Shown here: in pieces, positions 1-64,000 of the stretch
Layout: each line of letters begins with the position of its first letter
How positions within the stretch are numbered: position 1 is the stretch's first letter
DNA from: Faecalibacterium sp. HTF-F
GTDB taxonomy: Bacteria; Bacillota; Clostridia; Oscillospirales; Ruminococcaceae
DNA length: 64,000 nt
Assembly (NCBI RefSeq): GCF_023347535.1
Contig: NZ_CP094473.1
Location: forward strand, 1,364,001-1,428,000
Direction of reading: 5' to 3'
Program-made: the position numbers and the translations under genes
The notes under the pieces: generated by a model
Told to the model about the DNA's origin: nothing
The model's database searches: none
What the model saw: the letters and a program-made list of their open reading frames with translations, nothing else

Positions 1-1
1 T

Positions 2-94
2 CTGCTGCCCGTTCCTCCGCTGGATGGGGCGCAGCTGGCGTCCTGCCTGCGCGAAATGCGGTGTGCAGGCAAAAAGTTTAGGGGAAATGATTGA
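2..94 (+). CDS. C-terminal end of a site-2 (M50) metalloprotease family protein, 5' truncated by the window
   Basis: The reading frame is open from base 2 and ends in TGA at 92-94. The visible 30 residues begin LLPVPPLDGAQLA, which resembles the conserved NxxPxPPLDG motif of M50/site-2 protease family membrane proteins, where the Asp is a zinc ligand. The rest of the protein lies outside the window. These proteins cleave substrates within or near membranes; the substrate here is unknown. The next gene has its own promoter starting inside this gene's stop codon region (91-119). Identification rests on a single motif, so it is moderate. Confidence 0.6.
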   Translation: MLPVPPLDGAQLASCLREMRCAGKKFRGND

Positions 95-119
95 AAAAAC
101 AGCTCATTTCGGGTACAAT
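91..119 (+). promoter_or_regulatory. Sigma-A type promoter for the radical SAM operon
   Basis: TTGAAA at 91-96, a 17-base spacer and TACAAT at 114-119, 40 bases before the chosen start of the radical SAM gene. It overlaps the stop codon of the upstream protease gene. Confidence 0.65.
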
Positions 120-159
120 AAAATGACGTGTAAAAATGGACTGTTTATTGGAGGACTCG

Positions 160-2022
160 ATGTTTGATCCAAAACTGAAAGAAGCACTGGGACGGGTACA
201 GAAGCCCGGCCGTTATACCGGCGGAGAACCCGGCAGTGTATATAAGGACAAAGAAAAAGTGGATGTCCGCTTTGCGTTCTGCTTTCCGGACACCTATGAG
301 GTAGGCATGTCCTTCCTCGGCGAAAAGATTCTCTATGAGCTGCTCAACCGCCACGAAAACTGGTGGTGTGAGCGCGCTTTCATGCCATGGCTGGACATGA
401 AGGCTGAAATGGAACGCCTTGGCCTGCCGCTCTACACCATGGAGAGCAAGGACCCGCTCACCGCCTTTGACGCAGTGGGCTTCACCCTGCAGTACGAGCT
501 GTCCTATACCAACATTCTGGCCATGCTGGATCTGGCCGGCATCCCGTTCTATTCCAAAGACCGTGACGAACGCTGGCCGCTGATCGTGGCGGGCGGCCCC
601 TGTGCCTGCAATGCGGAGCCGATCGCAGACTTTTTTGATGTGATCCAGCTGGGCGAGGGCGAAAACCAGCTGCCCGGCATCTGCGCCGAGATCGAAAAGG
701 CCAAAAAAGAGGGCGGCGTCTCCAAAAAGGAACTGCTGCTGCGCATCGCAAAGATCCCCGGCGTCTATATCCCGGCGTTCTACGATGTGGAGTATTACGA
801 GGATGGCCGGGTCAAGGCCATCACCCCCAACGAGCCGGGCATCCCGGCGCGCATCACCAAGGCCATCATCAAGGACCTGAACGAGTTTGCCCCGCCCACG
901 AATTTCGTGGTGCCCATGGTGGGTGCCATTCAGGATCGCGCCAGCATCGAGGTGCTGCGCGGCTGTGTGCGCGGCTGCCGCTTCTGTCAGGCGGGCTTTC
1001 TGTACCGCCCCATGCGTCAGCGTGACGCGGGCCTTCTGAACAGGGCGGCGCAGGAGCTGTGCGCCAACACCGGCTATGAGGAGCTGAGCCTTTCCAGCCT
1101 GTCCACCTCTGACCACGGACAGCTGGAAGAGCTGCTGGATGATCTGAACGAGTGGGCACCCAAAGAGCATGTCAGCCTGTCGCTGCCGAGCCTGCGTGTG
1201 GACAACTTCTCCCAGAGTCTCATTGAAAAAACCACCAAGGTGCGCAAGAGCGGCCTGACCTTCGCTGCCGAAGCCGGCACCCAGCGCCTGCGCAATGTCA
1301 TCAACAAGAATGTCACATGGGACGAGATCGAAAAGACCTGCACCATTGCATTCAACGCGGGCTACACCTCGGTCAAGCTCTACTTCATGATGGGCCTGCC
1401 CACCGAGACCATGGAGGACATTGAGGGCATCGCAGAGACGGCGCAGAAGGTGGTCGATCTTTACTATTCTCTGCCCAAGCGCGGCAAGGGAAAGGGCGTT
1501 CAGGTGACGATCAGCTGTGCCTGCTTTGTGCCCAAGCCCCATACGCCGTTTGAGTTTGTGCCCATGGATACGGCCGAGACCCTGCAGGCCAAGCAGAAGC
1601 ATCTGCTGGAAAGTGTGCGCAGCCGCAAGATCAAGGTGAACTATCACGACAGCACCACCAGCTTTCTGGAGGGCGTGTTTGCCAAGGGCGACCGCCGCCT
1701 TGCCCCGGTCATTGTGGAAGCCTACAAGCGCGGCTGCTACTTTGACGGCTGGGAAGAGTGCTTCAAGTACGACACATGGCTGCAGACCTTTGCAGATCTG
1801 GGCATCGACCCGGCGTTCTACTGCCAGCGGCCCATCGGTCTGGACGAAGTGACGCCCTGGTCCCACATGGATTACGGCGTCACCCACGAATATCTGGTGC
1901 GGGAGTACCAAAAGGCGCTTGCCGCCCAGACCACCCAGCCCTGCAACCGTGCCTGCCACGGCTGCGGTGCAAATCATCTGTTAGGAGGTCCCTGCTTTGA
2001 TTACAGTCAGAATCTCGTTTGA
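160..2022 (+). CDS. B12-binding-domain radical SAM protein, TIGR03960 family
   Basis: A 620-residue protein of unknown substrate. The N-terminal ~190 residues resemble a cobalamin-binding-like domain. The radical SAM cluster motif CxxxCxxC is at C269, C273 and C276 (GCVRGCRFC), followed by a TIM-barrel-like region, and a Cys-rich tail (ACHGCG) lies near the C-terminus. An in-frame ATG at 136 is possible, but the ATG at 160 has GGAGG at 150-154 and matches the family N-terminus (MFDPKLKEAL), so it was chosen. The next gene starts inside this one with a 26-base overlap. In Clostridia this pair usually lies next to ribosomal or RNase G genes, which suggests an RNA or ribosome-related modification, but the reaction is not known. 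Confidence 0.9.
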   Translation: MFDPKLKEALGRVQKPGRYTGGEPGSVYKDKEKVDVRFAFCFPDTYEVGMSFLGEKILYELLNRHENWWCERAFMPWLDMKAEMERLGLPLYTMESKDPLTAFDAVGFTLQYELSYTNILAMLDLAGIPFYSKDRDERWPLIVAGGPCACNAEPIADFFDVIQLGEGENQLPGICAEIEKAKKEGGVSKKELLLRIAKIPGVYIPAFYDVEYYEDGRVKAITPNEPGIPARITKAIIKDLNEFAPPTNFVVPMVGAIQDRASIEVLRGCVRGCRFCQAGFLYRPMRQRDAGLLNRAAQELCANTGYEELSLSSLSTSDHGQLEELLDDLNEWAPKEHVSLSLPSLRVDNFSQSLIEKTTKVRKSGLTFAAEAGTQRLRNVINKNVTWDEIEKTCTIAFNAGYTSVKLYFMMGLPTETMEDIEGIAETAQKVVDLYYSLPKRGKGKGVQVTISCACFVPKPHTPFEFVPMDTAETLQAKQKHLLESVRSRKIKVNYHDSTTSFLEGVFAKGDRRLAPVIVEAYKRGCYFDGWEECFKYDTWLQTFADLGIDPAFYCQRPIGLDEVTPWSHMDYGVTHEYLVREYQKALAAQTTQPCNRACHGCGANHLLGGPCFDYSQNLV

Positions 2023-2641
2023 GAAAAAGAATGAGGCCTCCTACATCTCCCTGCTGGACCTGCAGCGGGTGATGCAGCGGGTGCTCAAGCGCAGCGGCCT
2101 GCCGGTGTGGCATACGCTGGGCTTCAATCCCCACATCTATATGACCTTTGCCTGCCCGCTTTCGCTGGGGCAGGAGAGTGAGTGCGAGTGTGTGGACGTC
2201 AAGACCGAAGCGGAAGCCCCGGATTTTGAACAGTGGAAAGCGGCCCTCAATGCCATCATGCCCGCAGGCATCGTGATCACGCACGTTGGCCCGGTGCAGA
2301 TGAAGGCGGACCTCATTGCCTACGCATGCTATCGCATCACCTACCCGGCAGCAGCGGCAGCGGCGCTGGATGCGTACAACGCGCTGGAAAGCGCTCCGGT
2401 GGAAAAGCACGGCAAAAAAGGCAACAAGATCATTGAGCTGAAGGATCACATCCCGCAGGTGGAGTACACCACGGAGGGGGACAGCCTGCACATTGATCTG
2501 TGCATGCCGGCCGCACAGGAACTGAACCTGAACCCTTTGCTGCTCACCGGCTTTCTGGAAGAAAAATTCGGTTTGCCTGCCGTCAGCGCCAACATCCTGC
2601 GCAAAAAGTTTTTGGCGGCAGATAAGCAGCTGTTTGTCTGA
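1997..2641 (+). CDS. Radical SAM-linked protein, TIGR03936/DUF2344 family
   Basis: A 214-residue protein starting at TTG 1997, with AGGAGG at 1983-1988 (8-base spacing). It overlaps the end of the radical SAM gene by 26 bases, indicating translational coupling. The opening residues (ITVRISFEKKNEASYISLLDLQRVMQRVLKRSG) and the LPxxxxxGFNPHxxxxFAxPLxLGxES stretch are typical of DUF2344. In other genomes this domain is either fused to or encoded directly after TIGR03960 radical SAM proteins, so it probably works as its partner. Its biochemical role is unknown. Confidence 0.9.
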   Translation: MITVRISFEKKNEASYISLLDLQRVMQRVLKRSGLPVWHTLGFNPHIYMTFACPLSLGQESECECVDVKTEAEAPDFEQWKAALNAIMPAGIVITHVGPVQMKADLIAYACYRITYPAAAAAALDAYNALESAPVEKHGKKGNKIIELKDHIPQVEYTTEGDSLHIDLCMPAAQELNLNPLLLTGFLEEKFGLPAVSANILRKKFLAADKQLFV

Positions 2642-2707
2642 TCGGAGCGTGAAAGACCGTCTGTTGGGCAAAACAGAAAATTTTTGCATTTATTTTGGTC
2701 AGAACGC

Positions 2708-2736
2708 TTGCATTCACGCAGGTTTTGTGATATCCT
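2708..2736 (+). promoter_or_regulatory. Sigma-A promoter for rplS
   Basis: TTGCAT at 2708-2713, a 17-base spacer and TATCCT at 2731-2736. Transcription would begin just at the structured leader that follows. Confidence 0.75.
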
Positions 2737-2740
2737 ATTT

Positions 2741-2833
2741 AGGCGTTAGTGTCCGCTGAGACCACAGCGGGGTTAATGACAATATCATTAAACGGGCGGT
2801 CCTCTGACGGCAAGGTGCCGTGCATGAACGTCT
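2741..2833 (+). ncRNA. Structured rplS leader, L19-leader type
   Basis: The 5' UTR of rplS folds into a four-way arrangement visible by eye. A closing helix pairs AGGCGTT (2741-2747) with AACGTCT (2827-2833). Inside are three hairpins: CCGCTG/CAGCGG (2753-2770), TAATGA/TCATTA (2774-2790) and ACGGCA/TGCCGT (2807-2821). Position directly between promoter and rplS, and the multibranch shape, fit the Firmicute L19 ribosomal-protein leader (autoregulation by L19). Assignment to the Rfam family is from position and shape, not from a covariance search. Confidence 0.75.
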
Positions 2834-2856
2834 AAAAACAAATGGAGGATTCAAAA

Positions 2857-3198
2857 ATGGACGCACTGAAGATTATTTCTGAAGGCAGCATCAAGGCTGA
2901 AAAGCCCCAGTTCAACGTTGGCGACACCGTCCGCGTTGATGTTCGTATCAAGGAAGGCGACCGTGAGCGTATCCAGGCCTTTGAGGGCACTGTGATCGCA
3001 AAGAAGCACGGCGGCGTTGCTGAGACCTTTACCGTTCGCCGCGTTGCTTACGGTGTTGGCATCGAGCGTGTCTTCCCCATCAACAGCCCCTTCGTTGAGA
3101 AGGTCACCGTTGTCCGCAAGGGCAAGGTCCGCCGCGCAAAGCTGTTCTACCTGCGTGGCCGTACCGGCAAGGCTGCCAAGGTCAAGAGCGATATTTGA
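2857..3198 (+). CDS. rplS: 50S ribosomal protein L19
   Basis: A 113-residue ribosomal protein that lies at the 30S/50S interface. The sequence has the L19 core ([26 protein letters not shown] and the basic tail [17 protein letters not shown]). An in-frame ATG at 2842 is part of the ribosome binding site (ATGGAGG), so the ATG at 2857, 8 bases after GGAGG, is the start. The gene is monocistronic: it has its own promoter and structured leader, and a strong terminator follows 24 bases after the stop. Confidence 0.98.
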
Positions 3199-3221
3199 TC
3201 ATCCCCGATTTGAAACGGGAG

Positions 3222-3253
3222 AAAAGGGACAACCTCGTTGTCCCTTTTTTCTT
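3222..3253 (+). terminator. Intrinsic terminator of rplS
   Basis: A 12-bp stem (AAAAGGGACAAC / GTTGTCCCTTTT) with a 3-base loop, followed by a T-rich run. Confidence 0.9.
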
Positions 3254-3297
3254 TATCAAAAATTTGAAAAAACTGTGCGGCCAACAGGTGATCTGGC

Positions 3298-3327
3298 TTG
3301 CAGAAAGCCTGTCGGCTGCGGTATAAT
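3298..3327 (+). promoter_or_regulatory. Promoter for the lepB-rbgA-rnhB-yraN operon
   Basis: TTGCAG at 3298-3303, an 18-base spacer and a consensus TATAAT at 3322-3327. Confidence 0.75.
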
Positions 3328-3368
3328 CGGGTCAGCAGTGTAAAACCAGAAGGTGAGGTGTACCGGAT

Positions 3369-3917
3369 ATGGAAAAACAGGAACAGACAAAGCCCGTGCG
3401 CGGGCAGAATCTGCTGGAATGGTACGAGGCCCTGATCTCGGCAGCGCTGGTGCTGGTGCTGATCTTTTCGTTTTTCTTCCGCATCATTCAGGTGGACGGC
3501 AGCTCCATGGTGCCTACGCTGGTCAACGGCGACAAGCTCATCGTGTGGGGGGCGGGCTACGAGCCTCAGCGCGGTGATGTGGTCATTGTGGACAGCTATA
3601 CCTCCTACGGCAAGCCGCTGGTCAAGCGTGTCATCGCCAAAGGCGGCGATACGGTCTCCATCGATTATGCGACCGGCACCGTGGCGGTGAACGGTGAGGT
3701 CTTGCAGGAGGACTACATTGCAGAGCCTACCTATCTTGGCTACGATGTGCAGTTCCCGTACACAGTGCCGGAGGGCACGGTGTTCGTGATGGGCGACAAC
3801 CGCAACCAGTCGCTGGACAGCCGCTCCACCTATGTCGGCTGCATCGACGAACGGGATATTCTGGGCAAAGTGCTTGTGTGCTTTATGCCCTTTACAGATT
3901 TTGGGGTGGTAAAATGA
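3369..3917 (+). CDS. lepB: Type I signal peptidase
   Basis: A 182-residue membrane-anchored signal peptidase that removes signal peptides from secreted preproteins at the outer face of the membrane. One transmembrane segment (about residues 19-39) is followed by the catalytic serine S46 in GSSMVPTL, the general-base lysine K86 in LVKRVIAKGGD, and the C-terminal box GDNRNQSLDSR. Length is typical of the single-TM Gram-positive (SipS-like) enzymes. It is the first gene of an operon; its stop overlaps the start of rbgA by 4 bases (ATGA). Confidence 0.96.
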   Translation: MEKQEQTKPVRGQNLLEWYEALISAALVLVLIFSFFFRIIQVDGSSMVPTLVNGDKLIVWGAGYEPQRGDVVIVDSYTSYGKPLVKRVIAKGGDTVSIDYATGTVAVNGEVLQEDYIAEPTYLGYDVQFPYTVPEGTVFVMGDNRNQSLDSRSTYVGCIDERDILGKVLVCFMPFTDFGVVK

Positions 3918-4837
3918 ACGAAATGGATACCCGCTTTGCAAACCAGTACAATATTCAGTGGTTCCCGGGCCACATGACCAAGACCCTGCGCATGATGGAG
4001 CAGGAGATCCAGCATGTGGATGCAAGCCTTGTGCTGCTGGATGCCCGCATCCCGCTTTCCAGCCTGAACCCGGAGATCGAGCGCATCACGGCCCACAAGC
4101 CGAAGCTCTATGCGCTGAACAAGGCAGATCTGGCCGACCCGGCTGTAACGGAAGAATGGATCCGATACTTCCGTGCAGCAGACGCCGGCTGTGTGGCGAT
4201 CAGCGCCAAGCAGAAGGGCGGCGCCAATGCCGTTAAGACGGCGATCGAAAAAGAACTGGCCGGCCTGCTGGAACGCCGCCAGAACCGCGGCATGGGCGGT
4301 GCCAAGACGCAGGTGATGCTGTGCGGCATCCCCAATGTAGGCAAGTCCACCTTTATCAACACCTTTGCAGGCTCTGCCCGCGCCAAAGCGGCAGACCGCC
4401 CGGGTGTGACCAAGGGCAAGCAGTGGGTCAGCACCGACAAATTTGATCTGCTGGATATGCCCGGCGTACTGTGGAAGAAGTTTGACTCCAAGACCATTGC
4501 ATCCAATCTGGCCTTCATCGGCTCCATCAAGGACGATATTCTGGACGTGGAAGAGCTGGCCATGAACCTGCTGGATGAAGTACGCCGCAACTACCCCGAC
4601 CTTGTGGCCCAGCGCTACAAGCTGGACGCCGAAACGCTGGCACTGCCGCCCTATGAGCTGATGGAAGCCATTGGCCGCAAGCGCGGCCTGCTGGTGCGTG
4701 GCGGCGAGGTGAACACCGAGCGCTGTGCCATTATGCTGGTGGATGAATTCCGCGCCTGCAAGTGGGGCCGTATTTCGCTGGAGCGCCCGCCGCAGCGGGA
4801 TGACCTGACGGATTTTGCCGAGGAGGAAGAGGAATGA
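3914..4837 (+). CDS. rbgA: Ribosome biogenesis GTPase YlqF/RbgA
   Basis: A 307-residue circularly permuted GTPase required for late 50S subunit assembly. The motif order is permuted as in the family: G4 NKAD (about residue 69) precedes the P-loop GIPNVGKST (138-146) and G3 DMPG. An upstream in-frame ATG at 3878 lies inside lepB; the ATG at 3914, overlapping the lepB stop as ATGA, is the coupled start. It ends in a very acidic tail and again overlaps rnhB by 4 bases. The lepB-rbgA-rnhB order is common in Firmicutes and places it with L19, its known neighbour. Confidence 0.96.
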
Positions 4838-5481
4838 AGCGCCGTTCCGACGAGGAGATCTCGGCTCCGCTGTATGAATACGATGCCGCTGTACGCAGTC
4901 AGTACGGCTGCTTTGCAGGCGTGGACGAAGCTGGGCGCGGCCCTCTGTGCGGCCCGGTGTGCGTAGCGGCCTGTATTCTGGACCCGGAAAATCCGGTCTA
5001 TGGCATCAACGACTCCAAAAAGCTCACCGAGAAAAAACGGGAAGCCCTGTTTGACGAGATCGTTGAAAAGGCGCTGGCCTACAAAATTATTTTTGTGGGG
5101 CCGGAAGTCATCGACCGGGAAAACATCCTCAACGCCACCATGGGCGGCATGAAGCAGGCCGTGGAAGAGCTGGACATCGTGCCGAACCTCGTGCTGGTGG
5201 ACGGCAACCGCACCCCGGCGGGTTTGCAGATCCCGGCACAGCCGGTGGTCAAGGGCGACGCCACCAGCGCCAGCATCGGCGCGGCATCCGTCCTTGCCAA
5301 GGTCAGCCGTGACCGCTATATGCTGGAATTGGACAGACAGTACCCGCAGTATCAGCTGGCAAAGCACAAGGGCTACCCGACCAAGCTCCACTATGAGCTC
5401 ATTGCGCAGTACGGCATCCAGCCATTCTATCGCCGCAGCTTCCTGAAAAAACAGGGCTACTGGCCGGAGAACGGAAAGTGA
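4834..5481 (+). CDS. rnhB: Ribonuclease HII
   Basis: A 215-residue RNase HII that nicks RNA embedded in DNA, including single ribonucleotides. The signature [14 protein letters not shown] (about residues 28-41) carries the first acidic catalytic pair, and further conserved segments are INDSKKLT and VDGN. The [20 protein letters not shown] stretch is also diagnostic. The start overlaps rbgA (ATGA) and the stop overlaps the next gene (GTGA), so the three are translationally coupled. Confidence 0.96.
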
Positions 5482-5840
5482 ACCGCGCTGAGACGGGGCA
5501 CAGGGGAGAAGCCGCTGCGGCCCGCTGGTATCAGAAGCAGGGCTGCAGGCTGCTGGCACACAACTTCCACACCCGGATGGGGGAACTGGACGTGGTGGTA
5601 CAGGAACCGGATGGGACCATTGTCATCTGCGAGGTAAAGACCCGCAGCTCGGACGCCGTTTCGCGCCCGGCTGCTGCGGTCAATGCCGCCAAACAGAAGC
5701 GGCTGATCCTTGCAGCACAGCACTATCTGCAGTGTACCGGACAGAGCGATGCACCGGTGCGATTTGATGTGGCGGAAGTGTTCCCTCTTGACAGCGGGCG
5801 CTGGATGGTACATATTATAAGGGGCGCTTTTCTTGCGTAA
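5478..5840 (+). CDS. YraN family (UPF0102) endonuclease-like protein
   Basis: A 120-residue UPF0102/YraN protein with a predicted PD-(D/E)xK nuclease-like fold. The characteristic segments are [18 protein letters not shown] and EVKTRSS, which contain the D and E-x-K residues. It starts with GTG overlapping the rnhB stop (GTGA) and ends the lepB operon, as YraN often sits after rnhB in bacteria. The cellular function is not established; a role in DNA processing is an inference from the fold. Confidence 0.9.
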
Positions 5841-5852
5841 AGCAAGCGCCCC
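5821..5852 (+). other. Hairpin at the end of the yraN gene
   Basis: GGGGCGCTT (5821-5829) pairs with AAGCGCCCC (5844-5852) across the yraN stop codon. No T-run follows, so it may stabilise the 3' end or act as a weak terminator. A second small hairpin (GGAACG/CGTTCC, 5896-5916) precedes the thrC ribosome binding site. Confidence 0.4.
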
Positions 5853-5939
5853 GGTGGGAAATGTACGGGCAGGGATCTTCTCTGCCGTAGCAGCAGGAAC
5901 GTGTTTTCAGCGTTCCACGGCGAAAAAGGAGCGACAACA

Positions 5940-7400
5940 ATGCAGTTTTTCAGTACCAGAGACCAAAACCGCAAAGTGACTTCCTCGGAAGCGATCGCAC
6001 AGGGCCTGTCCAACGAGGGCGGCCTGTTTGTCCCTGAAAGCTTTCCGCAGGTGGATGTGAAGGCGCTGTGTGAGCTGGATTACCCGGCTATGGCAGCTGC
6101 TGTCATCAAGGAATATCTGACCGACTATTCGCAGGACTTTCTGACGGAAGCGGCCCGCAAGACCTATGGCGATGCTTTCGGAGGCAAGGCCGGATACCTT
6201 GCTCCGGTGGAGGGAGACACCTATGCGCTGGAGCTGTGGCATGGCCCTACCTGCGCATTCAAGGATTACGCTCTGCAGCTGATGCCGAAGCTTCTGGTGG
6301 AAGCCAAAAAGAATCTGGGCCGCACGGAAAAGACCCTGATCCTTGTGGCGACCAGCGGCGATACCGGCAAGGCAGCTCTGGACGGCTACCATGATATCCC
6401 GGGTGTGGAGATCGCGGTGTTCTATCCCACGGGCGGCACCAGCGAGATCCAGCGTCTGCAGATGGCAACGCAGGAGGGTGCCAACGTGGCAGTCTACGCG
6501 GTGCGCGGCAACTTCGACGATGCCCAGACCGGTGTGAAGAAGGTCTTTGGCGATAAGGCCATCGCGGCCGAGCTGGCAAAGCGGGACATCCGCCTGTCCA
6601 GCGCCAACTCCATCAACTGGGGCCGTCTGGTCCCGCAGATCGTCTACTACTTTGCCGCCTATGCCCAGCTGCTCAAGGCGGGCAGCATCGCCTTCGGCGA
6701 TGAAGTGGATTTCTGCGTGCCCACCGGCAACTTCGGCGACATTCTGGCAGGCTACTATGCAAAGCGCATGGGCCTGCCCGTGGGCAAGCTGGTCTGCGCC
6801 TCCAATGAGAACAACGTCCTCACCGATTTCCTCACCACCGGCACCTATACCGCAAAGCGGGAGTTCTTCAAGACCACCTCGCCCAGCATGGACATTCTGG
6901 TGTCCTCCAATCTGGAGCGCTTGCTGTACCATGTCACCGGCAGTGATGCCGAGGTGGCGGGCCTGATGAAGAGTCTGACTGAGACCGGCAGCTACACGGT
7001 GCGTCCGGAGACGCTGGCCGCCATTCAGGAGAGCTTTTCCTGCGGCTGGAGCAGCGAGGAAGAAGTGGCAGGGGAGATCCGTGCCCGCTATGAGAAGGAC
7101 AACTACCTGTGCGATACGCACACCGCAGTGGCCTTCCATGTGGCTGCACAGAAAAAGCGCGAAGGGGTGCCCATGGTGGTGCTGTCCACTGCGTCTCCCT
7201 TCAAGTTCCCGCGCAGCGTGCTGGCGGCTCTGGGACAGTCTGCACCGGAAAATGATTTTGAAGCAATGCAGCAGCTGGAAGCAGCTACCGCGCATACCGC
7301 ACCGGCAAGTCTTGCTGCGCTGCGCCAGAAGCCGGAGCGCTTCAGCACTGTGATCGAGCCTGCGCAGATCGCCGAAGTTGCGCTGGGCTATCAGGAATAA
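5940..7400 (+). CDS. thrC: Threonine synthase
   Basis: A 486-residue PLP enzyme converting O-phosphohomoserine to threonine. The N-terminus (MQFFSTRDQNRKVTSSEAIAQGL) and the PLP-lysine motif FKD at K108 (in GPTCAFKDYA) match the long threonine synthase class. The ATG at 5940 follows AAGGAG with good spacing; an upstream in-frame start at 5901 falls in a hairpin and is unlikely. No T-box or clear promoter was seen in the 99 bases before it. Confidence 0.96.
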   Translation: MQFFSTRDQNRKVTSSEAIAQGLSNEGGLFVPESFPQVDVKALCELDYPAMAAAVIKEYLTDYSQDFLTEAARKTYGDAFGGKAGYLAPVEGDTYALELWHGPTCAFKDYALQLMPKLLVEAKKNLGRTEKTLILVATSGDTGKAALDGYHDIPGVEIAVFYPTGGTSEIQRLQMATQEGANVAVYAVRGNFDDAQTGVKKVFGDKAIAAELAKRDIRLSSANSINWGRLVPQIVYYFAAYAQLLKAGSIAFGDEVDFCVPTGNFGDILAGYYAKRMGLPVGKLVCASNENNVLTDFLTTGTYTAKREFFKTTSPSMDILVSSNLERLLYHVTGSDAEVAGLMKSLTETGSYTVRPETLAAIQESFSCGWSSEEEVAGEIRARYEKDNYLCDTHTAVAFHVAAQKKREGVPMVVLSTASPFKFPRSVLAALGQSAPENDFEAMQQLEAATAHTAPASLAALRQKPERFSTVIEPAQIAEVALGYQE

Positions 7401-7435
7401 TACATCCTGCTGCATTTTAGAACAGGAGTAAAAAC

Positions 7436-8119
7436 ATGGCACTTTTTGTGCTTGGCGATCCCCATCTTTCTCTGGGCGCTTCCAAGCCGATGGATATTTT
7501 TCCCGGCTGGAACGATTATGTGGAGCGTCTGGAAAAAAACTGGCGGAAGCTCATCAAACCGGAAGACACCATCGTGCTGGCAGGAGATATCAGCTGGGCC
7601 ATGCGCCTGACCGATACCCGCAGGGACTTTGAATTTTTGCAGAGCCTGCCCGGACAGAAGATCATCATGAAGGGCAACCACGATTACTGGTGGTCCACTG
7701 CCAATAAGATGAACGCCTACCTCAAAGCAGAGGGGTTCGACACCCTGCACATCCTGCACAACAATTCCTACAGCGTAGAGGGCTATGCCATCTGCGGCAC
7801 CCGGGGCTGGCTGTTTGATGTAGGCGAGGCCCATGATGAAAAGGTGATGAACCGCGAGATCGGACGGTTGCGCATGAGTCTGAATGCCGCTGAACCGGGA
7901 CTGGAAAAGCTGGTGTTCCTGCACTATCCGCCGGTATACACCGGCACCAGTGCTCCGGAGATCGTAGCCACCTTAAAAGAATATGGCATCAGGACATGCT
8001 TTTACGGCCATCTGCACGGCAACGCGATCCGATATGCGGTGCAGGGCGATGTGGACGGCATCCACTACAAGCTGGTAAGTGCGGATGGGCTGCGTTTCTG
8101 CCCATACCGCATCAATTGA
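7436..8119 (+). CDS. Calcineurin-like metallophosphoesterase
   Basis: A 227-residue metallophosphoesterase. The metal-binding signatures appear in order: GDPHL near the N-terminus (in place of the usual GDxH), GDISW, GNHDYW and GHLHG. The substrate is unknown. It follows thrC by 35 bases, with AGGAG before the ATG, so it may be cotranscribed. Homologous small phosphoesterases are widespread in Clostridia as hypothetical phosphohydrolases. Confidence 0.9.
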   Translation: MALFVLGDPHLSLGASKPMDIFPGWNDYVERLEKNWRKLIKPEDTIVLAGDISWAMRLTDTRRDFEFLQSLPGQKIIMKGNHDYWWSTANKMNAYLKAEGFDTLHILHNNSYSVEGYAICGTRGWLFDVGEAHDEKVMNREIGRLRMSLNAAEPGLEKLVFLHYPPVYTGTSAPEIVATLKEYGIRTCFYGHLHGNAIRYAVQGDVDGIHYKLVSADGLRFCPYRIN

Positions 8120-8370
8120 TCGTCCGGGACAGAGACGTTCTGACCGGGCAGAAGCTGCAGCAAGGGCAGAAATGATAAAAATTCACAATTTGGACTGGCA
8201 ATTGTGTCCAAAGCGTGCTATAATAAGTTTTGACGCGATTGTTGCACCCAATTGAGCGCGCGCGTCCCCGCATGTTGCAAAAGCAAGTTCATTCAGGACG
8301 CAGTGCGCGGTTGCAAAGGGCAAAAATTTCCTGCCCCGAGCAATAGATTTTTTGAGTGGAGGAAAAACAA
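8120..8370 (+). promoter_or_regulatory. tig promoter region and 145-base leader
   Basis: The 251-base gap holds a consensus TATAAT at 8219-8224 with only a weak -35 candidate (TGGCAA, 8196-8201, 17-base spacer). The transcribed leader contains a GC-rich inverted repeat, GCGCGCGCGTCC near 8256 with GGACGCAGTGCGCG near 8297, which would form a long hairpin before the tig ribosome binding site. No known riboswitch was recognised. Confidence 0.5.
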
Positions 8371-9687
8371 ATGAATCTCATCAAGTGTGAAAAGCTCGAG
8401 AAGAGCATGGCAGAGCTGCAGTTCTCCATCGATGCAGAGGCTTTCAAGAAGGCCACTGCCGATGTTTTCAAGAAAGAGGGCAAGAAGTACCCCGTTCAGG
8501 GCTTCCGCAAGGGCAAGGCACCCCGCGCTCTGATCGAGAAGTTCTACGGTAAGGACGTCTTTACCTACGACGCCATCAACGAGCTGTTCCCCGAGGCTTT
8601 CGAGGCTGCTGTCAAGGAAGCAAACGTGGAGCCGGTCGGCCGTCCGGAAGTCACTGTTGACTCTGCTGACGAGACCAACGGTGTCACCCTGACCGTCAAG
8701 GTCGCTGTCAAGCCCGAAGTCAAGATCGGCAGCTACAACGGTCTGACGGTGGAAAAGACTGTCCATACTGTCTCTGACGAGGCTGTTGAGGCAGAGCTGA
8801 AGCGTGTGCAGGAGCGCAACGCCCGTGAGCTGACCCGTGAGGGTGCTGCGGAGAATGGCGATATCGCTGATATCGACTTCGAGGGCTTTGTGGACGGCGT
8901 CGCATTCGAGGGCGGCAAGGCTGAGCACTACAGCCTGACTCTGGGCAGCGGCAGCTTCATCCCCGGCTTTGAGGATCAGATCGTGGGCCACTCCGCTGGC
9001 GAAGAGTTCGACGTGAACGTCACCTTCCCCACTGAGTATCAGGCTGCTGAGCTGGCTGGCAAGGCTGCTGTGTTCAAGATCAAGCTGCACGAGGTCAAGT
9101 ACAAGGAGCTGCCTGCTCTGGATGACGAGCTGGCAAAGGACTGCTCCGAGTACGACACTCTGGACGAGTTCAAGGCTTCCATCCGCAAGAACAATCAGGA
9201 GCAGCTGGACAAGCAGGATGACCTGGCTGTTGAGAATGCTCTGGTCGATCAGGTCATCGACAGCATGGAGGGCGAGATCCCCCAGGCAATGTACGATGAG
9301 CGCATGGACGAGATGGTTAACGACTTTGCATTCCGCGTGGAGCAGCAGGGTCTGCGTCTCGAGGACTACCTGAAGTATATGGGCCAGACTATGGAGCAGT
9401 TCCGTGCCTCCTTCATGCCTCAGGCTGAGAAGCAGGTCAAGATCCGTCTGGCTCTGGAGGCTGTTGCCGCTGCTGAGAACATCGAGGCTTCCGAGGAGGA
9501 AGTTTCCGCTGAGATCAAGCGCATCGCTGACCAGTACAAGATGGAAGAGGACAAGGTCCGTGGGCTGGTCAATGTTGACGACCTGAAGAAGGATCTGGCC
9601 ATCAACAAGGCCATCGACTTCATCAAGAGCCACGCAAACATCGTGGAGAAGGCTGCTGAGGAAGAGAAGGCGGCAGACGCTGAGTAA
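8371..9687 (+). CDS. tig: Trigger factor, ribosome-associated chaperone and prolyl isomerase
   Basis: A 438-residue trigger factor. The N-terminal ribosome-binding domain carries the signature GFRKGKAPRALIEKFYG, which docks on L23. A central FKBP-type PPIase domain (about residues 150-235) and an acidic helical C-terminal chaperone domain follow. An in-frame GTG at 8356 is part of the Shine-Dalgarno sequence (GTGGAGG), so ATG 8371 is the start. The tig-clpP-clpX order is the classic protein quality-control cluster. Confidence 0.97.
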   Translation: MNLIKCEKLEKSMAELQFSIDAEAFKKATADVFKKEGKKYPVQGFRKGKAPRALIEKFYGKDVFTYDAINELFPEAFEAAVKEANVEPVGRPEVTVDSADETNGVTLTVKVAVKPEVKIGSYNGLTVEKTVHTVSDEAVEAELKRVQERNARELTREGAAENGDIADIDFEGFVDGVAFEGGKAEHYSLTLGSGSFIPGFEDQIVGHSAGEEFDVNVTFPTEYQAAELAGKAAVFKIKLHEVKYKELPALDDELAKDCSEYDTLDEFKASIRKNNQEQLDKQDDLAVENALVDQVIDSMEGEIPQAMYDERMDEMVNDFAFRVEQQGLRLEDYLKYMGQTMEQFRASFMPQAEKQVKIRLALEAVAAAENIEASEEEVSAEIKRIADQYKMEEDKVRGLVNVDDLKKDLAINKAIDFIKSHANIVEKAAEEEKAADAE

Positions 9688-9747
9688 TCAGTCGGCTGCA
9701 CTCCTTTGAAGCTGGCGGCGCGCTGCACGGTTTCAATCAAAGGTTGT

Positions 9748-9800
9748 AAAAATTGACCGATACGGCAGAACCGGCAGGGAAACCGTATCGGTCAATTTTG
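9748..9800 (+). terminator. Strong hairpin between tig and clpP
   Basis: A perfect 17-bp inverted repeat, AAAATTGACCGATACGG (9749-9765) and its complement (9783-9799), with a 17-base loop. The stem has A-rich and T-rich ends, so it could terminate transcription in either direction. It separates tig from clpP. Confidence 0.75.
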
Positions 9801-9834
9801 CAAATACTATATTCCATTTCAGGAGGCGAACTTT

Positions 9835-10434
9835 ATGAGTTTTGTTCCTTACGTTGTAGAGCAGTCGTCCCACGGCGAGCGTTCCTACGATATTTTCTCC
9901 CGTCTGCTGAACGATCGTATCATCGTTCTGAGTGAGGATGTCAACGATACCACGGCCAGCCTTGTTGTGGCACAGCTGCTGTATCTGGAAGGGCAGGACC
10001 CGGATAAGGATATCAGCCTGTATATCAACAGCCCCGGCGGTTCCATCAGCGCCGGTATGGCCATCCACGATACCATGCAGTATATCAAGTGCGATGTTTC
10101 CACCATCTGCATGGGCATGGCTGCTTCCATGGGCGCTTTCCTGCTGGCAAGCGGTACCAAGGGCAAGCGCTTTGCACTGCCCAATGCGGAGATTATGATC
10201 CATCAGCCGCTGATCGCAGGCGGTCAGGGCGGCGGCCTGTCCGGCCAGACCACTGATATCAAGATCCACGCTGAACACATGGTGTATATCCGCGATAAGA
10301 TGAACCGGATGCTCAGCGAGTACACGGGTCAGCCGCTGGAAAAGATCCAGCTGGATACCGAGCGCGATAACTATATGTCCGCACAGCAGGCAAAAGAATA
10401 CGGCCTGATCGATGAGGTCATTGCCCATCGCTGA
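9835..10434 (+). CDS. clpP: ATP-dependent Clp protease proteolytic subunit
   Basis: A 199-residue serine protease subunit that forms the tetradecameric ClpP chamber. The catalytic triad is S98 (GMAASMGA), H123 (IMIHQPL) and D174 ([11 protein letters not shown]). AGGAGG precedes the ATG. It lies 41 bases before clpX, its unfoldase partner, and a ClpC-like ATPase also occurs further on in this window (42577-44877). Confidence 0.98.
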
Positions 10435-10475
10435 GCCGCTGACATTTAATTTACCCAGGATAAGGAAAAACAGCT

Positions 10476-11801
10476 ATGGCAAATAACAATTCCGGCAGAG
10501 ACAAAAATGAAAAGGATCTGGTCTGCAGCTTCTGCGGAAAGCATCAGGACGAAGTGGAGCGTATGATCATCGGCCCCGGCGTCAACATCTGCAGCGAATG
10601 CATCGGCCTGTGCCACGATCTGCTTTCCGATAAGCCGGATCAGCCCAAAAGCGCACGCCCGGCACGGGGCGGCGCAAACCGCGCACACATCCAGCCCGCA
10701 GACGGTCTGGATATCAACATCCTGACCCCGGCCGAGATCAAGGAAGGTCTGGACCAGTATGTGATCGGTCAGGACGAGGCAAAGCGTGTGCTGGCTGTCT
10801 CGGTCTATAACCATTACAAGCGCATCCTCAGCGGCAAGGGCGGCGACGTGGAGCTGCAGAAGTCCAATGTACTGCTGCTGGGCCCCTCCGGCGTGGGCAA
10901 GACCCTGCTGGCGCAGACTCTGGCCAAGATGCTGGGCGTTCCGTTCGCCATTGCCGACGCCACGACCCTGACCGAGGCCGGCTACGTGGGCGAGGATGTG
11001 GAGAACATCCTGCTCAAGCTCATTCAGGCAGCGGACTTCGATGTGCAGAAGGCACAGATCGGCATCATCTATATCGATGAGATCGACAAGATCACCCGCA
11101 AGAGCGAGAACCCCTCCATCACCCGCGATGTGGGCGGTGAAGGCGTGCAGCAGGCCCTGCTGAAGATCCTTGAGGGAACTGTGAGCAATGTTCCTCCGCA
11201 GGGCGGCCGCAAGCACCCGCAGCAGGAGTTCATCCAGATCGACACCACCAATATCCTGTTCATCTGCGGCGGTGCATTTGACGGTCTGGACAAGTATATC
11301 CTGCGCCGCACGGATAAGTCCGCGCTGGGCTTTGGCAGCAGCCTGAAGGATAACTCCAGCGAAGCCGAGCGCGCTTTGCTGCGCAAGGTGGAACCTCACG
11401 ATCTGGTCAAGTTCGGCCTGATCCCGGAGCTGATCGGCCGTCTGCCGGTCATTACCGTGCTGGATGATCTGGACGAGGATGCTCTGGTGCGTGTGCTCAA
11501 GGAGCCGCGTAACAGTCTGGTCAAGCAGTACAAAGAGCTGCTGGGCATGGATAATGTGGAGCTGGAATTCACCGATGAAGCACTGCATGCCATTGCCCGC
11601 AAGACCATTGAGCGCAAGACCGGTGCCCGCGGCCTGCGTAGCGTGATGGAAGGCATCCTGCTGCCCATCATGTATGATGTGCCCACAGATGCTACCATCA
11701 TCCGCGTGACGGTGGATGAAGACACTGTGGAGGGCGGAGAAGCCCATCTGGAATACGGCGCGGTGCGCAAACGCTACAAAAACCAAGCCTCTCTGAGCTG
11801 A
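10476..11801 (+). CDS. clpX: ATP-dependent Clp protease ATP-binding subunit ClpX
   Basis: A 441-residue AAA+ unfoldase that feeds substrates to ClpP. The N-terminal zinc-binding domain has paired cysteines (CSFC and CSEC). The Walker A motif GPSGVGKT is at 136-143 and the Walker B region reads [10 protein letters not shown]. The RRTD-like pore segment and a C-terminal sensor-2 arginine region ([13 protein letters not shown]) are also visible. It follows clpP in the same transcription unit and is closed by a terminator. Confidence 0.98.
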
Positions 11802-11826
11802 CGCTTCGGCGCACAGCAGGGGAGTG

Positions 11827-11870
11827 AAAGCCCTGTTTTAAAAGCTTTTTGCTTTTAGCAGGGCTTTTTG
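11827..11870 (+). terminator. Intrinsic terminator of clpPX
   Basis: AAAGCCCTG (11827-11835) pairs with CAGGGCTTT (11859-11867), followed by TTTTT. Confidence 0.88.
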
Positions 11871-11881
11871 CTTTAATATTC

Positions 11882-11910
11882 TTGTTTCCGGGCTGAAAAT
11901 GTACTATAAT
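11882..11910 (+). promoter_or_regulatory. Promoter for the class-Ic aminotransferase gene
   Basis: TTGTTT (11882-11887), a 17-base spacer and TATAAT (11905-11910). A leader of about 100 bases follows before the ribosome binding site. Confidence 0.75.
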
Positions 11911-12019
11911 ATTAAGGTCTGGATTGCAGTACGGAGTCGGTTCCCTGGCAGGAAGGCTCCCTCGGATGCAGCGCCAGCGCAATGGGTAACAGGAAGTACG
12001 ATAAAGGAGTGTGTTTCCA

Positions 12020-13303
12020 ATGGCAAATTATCTTGCAATGAACCGTGATGAACTCACTGCTGAAAAGGCAGCGCTTGAAGCAAAGTACAAAGAATTTCAG
12101 GCCAAGGGCCTCAAGCTGAATATGGCCCGCGGTAAGCCCGGCCCTCACCAGATGGATCTGGCCATGGACCTGCTGAAGATGAACGATTACACCACCGATG
12201 CCGGCACGGATGCCCGCAACTATGGTGAGCTGGAAGGCCTGCAGGAAGCCCGTGTGCTGTTCGCGGATGTATTCGGCGTGCAGCCCGGCGAGGTGTTCGT
12301 GGGCGGCAACTCCAGCCTGCAGCTGATGTACAACCTCATCAACATCGGCTATGTGTTTGGTTTCCCGGAGTCTCCGTGCCCCTGGTCTCAGGTGGAGAAG
12401 CGCAAGTTCCTCTGCCCGGTGCCCGGCTATGATCGTCACTTTGCCATCACCGAGGAGTTTGGCTTTGAGCTCATCAGTGTGCCGATGACCCCCAACGGCC
12501 CGGACATGGATATTGTGGAAAAGCTGGTGGCCGAGGATGCCGATATCAAGGGCATCTGGTGCGTGCCGCAGTATTCCAACCCTGATGGCTACACCTACAG
12601 CGATGAGACCATCGAGCGTTTTGCGAAGATGAAGACCGCTGCGCCTGATTTCAAGATCTTCTGGGATGAGGCCTACATCGTCCATCATCTCACCGATGAG
12701 ATCATCGAGACTCCGGTGCTGCTGAACGAGAGCAAGAAGTACGGCAACGAGGATCGTGTGTTCATGTTCACCTCCACCAGCAAGATCACCTTCCCGGGCG
12801 CAGGCGTCTCTGCCATTGCCTGCAGTGAGAGCAGCATGAAGTATATGTGCAAGCGCTTCTCGGTCATGATCATCAGCTACGACAAGATGAACCAGCTGCG
12901 CCATGTCCGCTTCCTGAAGAACAAGGAAGGCGTTCTGGCCCACATGGCAAAGCATCGCCGTCGTCTGGTGCCCTGCTTCGATGCCGTCAAGACGGCATTC
13001 AAGAACAACCTCATTCCCTGCGGCGACATTGCCCACTGGACGGACCCCAAGGGCGGCTACTTCATCAGCCTGTATGTGATGCCCGGCTGTGCAAAGCGCG
13101 TGGCAGGTCTGTGCAAGGATGCGGGCCTGACTCTGACCGGTGCCGGTTCTGCCTATCCCTACCACAAGGATCCTCAGGATTCTCACCTGCGCATTGCACC
13201 TACCTATCCCAGTCTGGACGAGGTAGAAATGGCATCCGAACTGCTGTGCGTCTGCGTGCGTCTGGCGGTCGTGGAAAAGCTGCTGGCTGATAAGGCGGAC
13301 TAA
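12020..13303 (+). CDS. PLP-dependent aminotransferase, class Ic aspartate aminotransferase type (PF12897-like)
   Basis: A 427-residue fold-type I aminotransferase. It has the MARGKPGPHQMDL motif near the N-terminus and the PLP-binding lysine K255 in STSKITFPGAG, both typical of the MocR-related class Ic aspartate aminotransferases. The likely reaction is transamination between aspartate and 2-oxoglutarate; specificity is inferred. ATG 12020 is 11 bases after AAAGGAG; the GTG at 12011 is too close to the ribosome binding site. It has its own promoter and a terminator-like hairpin after the stop, so it is probably monocistronic. Confidence 0.88.
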   Translation: MANYLAMNRDELTAEKAALEAKYKEFQAKGLKLNMARGKPGPHQMDLAMDLLKMNDYTTDAGTDARNYGELEGLQEARVLFADVFGVQPGEVFVGGNSSLQLMYNLINIGYVFGFPESPCPWSQVEKRKFLCPVPGYDRHFAITEEFGFELISVPMTPNGPDMDIVEKLVAEDADIKGIWCVPQYSNPDGYTYSDETIERFAKMKTAAPDFKIFWDEAYIVHHLTDEIIETPVLLNESKKYGNEDRVFMFTSTSKITFPGAGVSAIACSESSMKYMCKRFSVMIISYDKMNQLRHVRFLKNKEGVLAHMAKHRRRLVPCFDAVKTAFKNNLIPCGDIAHWTDPKGGYFISLYVMPGCAKRVAGLCKDAGLTLTGAGSAYPYHKDPQDSHLRIAPTYPSLDEVEMASELLCVCVRLAVVEKLLADKAD

Positions 13304-13326
13304 GATCTAACGATTCCTGATTTTAT

Positions 13327-13366
13327 CTCCTCTGTGCGGCTCGCTTGAGCCGTCAGGGGAGTTTTG
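13327..13366 (+). terminator. Terminator after the aminotransferase gene
   Basis: A hairpin with nested stems (CTCC/GGAG outside; CGGCTC GCTT GAGCCG inside) followed by TTTT. Confidence 0.75.
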
Positions 13367-13443
13367 TCGCAGGAAAGCCGGCATGACGGCTGCCCTGCGG
13401 AAGAAAGACGGCCCGCAGAAGGCGGGTCTGTACCAGAATACGG

Positions 13444-13475
13444 GCAGCGGCTGTCTGCGCCGCTGCTTTTGGAGG
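13444..13475 (+). promoter_or_regulatory. GC-rich hairpin with T-run directly before the secDF ribosome binding site
   Basis: GCAGCGG (13444-13450) pairs with CCGCTGC (13460-13466), then TTTT and immediately GGAGG (13471-13475). The leader upstream (13376-13440) has another inverted repeat (AGCCG/CGGCT). It looks like an attenuator or a structure controlling access to the ribosome binding site; no known family was recognised. Confidence 0.4.
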
Positions 13476-13488
13476 TTCCCTGAATTTT

Positions 13489-15825
13489 ATGAAAACAAAA
13501 GGCAAAGCATGGCATCTTGTCGCCGCAGTGCTGCTGATCGCAGTGTTCGTCTACACTGCCTTCTTCGGCGTGTATGCCAAGTATGGCGATACGACCACGA
13601 CCTACATCAAGGGCGCAAAGGATATCCGCTTCGGTGTGGATATCAAGGGCGGCGTAAACGTCACCTTTGTGCCGTCGGATGGCTACGATGCCACCGAAGA
13701 ACAGCTGGAGGCTGCGCAGCTTGTAATTGAGAACCGTCTGGTCGCTTTGAACGTGACCGACTATGAGCTGTATGTGGACAACACCTCCGACAGCCTGATC
13801 CTCGAGTTTCCGTGGCAGTCCGGTGAGACAGATTTTGACCCGGAAGCGGCGATCGACGAGATCGGCACCACCGCGTACCTCACCTTCCGGGAGGGCAGCA
13901 GTGCCGACGGTGAGCTGATTTTGGACGGCTCCATGATCGAGAGTGCCGCAGCCCAGTATGGCCCTGTGACCAGCGGGGGTGCATCGGAGTATTTCGTCTC
14001 TCTGAAGTTTACGGACGACGGTGCCAAGGCATTCGGCGACGCGACCACCCGGCTGGCCGCGTCCAAGGGCACCATCAGCATCTGGCTGGATGACGAGAAC
14101 GTGAGCACCGCAACCGTGAACACTGCGATCACCGATGGTTCTGCCATCATCACCAGTTCGGCATCCAATCCCTTCACGCAGGAGCAGGTCGTCAAGATGG
14201 CCCGCCAGATCAACTCCGGCGCACTGCCCTTTGCACTGACTGTGGACAGCTACTCTACCGTCAGCCCCAGCCTGGGCGAAAACAGCCTGAGCGCCATGGT
14301 GCTGGCCGGTCTGATCGCATTTGCGCTGATCGTGGTATTTATGACCATCCTGTACCGCCTGCCGGGCTTTTTGGCCTGCATGGCACTGGCCGGTCAGGTG
14401 GCGGCAACGCTGGCGTTCGTGTCCGGTTATTTCCCGGTGTTTGAAAGCTTCACCATGACCCTGCCCGGTATCGCCGGTATCATTCTGGCCATCGGCATGG
14501 GTGTGGATGCCAACGTTATCACCGCAGAGCGCATCAAGGAAGAGCTGAAAAACGGCAAGTCGCTGGACGGTGCACTCAAGAGCGGCTTTGCCCGCGGTCT
14601 GACGCCGATCATTGACGGCAATGTGACCATCGTTATCGTGGCGGTCGTGCTGATGGGTGCCTTCGGCCCCTCGGACGGCCTGTTTGCCAAGGCACTGCAC
14701 TTTGTATTCTTTGCCTTTGGCCCGTCCACTGCCGGTACGATCTATGCTTTCGGCTATACGCTGCTCACCGGTGTGCTGCTGAACTTTGTGTTTGGCGTGT
14801 TTGCTACCCGTGTGATGATCCGCGGCGCAGCTTCCATTAAGGCACTGCGCAACCCCTGGCTTTACGGCGCTGAAAAGCCCGGCAAGGAAACGGCAGAAAA
14901 GAAGCCCATCGATTTTGTGGGCCTGCGCAAGCGCTTCCTGACCATTTCCACCTGCCTGATGGCAGCCATCGTGCTGTGCGCTGTGGTGTTCGGCGTCCAT
15001 CTGGATACCGAGTTCACTGGCGGTGCCATGATCACCCTGAGCTACGAGGGCAGCTTTACCACGGCGGATGTGCAGAAAACGGCTTCCGCTGCACTGGACA
15101 GCACCGGCCTGACCCTGCAGACCGGCGAGAACGTTGCCACCGGCGACCAGACCTTGAAAATTTCCATGCCCGGTACCGAGACGGTGACCACGGAACAGGT
15201 GGCCGACCTGCTGGACAGCCTGAACGAGAGCTATCCGGAAAACCACTTTGAGCAGCTGTCCCTGAGCAATGTCAGCGCTGCCATGGGCATCAAGTTCCTG
15301 CAGAAGAGTCTGGTGGCTGTGGTGTTCGCGCTGGTGCTGATCCTGCTGTACATTGCCCTGCGCTTCAAGAACATCGGCGGCCTGACCGGCGGCATGATGG
15401 CGGTGCTGGCATTGGTGAACGACCTGATGGTGGTGTTTGGCACCTTTGTGCTGCTGCGCACTCCGCTGGACGGCAATTTCATTGCAGCCATGCTGACCAT
15501 TCTGGGCTACTCCATCAATGATACCGTTGTGGTCTACGACCGTATCCGTGAAAACCGCACCCTGATGGGCAAGAAAGCCTCGTTTGAAGAGCTGGTCAAC
15601 CGCTCGGTCAATCAGTCTGCACGCCGCACCCTCATCACCACCATTACCACGGTAATGGCACTGGGTGTTATGTGTGTCGTGGCAAAGCTGTACGGTCTGG
15701 ACAGCATCTTTACCTTTGCGTTCCCGCTGATGATGGGCATGATCAGCGGTGTGTATACTTCGCTGTGCGTTTCCACCTCTGCGTGGGTGCTGTGGAGCGA
15801 GCGCAAACCCAAGACCAAAGCATAA
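13489..15825 (+). CDS. secDF: Fused protein translocase subunit SecDF
   Basis: A 778-residue RND-family membrane protein that uses the proton-motive force to help pull preproteins through SecYEG. One N-terminal TM is followed by a periplasmic SecD part with [10 protein letters not shown] (the usual DLxGG motif), then SecD TMs with [17 protein letters not shown]. After a loop the SecF half begins at about residue 475 with TEFTGGAMI and ends with [16 protein letters not shown]. The two halves are fused as in B. subtilis. The GGAGG lies 13 bases before ATG, a slightly long spacing. Confidence 0.95.
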
Positions 15826-15863
15826 AAACACAGCCCGGTCAGACCGGACAGGAGGAACAGAAC

Positions 15864-16334
15864 ATGAAATGTCCCTATTGCGGAGCTGAGGAATCCAAAG
15901 TGATCGACTCCCGCCCCACTGAAGACAGCGAACGCATCCGCCGCCGCCGCGAATGTCTCAGCTGCCACATGCGCTTTACGACCTATGAGGTCGTGGAGAC
16001 TGTTCCGCTTGTGGTCATCAAAAAGGACAGCTCCCGGGAACCCTTTGACCGGCAGAAGCTGCTCAATGCCATGGTGCGTGCCTGCGCCAAGCGCCCGGTC
16101 AGCTATGAGTCATTGGAGCGGGCGGTCAGCAGCATTGAGCAGACCCTGCTCAGCTCCTACGACCGTGAGATCCCCAGTGTGCGCATTGGTGAGCTGACCA
16201 TGCAGGAACTGAAAAAGATCGATGAGGTGGCGTATGTCCGTTTTGCCTCCGTCTACCGCCAGTTCGCTGATGTGGAGAGCTTTTTCAATGAGCTGCAGAA
16301 GCTGATGGGCGACCGCAGGGAACCACAGAAATAA
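15864..16334 (+). CDS. nrdR: Transcriptional regulator NrdR
   Basis: A 156-residue repressor of ribonucleotide reductase genes. The N-terminal zinc ribbon uses C3, C6, C31 and C34, and an ATP-cone domain occupies about residues 46-136. It responds to ATP/dATP and binds NrdR boxes; no such box was noticed in this window. ATG 15864 has GGAGG at 15851-15855. The gene lies 38 bases after secDF and is followed by a strong terminator. Confidence 0.97.
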
Positions 16335-16350
16335 CAGAATAGACCCTATG

Positions 16351-16393
16351 AGCACCGGAACTGTGTCCGAACAGGCACAGTTCCGGTGCTTTT
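16351..16393 (+). terminator. Terminator of nrdR
   Basis: A perfect 15-bp stem, AGCACCGGAACTGTG (16351-16365) with CACAGTTCCGGTGCT (16376-16390), followed by TTT. It separates nrdR from the convergent DUF4363 gene. Confidence 0.85.
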
Positions 16394-16394
16394 G

Positions 16395-16763
16395 TCATAC
16401 CAGCCGATGGGAGAGCCATTCCAGCGTTTCCACCTGTACCTGTGCGCGCCGCAGCTCACCAAAGGCTTCCTCGGGAGCGTTCATTTCCAGATGGCCGTCC
16501 GCAGCGCGCAGGGCGGCTTCCAGTTCGGTAAAATCTGCAGTGCGCAGCAGGTGATTCATGCTTGTCCGCATCTGGTCGCACCGGGCGGCACCATCGGCAA
16601 GGGCCTGCCGCGCAGCAGGATGATCCGCATTGCGGATGGCCTCGGCAGCTGCGTCAAGGTCTGCCGAGATCACTTCGGCAAAGCTTTGCACCTTCCAGCT
16701 GCTGTAAAAAGCCACACCCAGCAGCACGGCCACGATGGCGATACACGCATAGATCCGCTTCAT
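16395..16763 (-). CDS. DUF4363 family protein
   Basis: A 122-residue protein with an N-terminal TM or signal segment (IYACIAIVAVLLGVAFYSSW) and an alpha-helical extracytoplasmic part. It lies 9 bases downstream of the DUF421 gene on the same strand. DUF421-DUF4363 pairs are common in spore-forming Clostridia and are often linked to sporulation genes; here they sit back-to-back with a germination operon. The function is unknown. Confidence 0.75.
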   Translation of the reverse strand: MKRIYACIAIVAVLLGVAFYSSWKVQSFAEVISADLDAAAEAIRNADHPAARQALADGAARCDQMRTSMNHLLRTADFTELEAALRAADGHLEMNAPEEAFGELRRAQVQVETLEWLSHRLV

Positions 16764-16772
16764 CCACTCACC

Positions 16773-17471
16773 TCACCGGGGACCGCTTCCATGGCGATCC
16801 TCTTTTTTTAACAGAAAATAGTCTTCGGTCTCGCTGCCAATCAACAGCAGAATCTCCTCGGGCAGCAGGGTGTTGGCCTGTGCAGTCCGCTCCAGCCATT
16901 CGCGGTCTTTGCCGCACCAGCGCAGATTATCCTCCAGCACCTGACCGTCCAGCACAAAGGGGATGATCGCGTTGGCATGGTTTACCTTGATCTGCAGGTC
17001 GGAAAGTCGGACAGGTTCTTTCTCCGGCCGCAGGGCCGCCGAGAGGGTCCCGTTTGTTTCGATCACGGCGTAGGAGACCTCACGCGGGTCAAAGATGTTT
17101 TTGCCGCGCAGCGCCTCCATCAGATCGGCGGTGGTCAGGCGCAGCATCCGCAGAGCGTTCTGGTCGATCTTTCCATCCAGAATGACCGTTTTGGGCCTGC
17201 CGGATAGAAAATTGAAGAATTTCTGGCTGCGGAAACTCAGCACAGAACCCAGCAGTTCCAGTGCCGCAATAAGGAACAGAGGAATGAGGCTGGATGTGAT
17301 GGGCACCTCTTCCGATTCGATGGAGATGGACGCCAGATTGGAAATGAGGATGGTGGACACCAGCTCTTCCGGCTGCAGTTCACCCAGCTGGCGTTTGCCC
17401 ATCAGCCGCATGGCAAACAGAACGCATAGATAAATGATGATGGTTCGGCAGATCAGAAGCTTCAAAAACAA
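16773..17471 (-). CDS. DUF421 (YetF-like) membrane protein
   Basis: A 232-residue protein with three N-terminal TM segments and a C-terminal cytosolic DUF421 domain. The family hallmarks MGKRQLGELQPEELVSTILISNLASIPIE-like segment and a GKIDQNALRxLRLTxxDLMEALR region are visible. Its biochemical function is unknown. It is divergent from the GerA-like operon, with about 75 bases between the two starts, and is cotranscribed with DUF4363. Confidence 0.88.
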   Translation of the reverse strand: MFLKLLICRTIIIYLCVLFAMRLMGKRQLGELQPEELVSTILISNLASISIESEEVPITSSLIPLFLIAALELLGSVLSFRSQKFFNFLSGRPKTVILDGKIDQNALRMLRLTTADLMEALRGKNIFDPREVSYAVIETNGTLSAALRPEKEPVRLSDLQIKVNHANAIIPFVLDGQVLEDNLRWCGKDREWLERTAQANTLLPEEILLLIGSETEDYFLLKKEDRHGSGPR

Positions 17472-17493
17472 GACCTCCTGTCGGTTGCAAAGG

Positions 17494-17523
17494 GAATGGA
17501 ATGTGCATCATACGGGCATACTG
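17494..17523 (+). promoter_or_regulatory. Possible sigma-G-like promoter for the germination operon
   Basis: GAATG (17494-17498), an 18-base spacer and CATACTG (17517-17523) resemble the forespore sigma-G consensus (GHATR / CATnnTA), with the last base mismatched. No clear sigma-A promoter was seen. This is weak pattern evidence. Confidence 0.3.
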
Positions 17524-17545
17524 CTGTGCAAAGGAGTGGACATGG

Positions 17546-19048
17546 ATGCAGCAGTTATCACAGAACCTGTCGGCAAATCTGGCGGCACTGGACCGGATGT
17601 TTGGCCCTTCTGCGGATTATTATGCCAAAGAGATCACGATTTATCATTGCAAAGCCGTCATTCTTTTGTTTGACGGCATGGCCAGTCTGGATTCGCTCTG
17701 GACGCTTTTGCTGGATGCGGCCAGCCGCCAGGCCCCGCCGGTGCAGCCCGGACAGTGCTGCACCGGGATGCAGGCCTACGAGCTGATCCTGCACGACTCG
17801 GCTTTTCCGGCAGAGAATGCGCCGGTAGAGGATATGGACGAGCTGACCAAACGGCTGACAGCAGGTATGGCGGTGCTGCTTCTGGACGGCTGCGCAAAGG
17901 GCATTGCATTCTCGGTGCAGGGGCTCAAGTTCCGCTCGGTGGGCGAACCCTCGGGCGAAGGAAATCTGCGCGGTTCCCGCGAGGGCTTTGCCGATCTGCT
18001 GCGGGTCAACCTGAGCCTGCTGCGGCGGCTCATCCGCAGCGAACAGCTGGTACAGGAAGCGGCACAGGCAGACACCGGAATGCGGACGGAATATGCCATC
18101 TGCTACTGTAAAAACAAAGCAGACCCTGCTATGGTGCAGCGTGTGCGCAAAACGCTTGCGGCGGCAAAACCGGAGCTTCTGCTGGATTCCAGCTACTTTG
18201 TACCGTGGCTGCTGCCGGGCAAGGCGCGGCTGTTCACGCCGGTGAGCTATACCGAGCGGCCCGCCGTGGCGGCAGCAAAGCTTTGTGAGGGAAAAATCGT
18301 GGTTCTGGTCAATGGCAGCCCTTCCGCCATGGTGCTTCCGGCCCTCTTCTGCGAAAACTTTGAATGTCTGGATGATTATGCATCCACCGCGGTGTTTTCC
18401 TCTTTTCTGCGCGTCCTGAAATATATTTCGTTTTATCTGACCGTATTTCTGCCGGGGGTGTTCGTGTGTCTGGCGGTCTATCTGCCGGAGCTGATCCCGC
18501 CGCAGCTGCTGTACAGGATCGAAGCGGCAGAAAAGGCAACGCCGCTGCCGCTGTTTGCAGAAATGCTGCTGGTCATGCTTATTCTGGAAGTCATCCGGGA
18601 AGCGGGTCTGCGGATGCCTCAGTCGCTGGGGCACTCGGTCAGTCTGGTGTCGGCCCTCATCATTGGGGATGCCGCCATTGCCACCGGGCTTATGAGCACG
18701 CCGGTGATCTTTGTGGCAAGCATCACGGCCATTGCGGTGTTCGTCACGCCCTCTTTGTACGAGCCTGCGACGCTGCTGCGTCTGGGCGTGGTGCTGGCTG
18801 CAGGTCTTGCCGGGCCGGTGGGTCTTGCGGGGGCTTTTTTTGCGTTTCTGCTCAGCCTTTCCGGCACGGCCTGTCTGCAGGTACCGTATCTGGCGGCGCA
18901 CCCGTTTCCGCAGCGACCCATGGCAGAGGATGGCGTGATCCGCCGCAACTACCGCCGCCTTTCGCAGAAGGGCTTTAACATTTGGCAAAGACGGGAGGAA
19001 AAGGAATGCAAGGGCAGAAGAAACTCTCTTTTTCCGCACTGGCACTGA
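17546..19048 (+). CDS. Spore germination protein, GerA family
   Basis: A 500-residue GerA/SpoVAF-like protein: an N-terminal soluble domain (about 1-270) followed by about five hydrophobic segments in the C-terminal half. The family signatures PxxYVALxNF-like segment, LPExIPxxLL and a REAGLRMP...SVSLVSALIIGDAA region are recognisable. GerA subunits form the germinant receptor in the inner spore membrane. ATG 17546 follows AAGGAG at 17531-17536; an earlier in-frame ATG (17501) overlaps the possible promoter. The gene overlaps the next by 43 bases. It appears intact. Confidence 0.88.
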   Translation: MQQLSQNLSANLAALDRMFGPSADYYAKEITIYHCKAVILLFDGMASLDSLWTLLLDAASRQAPPVQPGQCCTGMQAYELILHDSAFPAENAPVEDMDELTKRLTAGMAVLLLDGCAKGIAFSVQGLKFRSVGEPSGEGNLRGSREGFADLLRVNLSLLRRLIRSEQLVQEAAQADTGMRTEYAICYCKNKADPAMVQRVRKTLAAAKPELLLDSSYFVPWLLPGKARLFTPVSYTERPAVAAAKLCEGKIVVLVNGSPSAMVLPALFCENFECLDDYASTAVFSSFLRVLKYISFYLTVFLPGVFVCLAVYLPELIPPQLLYRIEAAEKATPLPLFAEMLLVMLILEVIREAGLRMPQSLGHSVSLVSALIIGDAAIATGLMSTPVIFVASITAIAVFVTPSLYEPATLLRLGVVLAAGLAGPVGLAGAFFAFLLSLSGTACLQVPYLAAHPFPQRPMAEDGVIRRNYRRLSQKGFNIWQRREEKECKGRRNSLFPHWH

Positions 19049-19803
19049 GTGTATGGACGGCAGCTCTGGCAGAAGGCCTTGAACCGGGCGTTTCCCTGCG
19101 CGGGATGCTTCTTTATGGAGGGCTCGGGGCACTTTTGCTGACCGGGATCAGCGCGGTGCTGTGCGTCTGCTGGCAGCAGACGGCAGTGCGGCAGGTCTGG
19201 CTTTTTGCTGCGGTCCTCGGACTTCTGGCAGAGGCGTTCAGGACGGCAATGCAGGCGCAGAGCGTCTGTCGGCAGGAGTTTCATTCCATGGCAATGATCG
19301 GCTTGCTCCCGCTGCTGCTCTGGGTGGGATGCCGCATTCCACTTTCCGGCTGGGATGCCCCGGCAAGGGTGCTGTGGTGGTTTGTGCTGCTGGGGGAGGG
19401 GCTCTGTCTGGCAGGCATTGCAGGCCAGATGGAATGGTCCCATCTGCTGGAACCGGATGCAGTGCAGCTGGCCCGGCTGCCGCGTGTACCGCTGTACGCG
19501 GAGTATCTGCTCTGGCCCCTTCTGATAGAAGAACCTGCGCCGCGCCGCGTTCTTTTTCTGCCGTGGCTGACCTTTTTTGCACAGGTGTGTCTTGCCGCCG
19601 GCATCTGCCTTGTGTTTGGCGAAACGGACTATCCGGAGCAGGAATTGCTGCGTGCATGGAGCGTGGGCATCTTCTCACGTATGGATGCGCTCCTGCTTCT
19701 GATCTGGCTTACCTGCGCTGTTTTCCGTATCGGCTTCCTCTGCGCAGCGGCAGGTAAGCTGTGGAAAAAAGCCACAAACTGCAGGAAAGGAGCAGCAGGA
19801 TGA
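19006..19803 (+). CDS. Membrane protein in the GerB position of the germination operon
   Basis: A 265-residue protein with about seven to eight hydrophobic segments. GerB subunits are amino acid permease-like proteins of roughly 360 residues with ten TMs, so this one is short and divergent. Its position between GerA- and GerC-like genes, with overlaps on both sides (43 and 4 bases), is the main reason to call it GerB-like. ATG 19006 follows GGGAGGAAAAGG. No conserved permease motif could be confirmed by eye. Confidence 0.6.
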   Translation: MQGQKKLSFSALALSVWTAALAEGLEPGVSLRGMLLYGGLGALLLTGISAVLCVCWQQTAVRQVWLFAAVLGLLAEAFRTAMQAQSVCRQEFHSMAMIGLLPLLLWVGCRIPLSGWDAPARVLWWFVLLGEGLCLAGIAGQMEWSHLLEPDAVQLARLPRVPLYAEYLLWPLLIEEPAPRRVLFLPWLTFFAQVCLAAGICLVFGETDYPEQELLRAWSVGIFSRMDALLLLIWLTCAVFRIGFLCAAAGKLWKKATNCRKGAAG

Positions 19804-20771
19804 GGCGGCGGCTCCTGCGTTTGACCGGCATGCTTTTGCTGGCGGGCTGGTGCCTGCTGTTTCTCCGCTGCGAGACCACGGAGAAAAGCATGGTAAGAGC
19901 ACTCTATCTTGCACAAAACGAGGCAACGGTGACAGTCGGGCTTTTGTATCAGGCACCGGAAGCATCTGCGGATGCATCCGAAGCGTCAGCTGCAATGCAG
20001 ATGCGGCTGGCCGAAGAAAGTACGCTGGAAAAGGCACTTTCATCCGTGCAAAAAAAGCTGCCGCAGAAGGCAGACTATCGCCTGTGCGACTTTCTCATAA
20101 TCAGTGAGAACACCTCAGAAGAACTGCTTTCTGCCTATGAGTCCATCGTTCTGGAAAGCGGGCGGGGGCGTGCGGCGGCAAAAGCTTCCATCCTTGCAGT
20201 TTCCACGGAAGAACTGGAAAAACAGCTTGAAGCTGCAGAAGGGCTTCCGGACAGACTCCTGAATGAATTGAAGCAGGAATCGGGCCGGATGCCGCGCCTG
20301 TACCAGCATCGGGATGGAATGTTCTGGCCGCAGCTTACCTTGCAAGATGAGGAGCTTTCCGCTGCCGGAACAAGTGTTTTCCGGAAAGGGGAGCAGCGCA
20401 TCAAGCTGGACGCCCAGCAGACGGCAGTGGTTCAGCTTCTGTCCGGGATGTACGGGACGCATACGCTTTGGCTTGCAGAAGAACCGGTGACGATCCGCCG
20501 GTGCAGCGTTTCGGTCACGTTAAAAGGAGAATCGGTGCGCCTGCGTCTGGACTGCCAGCGTGGAGATGAAACCCCGCAGCCCGGTGCCGCACAGTGCGCT
20601 CAGCTGGCCCGGCTGTGCACACAGACCGTGCAGAGTTTCTGGCAGCAGGGGATAGACCTTGTGCATCTGCAGCAGCGCAGCGCGTTGCAGTATGGTGTGG
20701 GCAGAGAGAAGATCACAATAAAAAACGACTGTCCGCAATTACAGACAGTCGTGAGATTTTTACCGGAATAG
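19800..20771 (+). CDS. Ger(x)C-like spore germination protein
   Basis: A 323-residue protein that starts at ATG 19800, overlapping the previous stop (ATGA). An N-terminal hydrophobic segment ends at a cysteine (LLFLRC), but the -1 residue is Arg, so the lipobox is not canonical. The rest is a soluble domain with the layout of Ger(x)C proteins: a nested domain with SENTSEELLSAYESIVLE and a C-terminal segment on which the third subunit is normally displayed. Identification leans on operon position and overall shape. The final bases encode a hairpin that terminates the opposing operon. Confidence 0.65.
   Translation: MRRRLLRLTGMLLLAGWCLLFLRCETTEKSMVRALYLAQNEATVTVGLLYQAPEASADASEASAAMQMRLAEESTLEKALSSVQKKLPQKADYRLCDFLIISENTSEELLSAYESIVLESGRGRAAAKASILAVSTEELEKQLEAAEGLPDRLLNELKQESGRMPRLYQHRDGMFWPQLTLQDEELSAAGTSVFRKGEQRIKLDAQQTAVVQLLSGMYGTHTLWLAEEPVTIRRCSVSVTLKGESVRLRLDCQRGDETPQPGAAQCAQLARLCTQTVQSFWQQGIDLVHLQQRSALQYGVGREKITIKNDCPQLQTVVRFLPE
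20720..20752 (-). terminator. Minus-strand terminator inside the GerC-like coding end
   Basis: ACGACTGTC (20725-20733) pairs with GACAGTCGT (20744-20752). Read on the minus strand the stem is followed by TTTTTATT, so it terminates the histidine kinase operon while lying within the opposing coding sequence. Confidence 0.75.
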
Positions 20772-20789
20772 CGCAGAAGCTACTGCTTC

Positions 20790-22139
20790 TCAGTTTGCAG
20801 TCGGGAAAGTAACGGTAATGGTGGTACCCACATCCACCTGACTTTCCAGCTTGATGCGGGCGCCATGGATCAGCGCAATATGCTTGACGATCGCCAGTCC
20901 CAGACCGGTGCCGCCGGTCGCTTTGCTGCGGCTCTTATCCACACGGTAGAAGCGCTCAAACACGCTGGTCTGTGCTTCTTTCGGAATGCCGATGCCATTG
21001 TCCGTCACAGTCAGGGTGCAATGGCCGTCCCGATTGCAGGCAGTGGTGATCTGCACTTTTCCGCCGGGCCGGTTGTAGCGGATGGCGTTATCACACAGAT
21101 TCTGGCACAGCTCATCCAGCAGGGGACGGTTGCCGTGTACAAGAGCGCTCTCCCCCAGACAGGTCAGCGAGATATAAGCCCGGCGGGCATTCAGCTTCTG
21201 ACGCTCCACACACTCCTTTGCAACGTTCAGCAGATCGACCGTTTCCATTTCAGGCTCCGAGCCGGTCTCGCTTGCGTTGTCCAGACTGGAAAGCTGCAGG
21301 ATATCATTGACCAGCTGGATCATGCGGCTGGCTTCCACATGGATCTTCTGCGCAAAGCCCGGCACATCCTCCGGCTTTGCAATGCCGGTCTCAATGAGCT
21401 CGGCGTAGCCGGAAATGCTGGTCAGAGGGGTCTTGAGTTCATGGCTGACATTGGCGGTGAATTCCTGCCGCATCTTCTCATTGTTTTCGCGCAGGATGCG
21501 GTCAGAATGGATGCTCTCTGCAAAGGGGATCAGCTCTTTGTAGGGCACATTGTCCTGAATATGGTCAAGGTCTTCGGTCATGCTCAGCACCGGCTGCACC
21601 AGCGCACGCGTCAGCAGGGTGGCCAGCACAGCGGCAGCCAGCATCAGCGCAACACAGCTCAGCACGATGGCGGGAATGGAGGAATCGTAGATAGACCACA
21701 CAGTTTCGGCGTCCTGTGCAGTGCGCAGGATCTCGCCGTTCGGCAGCAGCACTGCATAATAGTAGGTCTCATACCCCATAGTTTGCGAGTCCCGGATATC
21801 CCGGCCGATGCCGCTGGCCATGGCCTGCCGGATCTCCGGCCGGGAAAGATGGTTTTCCATGGGCTGATCCGTGGCGGATTCAAACAGCACGCTGCCATCC
21901 TGCGAGATCAGAGTGATGCGCAGATCATTGGAAACAAAAGAAGTAAGCTGCTGCGGATCCTGCACCAGATCGTATCCGGCACTGACCAGTTCCGCCTCCC
22001 GCTCAAGGCCGGTCCATGCCTGTGCAGTAAAGGCTTTATGAAACACAAAGATACACAGTGCCGCTGTAAACAACAGACCAAAGAAACCCATCAGAAACAG
22101 TCGGTAGCTGATCTTTTCTTCCATGCTGCGCAGCTTCAT
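20790..22139 (-). CDS. PhoR-type sensor histidine kinase
   Basis: A 449-residue membrane kinase. Two TM segments (about 12-34 and 155-178) flank an extracytoplasmic sensor domain, followed by a short HAMP-like linker and the HisKA domain with phosphorylated H233 in NVSHELKTPLT. The HATPase domain has N (DNAIRYN), G1 (DNGIGI), F and G2 (GTGLGLAIVK) boxes. The ATG overlaps the response regulator stop by 4 bases. The operon partner is a Na/Pi cotransporter, so it probably senses phosphate limitation, like PhoR. Confidence 0.93.
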   Translation of the reverse strand: MKLRSMEEKISYRLFLMGFFGLLFTAALCIFVFHKAFTAQAWTGLEREAELVSAGYDLVQDPQQLTSFVSNDLRITLISQDGSVLFESATDQPMENHLSRPEIRQAMASGIGRDIRDSQTMGYETYYYAVLLPNGEILRTAQDAETVWSIYDSSIPAIVLSCVALMLAAAVLATLLTRALVQPVLSMTEDLDHIQDNVPYKELIPFAESIHSDRILRENNEKMRQEFTANVSHELKTPLTSISGYAELIETGIAKPEDVPGFAQKIHVEASRMIQLVNDILQLSSLDNASETGSEPEMETVDLLNVAKECVERQKLNARRAYISLTCLGESALVHGNRPLLDELCQNLCDNAIRYNRPGGKVQITTACNRDGHCTLTVTDNGIGIPKEAQTSVFERFYRVDKSRSKATGGTGLGLAIVKHIALIHGARIKLESQVDVGTTITVTFPTAN

Positions 22140-22825
22140 TCTTCACCGGCCTCCTCTTCATCGGTCAGCTTATAACCCACCTTGCGCACAGTGCAGATGT
22201 ATTTGCCGGCATCCCCCAGCTTTTTGCGCAGGGTGCGGATATGCATATCCACAGTACGGCTCTCCACCGAAATGTCGGTGCCCCACACCACCTGCAGAAT
22301 GGTCTCGCGTGTCACCACCAGATTGGTGTTCTCCAGCAGCAAACGCAGCAGGCTGTACTCCTTGTAGGTCAGCTCTACCGGCGTTCCGCTCACAGTCACG
22401 TTGTGACGGGCATTGTCCAGCAGGATCTCGTGAAAGCTGAGCACATTGGGACGTGCTTCCGGAGCCGAGCGGCGCAGGGCAGCACGCACCCGGCTCAGAA
22501 ACTCCATGATGCCAAAGGGCTTTGTGATGTAATCATCTGCGCCGCAGTCCAGCCCGCGCACCGTGTCCAGCTCGCTGGACTTGGCCGTGACCATGATGAT
22601 GGGCAGCCGCCGCAGGGAAGGGGTGTTGCGCAGCTTTTTCAGGATAGAGAAGCCGTCCTCACCGGGCAGCATCACGTCCAGGATCACCAGCTCCGGCTCT
22701 GCAGCGTGCATGGCCTGCCAGAAGGGCTCCGAGCTCTCAAAGCTGGCCACCTCGTATCCGCTGGACTGCAGGGCATACTGCTCCAGCTCCCGGATGGCGG
22801 CATCGTCTTCCACAATATAGATCAT
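22136..22825 (-). CDS. PhoB/PhoP-type response regulator
   Basis: A 229-residue OmpR-family regulator. The receiver domain has the acidic pocket E6/D7/D8, phosphoacceptor D50 (VILDVMLP), T/K switch residues (VTAKS and KPFG), and the C-terminal winged helix ends with VRKVGYKL. It sits between the Na/Pi cotransporter and the kinase, each junction a 4-base overlap. The ATGTAAAA boxes at 24746-24804 upstream of the operon are likely its autoregulatory sites. Confidence 0.93.
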   Translation of the reverse strand: MIYIVEDDAAIRELEQYALQSSGYEVASFESSEPFWQAMHAAEPELVILDVMLPGEDGFSILKKLRNTPSLRRLPIIMVTAKSSELDTVRGLDCGADDYITKPFGIMEFLSRVRAALRRSAPEARPNVLSFHEILLDNARHNVTVSGTPVELTYKEYSLLRLLLENTNLVVTRETILQVVWGTDISVESRTVDMHIRTLRKKLGDAGKYICTVRKVGYKLTDEEEAGEE

Positions 22826-24609
22826 TTATCAAAATCCTCCGCAGACTGATTTTCAGGGAAAAGATAGCGCTCACGGTAACGGTCCAAACGACGATGGAAT
22901 TCCTCGCTTTCCTTGGTGTCACTGCCGTGACGCAGCTCGTTGAGGTAAGCGTGGGTATCAAAACTGTCCTGTGCGACCTCGATCTGTGCAACGGCAACAT
23001 TGCTGCAGTGGTCGCACACGCGCTCATAGTTGGTCAGCAGGTCATCCAGAACAAAGCCGTACTCGATGGAGCAGTTGCCGGCCTGCAGGCGGGCGATATG
23101 ATGGGCTTTGATGGCGCGCACCAGCTCATTGACCACGGCTTCCAGCGGTTCCACCTTGCTGGCAAGATGCAGGTCGCCTTTATGGAAAGCATCGGTGGTG
23201 CGGTTCAGGATATCCTGCACGGCATCTTCCAGCACCTGCAGCTCGTCCCGGGCATCCTGCGAGAACTGGATGTCTTTGGTGTGCATCTCCTCGGCGGATT
23301 CCAGCAGGTTTACGGAATGGTCGCTGATACGCTCAAAATCGCTGATGGTGTGCAGCAGGGTGTTCACGCTCTGGCTGTCGGTGTGGTTCAGCTCACGGCT
23401 GGAAAGCTTGACAAGGTAGGTGCCGAGAGCGTCCTCGTAACGGTCTACCTGCGTCTCCTCATCACGGACCTTCTGCGCAAGTGTGTCGTTCCACTCATGG
23501 GTCAGGCTCATGGCCTGCATCACGCCCACACGGGCAAGCTCTGCCATCTCAGCCGTAGCAGAGCGGGCGCGCTCCACAGCCACGGCAGGGGTGTTCAGCA
23601 GGCGGTCATCCAGCAGCGCAAAGCTTTCCTTTTCCGGCGAATCCGGAATGGTGAGGATGGCCAGCTTTTCCAGCAGGCTTGCGAAGGGCAGCAGCACCAG
23701 CGTTGCCACGATATTGAACACCGAGTGCACCACAGCGATGCCCCATGCCTCGATGGTGGTGTTCACAAAAGCAAAGTGACAGACCGTATTCAGGCCGTAA
23801 AAACCGACAAGGAAGATGCTTACACCGATGATGTTGAAGTACAGATGGACCATGGCAGCACGGCGTGCATTCTTGTTGGCGCCCACAGAGGAGATCAACG
23901 CGGTGACACAGGTGCCAATGTTCTGGCCCATGATGATGGGAATGGCACTGCCGTAGGTGATGACGCCGGTGGCGCTCAATGCCTGCAGGATGCCGACGCT
24001 GGCGCTGGAGCTCTGGATGATGCCGGTGACAAGGGCACCCACCAGAACGCCCAGAAGGGGGTTGGAGAAGCGGGTAAACAGGCTGGTGAACCATGCCTCG
24101 TTCTGCAGGGGCAGGACGGCGTTGGACATGGCAGTCATGCCGGTCATCAGCACGGCAAAGCCGATGAGGATGGTGCCGACGCCCTTTTTCTTCTCACTCT
24201 TACACATATACAGCAAAATGCCGATAAATGCAAGCAAAGGACTGAAAGAAGTGGGTTTGAGCAGATTGATGAGGAGACTGTCACCCTGCAGGCCGGAAAG
24301 GCTCAGGATCCAGCTGGTGACGGTGGTGCCCACATTGCTGCCCATGATGACGCCAATGGCCTGATGCAGTTCCATGATGCCGCTGTTGACAAAGCCGACC
24401 ACCATAACGGTGGTAGCGCTGGAACTCTGGATCACAGCGGTGACGCACAGGCCAAGGAAAAACCCCTTGAGGGGGTTATCGGTCAGCTTGCTCAGGATCT
24501 TCTGCAGCTGGCCGCCGGCCTGCTTTTCCAGGGCCTTGCCCATAATGTCCATGCCGAACAAAAACAGGGCAAGGCCGCCAAGCAGGGAAAAGACATTGAA
24601 AATGGTCAT
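22822..24609 (-). CDS. Na/Pi cotransporter family protein with C-terminal PhoU-like domain
   Basis: A 595-residue protein. The membrane part contains two inverted QSSSA motifs (TAVIQSSSATT and GIIQSSSASVGI) that define the PF02690 NptA fold. The C-terminal ~220 residues are helical and PhoU-like (RVCDHCSNVAVAQIE). It likely imports phosphate or regulates it. The chosen ATG (complement of 24607-24609) has GAGGAAA before it; an upstream ATG at 24648 lacks a ribosome binding site. It is the first gene of a three-gene operon under a Pho-box-like promoter. Confidence 0.92.
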   Translation of the reverse strand: MTIFNVFSLLGGLALFLFGMDIMGKALEKQAGGQLQKILSKLTDNPLKGFFLGLCVTAVIQSSSATTVMVVGFVNSGIMELHQAIGVIMGSNVGTTVTSWILSLSGLQGDSLLINLLKPTSFSPLLAFIGILLYMCKSEKKKGVGTILIGFAVLMTGMTAMSNAVLPLQNEAWFTSLFTRFSNPLLGVLVGALVTGIIQSSSASVGILQALSATGVITYGSAIPIIMGQNIGTCVTALISSVGANKNARRAAMVHLYFNIIGVSIFLVGFYGLNTVCHFAFVNTTIEAWGIAVVHSVFNIVATLVLLPFASLLEKLAILTIPDSPEKESFALLDDRLLNTPAVAVERARSATAEMAELARVGVMQAMSLTHEWNDTLAQKVRDEETQVDRYEDALGTYLVKLSSRELNHTDSQSVNTLLHTISDFERISDHSVNLLESAEEMHTKDIQFSQDARDELQVLEDAVQDILNRTTDAFHKGDLHLASKVEPLEAVVNELVRAIKAHHIARLQAGNCSIEYGFVLDDLLTNYERVCDHCSNVAVAQIEVAQDSFDTHAYLNELRHGSDTKESEEFHRRLDRYRERYLFPENQSAEDFDK

Positions 24610-24731
24610 AAAGATTTCCTCACTTTTGATTTCAGAAGCTGCTTTCACCCGCAGTGCACACCGCCGGAACAGCGGCGCTCTGCTTACAGAAAGAGCATCC
24701 TGCGTGTTTTGATGGTTCTCTCCTGTCTGAG

Positions 24732-24804
24732 AGTATACTGTTGCAATGTAAAATCCAAAATCCGCGGAATGTAAAATCCGTGTAAAAGTAAGAAAAATGT
24801 AAAA
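24732..24804 (-). promoter_or_regulatory. Pho-box-like promoter of the phosphate operon
   Basis: Four copies of [AG]TGTAAAA on the plus strand (24746-24753, 24769-24776, 24780-24787, 24797-24804), which read TTTTACA[TC] on the operon strand. That matches the TTxACA repeats bound by PhoP. Two copies are exactly 11 bases apart. A -10 TATACT (complement of 24732-24737) lies downstream, with only a weak -35 (TTTTGG), as expected for an activator-dependent promoter. Confidence 0.7.
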
Positions 24805-24871
24805 ATAAAGTGTATGGACACGCTGCTGCGTAGGTTTCTTTCCGGCAAAGGAAAAAGAAAGAGCGGCTGTA

Positions 24872-24900
24872 TTGTTTTTTAGGAATCATTCTATTATAAT
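24872..24900 (+). promoter_or_regulatory. Promoter for hprK-murB-rapZ-whiA-dnaE
   Basis: TTGTTT (24872-24877), a 17-base spacer and TATAAT (24895-24900). Confidence 0.75.
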
Positions 24901-24976
24901 AAAAGGAAAGAATGCTGTGCCCGCCCGGCGGAATGGCGGTGCTGCACGGCAAAAGGGAGCACAGGAGGAAACAAGG

Positions 24977-25912
24977 ATGGGCACATTCAATGTCTCGCTC
25001 AAAACGCTGACCGACCGTGTCAGTATGGAAGTTGTCTATACGCCAAAGGAACTGGATCAGATCTGTGTGGAGATCGCTGAGGTCAACCGTCCCGGTCTGT
25101 TTCTGGCGGGTTATTACGATTATTTTGATAAGCTGCGCCTGCAGATCATGGGTCTGGCAGAGATGAACTTTCTGTCCGGCCTTTCGGCCGAAAAACGCTA
25201 CGAAGCACTGGATCAGCTGTTTCGTCAGCAGCCGCCGGCTGTTATCGTCTGCCGCAGCGAGGAGTTGACTCCCTTCCCGGAAATGCAGGAACTGGCCCAG
25301 AAGCATGGCGTAGCGCTGCTGCGCTCCAACGAGACGACCTGTACGCTGATGGGCAGCCTGATCAGTGTGCTGAATCTGGAACTGGCACCCCGCATCACCC
25401 GGCACGGCGTGCTGGTGGAGGTGTATGGCGAGGGCATCCTGATCTTGGGCGACAGCGGCATCGGCAAAAGTGAGCTTGCCATCGAGCTGGTCAAGCGCGG
25501 CCACCGTCTGGTAGCAGACGATGCTGTGGAGCTGCGCAAGGTGTCCAACCGCCAGATCATGGGCACCGCACCGGAAAATATCCGCCATTTTATTGAGCTG
25601 CGAGGCATTGGCATCGTCAATGTGGCCCGTGTGTACGGTGTTGGTGCGGTCAAACTGAGCGAAAGTCTGGATCTTGTTGTTCAGCTGGAGACATGGGACC
25701 CCACCAAAAACTACCAGCGCACCGGACTGGAAAACGAGTACTACGATATTCTGGGCGTCAGCATCCCCAGCACCAGCATTCCGGTCTCGCCGGGCCGTAA
25801 TCTGGCTGTCGTGCTGGAAACTGCCGCCATCAACAACCGCCAGAAAAAGATGGGCTACAATGCAGCGCGTGAGCTGCTGATCCGTCTGGGTCTGGATGAC
25901 AAAATGGACTGA
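24977..25912 (+). CDS. hprK: HPr kinase/phosphorylase
   Basis: A 311-residue bifunctional enzyme that phosphorylates and dephosphorylates HPr on Ser46, controlling carbon catabolite repression in Firmicutes. The Walker A motif GDSGIGKS is at 158-165 and the HprK signature around LRGIGIVNV follows. ATG 24977 is preceded by AGGAGG; the upstream open frame to 24872 covers the promoter and is not translated. It leads a five-gene operon with 17-base spacing to murB. Confidence 0.96.
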   Translation: MGTFNVSLKTLTDRVSMEVVYTPKELDQICVEIAEVNRPGLFLAGYYDYFDKLRLQIMGLAEMNFLSGLSAEKRYEALDQLFRQQPPAVIVCRSEELTPFPEMQELAQKHGVALLRSNETTCTLMGSLISVLNLELAPRITRHGVLVEVYGEGILILGDSGIGKSELAIELVKRGHRLVADDAVELRKVSNRQIMGTAPENIRHFIELRGIGIVNVARVYGVGAVKLSESLDLVVQLETWDPTKNYQRTGLENEYYDILGVSIPSTSIPVSPGRNLAVVLETAAINNRQKKMGYNAARELLIRLGLDDKMD

Positions 25913-25929
25913 TTTAGGAGCTACCCACT

Positions 25930-26826
25930 ATGGAACGATTCAAACAGAAGCTGCTGCAGGCAGGCATCCCGTTCCGGGAGAACGAGCCGCTTGCGGCACA
26001 CTGTACCTTTAAAATCGGCGGCCCTGCACAGCTGTTCGTGCAGCCGCAGACGGAACAGCAGCTTTGCAGTGCGGTTGCGCTGTGCAAAGAACAGGCTGTC
26101 CGCTATTATCTGCTGGGCAACGGCAGCAATATCCTGTTTGCGGACGAGGGTTTTGCTGGTGTGGTGATCGACATTTCTGCACTGGGCAGCGATATTGCCG
26201 TTGAAGGCAATATGCTGACAGCCGGTGCGGGCGTCCGGCTCGCAGCCCTGTGCAGGGCTGCGCTGGAACACGGCCTGTCCGGTCTGGAATTTGCCTACGG
26301 CATCCCCGGCACGGTGGGCGGTGCAGTGTATATGAATGCGGGTGCCTATGGCGGCGAAATGAAGGATGTCCTCACTGTGGTGCGGTATCTGACCGCAGAG
26401 GGAGAGGTCGTGCAGGCATCGGCAGCAGAGCTGGACCTGAGCTACCGCCACAGCATTTTTGAAGAAAATGGCGGCTGCATCCTTTCGGCGCAGTTTGCGC
26501 TGCAGCCCGGGAACGCAGCGGACATCCGTGCAAAAATGGATGAACTGATGGCAAAGCGTGTGGACAAGCAGCCGCTGGATAAGCCCAGCGCCGGCAGCAC
26601 CTTCAAGCGCCCGGCAGGTGCTTTTGCAGCTGCACTCATCGACCAGTGCGGCCTGCGCGGTTTTCGTCACGGCGGTGCCGCCGTCAGCGATAAGCACTGC
26701 GGCTTTGTGGTCAACCTCGGCGGTGCCACCTGTGCCGATGTGCTGGCCCTCTGCGATGAAGTGCGTGCCATCGTGAAGGAAAAGACCGGCTATGAACTGG
26801 AAAAAGAGATCCGTGTTGTGAAATAA
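25930..26826 (+). CDS. murB: UDP-N-acetylenolpyruvoylglucosamine reductase
   Basis: A 298-residue FAD enzyme that reduces UDP-GlcNAc-enolpyruvate to UDP-MurNAc in peptidoglycan synthesis. The N-terminal HCTFKIGGPA and GNGSNIL motifs bind FAD; GIPGTVGGAVYMNAGAYGGE and the catalytic serine region AGSTFKRP (type II MurB) are present. A C-terminal Glu (EKEIRVV) completes the active site. TAGGAG precedes the ATG. Confidence 0.97.
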   Translation: MERFKQKLLQAGIPFRENEPLAAHCTFKIGGPAQLFVQPQTEQQLCSAVALCKEQAVRYYLLGNGSNILFADEGFAGVVIDISALGSDIAVEGNMLTAGAGVRLAALCRAALEHGLSGLEFAYGIPGTVGGAVYMNAGAYGGEMKDVLTVVRYLTAEGEVVQASAAELDLSYRHSIFEENGGCILSAQFALQPGNAADIRAKMDELMAKRVDKQPLDKPSAGSTFKRPAGAFAAALIDQCGLRGFRHGGAAVSDKHCGFVVNLGGATCADVLALCDEVRAIVKEKTGYELEKEIRVVK

Positions 26827-26863
26827 AAATATTGGGCAAGATAAAAGGAGCGGGATATCAATT

Positions 26864-27727
26864 ATGGAGCTGTTGATCGTCAGCGGACTTTCCGGTGCAG
26901 GCAAATCGGTCGCCATGAATGCACTGGAGGATATCGGCTTTTTCTGCATCGATAATGTTCCGGCCGGACTGCTGCCCAGCATCACTGCGTTCTCGGAAGC
27001 AGGCGACAGCCAGCTGGAGCGGGTGGCACTTTCTATGGATGTGCGCGGCTGCCGCACCAGCGAGGAGATCGAGCAGGCGCTTCATAAACTGGACGAGCAG
27101 GGGATCCTGTATAAGGTCCTGTTTCTGGATGCCCCGGATGATGTGCTCATGCGCCGCTACAGCGAGACCCGCCGCCGTCATCCCATCAGCATTTCGGAGG
27201 GCATTTCCACGCGGGAGGCCTTTGCAAAGGAACGCAAGATTTTGAAGCCGCTGCAGGAGCGTGCAGACTATACCATCAATACGGCACTGCTCTCCACTGC
27301 GCAGAACAAGGAGCGCATCTGCGATCTGTTTGTGAAAAATGGCGGAGCAAAAAGTGCAATGCGCCTGACCGTGATGTCCTTTGGCTTCAAGTTTGGCATC
27401 CCGCCGGAAGCAGACCTCGTGTTGGACGTGCGCTGCCTGCCCAATCCTTTCTATGTCCCGGAGCTCAAGCACAAGACGGGACTGGATCAGGAAGTGGTGG
27501 ACTTTGTCATGGCGCACCCGGAAGCGCAGGAGCTGCTCAAGCGCTACGAAAGCTTTTTGCAGTATGCACTGCCGCTTTACGTCAAGGAGGGCAAAAGCCA
27601 GCTGACCATTGCGGTGGGATGTACCGGCGGCAAGCACCGCTCCATTACATTTGCGCGTAAGATCGCGGAGTATTGCACGGCACTCGGCTACGAGCCGGGC
27701 GTGCAGCATCGTGATGCCATGCGTTGA
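26864..27727 (+). CDS. rapZ: RNase adapter/nucleotide-binding protein RapZ
   Basis: A 287-residue P-loop protein. The Walker A motif GLSGAGKS is at 8-15, and the C-terminal half has the conserved YVPELKHKTGLD and IAVGCTGGKHRS segments. In E. coli RapZ controls glmS sRNA decay; in Firmicutes its homolog (YvcJ) lies, as here, next to whiA and is linked to cell-wall precursor and competence control. The exact role in this organism is not known. Confidence 0.95.
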   Translation: MELLIVSGLSGAGKSVAMNALEDIGFFCIDNVPAGLLPSITAFSEAGDSQLERVALSMDVRGCRTSEEIEQALHKLDEQGILYKVLFLDAPDDVLMRRYSETRRRHPISISEGISTREAFAKERKILKPLQERADYTINTALLSTAQNKERICDLFVKNGGAKSAMRLTVMSFGFKFGIPPEADLVLDVRCLPNPFYVPELKHKTGLDQEVVDFVMAHPEAQELLKRYESFLQYALPLYVKEGKSQLTIAVGCTGGKHRSITFARKIAEYCTALGYEPGVQHRDAMR

Positions 27728-27742
27728 CAGAATTGAGGAAAT

Positions 27743-28684
27743 ATGAGTAGTTTTGCGTCCCGTGCGCGGGAGGAGATCGCTGCACGCAGCATCCAGAAGG
27801 ATTGCTGTGTGCGTGCGGCGGCCTATGGCATTGCGTGCTTTGCCAAATATTTTGATGCCAGGGGCCTTGTGGTGCAGACCGAACAGCAGGAGACGGTGCA
27901 GGCTGCACAGCAGCTGTTTGCCCGCTGCGGCGTGCAGGGCGAAATTTTGCAAAAGCAGCGGCCCAGCGGTGTTTTGTACGAGTTCAACATCCGTGCGCCG
28001 GAGCAGGTGGCCCGGATGCATGAGCTGTTCGGCACCACCGGCAGTGAGACCAGCCTGCAGATCGATCCCCGCCTTATCCGCTGCCAGACTTGCGTCAGTG
28101 CGTACATTGGCGCAGCTTTTTTGTGCAGTGGAACAGTCATTGACCCGCAGAAGGAATATAATCTGGAGTTCCTTACCTCCCGCACCAACCTTGCACGGGA
28201 CTTTGAAGCATTGCTGGCAGAGCATGAGTTTGCACCGCACCGCACCCGGCGCAACGGTGTGAACCTGATCTACGTTAAAACGGGAGCCAATGTAGAACGG
28301 CTGCTCAGCTTTATGGGGGCAGTGAATGCCGCTGAGGAGATGCACGCGCAGAAGGCGTTCAAGCAGGTGCGCAACCAGACGAATCGTCAGACCAACTGCG
28401 ACACCGCAAACCTCGGCAAAACGGCCCGCGCCAATGCGCAGACGCTGAAGGCGATCCGATTTCTGGAAGAGCAGGATGCCCTTTCCACCTTGCCGGAGGT
28501 GCTGCAGCAAGCTGCCGCCAAACGGATGCAGTACCCGGACCTTTCGCTCACGGCACTGTGCGGCTGCTTTGAGCCTGCGGTGAGCAAATCCGGCCTGTCA
28601 CACCGGATGAAGAAACTGGAAGCGTTGGCCGAAAATCTGCGGAAGAATCTGGAACAGGAGGCACAGCGTGAGCGAGATCAGTGA
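27743..28684 (+). CDS. whiA: DNA-binding protein WhiA
   Basis: A 313-residue protein: an N-terminal LAGLIDADG-like domain lacking nuclease residues, and a C-terminal helix-turn-helix (about residues 220-300, including NLGKTARANAQTLKAI and SLTALCGCFEPAVSKSGLSHRMKKL). WhiA affects cell division and chromosome segregation in Firmicutes. It follows rapZ by 15 bases and its end overlaps dnaE by 17 bases. Confidence 0.94.
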   Translation: MSSFASRAREEIAARSIQKDCCVRAAAYGIACFAKYFDARGLVVQTEQQETVQAAQQLFARCGVQGEILQKQRPSGVLYEFNIRAPEQVARMHELFGTTGSETSLQIDPRLIRCQTCVSAYIGAAFLCSGTVIDPQKEYNLEFLTSRTNLARDFEALLAEHEFAPHRTRRNGVNLIYVKTGANVERLLSFMGAVNAAEEMHAQKAFKQVRNQTNRQTNCDTANLGKTARANAQTLKAIRFLEEQDALSTLPEVLQQAAAKRMQYPDLSLTALCGCFEPAVSKSGLSHRMKKLEALAENLRKNLEQEAQRERDQ

Positions 28685-31600
28685 GAACAACCGTCTTGGA
28701 AGGGACTTCGTTCATCTGCACATCCATACGGAATACAGCCTTCTGGACGGTGCCTGCCGCATCGACCAGCTGATGGAGCGCGTAAAAGAGTGCGGGCAGA
28801 CCGCCATTGCCTGCACAGACCATGGCGTTATGTACGGCTGCGTGCAGTTTTACAAGGCGGCTAAAAAGGCGGGCATCAAGCCTATTATCGGCTGCGAAGT
28901 CTATGTTGCCACCCGCACCCGCTTTGATAAGGTGAACAAGATCGATGGCAATAACCATCTGATCCTGCTGTGCAAAAATGAGACCGGTTACAAAAACCTT
29001 ATCAAAATGGTATCGGCCTCTTTTGTGGAGGGCTTTTACTCCAAGCCCCGCATCGATAAGCAGCTGCTGGAACAGTATCACGAGGGACTGATCTGCCTGT
29101 CTGCCTGTCTGGCCGGTGAGATCCCGCAGGCCATTCTGGCAGGCGACTATGAGCGTGCCAAAACCAGCGCCTTGTGGTACCGCGACCTGTTCGGCGAGGG
29201 CAACTATTACATTGAGCTGCAGGATCATGGCCTGAAAGAGGACAACATCGTTCTGCCGCAGCTCATCAAGCTTGCGCGGGAAACAGGCATCCCCATGGCA
29301 GCCACCAACGACTCCCACTATCTGCGCAGGGAGGATGCCAAGATGCAGGGCATCCTGCTGTGCATCCAGACCGGCAAGACCATTCAGGATGCGGATAAGA
29401 TGGAGTTCCAGACCGATGAGTTCTATGTCAAAACGACAGATGAAATGTATGATCTGTTCTCCATGGTGCCGGAAGCCTGCGAAAATACGGCCAAAATTGC
29501 GGAGCAGTGCAGCTTTGATTTTGATTTCGGGCACACCAAAATCCCCTATTATAAAGCACCGAACGGGATGGATAATCAGGCGTTTTTTGAAAAGCTCTGC
29601 TGGGAGGGTCTGGAACGCCGCTATGGGCCTGATGTACCGCAGGCCAACAAAGACCGTTTGACCTACGAGATCGGCGTGGTCAAAAAGATGGGCTACACAA
29701 ACTACTACCTCATCGTGTGGGACTACGTCAACTACGCCAAGAGTCAGGGCATCCCGGTGGGCCCGGGCCGCGGCTCCGGCGCAGGCAGCATTGCGGCTTA
29801 CAGTGTGGGCATCACGGATATCGACCCCATCCGCTATAATCTGATTTTTGAACGCTTTTTGAACCCGGAGCGTGTCAGCATGCCGGACTTCGATGTGGAT
29901 TTCTGCTACGAACGCCGACAGGAAGTCATTGATTACGTCAACCGCAAATACGGTGCTGACCATGTGGCGCAGATCGTCACCTTCGGCACCATGGCAGCCC
30001 GCAACGCCATCCGCGATGTTGGCCGTGTAATGGGGATCCCGTATCAGCAGGTGGATGCGGTGGCAAAGCAGGTCCCCATGGAACTGAAAATGACCCTGAA
30101 GCGTGCGCTGGAGGTCTCGACAGAGCTGAAGCGGATGTACGACACCGACCCGCAGGTCACGGAGCTGATCGACACGGCCCTGAAGGTGGAGGGAATGCCC
30201 CGCCATGCATCCACGCATGCGGCGGGCGTCGTCATTACCCCGGAGCCTACGGACTACTATCTGCCACTGGCCACCAATGATGGTCTGCCCGTGACCCAGT
30301 TCAACATGACCGAGATCGAGGAGCTTGGACTTCTGAAGATGGACTTCCTTGGGCTGCGCACCCTGACGGTCATCCGCGATGCGGAAATTGCCGTGCAGAA
30401 GCACGACCCGGAGTTTTCCGTCCAGAAGCTGGACTATGACGACCCGAACACCTACAGGATGCTGGGACAGGGCGATACCGAGGGCGTGTTCCAGCTGGAA
30501 TCTTCCGGCATGAAGCAGGTCCTGGTGGGCCTGCAGCCGCAGAACCTTGAAGATGTCATCGCTCTCATCAGCCTGTACCGTCCCGGCCCCATGGACTCCA
30601 TCCCGACCTATCTGCGCAACCGCCACGAGCCGGATAAGATCAGCTACAAGACCCCGCAGCTGGCGCACATTCTGGACGTGACCAACGGATGCATCGTGTA
30701 TCAGGAACAGGTGATGCAGATCTTCCGTGAGCTGGCAGGCTTCTCGTTCGGGCAGGCAGACAATGTCCGCCGCGCCATGAGCAAAAAGAAACATGCTGTT
30801 ATGGAGGCAGAGCGTGAGCACTTTGTGCACGGCTGCACCGACCCCGGCAACGAATGCCCGGGCTGTGTGGCAAACGGCATTTCGGAAAAAGTGGCAAACG
30901 AGATCTACGACGAAATGTCCAGCTTTGCCTCCTATGCATTCAACAAAAGCCACGCTGCCTGCTATGCCTATGTGGCATTTCAGACAGCCTATCTCAAGTG
31001 CCATTACCCCAGCGAATTCATGGCTGCATTGCTGACCAGCGTGCTGGACAACACCGATAAAGTCATCGAGTACTCCGGTGAGTGCGCACGGCTTGGAATT
31101 AAGGTGCTGCCGCCGGATGTGAATGTTTCAAACGGCGGATTTACGGCAGATGACAACGGTCAGATCCGTTTTGGACTGAACGCGGTCAAGAACGTGGGCC
31201 GCAACCTTATTGAGAATGTGGTCAGAGAGCGGCAGAATAAGCCCTACACCAGCTTGTACGATTTCTGCAAGCGGATGCATGGTACAGAATTGAACCGCCG
31301 GGCGGTCGAAAGCCTGATTAAGGCCGGTGCCTTTGACCATATGGGCAGCAACCGCCACAGTCAGGTGGAGGCGGTGGAAGGCATTCTGAAAAGCATCGAA
31401 ACAGACTCCCGCCGCAATCTGGACGGCCAGCTGGATCTGTTCTCGGTCATGAGCGGGGAAGCGCAGGATGAAGCATCTGCAGACAGCTATGAGATCAAAC
31501 AGCTGTCGGAATACAGTCACAAGGAGCTGCTGCAGCAGGAAAAGGATGTCAGCGGCCTGTACCTGTCCGGCCATCCGCTGGACGCCTACCGTGAGCAGTC

Positions 31601-32186
31601 GGCGCGGATCGCGTCCCACTCCATCAAGGATCTGACCGGCGAGGATGCCCATGTGAAGGACGGCGAAAGGGTGCGCATCGTGTGTGCAGTGGTAAAAAGC
31701 CGCATGATGACCACCAAGTCCAACAGCATGATGGCCTTTACCAGTGTGGAAGACCTGACCGGTACGATGGAGGTGATCGTGTTCCCCAGAGTGCTGGACA
31801 CCTTCCGTGATTCGCTGCACGAAAACGCGGTCGTCGTGATTGACGGCAAACTTTCTGTGCGAGAGGACGAAGCCTCCAAGCTGCTGGCAGAGAGTGTTGT
31901 CCCTATTGAAAGCTATGATCCTTCCCGGCCGGACAAGGGCCGCCCGGACCCGATGCGGAAGGCTGCAAAAAAACTCTATATCCGTGTGCCGTCCCGCAGC
32001 AGCAGGGAATATGCAAAGGTGGTAAATCTTCTGCATATTTTCGATGGCGATATGCCGGTGCTTCTGTACCTGATGGACACCAAGCAGTATCTGCAGGTGC
32101 CGCGTCATCTTTACACTTCCGGCCATCCGCTGCTGTTTGAAGAACTGGAAAGACTGGTCGGCACAGACAATATTGCAACAAAATGA
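28668..32186 (+). CDS. dnaE: DNA polymerase III subunit alpha
   Basis: A 1172-residue C-family replicative polymerase of the DnaE type. The PHP domain opens with HLHIHTEYSLLDGA; the palm carries catalytic D407 and D409 in MPDFDVDF; tandem helix-hairpin-helix and an OB-fold (about residues 1000-1080) follow. Start is GTG 28668 after AGGAGG (28657-28662), inside the whiA end. Placement at the end of the hprK-whiA operon ties replication to growth genes. No intein or frameshift was seen. Confidence 0.97.
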   Translation: MSEISENNRLGRDFVHLHIHTEYSLLDGACRIDQLMERVKECGQTAIACTDHGVMYGCVQFYKAAKKAGIKPIIGCEVYVATRTRFDKVNKIDGNNHLILLCKNETGYKNLIKMVSASFVEGFYSKPRIDKQLLEQYHEGLICLSACLAGEIPQAILAGDYERAKTSALWYRDLFGEGNYYIELQDHGLKEDNIVLPQLIKLARETGIPMAATNDSHYLRREDAKMQGILLCIQTGKTIQDADKMEFQTDEFYVKTTDEMYDLFSMVPEACENTAKIAEQCSFDFDFGHTKIPYYKAPNGMDNQAFFEKLCWEGLERRYGPDVPQANKDRLTYEIGVVKKMGYTNYYLIVWDYVNYAKSQGIPVGPGRGSGAGSIAAYSVGITDIDPIRYNLIFERFLNPERVSMPDFDVDFCYERRQEVIDYVNRKYGADHVAQIVTFGTMAARNAIRDVGRVMGIPYQQVDAVAKQVPMELKMTLKRALEVSTELKRMYDTDPQVTELIDTALKVEGMPRHASTHAAGVVITPEPTDYYLPLATNDGLPVTQFNMTEIEELGLLKMDFLGLRTLTVIRDAEIAVQKHDPEFSVQKLDYDDPNTYRMLGQGDTEGVFQLESSGMKQVLVGLQPQNLEDVIALISLYRPGPMDSIPTYLRNRHEPDKISYKTPQLAHILDVTNGCIVYQEQVMQIFRELAGFSFGQADNVRRAMSKKKHAVMEAEREHFVHGCTDPGNECPGCVANGISEKVANEIYDEMSSFASYAFNKSHAACYAYVAFQTAYLKCHYPSEFMAALLTSVLDNTDKVIEYSGECARLGIKVLPPDVNVSNGGFTADDNGQIRFGLNAVKNVGRNLIENVVRERQNKPYTSLYDFCKRMHGTELNRRAVESLIKAGAFDHMGSNRHSQVEAVEGILKSIETDSRRNLDGQLDLFSVMSGEAQDEASADSYEIKQLSEYSHKELLQQEKDVSGLYLSGHPLDAYREQSARIASHSIKDLTGEDAHVKDGERVRIVCAVVKSRMMTTKSNSMMAFTSVEDLTGTMEVIVFPRVLDTFRDSLHENAVVVIDGKLSVREDEASKLLAESVVPIESYDPSRPDKGRPDPMRKAAKKLYIRVPSRSSREYAKVVNLLHIFDGDMPVLLYLMDTKQYLQVPRHLYTSGHPLLFEELERLVGTDNIATK

Positions 32187-32219
32187 CATTTCTGTGCACG
32201 AATCTTAACAGGCAGAATG

Positions 32220-32248
32220 TTTTCAAAACGGTGCGTTTGTGTTATAAT
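32220..32248 (+). promoter_or_regulatory. Promoter for pfkA
   Basis: TTTTCA (32220-32225), a 17-base spacer and TATAAT (32243-32248), giving a leader of roughly 90 bases. Confidence 0.7.
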
Positions 32249-32344
32249 GATTCAAGGCAAGTGAAGTGCTCTGAGCAGCGTTGAAATGGAGAGCGCTGTG
32301 ATATTACTGGGTAAATGAAGACAAAATTGGAGGGAATCTCTCGT

Positions 32345-33319
32345 ATGGAAAAGCAGATCAAAACGATTGGTGTGTTGACAAGCGGCGGTGATGCTCCCGG
32401 CATGAACGCTGCTGTGCGCGCCGTAGTCCGTACCGGCCTGCATAAGGGTTACCGTATGATCGGCATTCAGCGCGGCTATAACGGCCTGCTGAACGGTGAA
32501 TGCTTTGAAATGAACCTGCGCAGTGTCTCGAACATCATTTCTGCAGGCGGTACGATCCTTTACACTGCCCGCTGCCTGGAGTTCAAGACCAAGGAAGGTC
32601 AGGACAAGGGTGCCGAGAAATGCCGCGAGCTGGGGATCGATGCACTGGTGGTCATTGGCGGTGATGGTTCTTACCGCGGCGCTCGTGAGCTGGCCCACCG
32701 CGGCATCCCGATGATCGGCCTGCCCGGCACCATCGATAACGATATTTCCTGCACGGATTATACCATCGGCTACGATACTGCGATGAATACCGCGCTGGAA
32801 ATGATCGATAAGCTGCGCGACACCACCCAGAGCCATGACCGCTGCAGTGTGGTCGAGGTCATGGGCCGCAATGCCGGTTACATTGCACTGAACGTGGCCA
32901 TCGCTTCCGGTGCTATGGCTGTTCTGCTGCCGGAGAAAGAGTTCGACATGCAGCGCGATATTCTGGATAAGATCGCAGAGACCCAGAAGACCGGCAAGCG
33001 TCATTTCATCATCATCGTGGCCGAGGGCGTCGGCCATGCGCAGGAGATCGCAAACGAGATCCAGGCCCGTACCGGCATTGATTCCCGTGCAACGATTCTG
33101 GGTCATGTCCAGCGCGGTGGTTCTCCCACCCTGCGTGACCGCGTGAATGCGTCTGCAATGGGCTATCACGCTGTCTGTCTGCTGGAGCAGGGCAAGTATA
33201 ACCGTATCGTTGGCATGAAAGGCGAAAAGCTGGTGGACTATCCGGTGGATGAAGCCCTTGAAATGACCAAGACACTTGACCCGGTGCTGCTGGACGTTTG
33301 TAACACCATTTCTATCTGA
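32345..33319 (+). CDS. pfkA: ATP-dependent 6-phosphofructokinase
   Basis: A 324-residue glycolytic enzyme converting fructose 6-phosphate to fructose 1,6-bisphosphate. The ATP site GGDAPGMNA, the GGDGSYRGA motif (Gly after the second GGD, typical of ATP rather than PPi users), catalytic TIDNDI and the MGRNAGYIAL stretch are all present. ATG 32345 follows GGAGGG; the upstream ATG at 32315 is within the leader. The gene ends just before a terminator that occurs twice (33325 and 36029). Confidence 0.97.
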   Translation: MEKQIKTIGVLTSGGDAPGMNAAVRAVVRTGLHKGYRMIGIQRGYNGLLNGECFEMNLRSVSNIISAGGTILYTARCLEFKTKEGQDKGAEKCRELGIDALVVIGGDGSYRGARELAHRGIPMIGLPGTIDNDISCTDYTIGYDTAMNTALEMIDKLRDTTQSHDRCSVVEVMGRNAGYIALNVAIASGAMAVLLPEKEFDMQRDILDKIAETQKTGKRHFIIIVAEGVGHAQEIANEIQARTGIDSRATILGHVQRGGSPTLRDRVNASAMGYHAVCLLEQGKYNRIVGMKGEKLVDYPVDEALEMTKTLDPVLLDVCNTISI

Positions 33320-33324
33320 TATTT

Positions 33325-33381
33325 ATAAAGTCAATACCATGGAGCTGTTCTCTCGAGGAATCGGGAGGACGGCTCTTTTTT
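33325..33381 (+). repeat. Direct repeat copy 1, pfkA terminator (probable attachment site)
   Basis: A 57-base segment that recurs at 36029-36086 with one substitution and one extra T. It contains the pfkA terminator: a stem of 11 pairs with several G-U pairs (GAGCTGTTCTC with GAGGACGGCTC) and a T-run. The integrase fragment lies 160 bases to the right, so it is likely one end of an inserted element. Confidence 0.85.
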
Positions 33382-33542
33382 ACGTTTTGACGCAAAAAAT
33401 ACATGAACCGACTGGAGCTTTCTGCATTTTAAAAAAAGAAAAATCGTGAATCAAAAGGGCATAACTATAAATGGAAATATATGGAAGAAAATGTGGCTCG
33501 AATTGTAATATTTCGACCCGGTGCTGGATTGATGCTAGAACA

Positions 33543-33680
33543 TCAGGGGATCTTATCAAGCTCGCTGATGAGCCATTCGACGGTACGCCTAGTGTAAACA
33601 CGCTCGGTAAGGTCATCGATTTTATGACCAACGATTCGCTTGAGAGCATATTCGTCTATCTCCGCTTTCTTGGCTACACC
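33543..33680 (-). pseudogene. Tyrosine recombinase (integrase) C-terminal fragment
   Basis: On the minus strand a short frame reads EYALKRIVGHKIDDLTERVY and ends ...WLISELDKIP, the end of a phage integrase: the GH box followed by the region holding the nucleophilic tyrosine (ERVYT). Everything upstream of about 45 residues is missing, replaced on the opposite strand by terminase sequence. It lies 160 bases from the left terminator repeat, as expected for an integrase beside its att site. Confidence 0.65.
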
Positions 33681-33699
33681 CTCTCGAAGCTGCCGCAGT

Positions 33700-34154
33700 C
33701 CATGCGCCAGAAATATGACGAGTTCATGAGGGAGGGGACGCTGGCCGTGATGGAAGGCACCGTGCTTGACATGATGGAGGTTTACGACGACCATGACGCC
33801 TTTATTGAACAGAGCCGGTACGATGTGCGGTGCTTTGGCTACGATCCCTACAATGCAAAGGACTTTGTGGAGCGGTGGGCCAGAGAGAACGGCGAGTACG
33901 GCATTGAAAAGGTGATACAGGGCGCAAAGACCGAGAGCATGACGCTGGGTGAGCTGAAGAAGCTGAGTGAACAGAGGAAACTGTTGTTTGACGAAGCACT
34001 GATGCAATTTGCCATGGGCAACTGCATTACGCTGGAAGACACAAACGGCAACCGCAAGCTTCTGAAACAGAGGTATGACCAGAAGATCGATGCGGTTGCC
34101 GCTATGATGGATGCGTATGTAAGTTACAAGGTGAACCGGGATGCGTTTGAGTGA
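33700..34154 (+). pseudogene. Phage terminase large subunit, C-terminal fragment
   Basis: The open frame 33471-34154 codes in its last ~150 residues for a terminase nuclease-domain end: DVRCFGYDPYNAKDFVERW, then KVIQGAKTESMTLGELKKL, MGNCITLEDTNGNRKLLKQR and a final KIDAVAAMMDAYVSYK. The ATPase half is absent. The first ~75 residues of that frame are antisense to the integrase fragment and not a real domain. The fragment is therefore a truncated remnant; whether it is translated is doubtful. Confidence 0.72.
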
Positions 34155-34508
34155 TTAAAGTACAATGATTGCCAAATATATCAGAAAAAGGACTGACCAT
34201 ACAGCTTCTGTGATACCTTGTGTCAGAAAAATTTCAGCGTGAGGCTCGTTTGGACTATCAAGATACTTATGCCTCAACAATTTTACAAGAGATCTTATTC
34301 CAAGAATTGGCGCTAAGACATCATGAGTAGTTCCGTAAAAAAGAGTATCACCTATTGAAATATGGTCTTTAGAAAGTTTACGAAGTACGCCATGGATGGC
34401 GAGCATTATCAAGTACAGAAGAAGTAATTGAAAAGAATGCTCTCTAACAGCAGAAATAAAACCGAGATACAAAATTGTGGAACGTATAAGCCCTATGATC
34501 AAGTACAT
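34155..34508 (-). CDS. Hypothetical membrane protein
   Basis: A 117-residue protein with about three hydrophobic segments (near 1-20, 24-43 and 97-117), AT-rich compared with the chromosome. No family was recognised. It starts 18 bases downstream of the zinc-ribbon gene on the same strand, so the two may form an operon within the remnant. Confidence 0.5.
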   Translation of the reverse strand: MYLIIGLIRSTILYLGFISAVREHSFQLLLLYLIMLAIHGVLRKLSKDHISIGDTLFYGTTHDVLAPILGIRSLVKLLRHKYLDSPNEPHAEIFLTQGITEAVWSVLFLIYLAIIVL

Positions 34509-34525
34509 AATAAAATGCCTTTCTG

Positions 34526-35428
34526 TTAGTCCTGTTTACCGTGTAGAAGGCCCTGCGCGATGGAATAGGCTTCTTCCTGCGGAGTAAGGATGGTATCTCC
34601 AACGGTGTGGTATGTAATGACGATAGGGACATCGACTTTATACCAGTCGCCGACATTCATGCGAGGAACACCATCTACGGTGACTTCGATGACGGCGTTA
34701 TAGCGTTTGGTCGTGGTGTTGGTGAGATCAGGCACTGGCTCGACGGTGATGTTGATGAAACCGGCATTCTCGAAGTCCTGCTTGACAATACGGTAGTCGG
34801 TGGCCATACCGATCTCAATTTCAGGCATCTTGACTTCGCCCATAGCAAGGTGCGATGCGGCTATTTCTTCATCCTTCAGGCGGGCAAGCTCGGCCTGATG
34901 TGCGGCGAGTTCCTGTTCCTGCTTTTGATTGACGGAATCGTAAACGCCGCGGCAAGCAAGAAGAGCAACAATGAGAACGACACTGATGAGGATTTTCCGT
35001 TCATTGGCACGATAGTAATTGATTGCCTTAGCAATTGCGCGCCCAGCCTGGCGGGCATGTTTTTCGTGCTGAGCGGAGGCCCATTCTTCGTAAGCACGCT
35101 GTTCTTCAGCGTCTTTTGCCTCCTGCTCTTTGCGGATACGCTCGGCTTGGTCTGCTTCGCGCTGGATACGCTCTTCTTCCGCCTTCTTTTTGGCGCGGCG
35201 CTCCTCGATGGGAGAGGCAAAAAGGTTGATGACACGATCAACATTTTGGGCCTGCTTGATTTTTGCATCATCGACGATATGCTCGGTATGCTCTGATTTG
35301 GAGTAGTTATAGTTCACGTTGATATTGACGCGGACCTGTGCTCCGCAGGACGTACACTGAATGACTTTTGCGTTGGCATCTTCAAGCAGGATCTTTGCTC
35401 CGCATTTAGGGCATTTAGCACTCCACAT
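34526..35428 (-). CDS. Zinc-ribbon, coiled-coil membrane protein of unknown function
   Basis: A 300-residue protein. It starts with a four-cysteine zinc ribbon (CPKCG at 6-10, CTSCG about 26-30), followed by a long charged coiled coil rich in E/K/R (about 75-140), a single TM segment (about 146-164) and a C-terminal extracytoplasmic domain. A good ribosome binding site (AGGAAAGGAAA) precedes the ATG. No known family was recognised; zinc ribbon plus TM proteins of this shape are common accessory genes in gut Firmicutes. Confidence 0.7.
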   Translation of the reverse strand: MWSAKCPKCGAKILLEDANAKVIQCTSCGAQVRVNINVNYNYSKSEHTEHIVDDAKIKQAQNVDRVINLFASPIEERRAKKKAEEERIQREADQAERIRKEQEAKDAEEQRAYEEWASAQHEKHARQAGRAIAKAINYYRANERKILISVVLIVALLACRGVYDSVNQKQEQELAAHQAELARLKDEEIAASHLAMGEVKMPEIEIGMATDYRIVKQDFENAGFINITVEPVPDLTNTTTKRYNAVIEVTVDGVPRMNVGDWYKVDVPIVITYHTVGDTILTPQEEAYSIAQGLLHGKQD

Positions 35429-35560
35429 ACACGATTTCCTTTCCTAATAAGATGGCTGTTAAAGCCAGTATAGCACTGAAACGGGGATAAAAGCAACAGA
35501 CTATGAAAGAAATCAGTTCAAAGCCATAAGACGCAAAAAGAAAAGGAGGAGTTTTTCAAA

Positions 35561-36133
35561 ATGGATTACTGGGAATACCTTGCGCACGGCCAGAAAGGTG
35601 CCGAGCGGGACGGCCACCGATACTATGCTCGCGAGCTGGTGGGTAACAGGGGCGGAAAGAACGTTTACCGCTACTTTTACTCGGCAGAAGAGTATGCTTC
35701 GTACCGGAGGAGCAAGGGCAGCCATGCTGGTGCTGCAACAAATGAGAAAGAGAGCCTGCTGGACAAGGCGAGAAAATCGCACCGTGAAAACCGGTGGAGA
35801 CCTGACAAAATCGTTAGCACTGGAAACACCGCAAGTGTTACATACAAAAACAGTGCTAGTAAAAAGCGTCATACTGATTATATGGGCACGGATGCAACCC
35901 GCAAGGCTGAAAGCGAGTTTAAGCGTAAAGGCGATGAGAATTACACGAAAAACCGCGACCGGATGGAGCTTGTGTACCAGACTGACAAGGTGCTCAGACG
36001 ATCAAAGCGCAAGGCACAGAAGCTTGGAATAAAGTCAATACCATGGAGCTGTTCTCTCGAGGGATCGGGAGGACGGCTCTTTTTTTATGGCGTGAACGGA
36101 GGAGCGTGCTCGCATCCTCCATTGCAGATTTGA
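35561..36133 (+). CDS. Phage-like protein of unknown function, C-terminus replaced by the att repeat
   Basis: A 190-residue open frame. The start has GGAGG 9 bases upstream. The N-terminal WEYLAHGQKGAERDGHRYYAR stretch, then NVYRYFYSAEEYASYRR, resembles short basic proteins seen in phage head modules of gut Firmicutes (the LxHGxKGQKxG type), but this is a loose similarity. From residue ~158 the frame runs into the terminator repeat, so its last ~33 residues are encoded by the repeat and flank and are unlikely to be native. It is probably truncated. Confidence 0.5.
   Translation: MDYWEYLAHGQKGAERDGHRYYARELVGNRGGKNVYRYFYSAEEYASYRRSKGSHAGAATNEKESLLDKARKSHRENRWRPDKIVSTGNTASVTYKNSASKKRHTDYMGTDATRKAESEFKRKGDENYTKNRDRMELVYQTDKVLRRSKRKAQKLGIKSIPWSCSLEGSGGRLFFYGVNGGACSHPPLQI
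36029..36086 (+). repeat. Direct repeat copy 2 of the pfkA terminator
   Basis: 58 bases, one substitution and one extra T compared with 33325-33381. It marks the right end of the remnant. The following 250 bases up to the ligA promoter hold no convincing gene. Confidence 0.85.
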
Positions 36134-36273
36134 CCGAGAAAGTCTCTTGTAATTGCTGGAAATCCAATGAAAGATGTGGCAAAAATAAAACGGTGGTATG
36201 TGTTAAAATTGCAATAATCAACAAAGAGTATCTCTTCTGAATTGATTATAAATCAACTGAAGAGGCAAAATGA

Positions 36274-38433
<2,160 letters not shown>

Positions 38434-38437
38434 CAAC

Positions 38438-38478
38438 GAGACAGGCAATCCTTTTCGGGAAAGCCTGTCTCATTTTTT
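38438..38478 (+). terminator. Terminator of ligA
   Basis: GAGACAGGC (38438-38446) pairs with GCCTGTCTC (38463-38471), followed by ATTTTTT. Confidence 0.9.
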
Positions 38479-38592
38479 GCAGGGGCTGTTTTGCAGCAGT
38501 TCGGGCTTGTTTCTTTTGTGCCGGATGAGGGGAGAGAATGGCGCAGAGTCCGTCTCTTCATCCTCCCTTCACAGTTCATTTGAAAAAAGTGC

Positions 38593-38764
38593 TTTTTCTT
38601 TCCGGCGTTTCATGCTATAATAATATTCAAACACGGCTTTGGGGCCGTCGCCGCCTGCTTTGGCAGTGCGGCAGGATAGGGCAGATCAGACGGTGTACCG
38701 TTCTGCCGGGGCAGTGCCCGCAACAGAGGGCGGGCGGGAAAATCAAAAAGAGAGGCGAATCGAG
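38593..38764 (+). promoter_or_regulatory. Promoter and leader of the aconitase-family gene
   Basis: An extended -10 element, TGCTATAAT (TATAAT at 38616-38621), with a weak T-rich -35. A GC-rich leader of about 140 bases follows, with small inverted repeats (GGGCAGTGCCC-like) but no recognised riboswitch. Confidence 0.6.
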
Positions 38765-41041
38765 ATGTTGGATATGATCAAGTGCAGCACCGGCGGTGCA
38801 TACTATGCCCGCGGGGAGTGGGTGCCGGCAGACGGCAATGCATCTGCCGCGCTGGCCGCAAAAGGCTTTGATGCAGCAGCCGTTGCAAACGCAAAGACCG
38901 GTACCATGGCTTACAGCATTCTGCAGGCCCATAACACCAGCGGCGATGCCGATAACCTGAAGATCAAGTTTGATGCCATGGCCAGCCATGACATCACCTT
39001 TGTTGGCATTATCCAGACAGCCCGCGCATCCGGTCTGGAGAAATTCCCCATTCCATATGTGCTTACCAACTGCCACAACAGCCTGTGCGCTGTGGGCGGC
39101 ACTATCAACGAGGATGACCACCGCTTTGGACTGTCCGCTGCTAAAAAGTACGGCGGCATCTTTGTGCCCCCGCACCTTGCAGTCATCCATCAGTACATGC
39201 GCGAAAAGTTTGCGGGCTGCGGCAAAATGATCCTGGGCTCCGACTCCCACACCCGCTATGGCGCTTTGGGCACCATGGCTATTGGCGAGGGCGGCGGCGA
39301 GCTGGCAAAGCAGCTGCTGGGCCGCACCTATGATGTTGCCCGCCCGGGCGTCGTGGCCATCTACCTCACCGGCTCTCTGCCCGCAGGCTGCGGCCCCCAC
39401 GATGTGGCGATCGCACTGGTGGGCAAGCTGTTCAAGAGCGGCTACGTCAAGAACAAGGTCATGGAGTTCGTTGGCCCCGGCATTGCGTCCCTGCGTCAGG
39501 ATACCCGCAATGCCATCGATGCGATGACCACCGAGACCACCTGCCTGTCCTCCATCTGGGAGACAGACGAGACCACCCATCGCTTCCTTGCTGTGCACGG
39601 CCGCGCTGCCGACTATAAAAAGCTGGCCCCGGCGGATCTGGCCTACTATGACGGCGTGGTGGAAGTGGATCTGTCTGCGATCCGCCCGATGATCGCACTG
39701 CCCATGCACCCCTCCAATGCATTCACCATTGAAGAACTGAACGCAAACCTTGAGGATATTCTCCACGCCTGCGAACAGGATGTGCAGAAGCTCATCGGCC
39801 GCAAGGACGTCAGCCTTGACCTGTGCAGCAAGATCGAGAACGGAAAGCTGCGTGTGGATCAGGGTGTCATTGCAGGCTGTGCAGGCGGTCTTTACGACAG
39901 CATTTATGAGGCAGCCTCCATCCTCAAGGGCCATACCGGCGGCTGCGGCGACTACGCACTCAGCGTGTACCCCGGCAGCCAGCCGATCATGATGGAGCTG
40001 GTGCGCACCGGCGTGATCAGCGACCTGATGGCAAGCGGTGCAACCATCCGCACGGCTTTCTGCGGTCCCTGCTTCGGTGCAGGTGATGTGCCCGCAAACG
40101 GTGCGCTGTCCATCCGCCATACCACCCGCAACTTCCCAAGCCGTGAGGGCTCCAAGCCTGGCAACGGCCAGCTTTCCGGCGTAGCACTGATGGATGCCCG
40201 CAGCATTGCAGCCACCACGGCCAACGGCGGCATCCTGACCCCGGCCACCGACATTGATTACGATCCCACTGTGCCTGAGTATCAGTACGATCCTTCCAGC
40301 TACAATACCCGCGTGTATCAGGGCTTTGGCAAAGGCGATTACGATGCACTGCTCAAGCTGGGTCCCAACATCAAGGACTGGCCCGAGATCGCACCGCTGG
40401 GCGAGAATCTGCTGCTGAAGGTGGCTTCCTACATCACCGATCCTGTTACCACCACGGACGAGCTCATCCCCTCCGGCGAGACCTCGTCCTTCCGCTCCAA
40501 TCCGCTGGGTCTGGCAGAGTTCACCCTCAGCCGCAAGGACCCGGAGTACGTGGGCCGCGCCAAGGCTGTGCAGGCTGAGGAAAAGGCCCGCCGTGCAGGC
40601 GAGGGCAGCGCTGAGGTGCTGGCTCAGCTGCACAAAGTGCCCGGCTGCGAGGCCCTGACATGGGATGATGTGCAGATCGCATCCACCATCTTTGCCGTCA
40701 AACCCGGCGATGGTTCTGCCCGTGAGCAGGCTGCCAGCTGTCAGCGCGTGCTGGGTGCCGGGGCCAACATCGTCACCGAATATGCCACCAAGCGCTACCG
40801 CTCCAACCTCATCAACTGGGGTATGCTGCCGCTGCAGCTGGTGGGCGCAACGCCCTTCGGTCTGGGCGATTATGTGTTCATCCCCAACGTCTGCGAAGCT
40901 CTCAAGGGCGATCTGCAGGACATCAAGGCCTATGTGCTGGGCGATTCCGTCAAGGAGTTCAGCCTGTACATGGCCCCGCTGACCGCCGATGAGCGCAAGA
41001 TCCTGGCAGATGGCTGCCTGATCAATTTCTATAAGAACTAA
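38765..41041 (+). CDS. Aconitase-family hydratase (YbhJ-like)
   Basis: A 758-residue aconitase-superfamily protein. Fe-S and active-site motifs visible: [13 protein letters not shown] (about residue 103), [34 protein letters not shown] and [10 protein letters not shown]. The swivel domain ([22 protein letters not shown]) is at the C-terminus. Compared with AcnA/AcnB the arrangement differs, and it resembles the less studied hydratase group that includes E. coli YbhJ. The substrate may be citrate or another hydroxy-acid; no TCA neighbour genes are present to help. ATG 38765 follows AGAGAGG. Confidence 0.85.
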
Positions 41042-41048
41042 TAAAGAT

Positions 41049-41095
41049 CCTCTCAGTCATTGCTTCGCAATGCCAGCTCTCCCGAAAGGGAGAGC
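41049..41095 (+). repeat. Palindromic intergenic repeat, left copy (with terminator)
   Basis: CCTCTCAGTC...CCAGCTCTCCC GAAA GGGAGAGC. Its right half is an intrinsic terminator (AGCTCTCCC/GGGAGAGCT then TTTT, 41075-41100) for the hydratase gene. An inverted relative lies at 41155-41195. Confidence 0.75.
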
Positions 41096-41154
41096 TTTTT
41101 AGCAGAACGGAGCACGGCAGCTTTTGCGGATAAAAAGCATTTGGCAAAAGAAAA

Positions 41155-41195
41155 GCCCCCCTCGGGGGAGCTGACGCCGCAGGCGGCTGAGGGGG
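41155..41195 (-). repeat. Palindromic intergenic repeat, inverted right copy
   Basis: Read on the minus strand: CCCCCTCAGCC...GTCAGCTCCCCCGAGGGGGGC, which aligns with the left copy over its whole length with conserved CTCAG and CAGCTC blocks. The pair, 59 bases apart, looks like the two ends of a small non-autonomous element or two members of an interspersed repeat family. Confidence 0.7.
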
Positions 41196-41218
41196 TTTTC
41201 ATGGAGGTTTCAATTTCT

Positions 41219-42076
41219 ATGCCCGGCGATCTTCACAATCATTCTACCTGTTCCGATGGCTCGGTGCCCATCCACCGTCTGCCGCTCATGGCGGCGCGGG
41301 CGGGTCTGGACACCATGGCCATTTCCGACCATGATACCCTGCTCAGTGTGAATTACTGCTATGAGCACCCGGTGCAGGACGGGGTGCATCTGCTCCCGGC
41401 GGCTGAACTCACCGGCTACGACCACGAGCATCATCACCGAGTGCACCTGTTGTGCTATTACCCGGATCCGGAAAGCCGGGAGCTGAGGGAGCACTGCGAC
41501 ATCCTGCGCCAGCGCCGCAACGAGTGCGGTCTGCAAAGCGCAAAGGAGATCGAAGCGCTGTATCCGCAGTTCCGCACGGAACAGGCACTGGAATACGCAA
41601 AAGACAGCGGTGTACTGTTCAAAAGCGGCATTATGGAGGCACTGCATCAGCTGGGCCTGTGCGATGCCGTATATGGCAGGCTGTACAGTTACCTTTTTGG
41701 CTGGGAGCCGCGCGGCGTGGTGTTGCATCAGGTAAAGTATCCTTCGGTGCAGGAGGTGCTTGCCACAGCCAAGGCAGCCGGTGCGGTGGTGGTGTTTGCG
41801 CACCCGACCGTTTACAAAAGCATGCCGCTGGTACGCCAGCTTGCCAAAGAGGGAATGATCGATGGCATCGAGGTGGAGCATCCCCGCAACAGCCCGGAGG
41901 ACAAGGCTGAGTGTGCGGCGCTGTGCGAGCAGTACGGTCTCATCCATACGGGAGGCACCGACTTCCACGGGGCTAACCACAAGGTGCCGCACCCGGTGGG
42001 CACCTGCACCACAGAGGAGGATCAGATCGCCCGTATTCTGGAGCTGGCCCACCAGCGCCGTGGAATCGATGTATGA
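41219..42076 (+). CDS. PHP-domain phosphoesterase
   Basis: A 285-residue PHP-domain protein with metal-binding motifs DLHNHSTCSDG, SDHDT, a glutamate in PAAELTGYD, HPTVYK and GGTDFHG. It resembles nucleoside 3',5'-bisphosphate phosphatases (TrpH/RNase AM family). GGAGG is at 41203-41207; ATG 41219 gives an 11-base spacing, while the in-frame ATG at 41201 lies inside the ribosome binding site. The start region abuts the inverted repeat, which may have brought or displaced control signals. Confidence 0.88.
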   Translation: MPGDLHNHSTCSDGSVPIHRLPLMAARAGLDTMAISDHDTLLSVNYCYEHPVQDGVHLLPAAELTGYDHEHHHRVHLLCYYPDPESRELREHCDILRQRRNECGLQSAKEIEALYPQFRTEQALEYAKDSGVLFKSGIMEALHQLGLCDAVYGRLYSYLFGWEPRGVVLHQVKYPSVQEVLATAKAAGAVVVFAHPTVYKSMPLVRQLAKEGMIDGIEVEHPRNSPEDKAECAALCEQYGLIHTGGTDFHGANHKVPHPVGTCTTEEDQIARILELAHQRRGIDV

Positions 42077-42093
42077 CCGTGCAGCAGGTCACA

Positions 42094-42121
42094 TTGACAT
42101 TCCAACAGACCGGCCTATAAT
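42094..42121 (+). promoter_or_regulatory. Promoter for the TSCPD gene
   Basis: A consensus TTGACA (42094-42099), a 16-base spacer and TATAAT (42116-42121). Confidence 0.8.
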
Positions 42122-42174
42122 AAATGAAGACGAATACCGTCGGAATGTCTGTCAAAAAGAGAGGATTTTGAACT

Positions 42175-42438
42175 ATGAGCAAGGAATTCAGCTTCCCGAA
42201 CAGCGGCACCTGCTCCAAGCAGACCAACTTTGTACTGAACGATGACCACACCATTGAGAGCATGGAAGTCATCGGCGGCTGCAACGGCAACCTGAAGGGC
42301 ATCTGCAGCATCGTTCGCGGCATGAAGGCCGAACAGGTCATCGAACGCTTTGAGGATGTGAAATGCGGCTTCCGCAGCACCAGCTGCCCGGATCAGATCG
42401 CAAAGAACCTGAAAAAGGCTCTGGCTGAAATGAACTGA
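42175..42438 (+). CDS. TSCPD domain protein, TIGR03905 family
   Basis: An 87-residue protein made of a single TSCPD domain (named for a TSCPD motif, here RSTSCPDQIAKNLKKAL at the end). The same domain is found at the C-terminus of some ribonucleotide reductases. Two cysteine pairs (SGTC and GGCNG, then KCGF and SCPD) could bind metal. Function is unknown. It has its own consensus promoter and terminator, so it is expressed separately and probably strongly. Confidence 0.9.
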   Translation: MSKEFSFPNSGTCSKQTNFVLNDDHTIESMEVIGGCNGNLKGICSIVRGMKAEQVIERFEDVKCGFRSTSCPDQIAKNLKKALAEMN

Positions 42439-42449
42439 ATATGATCTGC

Positions 42450-42488
42450 CAAAGAGGAGATGCCACACCGGTATCTCCTCTTTGCTTT
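42450..42488 (+). terminator. Terminator of the TSCPD gene
   Basis: A 14-bp stem with one G-U pair (AAAGAGGAGATGCC with GGTATCTCCTCTTT), then a T-rich stretch. Confidence 0.82.
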
Positions 42489-42576
42489 TCCCATCCCGAC
42501 ACAAACGACTGATTTTTTTCGGTGCTTTGGGACTATACTTCTTGTGCAAACGAATTTTTCAACAAGGAGCAGGCAA

Positions 42577-44877
42577 ATGAGCATCTGGGAAAAAATGGGC
42601 TTTGGCGGTTACAAAGGCTTTTCGCACGAGGCGGACAGATTGCTGCGCAGTGCAGTGGAGCTTGCCGGGAACCTGGGCTGCGAAAAGGCAGATACCAGCC
42701 ATCTGCTGCTGGCGATCCTGCAGCAGGATCAGGGCGCAGCAGCGCGGTTTCTGGCAGGCAAACAGATCTGTGAGCCGGAAGTGCGCCGTCAACTGGCTCA
42801 GACCCGCCGCGCCCCGGCTCTGCATCTGGACCGCCATGACCTTGCACCGGATCTCAGGCGTACCATGGACTATGCTATCATCGGGGCGCAGAACGCTCAC
42901 CTGAACCGTGCTGAACCGGAACACTTGCTCTGCGCGATGCTGGAGGATGATGGCTGCACGGCAGGCGTGCTGCTGGCGTCCATGGGGCTGCAGCTCACAG
43001 AGGCTGTGAGAGAATGCCGCCAGTTGTCCGGGCAGTTCGTTCTGCCGTACCAGACACGGGCGGCAGCCGGTGCACCACGCGGCAGCCGGGCCAGTGATAA
43101 ATACTGCCGTGATCTGACCCGCCGCGCCGCAGAACGGGAGCTGGACCCGGTGTTCTGCCGGGAGGCGGAGCTGGACCGCATGGTAGAGATCTTATGCCGC
43201 CGTCAGAAAAACAACCCCTGTCTGGTGGGGGAGCCGGGCGTTGGCAAGACGGCGTTGGCAGAGGGCCTTGCCCAGCGCATTGCCGGGGACCGCGTGCCGC
43301 GCGCGCTCAAGGGGCGCCGCCTGCTGGCACTGGATATGGCCAGCCTTGTGGCAGGCACAAAATACCGCGGCGATTTTGAAGAGCGATTCAAAAACCTGCT
43401 GGAAGAACTGGTCCGGGACGGCAGTGCCATCCTGTTCGTGGACGAATTCCATACCATTGTAGGTGCCGGTGCAGCGGAAGGTGCCATTGATGCAGCCAGC
43501 ATTTTAAAGCCGGTGCTGGCACGCGGAGAGCTGCAGATGATCGGTGCCACTACCACCGAGGAATTCCGCACCCATATCCAGAAGGATGCTGCATTGGAAC
43601 GCCGTTTCGGCAAGGTGCAGGTGGAGGAGCCTACGCCTGCACAGGCCGTCGATATCCTCAGCGGTCTGGCCCCGCGCTACGAACGCTATCACAACGTAAA
43701 GCTTCCGCAGGAGACCCTGCAGGCGGCAGTGGAACTCTCGGTACGGTATCTGCCGGGGCGTTTTCTGCCGGATAAGGCCATCGACCTTGTGGATGAAGCC
43801 TGCGCAGCGGCACGCATCCGTGCGGAACGGGAAAAGCAGCCCCAGCCCGTGCTGACCCCGGATGATATCGCCCATGTAGTGGCACAGGCCAGCGGCGTGC
43901 CCACAGAGCGCGTTGGAGAGCAGGAACGGGAACGGCTGGAAAAGCTGGAACAGCGCCTGAACGAGGAGATCGTCGGGCAGAGCCGCGCAGTCGCTGCCGT
44001 GGCAGGGGCCATCCGCCGCAGCCGTACCGGCCTTGGGGAGCCGGGAAGGCCCATAGGAGCAATGCTGTTCCTTGGCCCCACCGGCGTTGGCAAAACAGCC
44101 CTTGCCAGGGCGCTGGCCGTCAGCTGGTTCGGCAGCGAAAAGGCACTGCTCAAGTTTGACATGTCGGAATATCAGGAGCAGCACACCGCTGCCCGGCTGC
44201 TGGGTGCCCCGCCGGGCTATCTGGGCCATGATGAGGGCGGGCAGCTCACCGAGGCCGTGCGCCGCCGCCCCTACAGCGTGGTCCTGTTTGATGAGATCGA
44301 AAAAGCCCACCCGGATATCCAGAACATCCTGCTGCAGATCCTGGAGGATGGGCAGCTCACCGATGCCATGGGGCGAAAAGCGGATTTCCGCAACACCATC
44401 GTACTGCTCACATCCAACCTTGGCGCGCGCTTTCTGGCAGGTCAGAGCGCTCCGCTGGGCTTTGCTGCGGGCAGTGAAGCCGTATTTGAAAAGCAGTCGG
44501 CGCAGGCCGTTGAGGAAGCGAAAAAGTGGTTCCGGCCAGAACTGGCAGGCCGTCTGGATGAAATGATCGTGTTCCGTCCGCTGGCAGATGACAGCCTGTG
44601 CGCCATTGCGGAAAAACTGCTCTGCCAGCTGGAACAGCGTGCAGCAGGCAGTGGCTATCAGCTGCACCATACGCCTCAGGTGGGCAGGGCACTGGCGGCA
44701 AAGGCACGGTCAGCCTATGGTGCCCGGGAACTGCGCCGCGCCGTGGACAGGGCAGTAGAGCAAGCCCTTGCAGACCGCATTGCCTCCGGCACAGCCAGTA
44801 CCGGCCAGCACTGGACAGCGGACTGCTCGTCTGATGGCTCTATCATCCTGCGGGAGGATGAAACCGTAACCATGTAA
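42577..44877 (+). CDS. ClpC/ClpA-like ATP-dependent protease ATP-binding subunit
   Basis: A 766-residue class I Clp ATPase: an N-terminal pair of Clp repeats (about 1-145), first AAA+ module with Walker A GEPGVGKT at 218-225, and second with GPTGVGKT at 500-507. There is no ClpB coiled-coil insertion, and the linker seems too short for the UVR motif of canonical ClpC. The LGF tripeptide in APLGFAAG (about residue 627) fits a ClpP-docking loop, so it likely feeds the ClpP encoded at 9835. ATG 42577 follows AAGGAG. A -10 TATACT lies at 42534-42539. The organism's McsAB/CtsR genes are not in the window. Confidence 0.88.
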
Positions 44878-44927
44878 AAATTGGACAGTAGTGGCTTCCC
44901 CGCCGTCCTGCCAAGTAAAAATGCATC

Positions 44928-44955
44928 TTGCAACCTGCTGGTTTTCTGTTATCAT
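44928..44955 (+). promoter_or_regulatory. Promoter for the lipid kinase gene
   Basis: TTGCAA (44928-44933), a 16-base spacer and TATCAT (44950-44955). Confidence 0.6.
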
Positions 44956-45000
44956 AGAATCAGGGTGTATCTGAAAAAACAGAATTGCAGGAGGAAGTTC

Positions 45001-45990
45001 ATGCGCACTTTATTTCTTTTGAACCCCACTGCCGGCAAGGCAGACTGTACCCGTGCTCTGCCACGGCAGATCGATGCGGCTGCGGCGCGGGCCGGTCTTG
45101 CCATGGGAGAATATACCATTCGGATCACTGCCCACGCAGGCCACGCCCGGGAGCTTGCCAATGTCGCAGCCCGACAGGCCCGGCAGGCAGGGGAGCAGCT
45201 CCGCATCTATACAGCAGGCGGCGATGGCACCTTCAATGAAGCCCTCACCGGCGTCTATGGGTTTGAAAATGCGGCTGTGGGCTGCCTGCCCTATGGCAGC
45301 GGCAATGATTTCCTGCGTACTTTTGGCACAAAAGCGGAATTTCTGGATCTGGACGCCCAGCTTGCAGGCGGGCCGGTCGCCATTGACCTGATGCAGACCA
45401 GTCTCGGTCTTTCGGCCACCATCTGCGCTGCCGGTCTGGATGCGCAGGTCGCCTACGGCATCCCGAAGTTCCGGCGCATCCCGCTGTGCGGCGGCGAAGC
45501 GGCCTATGCGCTTTCCATCGTAGAACAGCTGTGCGGGCATATTGGCCGAAGAGTAGAGTACACCATTGACGGCGAGACTCTGACAGTGGACTGCCTTATG
45601 TGTGCCGTCTGCAATGGCCGCACCTATGGCGGTGGTTTCCGTGCAGCGCCGGAAGCCCAGCCGGACGACGGCTGGCTGGATGTGTATATCATCCGCAAGG
45701 TGAGCCGTTTGACCATCGCAAAACTTCTGGGAATGTACAAAAACGGAGGGCACTTCCGGAATGGTCAGCTGGTCAGGGCGGCAGAACCGTACTTTATCTA
45801 CCGGCGGGCAAAGCAGGTCTCTCTGCGCGCCGTGGATGGCCGCGGGCCTATCGTTGCTACGGCAGACGGTGAGTGTGTGCCCAAGGAGCAGATCACTGTG
45901 CAGGTACAGCCGCTGGCTGGCCGTATTCTGCTGCCAAAGCCTGCTTTTGAGCGCTTTGCAGCGCAGCGGTCCGAACAGAGTGCGACCTGA
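45001..45990 (+). CDS. Diacylglycerol/lipid kinase family protein
   Basis: A 329-residue DAGK-catalytic-domain (YegS/DgkB/BmrU-like) protein that probably phosphorylates diacylglycerol or a related lipid. It starts MRTLFLLNPTAGK, has the nucleotide-binding GGDGTFNEA motif (about 78-86) and GxGNDFLR, which are standard. ATG 45001 follows AGGAGG; the longer frame to 44881 spans the promoter. It is followed by a terminator, so it is monocistronic. The substrate is inferred from the family. Confidence 0.9.
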   Translation: MRTLFLLNPTAGKADCTRALPRQIDAAAARAGLAMGEYTIRITAHAGHARELANVAARQARQAGEQLRIYTAGGDGTFNEALTGVYGFENAAVGCLPYGSGNDFLRTFGTKAEFLDLDAQLAGGPVAIDLMQTSLGLSATICAAGLDAQVAYGIPKFRRIPLCGGEAAYALSIVEQLCGHIGRRVEYTIDGETLTVDCLMCAVCNGRTYGGGFRAAPEAQPDDGWLDVYIIRKVSRLTIAKLLGMYKNGGHFRNGQLVRAAEPYFIYRRAKQVSLRAVDGRGPIVATADGECVPKEQITVQVQPLAGRILLPKPAFERFAAQRSEQSAT

Positions 45991-46033
45991 CCAGACGCGA
46001 AAAAATTCAGCCTTCAGGATCTCCTGAGCAGTC

Positions 46034-46076
46034 AAAGGGTCGGAAGCCTTAAAACAGGGTTTCCGACCCTTTGTTT
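46034..46076 (+). terminator. Terminator of the lipid kinase gene
   Basis: AAAGGGTCGGAA (46034-46045) pairs with TTCCGACCCTTT (46061-46072), then GTTTTG. Confidence 0.85.
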
Positions 46077-46184
46077 TGCAGAAAAAAGAAAGGAAATCCG
46101 GAAGGTTTTGAATCAGGTTTTGCTGATGATACGTTGATTGGACGAGCTGTCACAAATTGTTAATAAAGAATTGCAAAAAAAGCC

Positions 46185-46213
46185 TTGATTTTTCGGGTCA
46201 AGATGAGTACAAT
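46185..46213 (+). promoter_or_regulatory. Promoter of groESL
   Basis: TTGATT (46185-46190), a 17-base spacer and TACAAT (46208-46213), directly before the CIRCE operator. Confidence 0.8.
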
Positions 46214-46217
46214 ACTC

Positions 46218-46244
46218 TTAGCACTCAGAGAAAAGGAGTGCTAA
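46218..46244 (+). promoter_or_regulatory. CIRCE operator for HrcA
   Basis: A perfect consensus: TTAGCACTC, nine bases, GAGTGCTAA. It lies at the transcription start of groESL, so heat-shock control by HrcA repression is expected. hrcA itself is not in the window. Confidence 0.97.
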
Positions 46245-46322
46245 ACAACCGGAAGGGCGCACGCGAGGCTTCCGGTTCATGGCAAAGTTTAAATTATATT
46301 TTATTATAGGAGGGCAAGAACT

Positions 46323-46610
46323 ATGAAGATCATTCCTCTTGCAGACCGTGTTGTTATCAAGACTGTTGAGGTCGAGGAGACCACCAAGGGCGGCCTGATC
46401 CTGACCGGCAGTGCCAAGGAGAAGCCTCAGGTGGCTGAGGTCATTGCTGTAGGCCCCGGCGGCATTGTGGACGGCAAGGAAGTCAAGATGACCGTTAAGG
46501 TCGGCGACAAGGTCCTCACCAGCAAGTATTCCGGCACCGAGGTCAAGGTGGACGGTGAGGAGTGCACCATCGTCCGTCAGGGTGATATCCTGGCAGTCGT
46601 TGAGGACTGA
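46323..46610 (+). CDS. groES: Co-chaperonin GroES
   Basis: A 95-residue GroES. It begins MKIIPLADRVVIKTVEVEE, contains the mobile loop region (TTKGGLILTGSAKEKPQ), and ends EECTIVRQGDILAVVED. It caps GroEL in the folding cycle. Ribosome binding site AGGAGG precedes ATG. It is the first gene of the CIRCE-controlled operon, 51 bases before groEL. Confidence 0.98.
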   Translation: MKIIPLADRVVIKTVEVEETTKGGLILTGSAKEKPQVAEVIAVGPGGIVDGKEVKMTVKVGDKVLTSKYSGTEVKVDGEECTIVRQGDILAVVED

Positions 46611-46658
46611 GCACAGCCCCCTCTGTATTAAGAAATTGAGCTTTAAAGGAGCGATTAG

Positions 46659-48302
<1,644 letters not shown>

Positions 48303-48356
48303 TAACTGCCTAAAAACCGCATGAATCCTTGATTTTTGGAGCACGCAAAAGCGGAT

Positions 48357-48383
48357 TTACGCCAAACTTACGCCACTTACGCC
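48357..48383 (+). repeat. Integrase arm-type repeats, left end
   Basis: Three direct copies of TTACGCC at 48357, 48368 and 48377 (spacing 11 and 9). The same heptamer occurs three times at the right end (61643, 61655, 61667). Confidence 0.7.
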
Positions 48384-48410
48384 AAAAATCAAAGCGCACT
48401 ATAGGGTAAC

Positions 48411-48448
48411 AAAATCGGCACTCGCTGAAAAGCGGGTGCCGATTTTTG
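48411..48448 (+). terminator. Terminator at the left end of the island
   Basis: AAAATCGGCAC..CGCT (48411-48426) pairs with AGCG.GTGCCGATTTT (48431-48446), followed by T. It probably ends groESL transcription now that the native terminator is displaced. Confidence 0.82.
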
Positions 48449-48590
48449 TGTCTAGGGGATTTGAAGACTCATGAAACCCACTGATGGATTCTGCGAGCGG
48501 CAGACTATCAGCGGCTTTATTGTTGACGAAAAACAAAGGTAGGGATACAATAATAAAAAAGAACGTAAAACCGGAAGGGAGCGTGCCGCC

Positions 48591-48704
48591 ATGGAAAATC
48601 AGAGGGACTTCTGCAACGAATGCGGCGGCGAAATGGGGATTCCCGGCCTGATGGACTACAACATGAAGGAAATTGACGAGCAGTATCATGCTATGCAAGC
48701 ATAA
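48591..48704 (+). CDS. Small hypothetical protein (37 aa) with a CxxC pair
   Basis: ATG 48591 follows GGAAGGGAG with a spacing of about 10 bases. The product starts MENQRDFCNECGGEMGIPG, so one CNEC knuckle is present, as in half a zinc ribbon. No family was recognised. It is supported by a good ribosome binding site and by position just before the next gene, but is short. Confidence 0.45.
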   Translation: MENQRDFCNECGGEMGIPGLMDYNMKEIDEQYHAMQA

Positions 48705-48720
48705 GAGGGGGGTTGCATAA

Positions 48721-49506
48721 ATGCTCTTGAAATACTTTTATATAGGAAAGGACAAGATGGTGAAGAGACTTAAACAAAATAGCTTTGGGTTGTGGATGGT
48801 AATAAGTGTTATATTTGCAGTACTTATTCATATCCTTTTTTCAATAAAAGCACCGGTTAGCTGGCTAGAAGCCAAATGGTCGGCAGGCGACATTCTTACA
48901 TATGCGTCTGGTGTATCACTTGGACTATTAGCTATGTGGCAAAATCAGAGATTCAAAGAGGAAAATGATAAATCGCAGGAGAGACTGGAAAAACTAACGA
49001 TTCAGGCAAATGAACTAAACATAATAGACAAAATTATAGAAAATGAAACTCGAAAATTGCAGGAAGCTCAGATTTGTTGGGATGATTTTTGCGATGCGTG
49101 TGAGTTTGCAACCATAAGTGGATTTTTTATAGAATCTAAAGGCGATGAAGATACTATTTTAGGAAAAACACGAAACCATATTGCTTTAATAAATCGCCTT
49201 TATGCGCAATTACAAAGAATTGTTCAAAATGACCCTGATGATGTTGCTCGAAGTTGCTTTACTGGAATATCAAATGCAGCAAACCATGCTGAAGACCTAT
49301 GCCATTTCTTTGAAAGGTGGAAGGAACAAGATGAAATTGCAGACAATGACTATATAAAAAAATACTATAAAGAGTATAAAGAACTGCTCTTGGTGCGAAA
49401 TGTGTTTTTGAGCATTCAAGAAAAACGATTGAATGCAATTTTATATAAAAATATGAGTTTGGATGAAATTCGCAAAGAGTTGAATCCGGAGAAAAAGACA
49501 ACGTGA
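48721..49506 (+). CDS. Hypothetical membrane protein with helical cytosolic domain
   Basis: A 261-residue AT-rich gene. Two TM segments near the N-terminus (about 22-42 and 55-72) are followed by a long helical region with coiled-coil character (residues ~80-115) and a mixed domain. No family was recognised. Two starts are possible: ATG 48721 with GAGGGG, or ATG 48757 with AGGAAAGG. Its composition (strongly AT-rich) differs from both the chromosome and other island genes, suggesting separate acquisition. Its place next to a restriction module makes a defence or signalling role possible, but nothing in the sequence proves it. Confidence 0.65.
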   Translation: MLLKYFYIGKDKMVKRLKQNSFGLWMVISVIFAVLIHILFSIKAPVSWLEAKWSAGDILTYASGVSLGLLAMWQNQRFKEENDKSQERLEKLTIQANELNIIDKIIENETRKLQEAQICWDDFCDACEFATISGFFIESKGDEDTILGKTRNHIALINRLYAQLQRIVQNDPDDVARSCFTGISNAANHAEDLCHFFERWKEQDEIADNDYIKKYYKEYKELLLVRNVFLSIQEKRLNAILYKNMSLDEIRKELNPEKKTT

Positions 49507-49527
49507 ACTAACAGATAATAGACGGCA

Positions 49528-49574
49528 AACAGCCGCCCAGCAAGACCATAGCGGTCAACTGCTGGGCGGCTGTT
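49528..49574. terminator. Bidirectional hairpin, first GCCGCCCAGC hairpin
   Basis: A 15-bp perfect stem (AACAGCCGCCCAGCA, 49528-49542, with its complement at 49560-49574) between the convergent membrane protein and HicB genes. Its core matches the hairpin at 50027. Confidence 0.7.
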
Positions 49575-49593
49575 GCTGTACTTATAACTATAC

Positions 49594-49971
49594 TTACGCC
49601 AGATGGAGTTTCTCTTTCAGCGCATCCTGAAGGACGCCGGAAAAGTTGATATGTGCCGATTCGGCGGCATCGTTGAGCCAGCCGGGAATGGAAAGGGGTT
49701 TCTTTACGGGTCTGTACCGCTTTTCGTACTCTTCCATATCGAAAGGCACCATCACCACAAAATCTTCCGGGTCAACATGGAGCGCAGAAGGGACAGAAGG
49801 CTCCGGGCAGACTTTGCAATCTTCCAGCATAAGGCCGATGGCATCCTGTGCCATGCGGACGGCTTCGTCCATGGTATCGCCTTGGGTGAAGCAGCCCTCA
49901 ATATCGGGGATATCAACAGAGTACCCGGTTTCTTCCGGGTGAAAAATTGCGGGATAGAAAATAGCATTCAT
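49594..49971 (-). CDS. HicB family antitoxin-like protein, without a HicA partner
   Basis: A 125-residue HicB-like protein: an N-terminal partial RNase H fold (FHPEETGYSVDIPDIEGCFTQGDTMDEAVRMAQDAIGLMLED) and a C-terminal ribbon-helix-helix-like tail (IPGWLNDAAESAHINFSGVLQDALKEKL). HicB normally neutralises the HicA mRNA-cleaving toxin encoded beside it. No HicA-sized frame is found in the adjacent 100-base gaps, so it is an orphan, possibly acting as a regulator. Confidence 0.85.
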   Translation of the reverse strand: MNAIFYPAIFHPEETGYSVDIPDIEGCFTQGDTMDEAVRMAQDAIGLMLEDCKVCPEPSVPSALHVDPEDFVVMVPFDMEEYEKRYRPVKKPLSIPGWLNDAAESAHINFSGVLQDALKEKLHLA

Positions 49972-50026
49972 AATGTGACCTCATTTATTGTATCAAATAC
50001 GTATTTTACGTATTTGTCAAGAGGGC

Positions 50027-50076
50027 AAATAAGCCGCCCAGCGACCTTTACGGTCTCGCTGGGCGGCTTATTTTTT
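50027..50076. terminator. Second GCCGCCCAGC hairpin with T-run
   Basis: AAATAAGCCGCCCAGCGA (50027-50044) pairs with its complement (50056-50073), followed by TTT on the plus strand. It lies at the stop of the XRE gene and shares its stem core with the hairpin at 49528. Confidence 0.78.
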
Positions 50077-50370
50077 GCGTTTCCAGAGCAAATATTCTTC
50101 GTAGCGGTGCATCTCGTTTTGTTCTTCTTCGGTCAGGCGCTGGCGCTGTTTGCGAGCCTCGTCCGAGGGGTCGATGTCGGTCAGACCCAGTAGGTAGTCG
50201 GCGGAGGTGCCGTAGAGCTTGCAGATGGCAAGCAGCGCGTCACTAGGAGGCAAGTTCTTTTCCTGCTCCCATGCACGGACAGCCCAGACCGAAAAGCCAA
50301 TCTTATCTGCAAGGATTTGCTGCGTGTCATCATTTAACTTGCGAAGTTCAGCTAGCCGTTCCCCGAACAT
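50068..50370 (-). CDS. XRE-family transcriptional regulator
   Basis: A 100-residue protein with a helix-turn-helix of the Cro/CI type (about 5-62: LAELRKLNDDTQQILADKIGFSVWAVRAWEQEKNLPPSDALLAICKLYGTSADYLLGL) and a charged C-terminal helix. It is divergent from the methyltransferase gene. The 174-base region between them has repeated ACTAGT palindromes, so it probably controls the restriction operon, acting like a controller protein. Confidence 0.9.
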   Translation of the reverse strand: MFGERLAELRKLNDDTQQILADKIGFSVWAVRAWEQEKNLPPSDALLAICKLYGTSADYLLGLTDIDPSDEARKQRQRLTEEEQNEMHRYEEYLLWKRKK

Positions 50371-50392
50371 AGTTTTCCCACCCTTCTTTACC

Positions 50393-50493
50393 TACTAGTA
50401 TATGTGGCACTACTACTTTCTATAAAAAGTGGTGTAAATATGCTAGACATGAACAAAAGTAGCAGTATAATACTAGTATAGGGCGAAACTAGT
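50393..50493. promoter_or_regulatory. Divergent promoter/operator region of the restriction module
   Basis: Three ACTAGT-containing sites: TACTAGTA at 50393-50400, TACTAGTA at 50471-50478 and AACTAGTG around 50488-50493. A TATAAT at 50466-50471 overlaps the second site on the methyltransferase strand. The arrangement suggests operators for the XRE regulator over the RM promoter. Confidence 0.6.
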
Positions 50494-50544
50494 GAAATGA
50501 TGCTACTTCCGCCGCAACGCTAAGGCAAAGCGAGGGAATCCCCG

Positions 50545-52530
50545 TTGGAACAACTGATCGACTTTCACGCACCGGAAGTGCAGGCGGTGCTGGATACACT
50601 TCTAAAAGACCGCTCCACCAGTAAAAACATCATCTGGGCCACCGACCCGCCGGAGGAACTGCAAACGGTGATGTACGAACCTGTCACGGATAGATCGCAG
50701 ATCACCACCCAGCAGCTCGGGCTGACCCACTACGAGGTGGTGCTGCCCCGGATGATGAAGCAGACCGACACCCAGCAGCAGCGCACCCGCAAAAAGGGCG
50801 AAGTATTCTCGCCCGCATGGGTCTGCAACAAGATGAACAACGCACTGGACGCCGACTGGTTCCGTGGGCTGGGGGCAGAGGAGAGCGCCGGGCAGTTCAC
50901 GGTGGAGCTGCCCCAAGGCTGGCAGACGGTAGAAACGCCGGTGCAGTTTCCGGTTTGCAAGGACAGGACCCCGGCATGGGTGCAGTATGTGCAGAGCCGC
51001 CGCTTGGAGGTGACCTGCGGCGAAGCCCCCTTTCTGGTGTCCCGGTACGATGCCGCCACCGGCGAGATGATCCCGGTAGCCCGGCGCATTGGCATTTTGG
51101 ACCGCAAGTTGCGGGTGGTAAGCGAGAACGCCGCCACAGAGGACGAGTGGCGCAAATATGCCACCCATGCGGTGCAGTCTACCTACGGCTATGAGTATCA
51201 GGGAGATAATCTTTTGCTGGCGCGGGTCAACCTGCTGCTGACCTATGCAGAGCATCTGCAAGCCCGGTGGCAGCGCAAACCCACAAAAGAGGAACTGCAA
51301 CCCATCGCCAACATCATCAGCTGGAACCTGTGGCAAATGGACGGCTTGCACCTGTCTGTGCCCGGCGGCAAGCCCCAGCCGGAGACAGAACAGCTTGACC
51401 TCTTTTCCATGTTCGGGGCGGCAGAGCCGCAGCCGCCAACGGTGTCCTGTAAAGTGAAAAACTGGCGCAAGGGCAGCCATGGAACCGCCCAGAACTTTGA
51501 AACCATTCAGGAAGGGAGTACCAGCATGAAGTTTGATTATGTTATCGGAAACCCGCCGTATCAGGATGAACGTCAAGGAACGAGTACAACAGCACTTCCA
51601 GTATATAATAATTTTATGGATGCTTCCTATAAAGTGGGAAGTTCGGTGATGCTGATTACCCCAGCTCGGTTTTTATTCAATGCAGGTCGAACACCAAAGC
51701 AATGGAATGAACAGATGCTCAATGATGAGCACCTGAAGGTTTTGTACTATGAAAAAGACGGTGAAAAAGTCTTTCCAAATACGGATATTAAAGGCGGCGT
51801 TGCAATTACATATCGTGACGAGAAACAATCTTATGGGGCAATAGGTACATTTACGATTTTTCCTGAACTGAATCTAATCTTGCGAAAGGTTAAAAATAAA
51901 ATCGTCAAAGGAAACAGTCTGGCAGATATCATGTTCGTAGCATCAAAGTTTAATACGAACACACTATTTGACGACTTCCCGATATACGCTGGACATGAGA
52001 GAAGAATGTCTAGTAATGTTTTGACCTTTGATTGTTTTCATGAGGTCGAAGAAGAAAATGACATTTCAGTTTATGGCATAGTAAAAGGAAAACGACAGCA
52101 TCGCTATATTAGTGCACGCTATGTTGATTTGACGGATACAAATATTGAACGCTACAAATTGATTCTTCCAAAAGCTGATGGAAACGGAACATTCGGCGAT
52201 ACATTGACAAATCCAGAGATTTTGCCGAAACGTTCAGGGTTTACGCATACATTTCTCGGCATTGGCAGCTTTATGACCGAGGTAGAAGCAAAAGCTGAAA
52301 TGAAATATGTGAAAACAAAGTTTGCAAGAGCACTTTTGGGAGTTTTGAAAGTAACTCAGGATAATAATGCTGATAAATGGAAATACGTCCCCCTTCAAGA
52401 CTTTACTGCCCATTCCGACATTGATTGGAGCAAGTCGGTGGCGGAGATCGACCAGCAGCTTTACCGCAAGTATGACCTGACTGCAGACGAGATCGAATTT
52501 ATCGAGACCCATGTAAAGGAGATGGCATAA
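50545..52530 (+). CDS. Eco57I-type N6-adenine methyltransferase subunit of a restriction-modification system
   Basis: A 661-residue DNA methyltransferase. RKKGEVFSPAWV (83-94) is like the motif X region; EVTCGEAPFLVSRYD (155-169) is an unusual motif I; and NPPY at 336-339 (FDYVIGNPPYQDE) is the N6-adenine catalytic motif IV. The central/C-terminal region (about 340-620) should be the target-recognition part. That stretch, DNA 51540-52400, is clearly more AT-rich than both ends, suggesting TRD replacement by recombination. It starts at ATG 50545 after an AGCGAGGG-like site. It overlaps the next gene by one base (TAATG). Confidence 0.85.
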   Translation: MEQLIDFHAPEVQAVLDTLLKDRSTSKNIIWATDPPEELQTVMYEPVTDRSQITTQQLGLTHYEVVLPRMMKQTDTQQQRTRKKGEVFSPAWVCNKMNNALDADWFRGLGAEESAGQFTVELPQGWQTVETPVQFPVCKDRTPAWVQYVQSRRLEVTCGEAPFLVSRYDAATGEMIPVARRIGILDRKLRVVSENAATEDEWRKYATHAVQSTYGYEYQGDNLLLARVNLLLTYAEHLQARWQRKPTKEELQPIANIISWNLWQMDGLHLSVPGGKPQPETEQLDLFSMFGAAEPQPPTVSCKVKNWRKGSHGTAQNFETIQEGSTSMKFDYVIGNPPYQDERQGTSTTALPVYNNFMDASYKVGSSVMLITPARFLFNAGRTPKQWNEQMLNDEHLKVLYYEKDGEKVFPNTDIKGGVAITYRDEKQSYGAIGTFTIFPELNLILRKVKNKIVKGNSLADIMFVASKFNTNTLFDDFPIYAGHERRMSSNVLTFDCFHEVEEENDISVYGIVKGKRQHRYISARYVDLTDTNIERYKLILPKADGNGTFGDTLTNPEILPKRSGFTHTFLGIGSFMTEVEAKAEMKYVKTKFARALLGVLKVTQDNNADKWKYVPLQDFTAHSDIDWSKSVAEIDQQLYRKYDLTADEIEFIETHVKEMA

Positions 52531-55500
52531 TGGCTGGCATAACCCTGCGCACTGCCCGGCAGGTGGTGCCCATGATCTACGCCTATACCACCCCGGAAAT
52601 TGCCCGGCACAACGGCTGGACGAAGATCGGCTACACCGAGCAATCGGTGGACAAACGCCTGAAACAGCAGACCCACACCGCCGATGTGCTGTTCCACGAG
52701 GAGTGGCGGGGCAATGCCGTCTACGATGACGGCAGCGGCGAGGTGTTCACCGACCACGATTTCCACGCCTACCTCCGCAAGCTGAACGTGGAGAACGACC
52801 GCAAAAACGAGTGGTTCCATCTGGATGGGCAGCAGTCCCGGCGGTATTTTCAGGATTTCCGCATGAACCGGGGCCGGGTGCAGCTGGATGCCGCCATCGC
52901 CTACACCCTGCGGGAGGAGCAGGCAAGGGCTGTCCACGACACCAAAATCTATTACCAGAGCCACCCCGGCGGGGAATACCTCTGGAACGCCAAGCCCCGC
53001 TTTGGCAAGACCCTTTCCGTCTACGATTTCTGCAAGCAGGTGGATGCACAGACGGTGCTCATCGTCACCAACCGCCCAGCCATCGCCAATAGCTGGTACA
53101 GCGACTATGTGCGCTTTCTGGGCAGGGAGTCCGGCTATCTGTTTGTCAGCCATGTGGATGCTCTTGCCGGGCAGCCCCATGTGCTGGACGAGCAGGGCTA
53201 TCTGGATGCCGCCGCACAGGGCGAGGAGCTGTATAAGCGCATTGAGTTCGTCAGCCTGCAGGACATGAAAGGCTCCAAGTATTTCGGCGGCGAGTACGAC
53301 AAGCTGCGCCACCTGACCGAGTTGAACTGGGATGTGCTGGTCATCGACGAAGCCCACGAGGGCGTGGACACCTACAAGACCGACCTTGCCTTTGACCGCA
53401 TCCGCCGCAAGTTCACGCTGCACCTGTCCGGTACGCCCTTCAAGGCACTGGCAAACGATAAGTTTGCCGGGGATGCCATCTTCAACTGGACCTACGCCGA
53501 CGAGCAGGCCGCCAAGCGGAACTGGCAGGGCGCACCGGGGCAGCAGAACCCCTACGCAAACCTCCCCATGCTCAACCTCTACACCTACCAGATGTCCGAG
53601 ATCATCCGGGACGAGATCCAGCGGGGCGTGGAGATCGACGGCGAAACGCAGGAATTTGCCTTTGACCTGAACGAGTTCTTCAAGGTGAAGCCCAGCGGCA
53701 GCTTTGAGCATGAGGCCGAGGTGGACCGCTTTCTGGATGCCATGACCACCCAGAACAAATTTCCGTTTTCCACCCCGGAGCTGCGTGCCGAACTGAAGCA
53801 CACCTTCTGGCTGCTGAACCGGGTGGACAGCGCCAGAGCGCTGGCGAAAAAGCTGCAGGCGCACCCGGTATTCCGGGACTATGAGGTGATCCTTGCCGCC
53901 GGTGACGGCAAGTTGGACGACACGGACGAGAACCAGAAGAGTTTTGACCGGGTAAAAGCCGCCATCGCACACCACGAAAAGACCATCACCCTGTCGGTGG
54001 GGCAGCTGACAACCGGTGTGACTATCCCGGAGTGGTCGGCGGTGCTGATGCTCTCCAACCTGAAAAGCCCAGCGCTGTATATGCAGGCGGCGTTCCGTGC
54101 CCAGAACCCCTGCCTTTTCCACGAAAATGGCACTTTCCGCCGCAAAGAGAACGCCTATGTGTTCGATTTTGACCCCGCCCGCACCCTGCTGATCTACGAG
54201 CAGTTCGCCAACGATCTTTCTCAGGACACCGCCAGCGGCAAGGGCGACACCGAGGAGCGCAAGGCGCACATCCAGAATCTGCTCAACTTCTTCCCGGTCA
54301 TCGGCGAGGACGAGGAAGGGGAGATGATCCCGCTGGATGCAGAAAAAGTCCTCAGCATCCCCCGGAAGATCAAGTCCAAAGAAGTGGTGCGGATGGGTTT
54401 CCAGAGCAATTTCCTGTTCCAGAACATTTCCAACGTGTTCAGTGCCCCGCAGGAGGTGCTGGACATTCTGCAAAACTTCCAGCCTATCAGCGAAGCCAAG
54501 GCAAAGCCCATCCAGATCACCCCGGACACCGGCGCAGACCTCTCCCTGAACGACAAGGGCGAGGTAGACCTGGACGAGGGTTACGTCATCGGCAAGGCAG
54601 CGGATGTGTTCGGGGCGAAGATCTACGAAAGCACCCCGGCGCTGGACACCGCCCTGCAAGACCTGACCGATGCCCCGGCTCCTGCCAAAGAAGAGCATCT
54701 GGAACCCCTGAAAAAGAGCATCACCAAGGAGATCATCACCCCCATGGTGGAGCAGGCAAAGCAGGAGTATGGCCGCGACCTGAAGCTGTCCGACCAGAAG
54801 CGGTTTGAGAGCGCCGCCAAAGCCAAGATGGACGTGGCGGTGAACAAGGTGGTGGACAACTACCGCATCGACCAGAGCCAGTTGGAGACCCAGCGTACCC
54901 AGCAGTTACAGAACTGCACCACCGCCCAGCAGCGCCAGCAGGTGAACCGGGAGTTTGACGCAAAGCAGCAGCAGAGCACCGCCGCCCTCATGGAGACGCT
55001 GCAAACCACCATCCAGCAGACGGCGCAGGAGATGCAGCAGACCATCGTGCGCACCGTGGAGACCAACCAGAAGGAGCAGGAGAAAAAGGGCTACGAGGAC
55101 ACCGTCCGTGACCATCTCCGGGGCTTCTCCCGCACCATCCCGTCCTTCCTCATGGCCTACGGCGACGAGACCGTGACACTGGCAAACTTTGACCGGATCA
55201 TCCCGGACAAGGTCTTTCAGGAGGTCACCAGCATTACGCTGGAACAGTTCCGCTTTTTGCGGGACGGTGGACCGTACATCAACCAGACTACCGGACAGGA
55301 GGAGCATTTTGCAGGTCACCTGTTCGACCCAGTGGTGTTTGACGATTCGGTGAAGGAGTTTCTGAACCTGAAGGTCAAGCTGGCGGATTACTTTGACGAG
55401 AGCCGCACCGAGGATATCTTCGATTACATCCCGCCCCAGAAAACCAACCAGATCTTCACCCCCAAGTGGGTGGTGAAAAAGATGGTGGACTTGCTGGAAC

Positions 55501-55838
55501 AGGAAAACCCCGGCTGCTTCGATGACCCCGGCAAGACCTTCCTGGACCCCTACATGAAGTCCGGCCTGTACATTACGGAAATCGTCAAGCGCCTTTACCG
55601 CAGCGAGAAGATGCGGCAAGCCTTCCCGGACGATAACGCCCGGCTGGAACATATCTTTGCCAAGCAGGTCTATGGCCTTGCTCCGACCGAGATCATCTAC
55701 CGTATTGCCATCAGCTACATTCTGGGCTTTGCAAAGGGTCACGGCATCACCGCCCACCATATCCGTCAGGCGGATACGCTGGAATTTGCCAAGGCGGGCA
55801 CCATGGAAAGGGAACTAGATAAGATTTTCAGAGACTGA
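52530..55838 (+). CDS. GIY-YIG nuclease-SF2 helicase restriction protein
   Basis: An 1102-residue protein likely to be the restriction subunit. Residues ~15-100 form a GIY-YIG/T5orf172-type nuclease (IYAYTTPE...GWTKIGYTEQSVDKR, then E in SGEVF). An SF2 helicase follows: Walker A RFGKT (157-161), DEAH (273-276), SGTP (300-303) and a second lobe around GQLTTGVTIPEWS and QAAFRAQNP (about 490-530). After a glutamine-rich helical linker (~800-870), the C-terminus (about 985-1090) again looks like a methyltransferase N-terminal half: FTPKWVVKKMVD and FLDPYMKSGLYI (degenerate motif I), without NPPY. Coupled to the methyltransferase by TAATG. Confidence 0.82.
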   Translation: MAGITLRTARQVVPMIYAYTTPEIARHNGWTKIGYTEQSVDKRLKQQTHTADVLFHEEWRGNAVYDDGSGEVFTDHDFHAYLRKLNVENDRKNEWFHLDGQQSRRYFQDFRMNRGRVQLDAAIAYTLREEQARAVHDTKIYYQSHPGGEYLWNAKPRFGKTLSVYDFCKQVDAQTVLIVTNRPAIANSWYSDYVRFLGRESGYLFVSHVDALAGQPHVLDEQGYLDAAAQGEELYKRIEFVSLQDMKGSKYFGGEYDKLRHLTELNWDVLVIDEAHEGVDTYKTDLAFDRIRRKFTLHLSGTPFKALANDKFAGDAIFNWTYADEQAAKRNWQGAPGQQNPYANLPMLNLYTYQMSEIIRDEIQRGVEIDGETQEFAFDLNEFFKVKPSGSFEHEAEVDRFLDAMTTQNKFPFSTPELRAELKHTFWLLNRVDSARALAKKLQAHPVFRDYEVILAAGDGKLDDTDENQKSFDRVKAAIAHHEKTITLSVGQLTTGVTIPEWSAVLMLSNLKSPALYMQAAFRAQNPCLFHENGTFRRKENAYVFDFDPARTLLIYEQFANDLSQDTASGKGDTEERKAHIQNLLNFFPVIGEDEEGEMIPLDAEKVLSIPRKIKSKEVVRMGFQSNFLFQNISNVFSAPQEVLDILQNFQPISEAKAKPIQITPDTGADLSLNDKGEVDLDEGYVIGKAADVFGAKIYESTPALDTALQDLTDAPAPAKEEHLEPLKKSITKEIITPMVEQAKQEYGRDLKLSDQKRFESAAKAKMDVAVNKVVDNYRIDQSQLETQRTQQLQNCTTAQQRQQVNREFDAKQQQSTAALMETLQTTIQQTAQEMQQTIVRTVETNQKEQEKKGYEDTVRDHLRGFSRTIPSFLMAYGDETVTLANFDRIIPDKVFQEVTSITLEQFRFLRDGGPYINQTTGQEEHFAGHLFDPVVFDDSVKEFLNLKVKLADYFDESRTEDIFDYIPPQKTNQIFTPKWVVKKMVDLLEQENPGCFDDPGKTFLDPYMKSGLYITEIVKRLYRSEKMRQAFPDDNARLEHIFAKQVYGLAPTEIIYRIAISYILGFAKGHGITAHHIRQADTLEFAKAGTMERELDKIFRD

Positions 55839-55856
55839 CAAATAGAATACAAAAAC

Positions 55857-55898
55857 CAAAGGCGGCTGTCTGCATGGGTGCAGATGGCTGCCTTTTTT
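55857..55898 (+). terminator. Terminator of the restriction operon
   Basis: AAAGGCGGC..CTGCA (55858-55874) pairs with TGCAG..GCTGCCTTTT, followed by TTT. Confidence 0.85.
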
Positions 55899-55949
55899 GT
55901 GCTATTCGCGCAACTTTTATGGAAATTTGTTGAAATGGTTATTTTTTGG

Positions 55950-56268
55950 CCTTTCTCGCCGGCTACCTATTGAGAGGACTTTTTCAAAGTGGGTACTTAT
56001 GACAACTTTATTACAAAGAGCTGTCAATGGGTGTCAAGTGACCTTTCTCGATGCCTACCAAGTGAGAGCATCTTTTTCAAGGTTGCTTCAGCCTTGAATA
56101 CTTCCGTCGTGGCGAATTGCCGGTTTTCAATGGTCACTCGACCAACCAACGATATTTTAACTCGGCGCTTGCTTCAACTATATTTTCTAAGAACTTTTTA
56201 ACAAATTTCTTTTTCGGGTAACAAAAAGCCCTTTTTCGATGCCTACCAAGTAGAGGGATAATTTTTCG
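55950..56268 (+). repeat. Degenerate tandem repeats of about 93 bp
   Basis: CCTTTCTCG..CTACC..GAGAG followed by a TTTTTC run recurs at 55950, 56042 and 56230, with a weaker copy near 56135 (CTCGACCAACCAACGATATTTT). Spacings are 92, about 93 and about 95. Each copy can fold CTC/GAG hairpins. No open reading frame fits this stretch. Confidence 0.6.
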
Positions 56269-56327
56269 GAAGCCCTAAATTCCGAGGATTTTCTATAAAA
56301 ATCTGCTCCTTGAAAACAGAATAGTTC

Positions 56328-56800
56328 AATCGTCCGGTACTTCACAAAAGGTACTTCTGTAATTCGCAGCCCGGCCATAACGAAGGCGGGGTGGCTGAAA
56401 TGCCAATGGTGCGGTGCAAGCCCGCCGCCGGACGATTCCCCACTCCTAGGGTGCCGAGGGCGAATATGGGAGACCTTAACATATTAAGCAGACCAGTGTG
56501 CTGATCTGCAATTGAGAGGACTGGCGAATACGCTGGTTCTCGATACATATTGAAGCCGGACGAGCTGTTCTTCTGGACAGCTTGCCCGGTGCAGGAGTGC
56601 AGAGGACGCAGTTCTTTGCCCCAGTGATATGATGCTGTGCGTCATATCCTACTAGGTATTATCTGGCGCAAAACGGCGGCAGATCCAGCAGCTCCACTGC
56701 TGCGTTCTCCCACGCCAAGCTGTTGAAATGAAAGAAGCTCCTGCTAAACCTTATACCAAAATCAGGAAAAAGTAATCAAAACGGGTTCACCTAGGGGCCA
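56328..56800. ncRNA. Candidate large structured RNA region
   Basis: Dense base-pairing in a gene-free region. AATCGTCCGG (56328-56337) pairs with CCGGACGATT (56428-56437), enclosing smaller hairpins. GCCGG..AGCTGT / ACAGCT..CCGG (about 56554-56590) and GATATGA/TCATATC (about 56625-56650) follow. The size (about 470 bases) and mobile-element location recall large ornate RNAs, but no family could be identified by eye, and the strand is not certain. Confidence 0.35.
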
Positions 56801-57101
56801 ATAATAGGCCTGCGAAGCCCACGACTTTAGTGATTTCAGGTGCTATGATAATTGCAGAGATACAGCATCTTAATGATTTTCCGCAAAGAAAGAATAGCGA
56901 TGCAACAAGAAATGGGAACGATGCTTCCTACTTTCACTGAAAATTAGGAACTCACAGTTCCTGTTCGACTATGAGTTTCTCTGTTATACTTTTCTTGCAG
57001 AGCGAAAGCAAACTCTTCTAAGCAGAAAGCGACAAACGCCATGATCTCCCACTGAGGGAAGGAGCGGTAGGCCACTTTCTTTGCAGTATAACAAACACAT
57101 A

Positions 57102-57165
57102 AATCCTTTTCCGAAAGGATTACCTCTCGATTCCGAGAGAAGATTTCAAGACACGGTCTTGAAAT
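57102..57165. other. Three tandem perfect hairpins upstream of the relaxase (candidate oriT)
   Basis: AATCCTTT/AAAGGATT (57102-57121), CTCTCG/CGAGAG (57124-57139) and ATTTCAAGAC/GTCTTGAAAT (57143-57165). Inverted repeats directly before a MobV-type gene are typical of the origin of transfer. The nick site cannot be read from sequence alone. Confidence 0.5.
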
Positions 57166-57259
57166 GCGAGACCCGTTGCTTAGAAGAATTGTATCACTCC
57201 TGTGATTTGATCGCACGAGTGGCCGTACACAAAAAATACAGGAAAAGAGGGATGTCTAT

Positions 57260-58489
57260 CTGAAATTAACACGACACAACGGACGAGCCGGAACCCACGG
57301 CACTTACAACCCCAAGCACAACGACCGCAGTTTCAATCTTGCCAACAGTGAGCACATCGACCCGGAACGAGCCAAAGGCAACATCTACTGGGACTGCTTC
57401 CACGGCTTCCGATCGGCTCTCAATCCGCAAGACCCGGACGATCTGGGGGCGACCTTCTCGGATGTGGAACGGCAATTCTATGAGAGCCGCTATTCCAACT
57501 TTGTGGAAAGCCAGAACGAGCGCAACGCCAAGATCCGGCACACGGAGCGCAACCGCTCCATTCTTGACCTGCTGTCCAGCCGCAAGACCTGCCCGGAAGA
57601 GACCATCTACCAACTTGGAACGTTGGATGAACACGCTTCGGCAGAGGACTTGCTGAGCGTCGTCACAGAGTTCATCGAGGAGTTCAAGGCCAAGTATAGC
57701 GACCACGTTCATGTGCTGGACTGGGCGCTGCATCTGGATGAAAGCACACCGCATATCCATGAGCGTCATGTATTCGACTGCGAGAACAAATACGGCGAGG
57801 TGGCACCCCAGCAGGAAAAGGCATTGGAAGCATTGGGCTTCGACCTGCCTGACCCAAACAAGCCTCTCAGCCGCCGCAACAACCGCAAGATCGCCTTTGA
57901 TGCCGCCTGCCGGAAAATGCTGTTCGAGATTGCAAAACGGCACGGGCTGGAACTGGAGGAAGAAGCGGAGTACGGAAACCGCAAATATCTGGAAAAGCAG
58001 GATTTCATCCTTGCCAAGCAGAAGGAGCGGCTTGCCGCCCAGCAGAACAAGCTGGACAAGCTGACCCTGAAAGTTTCGGACATGGAGACCCTGCTGGAAG
58101 ATGTTTCGGCTGCGGCCTATGACAAGGCGGTGGAGGTCGTGACCGACGTGGTGCGCACCGAGACCCGCAAGGAGGATATGCGGATGATCGAGGACACGAA
58201 GAAGTGGGTGCTGTCCCCGGAGCGCAAGGCTCCGCAGGCCACGAGAGAATACGCCGCCCGTCGGTTGGATACCGTGCTGGACAAGTTCCTCAAGACCATG
58301 CAGACCACTGCCACTCGCTTGCAGGAAAAACTCCTGAGACCGGAAATCCGGCAGAAAGGCAAGGAACAGGTCAAGGAGAAAGCACGGGATTCCGTTTTGC
58401 AACTGCTAAGCCGATTGCAGGCAGAGCAGACACAGCGGAAGCCATCTGTCCCGCCTACCGCCGAAAAGTCAGAAAATCGTTTTCAATAA
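57260..58489 (+). CDS. MobV/Pre-type relaxase (plasmid recombination enzyme-like)
   Basis: A protein of about 409 residues. The relaxase motif HxDExxPHxH is present (HLDESTPHIH, about 158-167). The N-terminal LTRHNGRAGTHGTYNPKHNDRSF stretch is the expected family start. It begins immediately after codon 57260, which is CTG; no ATG, GTG or TTG lies in frame before a stop until ATG 57464, which would cut the domain. AGAGGGA at 57246-57252 gives 7-base spacing to the CTG, so that is the probable start (with reduced efficiency) or a mutated ATG. A coiled-coil tail follows the catalytic domain. Confidence 0.8.
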   Translation: MKLTRHNGRAGTHGTYNPKHNDRSFNLANSEHIDPERAKGNIYWDCFHGFRSALNPQDPDDLGATFSDVERQFYESRYSNFVESQNERNAKIRHTERNRSILDLLSSRKTCPEETIYQLGTLDEHASAEDLLSVVTEFIEEFKAKYSDHVHVLDWALHLDESTPHIHERHVFDCENKYGEVAPQQEKALEALGFDLPDPNKPLSRRNNRKIAFDAACRKMLFEIAKRHGLELEEEAEYGNRKYLEKQDFILAKQKERLAAQQNKLDKLTLKVSDMETLLEDVSAAAYDKAVEVVTDVVRTETRKEDMRMIEDTKKWVLSPERKAPQATREYAARRLDTVLDKFLKTMQTTATRLQEKLLRPEIRQKGKEQVKEKARDSVLQLLSRLQAEQTQRKPSVPPTAEKSENRFQ

Positions 58490-58508
58490 TAGTACGAGGT
58501 GATGTTTA

Positions 58509-59928
58509 TTGAGCAAAGAAGTCAACGAAGAACGTACTCCCAGAACCGTTGAAGATGTGAAAGAGATGCTGACCAAGCACTCCAACGGAGAGATCCAGCG
58601 GACGATCCAAAACTGCATCACGATTTTGCAGAATGACCATGTGCTTGCCGATGCCATCCGGCTGAACCTGTTGAGCGAGCGCATTGACATTGTAAAGCCC
58701 GTGGGCTGGCCGAGATCTGGCAAGACGCTGAACGACACCGATATGAAGTATATCCTGCGGCGAATGGAGAAGTACGGCATCTCCAGCGAAAAGAAAATCG
58801 AATCTGCTATCCGTATTGTTGCAAACGAGAACCGCTACCATCCCATCCGAGATTACCTGAACGGCCTGCAATGGGACGGCACGGAACGGATAGCCCACGT
58901 CTTGCACCATTTTCTCGGTGCTGCGGAGGACGAGTACACTTGCGAAGCCATGAAGATCTTCTTGCTGGGAGCCATCAAGCGAGTATTCCAACCGGGATGC
59001 AAGTTTGAAACTATGCTCTGTCTGGTGGGTGGGCAAGGGTGCGGGTCGCCAGTGGCGACCTCAAAATGCTGCAAGCATTTTGAAGCACCGACCGAGCCGA
59101 CAGGCGAGACCGGGGAAGTCCACCTTTTTTCGACTGCTGGCCGTTAAGGACGAGTGGTTCTCGGACGACCTGCGGCGACTGGACGACGACAACGTGTACC
59201 GCAAACTGCAAGGACACTGGATCATCGAAATGTCGGAGATGATTGCCACCGCCAACGCCAAGAGCATCGAGGAGATCAAGAGCTTTCTCAGCAAGCAGAA
59301 GGAAACCTATAAAGTCCCCTACGAGACCCATCCTGCCGACCGTCTGCGCCAGTGCGTCTTTGCTGGCACGACCAATCGGCAAGATTTTTTGCCCCGTGAC
59401 CGCACGGGCAACCGCCGCTTTATCCCTGTCCCAGTGGATGCGGAACTGGCCGAGGTGCACATTCTGGACAACGAGGAAGATTCCCGCACCTATATCGACC
59501 AGCTCTGGGCAGAAGCTATGACCATCTACAACAGAGGCAACTACAAGCTGGCGTTCAGCCCCGCTATGCAGGAAACGCTGCAAGCCCACCAACAGGACTT
59601 CATGCAGGAGGATGCGCAGGCTGGCATGATCTACGCCTTTCTGGAGGACTACACGGGTGACCGGGTGTGTTCCAAGCAGCTTTACGCGGAAGCACTGGGC
59701 AACACCAACATTCCGGCAGAATGGGAGACTCGTGCTATCTGCGAGATCATGAATACGGGAATTTCGCGCGGCGATATCCAAGGCTGGCAGGCGCACAAGA
59801 CCGCCAAGCGTTACCTGAAGTACGGCGTTCAGAAAGGCTGGGAGCGCGTAACCAGCCCCGAAACCGGGGCTGAAAATTTCTCTGAAATAATGGATGCGGA
59901 AGCCCAGCAGATGGGCTTTCCCTTCTGA
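58509..59928 (+). pseudogene. VirE-like P-loop ATPase gene interrupted by a 70-bp insert (possible bypass)
   Basis: A virulence-associated E (VirE/D5-like ATPase) family protein, about 449 residues if the insert is removed. The first frame starts at TTG 58509 after GAGGTGA and reads to ...LVGGQGCG (59045), then runs into the insert and stops at 59147. The second frame resumes at AAGTCCACC (KST) and continues with FFRLLAVKDEWFSDDL to 59928. Removing the 70 bases restores a complete Walker A GGQGCGKST. Such proteins often act in replication of mobile elements. Either the gene is dead, or the insert is skipped. Confidence 0.8.
59046..59115 (+). repeat. 70-bp two-hairpin insert in the VirE P-loop
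   Basis: The insert lies exactly between the glycine codon GGG (59043-59045) and AAG TCC of the P-loop. It contains TCGCC-AGT-GGCGA (59046-59058) and a 9-bp hairpin TCAAAATGC/GCATTTTGA (59061-59083). Its last three bases are again GGG, in the frame of the downstream part. Length 70 = 3n+1 accounts for the frame change. Confidence 0.8.
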
Positions 59929-59936
59929 TGGACACC

Positions 59937-60121
59937 GGTTACACGTCTGGTTACAAATTCGGTTACGCTGCAGTTACACCGAAAAATCCGCATGATTGCT
60001 GCGTTTTCCGCTTTCTGTAACCATGTAACCTTAAAAAGATAAGAAAAAGTATAAAGTCCACCGAATGCCCTGTGTGCAGAAAAAGTGAGTTTTCCTGCCA
60101 GGTTACAGGCGTTCGGTTACA
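59937..60121 (+). repeat. GGTTACA iteron-like array
   Basis: Direct GGTTAC[AG] copies at 59937, 59949 and 59961 (12-base period), with a degenerate GTTACA at about 59973. Inverted TGTAACC copies lie at 60016 and 60024, and direct ones at 60101 and 60115. The array fills the gap between the VirE-like gene and xis. It could be a replication origin or the Xis/regulator binding region. Confidence 0.6.
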
Positions 60122-60140
60122 AGGAATTGGAGGTCTGCCT

Positions 60141-60335
60141 ATGAAAGACGTCCCTATTTGGGAAAAGAGCAATTTGACGCTGGAAGAAGCTGCGGCTTAC
60201 TCCGGCATTGGCATTAACAAACTGCGTGAAATTACGAATGAAGATAAATGCAAATTCGTCCATTGGGTGGGAAACAAGCGTCTGATTAAACGTCGCCTGT
60301 TCGATTGCTTTGTCGAGCAAGCATATTCTATTTGA
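60141..60335 (+). CDS. Excisionase (Tn916 Xis-like)
   Basis: A 64-residue winged-helix protein starting at ATG 60141 after GGAGG. The segment LTLEEAAAYSGIGINKLREITNEDKCKFVHWVGNKRLIKRRLFD is typical of Tn916-family excisionases, which direct the integrase to excise the element. It lies 127 bases before the integrase, and the GGTTACA array ends just upstream of it. Confidence 0.88.
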   Translation: MKDVPIWEKSNLTLEEAAAYSGIGINKLREITNEDKCKFVHWVGNKRLIKRRLFDCFVEQAYSI

Positions 60336-60388
60336 GAGGTTGCCAAAGGCTGCAAATGTGAAACCGTCCTTTTCTCGTTCGCTGCGGG

Positions 60389-60417
60389 TGGAAATCGCAT
60401 GGTTGATGTGTTATACT
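60389..60417 (+). promoter_or_regulatory. Possible promoter for the integrase gene
   Basis: TGGAAA (60389-60394), a 17-base spacer and TATACT (60412-60417). The -35 is weak. Confidence 0.4.
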
Positions 60418-60462
60418 GACACTGACCTTATAGATGCGCTTTTCACAGAAAGGAGTTTCTAA

Positions 60463-61617
60463 ATGTCTGAAAAGCGCAAAGATAGCAAGGGTCGTGTTTT
60501 GAAGGATGGCGAAAGCCAAAGAGCAAACGGCACCTACGACTATCGTTATACCGATATCCACAAGAAACGGCGTTGTATTTACGCTAAATCCCTGACAGAG
60601 CTGCGGAAAAAAGAGGAAGAACTGTGGCGCGATCTGGCAGACGGCATCGACTACGTCGCCGGAGAGATGACGGTGGCTGATCTGGTTGACCGCTATATGA
60701 ACCTGAAACGTGGGTTGAAACCCAATTCACTTCGGTCGTACAACACAGCGGTCAAGCGGATTCATGCTGACCCTTTCGGGCAAAAAGCCATCAAAACGGT
60801 AAAATTGTCCGATGCGAAAGGCTGGTTCGTGTTTCTGCATGACAGCGGTTTCAAGCAAAACACCATAGGAATCCTGCAAAGCGTTGTCAGACCGGCATTC
60901 GAGATGGCGGTAGAGGATGACATTATCCGCAAGAATCCATTCAAGTTCAAACTGTCCGATGTTGTGCCGAAGGACGCTTATGTGCGTGATGCACTGACCA
61001 GAGAGCAGCAGGAGAAATATCTGCAATTCGTTCAGGACTATGGCGGCAACTATTATGATGATATCGTCATTCTTATGGGAACCGGCTTGCGCGTGAGCGA
61101 GTTGTACGGCCTGACACGAGCAGATATCGACTTTGAACGGCACTGCATCCATGTGCGGCGGCAGCTTTGCCGGACGGCTGAAAAGCCCTACTTCGTCACG
61201 CCGCCGAAAACCAAAAGCGGCATCCGCAATGTTCCCATGACGGATACTGTTCGAGCAGCGCTGTTGCGTGTGGTAAAAGCCAGAGCATCTACGAAGGTGG
61301 AAGCACTAGTGGATGGTTGCAGCGGATTTCTCTTTCTGGACAAGTCCGGAATGCCGAAGGTGGCAATGCACTTGGAAAACTATATGCGTGGTGTGCAGGG
61401 AAAGTTTGAGAAGGCGTACGGAAAACCTGTTCCGCGCATTACACCTCATGTGCTGCGACACACCTTCTGCACCAATGTTCAGCAGGCCGGGCTGGATGTA
61501 AAAAGCCTGCAATACCTGATGGGACACTCTAATGCCAGTGTGACGTTGGATGTCTACACGCACAGCAGCTTTGAATCGGTTGAAAGGGCCTTTGAACAGA
61601 TCGCCGGCAACCTGTGA
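60463..61617 (+). CDS. Tyrosine-family site-specific integrase (Tn916 Int-like)
   Basis: A 384-residue integrase. N-terminal Tn916-like arm-binding domain (DSKGRVLKDGESQRANGTYDYRY), SAM-like core-binding domain (about 68-160) and catalytic domain with R210 (GTGLRVSEL), H329/R332 (HVLRH), H355 (GHSN) and nucleophile Y365 (DVYTH). All catalytic residues are present, so it should be active. It lies about 200 bases from attR, with the TTACGCC arm repeats just after its stop. The target, inferred from the att repeats, is the groEL 3' end. Confidence 0.95.
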   Translation: MSEKRKDSKGRVLKDGESQRANGTYDYRYTDIHKKRRCIYAKSLTELRKKEEELWRDLADGIDYVAGEMTVADLVDRYMNLKRGLKPNSLRSYNTAVKRIHADPFGQKAIKTVKLSDAKGWFVFLHDSGFKQNTIGILQSVVRPAFEMAVEDDIIRKNPFKFKLSDVVPKDAYVRDALTREQQEKYLQFVQDYGGNYYDDIVILMGTGLRVSELYGLTRADIDFERHCIHVRRQLCRTAEKPYFVTPPKTKSGIRNVPMTDTVRAALLRVVKARASTKVEALVDGCSGFLFLDKSGMPKVAMHLENYMRGVQGKFEKAYGKPVPRITPHVLRHTFCTNVQQAGLDVKSLQYLMGHSNASVTLDVYTHSSFESVERAFEQIAGNL

Positions 61618-61642
61618 TTTTCGACGTATGAAGCGGAATTGC

Positions 61643-61673
61643 TTACGCCGAAACTTACGCCAAAACTTACGCC
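61643..61673 (+). repeat. Integrase arm-type repeats, right end
   Basis: TTACGCC at 61643, 61655 and 61667 (12-base spacing), preceded by AGCGGA as at the left end. Confidence 0.7.
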
Positions 61674-61824
61674 AATCACCTGGTAAGTGGCGTAGATTTG
61701 CGTAGAAAAGCGTGGATCGTGCAAAAACGGAGAATCCGGAAAAATCGGTTTATGGCCTTGATAATTCTACAAAAGTCTACGTTTCCCGATATTCGTGATT
61801 CGGCTCCAAAAGTGTGGTTTGGAA

Positions 61825-61840
61825 GGGCGGCATGTACTAA
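61825..61840 (+). repeat. attR: second copy of the 16-bp att repeat
   Basis: GGGCGGCATGTACTAA, identical to the end of groEL at 48287-48302. The bases after it (GCCTCAAAAG) are presumed to be the original groEL downstream sequence. Confidence 0.88.
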
Positions 61841-61874
61841 GCCTCAAAAGCGTCTTGCGCGAATAAACAGCATG

Positions 61875-61914
61875 AAGGAGACGGATCTTCTTTGGAGGGT
61901 CCGCCTCCTTTTTT
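61875..61914 (+). terminator. Displaced native groEL terminator
   Basis: AAGGAG.CGGATC (61875-61887) pairs with GGTCCG.CTCCTT, followed by TTTTTT. It lies 35 bases after attR and would be the terminator of groESL before insertion. Confidence 0.8.
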
Positions 61915-62055
61915 AGTTAAAAATTGCTTCGGATTACATTCGCAGTTAGCATAAAACAGCATCTCTGCGTCAGAAACGGAGACGGCCCAAGATGGTATGA
62001 TCGCATATTCAGCTGCTGTTCCGCCCACCCTTATAAAAAGAGGAGGCGGAATTTT

Positions 62056-63651
62056 ATGTCCGGCAAGAGGGTTCTGGCGCTGTATGCGGCCATTCTGTTC
62101 AGCTTTGCAGTGATTTTGTGCCGCCTGTATTTTCTGGCACAGAACCAGACTTATGCAGCCCGCGCCAAAGCGCAAAGCGCGGTTCGGCTTGCGCTGCCTG
62201 CACGGCGTGGAAATTTTTACGATCATACCGGTGCACTGCTCACCGGGCTGGAAACGCAATATCTGGCCCTCTGCTTTCCGGGTGAAAACAGCTATTCCCG
62301 CCTGTATGCCTATACCGATGAGGACGGGCAGGCACTTTTGTACCGGAATCGGAATCGTTCCATGCCATTTCTGCTAAGGGTGGAGCGTGATCTTTACTGG
62401 CAGGGAGTGTCGTGCTATCCGTTTGCCCGGCGGTATGCGTCAGCACCGCTGTGCCAGCAGCTGATCGGATATCTGGATGGCGAAGGCCATGGAGCTGCCG
62501 GACTGGAAAAAGCACTGGACAAGCTGCTGACCGGGACGGGGGAACATGACGTCCTGCTGTGCGCTGTCACCGCTCAGGGACAGCTGCAAGCCGGAGAAAC
62601 ACCGCAGTATCTCCGGCAGGACAGCAAGGCTGTGGGGGTGCAGCTGACCATTTCGCGTCAAATGCAGCGCGCAGCGGAAGCGGTAGCAGTGGAGACTATG
62701 ACCAGCGGGTGCATTTTGGTTCTGGATACAGCTTCTGCCGCCGTGCGGGCCAGCGTCAGCATGCCGGGCTATGACCCGGATAACCTTGCCGCCAGTCTGG
62801 ACGCACCTGACAGCCCATTCCTGAATCGCGTGTTGGAATGCTATACCGTCGGCTCGGTGTTCAAGCCGGTGCTGGCAGCGGCGGCACTGGAACAGGGCGC
62901 TTTTCCGGAATATGAGTGTACGGGTGCCGCAGTGATAGATGGACAGACCTTCCGCTGCGCAGGCGGTGTGCCGCATGGGCAGATCGGACTAGAAGAAGCA
63001 CTGGAAAAAAGCTGTAATGGCTATTTTGTACGGCTGGGGCAGCAGCTGGGTGCGGAGAATTTACTGCAAGCGGCGCAGCGTTTTGGATTTGGGCAGGAGA
63101 TAAGCTTGGCAGGAAATCTGCATGCTGCATCCGGGAACCTGCCGGGCGCAGCCGAACTTGCCCAGAGCGGTCAGCTTGCCAATTTCAGCTTTGGGCAGGG
63201 CAGCCTGCTGGCATCACCGGTGCAGATCGCCGCCATGATGAATGCCATCGCCTCCGGCGGGGTGTACCACACACCGTTTTTTCTGGAATGCACGGTTGAC
63301 GAAACCGACGGTACACCGCTGGAAACGCTTGCGCATCCACAGTCGAGGCGGGTGATGAGTGCGGAAAATGCAGCGCTTCTGCGTGAAATGCTTTGTCAGG
63401 TGGTGGAAGAGGGCACTGCACAGGATGCTGCAGAGCTGGAAGACGGTGCGGGCGGCAAGACCGGCACGGCTCAGACCGGACAGTTTGATGCAGGCGGAAC
63501 AGAACGCAAGAATCTGTGGTTTGCAGGCTTTTACCCGGCAGAAAAGCCCCGCTGGACGGTGATCGTGCTGCAGGACGGGCAGACCGAAACGGCCTATTCC
63601 AGTGCAGCCATCTTTGCCCGGCTGTGCGCCATGCTTCGTACTCTGGCGTAA
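62056..63651 (+). CDS. Penicillin-binding protein 2 / class B PBP transpeptidase
   Basis: A 531-residue class B PBP. One N-terminal TM (about 5-27) is followed by a dimerisation region (LPARRGNFYDHTGALLTG) and the transpeptidase domain with catalytic S267 in SVFK (267-270), SCN (319-321) and KTG (468-470). It crosslinks peptidoglycan; whether it acts in division, elongation or sporulation (SpoVD-like) is not clear from sequence. ATG 62056 follows AGGAGG; the longer frame to 61924 lacks a ribosome binding site. Confidence 0.92.
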   Translation: MSGKRVLALYAAILFSFAVILCRLYFLAQNQTYAARAKAQSAVRLALPARRGNFYDHTGALLTGLETQYLALCFPGENSYSRLYAYTDEDGQALLYRNRNRSMPFLLRVERDLYWQGVSCYPFARRYASAPLCQQLIGYLDGEGHGAAGLEKALDKLLTGTGEHDVLLCAVTAQGQLQAGETPQYLRQDSKAVGVQLTISRQMQRAAEAVAVETMTSGCILVLDTASAAVRASVSMPGYDPDNLAASLDAPDSPFLNRVLECYTVGSVFKPVLAAAALEQGAFPEYECTGAAVIDGQTFRCAGGVPHGQIGLEEALEKSCNGYFVRLGQQLGAENLLQAAQRFGFGQEISLAGNLHAASGNLPGAAELAQSGQLANFSFGQGSLLASPVQIAAMMNAIASGGVYHTPFFLECTVDETDGTPLETLAHPQSRRVMSAENAALLREMLCQVVEEGTAQDAAELEDGAGGKTGTAQTGQFDAGGTERKNLWFAGFYPAEKPRWTVIVLQDGQTETAYSSAAIFARLCAMLRTLA

Positions 63652-63663
63652 AATGCGCGGTTT

Positions 63664-63691
63664 TTGCTTGCTTTTTCACGCTTGTTATGCT
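63664..63691 (+). promoter_or_regulatory. Possible promoter for secG
   Basis: TTGCTT (63664-63669), a 16-base spacer and TATGCT (63686-63691). A TATAAT at 63729 is too close to the ribosome binding site to serve. Confidence 0.4.
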
Positions 63692-63752
63692 ACTATATAT
63701 TTGTATTTTTGCGTGGTTTTCATTGAATTATAATAAAGGAGCGTTTCAATCC

Positions 63753-64000
63753 ATGTCTGTTATCGAAATTGTTGGCGGTGTGATCCTGCTGGTCGCTTCG
63801 CTCGTCATCGTCCTTCTCACTCTGATGCAGCACACGCATGGTCAGGGCCTTTCCGGTGCGATCAATGGCAGCGTGGGCGGTGCAAACAATGCCCGCCTGA
63901 CCCCGGCTGACCAGATGCTGGCCAAGGTGACCCGCATTGCAGGTGTCGTTTTCTTTGTGGTCGCTATTCTGGCATGTCTGTTTGCAGGCCGTCTGGCAGG
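63753..64000 (+). CDS. secG: Preprotein translocase subunit SecG, truncated by the window end
   Basis: The first 82 residues of SecG, an accessory subunit of the SecYEG channel. It has two hydrophobic segments (about 5-24 and 60-80) and the typical loop with LMQHTHGQGLSGAING and the GGANNARLTPADQMLAKVTR stretch. AAAGGAG precedes ATG 63753 with 11-base spacing. The 3' end lies beyond the window. Confidence 0.93.
   Translation, partial: MSVIEIVGGVILLVASLVIVLLTLMQHTHGQGLSGAINGSVGGANNARLTPADQMLAKVTRIAGVVFFVVAILACLFAGRLA

Follow-up and report, generated by a model that had tools for sequence, protein, structure and literature searches.

A VapE-like ATPase gene of Faecalibacterium sp. HTF-F raises the question of what 70 additional bases are doing inside its P-loop, and whether the gene can still yield its protein. 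In the window, by which we mean the whole 64,000-nt stretch of DNA analysed, this gene is a component of an integrative element, and its Pfam VapE-like_dom (217 positions) is interrupted by 70 nt between profile positions 63 and 64. The original prediction had noticed these bases and offered two readings, a coding gap like that of phage T4 gene 60 and a tiny mobile palindromic element with a 3-bp target duplication. The extra bases were confirmed and lie between two parts of one Pfam domain (Table 1), and we consider it highly probable that they mark a non-autonomous, mobile palindromic element that invades genes, resembles the RPEs of Rickettsia, and breaks VapE in the window.

The interrupted gene, its insert and insert-free alleles

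Table 1. Features of the interrupted VapE-like gene and its surroundings, in window coordinates.
Feature	Position	Strand	Evidence or remark
Empty counterpart of 'type 1' site	56553..56640	+	Same hairpin holds the element in five related loci (L056, L060-L063)
VapE-like ATPase gene, upstream half	58509..59147	+	212-aa ORF through insert to stop; PF05272 positions 1-63, E 5.8e-19
Palindromic element, full-length match to covariance model R1	59038..59112	+	88.3 bits; window copy is one of the model's 20 source sequences
Stem P1, 5' strand (GGTGC)	59038..59042	+	Pairs with 59085-59089
Hairpin A (GGTCGCC-AGT-GGCGACC)	59044..59060	+	Fold and covariation
Net 70 nt absent from insert-free alleles	59046..59115	+	Allele comparison
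Hairpin B (TCAAAATGC ... GCATTTTGA), variable, compensating arm	59061..59083	+	Fold and covariation
Stem P1, 3' strand (GCACC)	59085..59089	+	Fold and covariation
Conserved tail GACCGAGCCGACAGGCGAGACC	59090..59111	+	Includes small hairpin C (59096-59105)
VapE-like gene, downstream half, other frame, open	59116..59928	+	PF05272 positions 64-216, E 2.8e-47
Tn916-type tyrosine integrase	60463..61617	+	PF00589, PF02920

Both halves of the gene are open, with 178 codons upstream and 270 downstream, the latter in agreement with an earlier impression that the downstream half looked intact. Past the insert edge, the upstream frame continues for 33 more codons until a stop at 59145. The window protein is truncated because the inserted element is out of frame, its length not being a multiple of three, and we infer that VapE function was lost in this copy; an insert-free VapE is encoded elsewhere in the same genome as a 449-aa ORF. 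Compared with 12 other alleles, the window gene has 8 synonymous and 0 nonsynonymous private changes in its upstream half and 11 synonymous and 4 nonsynonymous changes in its downstream half (4 vs 0 nonsynonymous, Fisher p 0.26), a pattern that fits a recent insertion and does not decide function. The Tn916-type integrase is presumed to be part of the integrative element that holds the split gene. The gene directly upstream (57464-58489) gave no Pfam, PADLOC or NCBIfam match, and two large ORFs at 50545-55838 have PADLOC matches to a type II methyltransferase and, less strongly, to a type IIG restriction enzyme-methyltransferase, with no NCBIfam match.

The insert folds at -39.5 kcal/mol (z -3.1; 1 of 200 shuffles was as good), and the two hairpins described at the outset were recovered together with a third, closing stem, so that stem P1, hairpin A and hairpin B meet in a three-way junction, which is followed by the tail GACCGAGCCGACAGGCGAGA. 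Across 20 copies, 99.1% of cells are paired and the covariation score is 0.298, compared with 0.103 in shuffles (0 of 500 reached it) and at most 0.064 when the structure is slid along the alignment, a comparison that favours the structure insofar as it was derived from the same 20 sequences. Full-length matches are mostly 52-85 nt long, two weak matches in genomes of the order being longer, and the element has no gene of its own. Sixteen of 67 distinct copies are free of stop codons in all six frames, as against 4.7% of mononucleotide shuffles; the window copy has a stop in one of the six. A search of window positions 58800-59400 against 4227 Rfam families with E up to 10 found no match, and at the gathering score the element was likewise unmatched in three loci that carry it (L003, L006 and L010). 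The sole match there is an FMN riboswitch elsewhere in L010, which adjoins a non-coding copy of the element (L010:1243-1357).

Nineteen related loci were given for allele comparison and 16 could be placed (L062-L064 yielded none); none of the 16 has an insert at the P-loop, which reads GGQG-A/V/T-GK in 15 of them. The original P-loop had been taken to be GGQGCGKST, split between matching GGG codons, and the insert-free alleles revise this reading: they read GGQG-A/V/T-GK, so the GGQGCGKST motif with its matching codons owes part of its sequence to the 5' end of the element. The left GGG-TGC-GGG is that 5' end, and GGTGCGGG or a near variant of it occurs at most element sites; the second GGG is native sequence. 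The mobile palindromic element itself gained support, and its proposed 3-bp target duplication is not demonstrable, as the borders overlap native G/C bases in the filled and empty pairs that we compared for a target-site duplication. The 16th placed allele (L057, G016:C8) is insert-free yet frameshifted at the same place in the P-loop, which could have been left behind by excision of an element or have arisen independently by slippage, and another insert-free allele (L061) has a different frameshift farther downstream.

A dispersed family in Clostridia

A search for the insert with a 101-bp query gave 13 matches in 9 of 31 genomes of the genus, the window's own included, and the window's genome holds a second copy. 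The family recurs in the genus and throughout the order; the P-loop copy is present in 1 of the 31 genus genomes only, that of the window. Apart from the window, the Faecalibacterium copies lie in three contexts. One is a hairpin upstream of the gene preceding VapE in related integrative elements, the 'type 1' site, which lies some 1.5-2 kb ahead of VapE in those stretches that include this gene and is empty in the window. The other two are hairpin contexts elsewhere, whose outer hairpin also exists in element-free versions, and filled and empty versions of the same hairpin sites were found. A pattern search of the genus added ten places, all of unrelated sequence, and a pattern search of the window's own genome for bare outer hairpins found none.

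Beyond the genus, blastn found diverged copies in 32 of 396 genomes of the family, and a covariance model (R1) built from 20 copies found matches in 35 of the 396 (27 of 126 genera) and in 40 of 394 genomes of the order (30 of 168 genera), the family and order draws overlapping. Six genomes (G153, G319, G434, G648, G698 and G728) have at least 12 matches each. Of 95 model matches we inspected 78, after setting aside 12 genus copies, one duplicate (L203) and four weak matches, and many of these 78 lie in the loops of larger hairpin repeats or between genes. Several copies sit inside larger repeats, whose own dispersal may account for part of the family's spread. An exact strict pattern run over named species genomes found six stretches, all in Faecalibacterium. 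Two Ruminococcus phage records carry a diverged copy, and the one examined matches the covariance model; phage records gave three weak matches, plasmid records gave none, and two pattern scans of viral contigs found no match. The family, with its structure and its copies in many genera, is established by these results, and it is most likely mobile, as judged from sequence.

Two further observations concern the hairpins in which copies reside. The motif CCCTTTGGCACACGACTTTGC, allowing up to 3 mismatches, occurs in 19 of the 31 genus genomes (L093-L122), mostly as a hairpin arm; the loops that go with it are of many kinds and include the element. Ahead of the gene that precedes VapE, L061:3038-3440 (and similarly L051, L053 and L059) contains a row of different hairpins, several of them followed by a GTAAC motif, which resembles a repeat array or an origin of transfer.

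Copies inside genes and the proteins that carry them

By reading ORFs on both sides of the copies, a selection rather than an exhaustive scan, we chose 20 genic copies in sense orientation. They interrupt genes for VapE, a C5-methylase, ParA, TnpV, a relaxase, a topoisomerase, a KIACWG protein (three loci) and an unnamed protein, of which Pfam supports TnpV, the relaxase, the DNA methylase, ParA-type AAA_31 and the topoisomerase; one interrupted gene without a Pfam match presumably encodes a ParM-like protein. In TnpV, a first site is occupied in seven loci (two of them also lacking the gene middle) and a second site in one. An ORF beside a methylase-like gene contains two inserts and has no Pfam match; L307:128-1216 (G648) is one ORF with two in-frame copies about 130 nt apart. 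In L247 and L274 (G310), the element lies between the two known TnpV insertion sites and the gene middle is missing, as if the gene had arisen by recombination between two copies. A single antisense interruption, in ParA (L259, with a twin copy in L294), was counted against the sense bias. Pfam found no family in 20 other open runs adjoining copies, half of them antisense and half sense, and on that account we claim no further interrupted genes.

The element is free of stops in the gene's frame in 19 of the 20 sense copies. Its length is a multiple of three in 12 of 20 (p 0.013 against one third), with TnpV, the relaxase, the C5-methylase, ParA and the topoisomerase among the hosts of these frame-keeping copies. 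Counted by site, 8 of the 12 in sense include a copy that keeps the frame (p 0.019). Its first base occupies the second codon position at 10 of these 12 sites and the first position at the other two (p 0.0005 against one third, taking for each site the commonest value among its copies). Among single copies, the first base occupies codon positions 2, 1 and 3 in 15, 4 and 1 cases. The eight out-of-frame copies, the window's included, share this codon-phase bias, which selection for being in frame does not explain. In 19 of 20 sense copies the left border begins with the codon GGG or GGC, the remaining copy having TGG, and 11 of 13 sites, with the antisense site counted, are both sense and at a glycine codon, compared with 22.3% of matching pentamers so placed in a set of 219 long ORFs from the loci analysed (p 3e-6); glycine presence before insertion was examined in VapE and TnpV. 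The p values for codon phase and for sense sites at a glycine codon are optimistic because the sites were found by reading. The phase that follows the element takes each of the three values, in 12, 4 and 4 of the 20 copies. Complete ORFs run through the insert in TnpV (159 aa), the relaxase (475 aa), the C5-methylase (509 aa) and the two-insert ORF (362 aa), and these in-frame ORFs are probably translated as protein through the element.

A search with the 212-aa window ORF returned 828 proteins, and among the best 120 of these, all metagenome proteins, 35 have the insert at the same residue, 51 have a free P-loop and 34 have neither. The insertion recurs at the P-loop of homologs, as the proposed check had asked, and 35 of 120 is not a prevalence figure because candidates were restricted to 0.55-1.75 times the query length, which excluded full-length insert-free proteins. 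The best insert-bearing protein from other assemblies is 99% identical over 98% of the query. The P-loop inserts form two subtypes with different right borders, a K-type (15 proteins) continuing as ETG(E/K)V in 14 and as ETREV in one, and an R-type (20 proteins) continuing as ET(R/W/Q)(E/G)S in 17, where the codons following the border vary in the manner of insert-free alleles. Of 14 further hits that we read from the best 120 of 4704, six have the insert in a long ORF that regains the frame behind it, and by eye the Walker A pattern is kept in none of these six. A tree of VapE fragments requires 17 changes for 23 insert-bearing rows among 118 and says little, with 59 of its 91 inner branches unresolved. 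Four VapE fragments (P0043, P0099, P0106 and P0114) have swapped N-termini joined to the same insert-bearing middle and may represent recombination or chimeric assemblies.

For TnpV, 7982 of 8000 scored proteins were hits, and among the best 120 of them 53 have an insert of exactly 21 residues and 67 have none, counts to be read with the query itself insert-bearing, so that the ranking favours insert-bearing hits, and with a protein list that contains in-frame cases only. The 53 insert-bearing hits listed contain 21 different peptides. On a tree built without the insert columns, in which 53 of 117 inner branches lack resolution, as few as 4 state changes are needed, which suggests that insert-bearing TnpV has been inherited in frame. 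In total, 94 insert-bearing proteins were found among the matches listed, 53 of TnpV and 41 of VapE.

Competing explanations and related systems

The near-constant left border invites the reading that the ribosome leaves at the left glycine codon and resumes behind the element, as in the programmed translational bypassing of T4 gene 60 or of mitochondrial byps, both of which are described in the portions of PMC5009743 available to us. The resemblance lies in a short structured insert within a gene and a glycine codon at its left edge. Downstream halves that are open, in the window as in the majority of other copies, the excess of sense sites with a glycine codon over the baseline, and private changes that are mainly synonymous in the window gene (8 of 8 upstream, 11 of 15 downstream) would all agree with it, and a bacterial counterpart of mobile bypassing elements, in which even out-of-frame copies leave the protein intact, would explain the sense orientation and near-fixed codon phase regardless of frame. 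We nevertheless regard bypassing as very improbable, and the existence of such a bacterial counterpart as equally hard to credit. The T4-style stop beside the take-off site is absent, the three phases behind the element leave no common landing codon or frame, and the GGG/GGG borders of the window copy are, by eye, missing from most other genic copies. Under bypassing, the enrichment of in-frame copies would be needless and the frame regained by other changes in metagenomic VapE alleles superfluous. Insert-bearing TnpV proteins are frequent and diverged, with a translated segment conserved at exactly 21 residues in every insert-bearing hit listed, all from the in-frame protein list. Non-coding copies are equally structured, and the glycine codon comes partly from the element's own G's. 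The coding-gap reading of the original prediction is therefore not upheld.

We find it unlikely, if a good deal more plausible than bypassing, that the window insert was copied by template switching, with GGTGCGGG as the short homology and a hairpin in a related integrative element as the source, the family spreading mainly by such copying and recombination and having no dedicated mobility. Several insert-free VapE alleles have GGTGCGGG at the insertion site, as the element does, the window insert is like the 'type 1' copies in its tail and in lacking an extra T, and the Faecalibacterium copies are few and, apart from the window, confined to three fixed contexts. Against this, similar borders recur across many genera at sites unrelated to one another, the right borders differ between subtypes, and the multicopy genomes suggest real mobility. 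Removal at the RNA level as a tiny intron would suit the nearly fixed codon phase at the 5' border, but the right border would have to shift by 0, 1 or 2 nt from case to case and no Rfam family matches, which leaves it scarcely credible. An assembly or sequencing error, raised earlier as a possible refutation, could be suspected from the P-loop copy being confined to one genus genome, but that genome is a single contig, and other assemblies encode almost identical protein fragments in which the insert occupies the same residue; we judge an error to be the most remote of these explanations.

A mobile element that invades genes remains the reading we prefer. An enzyme supplied in trans would move the element, which would enter DNA beside G-rich sites; the genic copies are nearly always sense, at one codon phase, with glycine as the first left-border codon. 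Copies that keep the frame would persist as peptide inserts of about 21-25 residues, being open as peptide because the element seldom contains stop codons, and the others would break the gene.

In-frame selfish palindromes are best known from Rickettsia. According to excerpts of PMC2229807 and PMC10969869, RPEs (Ogata et al. 2000) are short palindromic, non-autonomous and Rickettsia-specific elements of 105-146 bp (about 150 bp) that occur between and within genes and contribute an in-frame peptide to unrelated proteins, and for Gmk of Rickettsia the former describes an RPE-bearing product that is made and active. Compared by description, the present element is similarly dispersed in intergenic and coding DNA and open in the host gene's frame, although the window copy itself is not in frame; it differs in its mostly shorter length, its three-way junction, its occurrence in an order of Clostridia, and the largely mobile-element origin of the genes it interrupts. 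By analogy, it would work like an RPE without being filed as one. Other intragenic MITEs (ERIC/RU-1 and the 107-bp Correia element) are likewise small repeats whose open frames are joined in frame to genes, as the part of PMC2229807 consulted describes, but their terminal inverted repeats and target-site duplication are not evident here.

The element also has features in common with other groups of mobile DNA. REP/RAYT and IS200/IS605-type elements are short hairpins with no obvious target duplication and constant bases on one side, a description that fits the element as well. By eye, its copies do not show the GTAG/CGTC tag that a portion of PMC3733652 gives for REP/RAYT-type elements. We rejected another candidate on inspection. 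IS607-like insertion leaves GG on both sides, and the right border of the element, viewed by eye, has no constant GG.

The literature searched contained no recognised account of this element family. A shorter and differently built family in gut bacteria would make the phenomenon of in-frame palindromes more general, and it poses the question of why this codon phase is used. Repeated insertion at the same residues, together with natural pairs of insert-free and insert-bearing TnpV and VapE, provides material for testing what such inserts do. For annotation, segments like GCGCPVDTSAEGRSTDRAGRRD in mobile-element proteins should be regarded as element-derived; an example of a peptide predicted from insert-bearing TnpV or relaxase is GCGCPVDTSAEGR.
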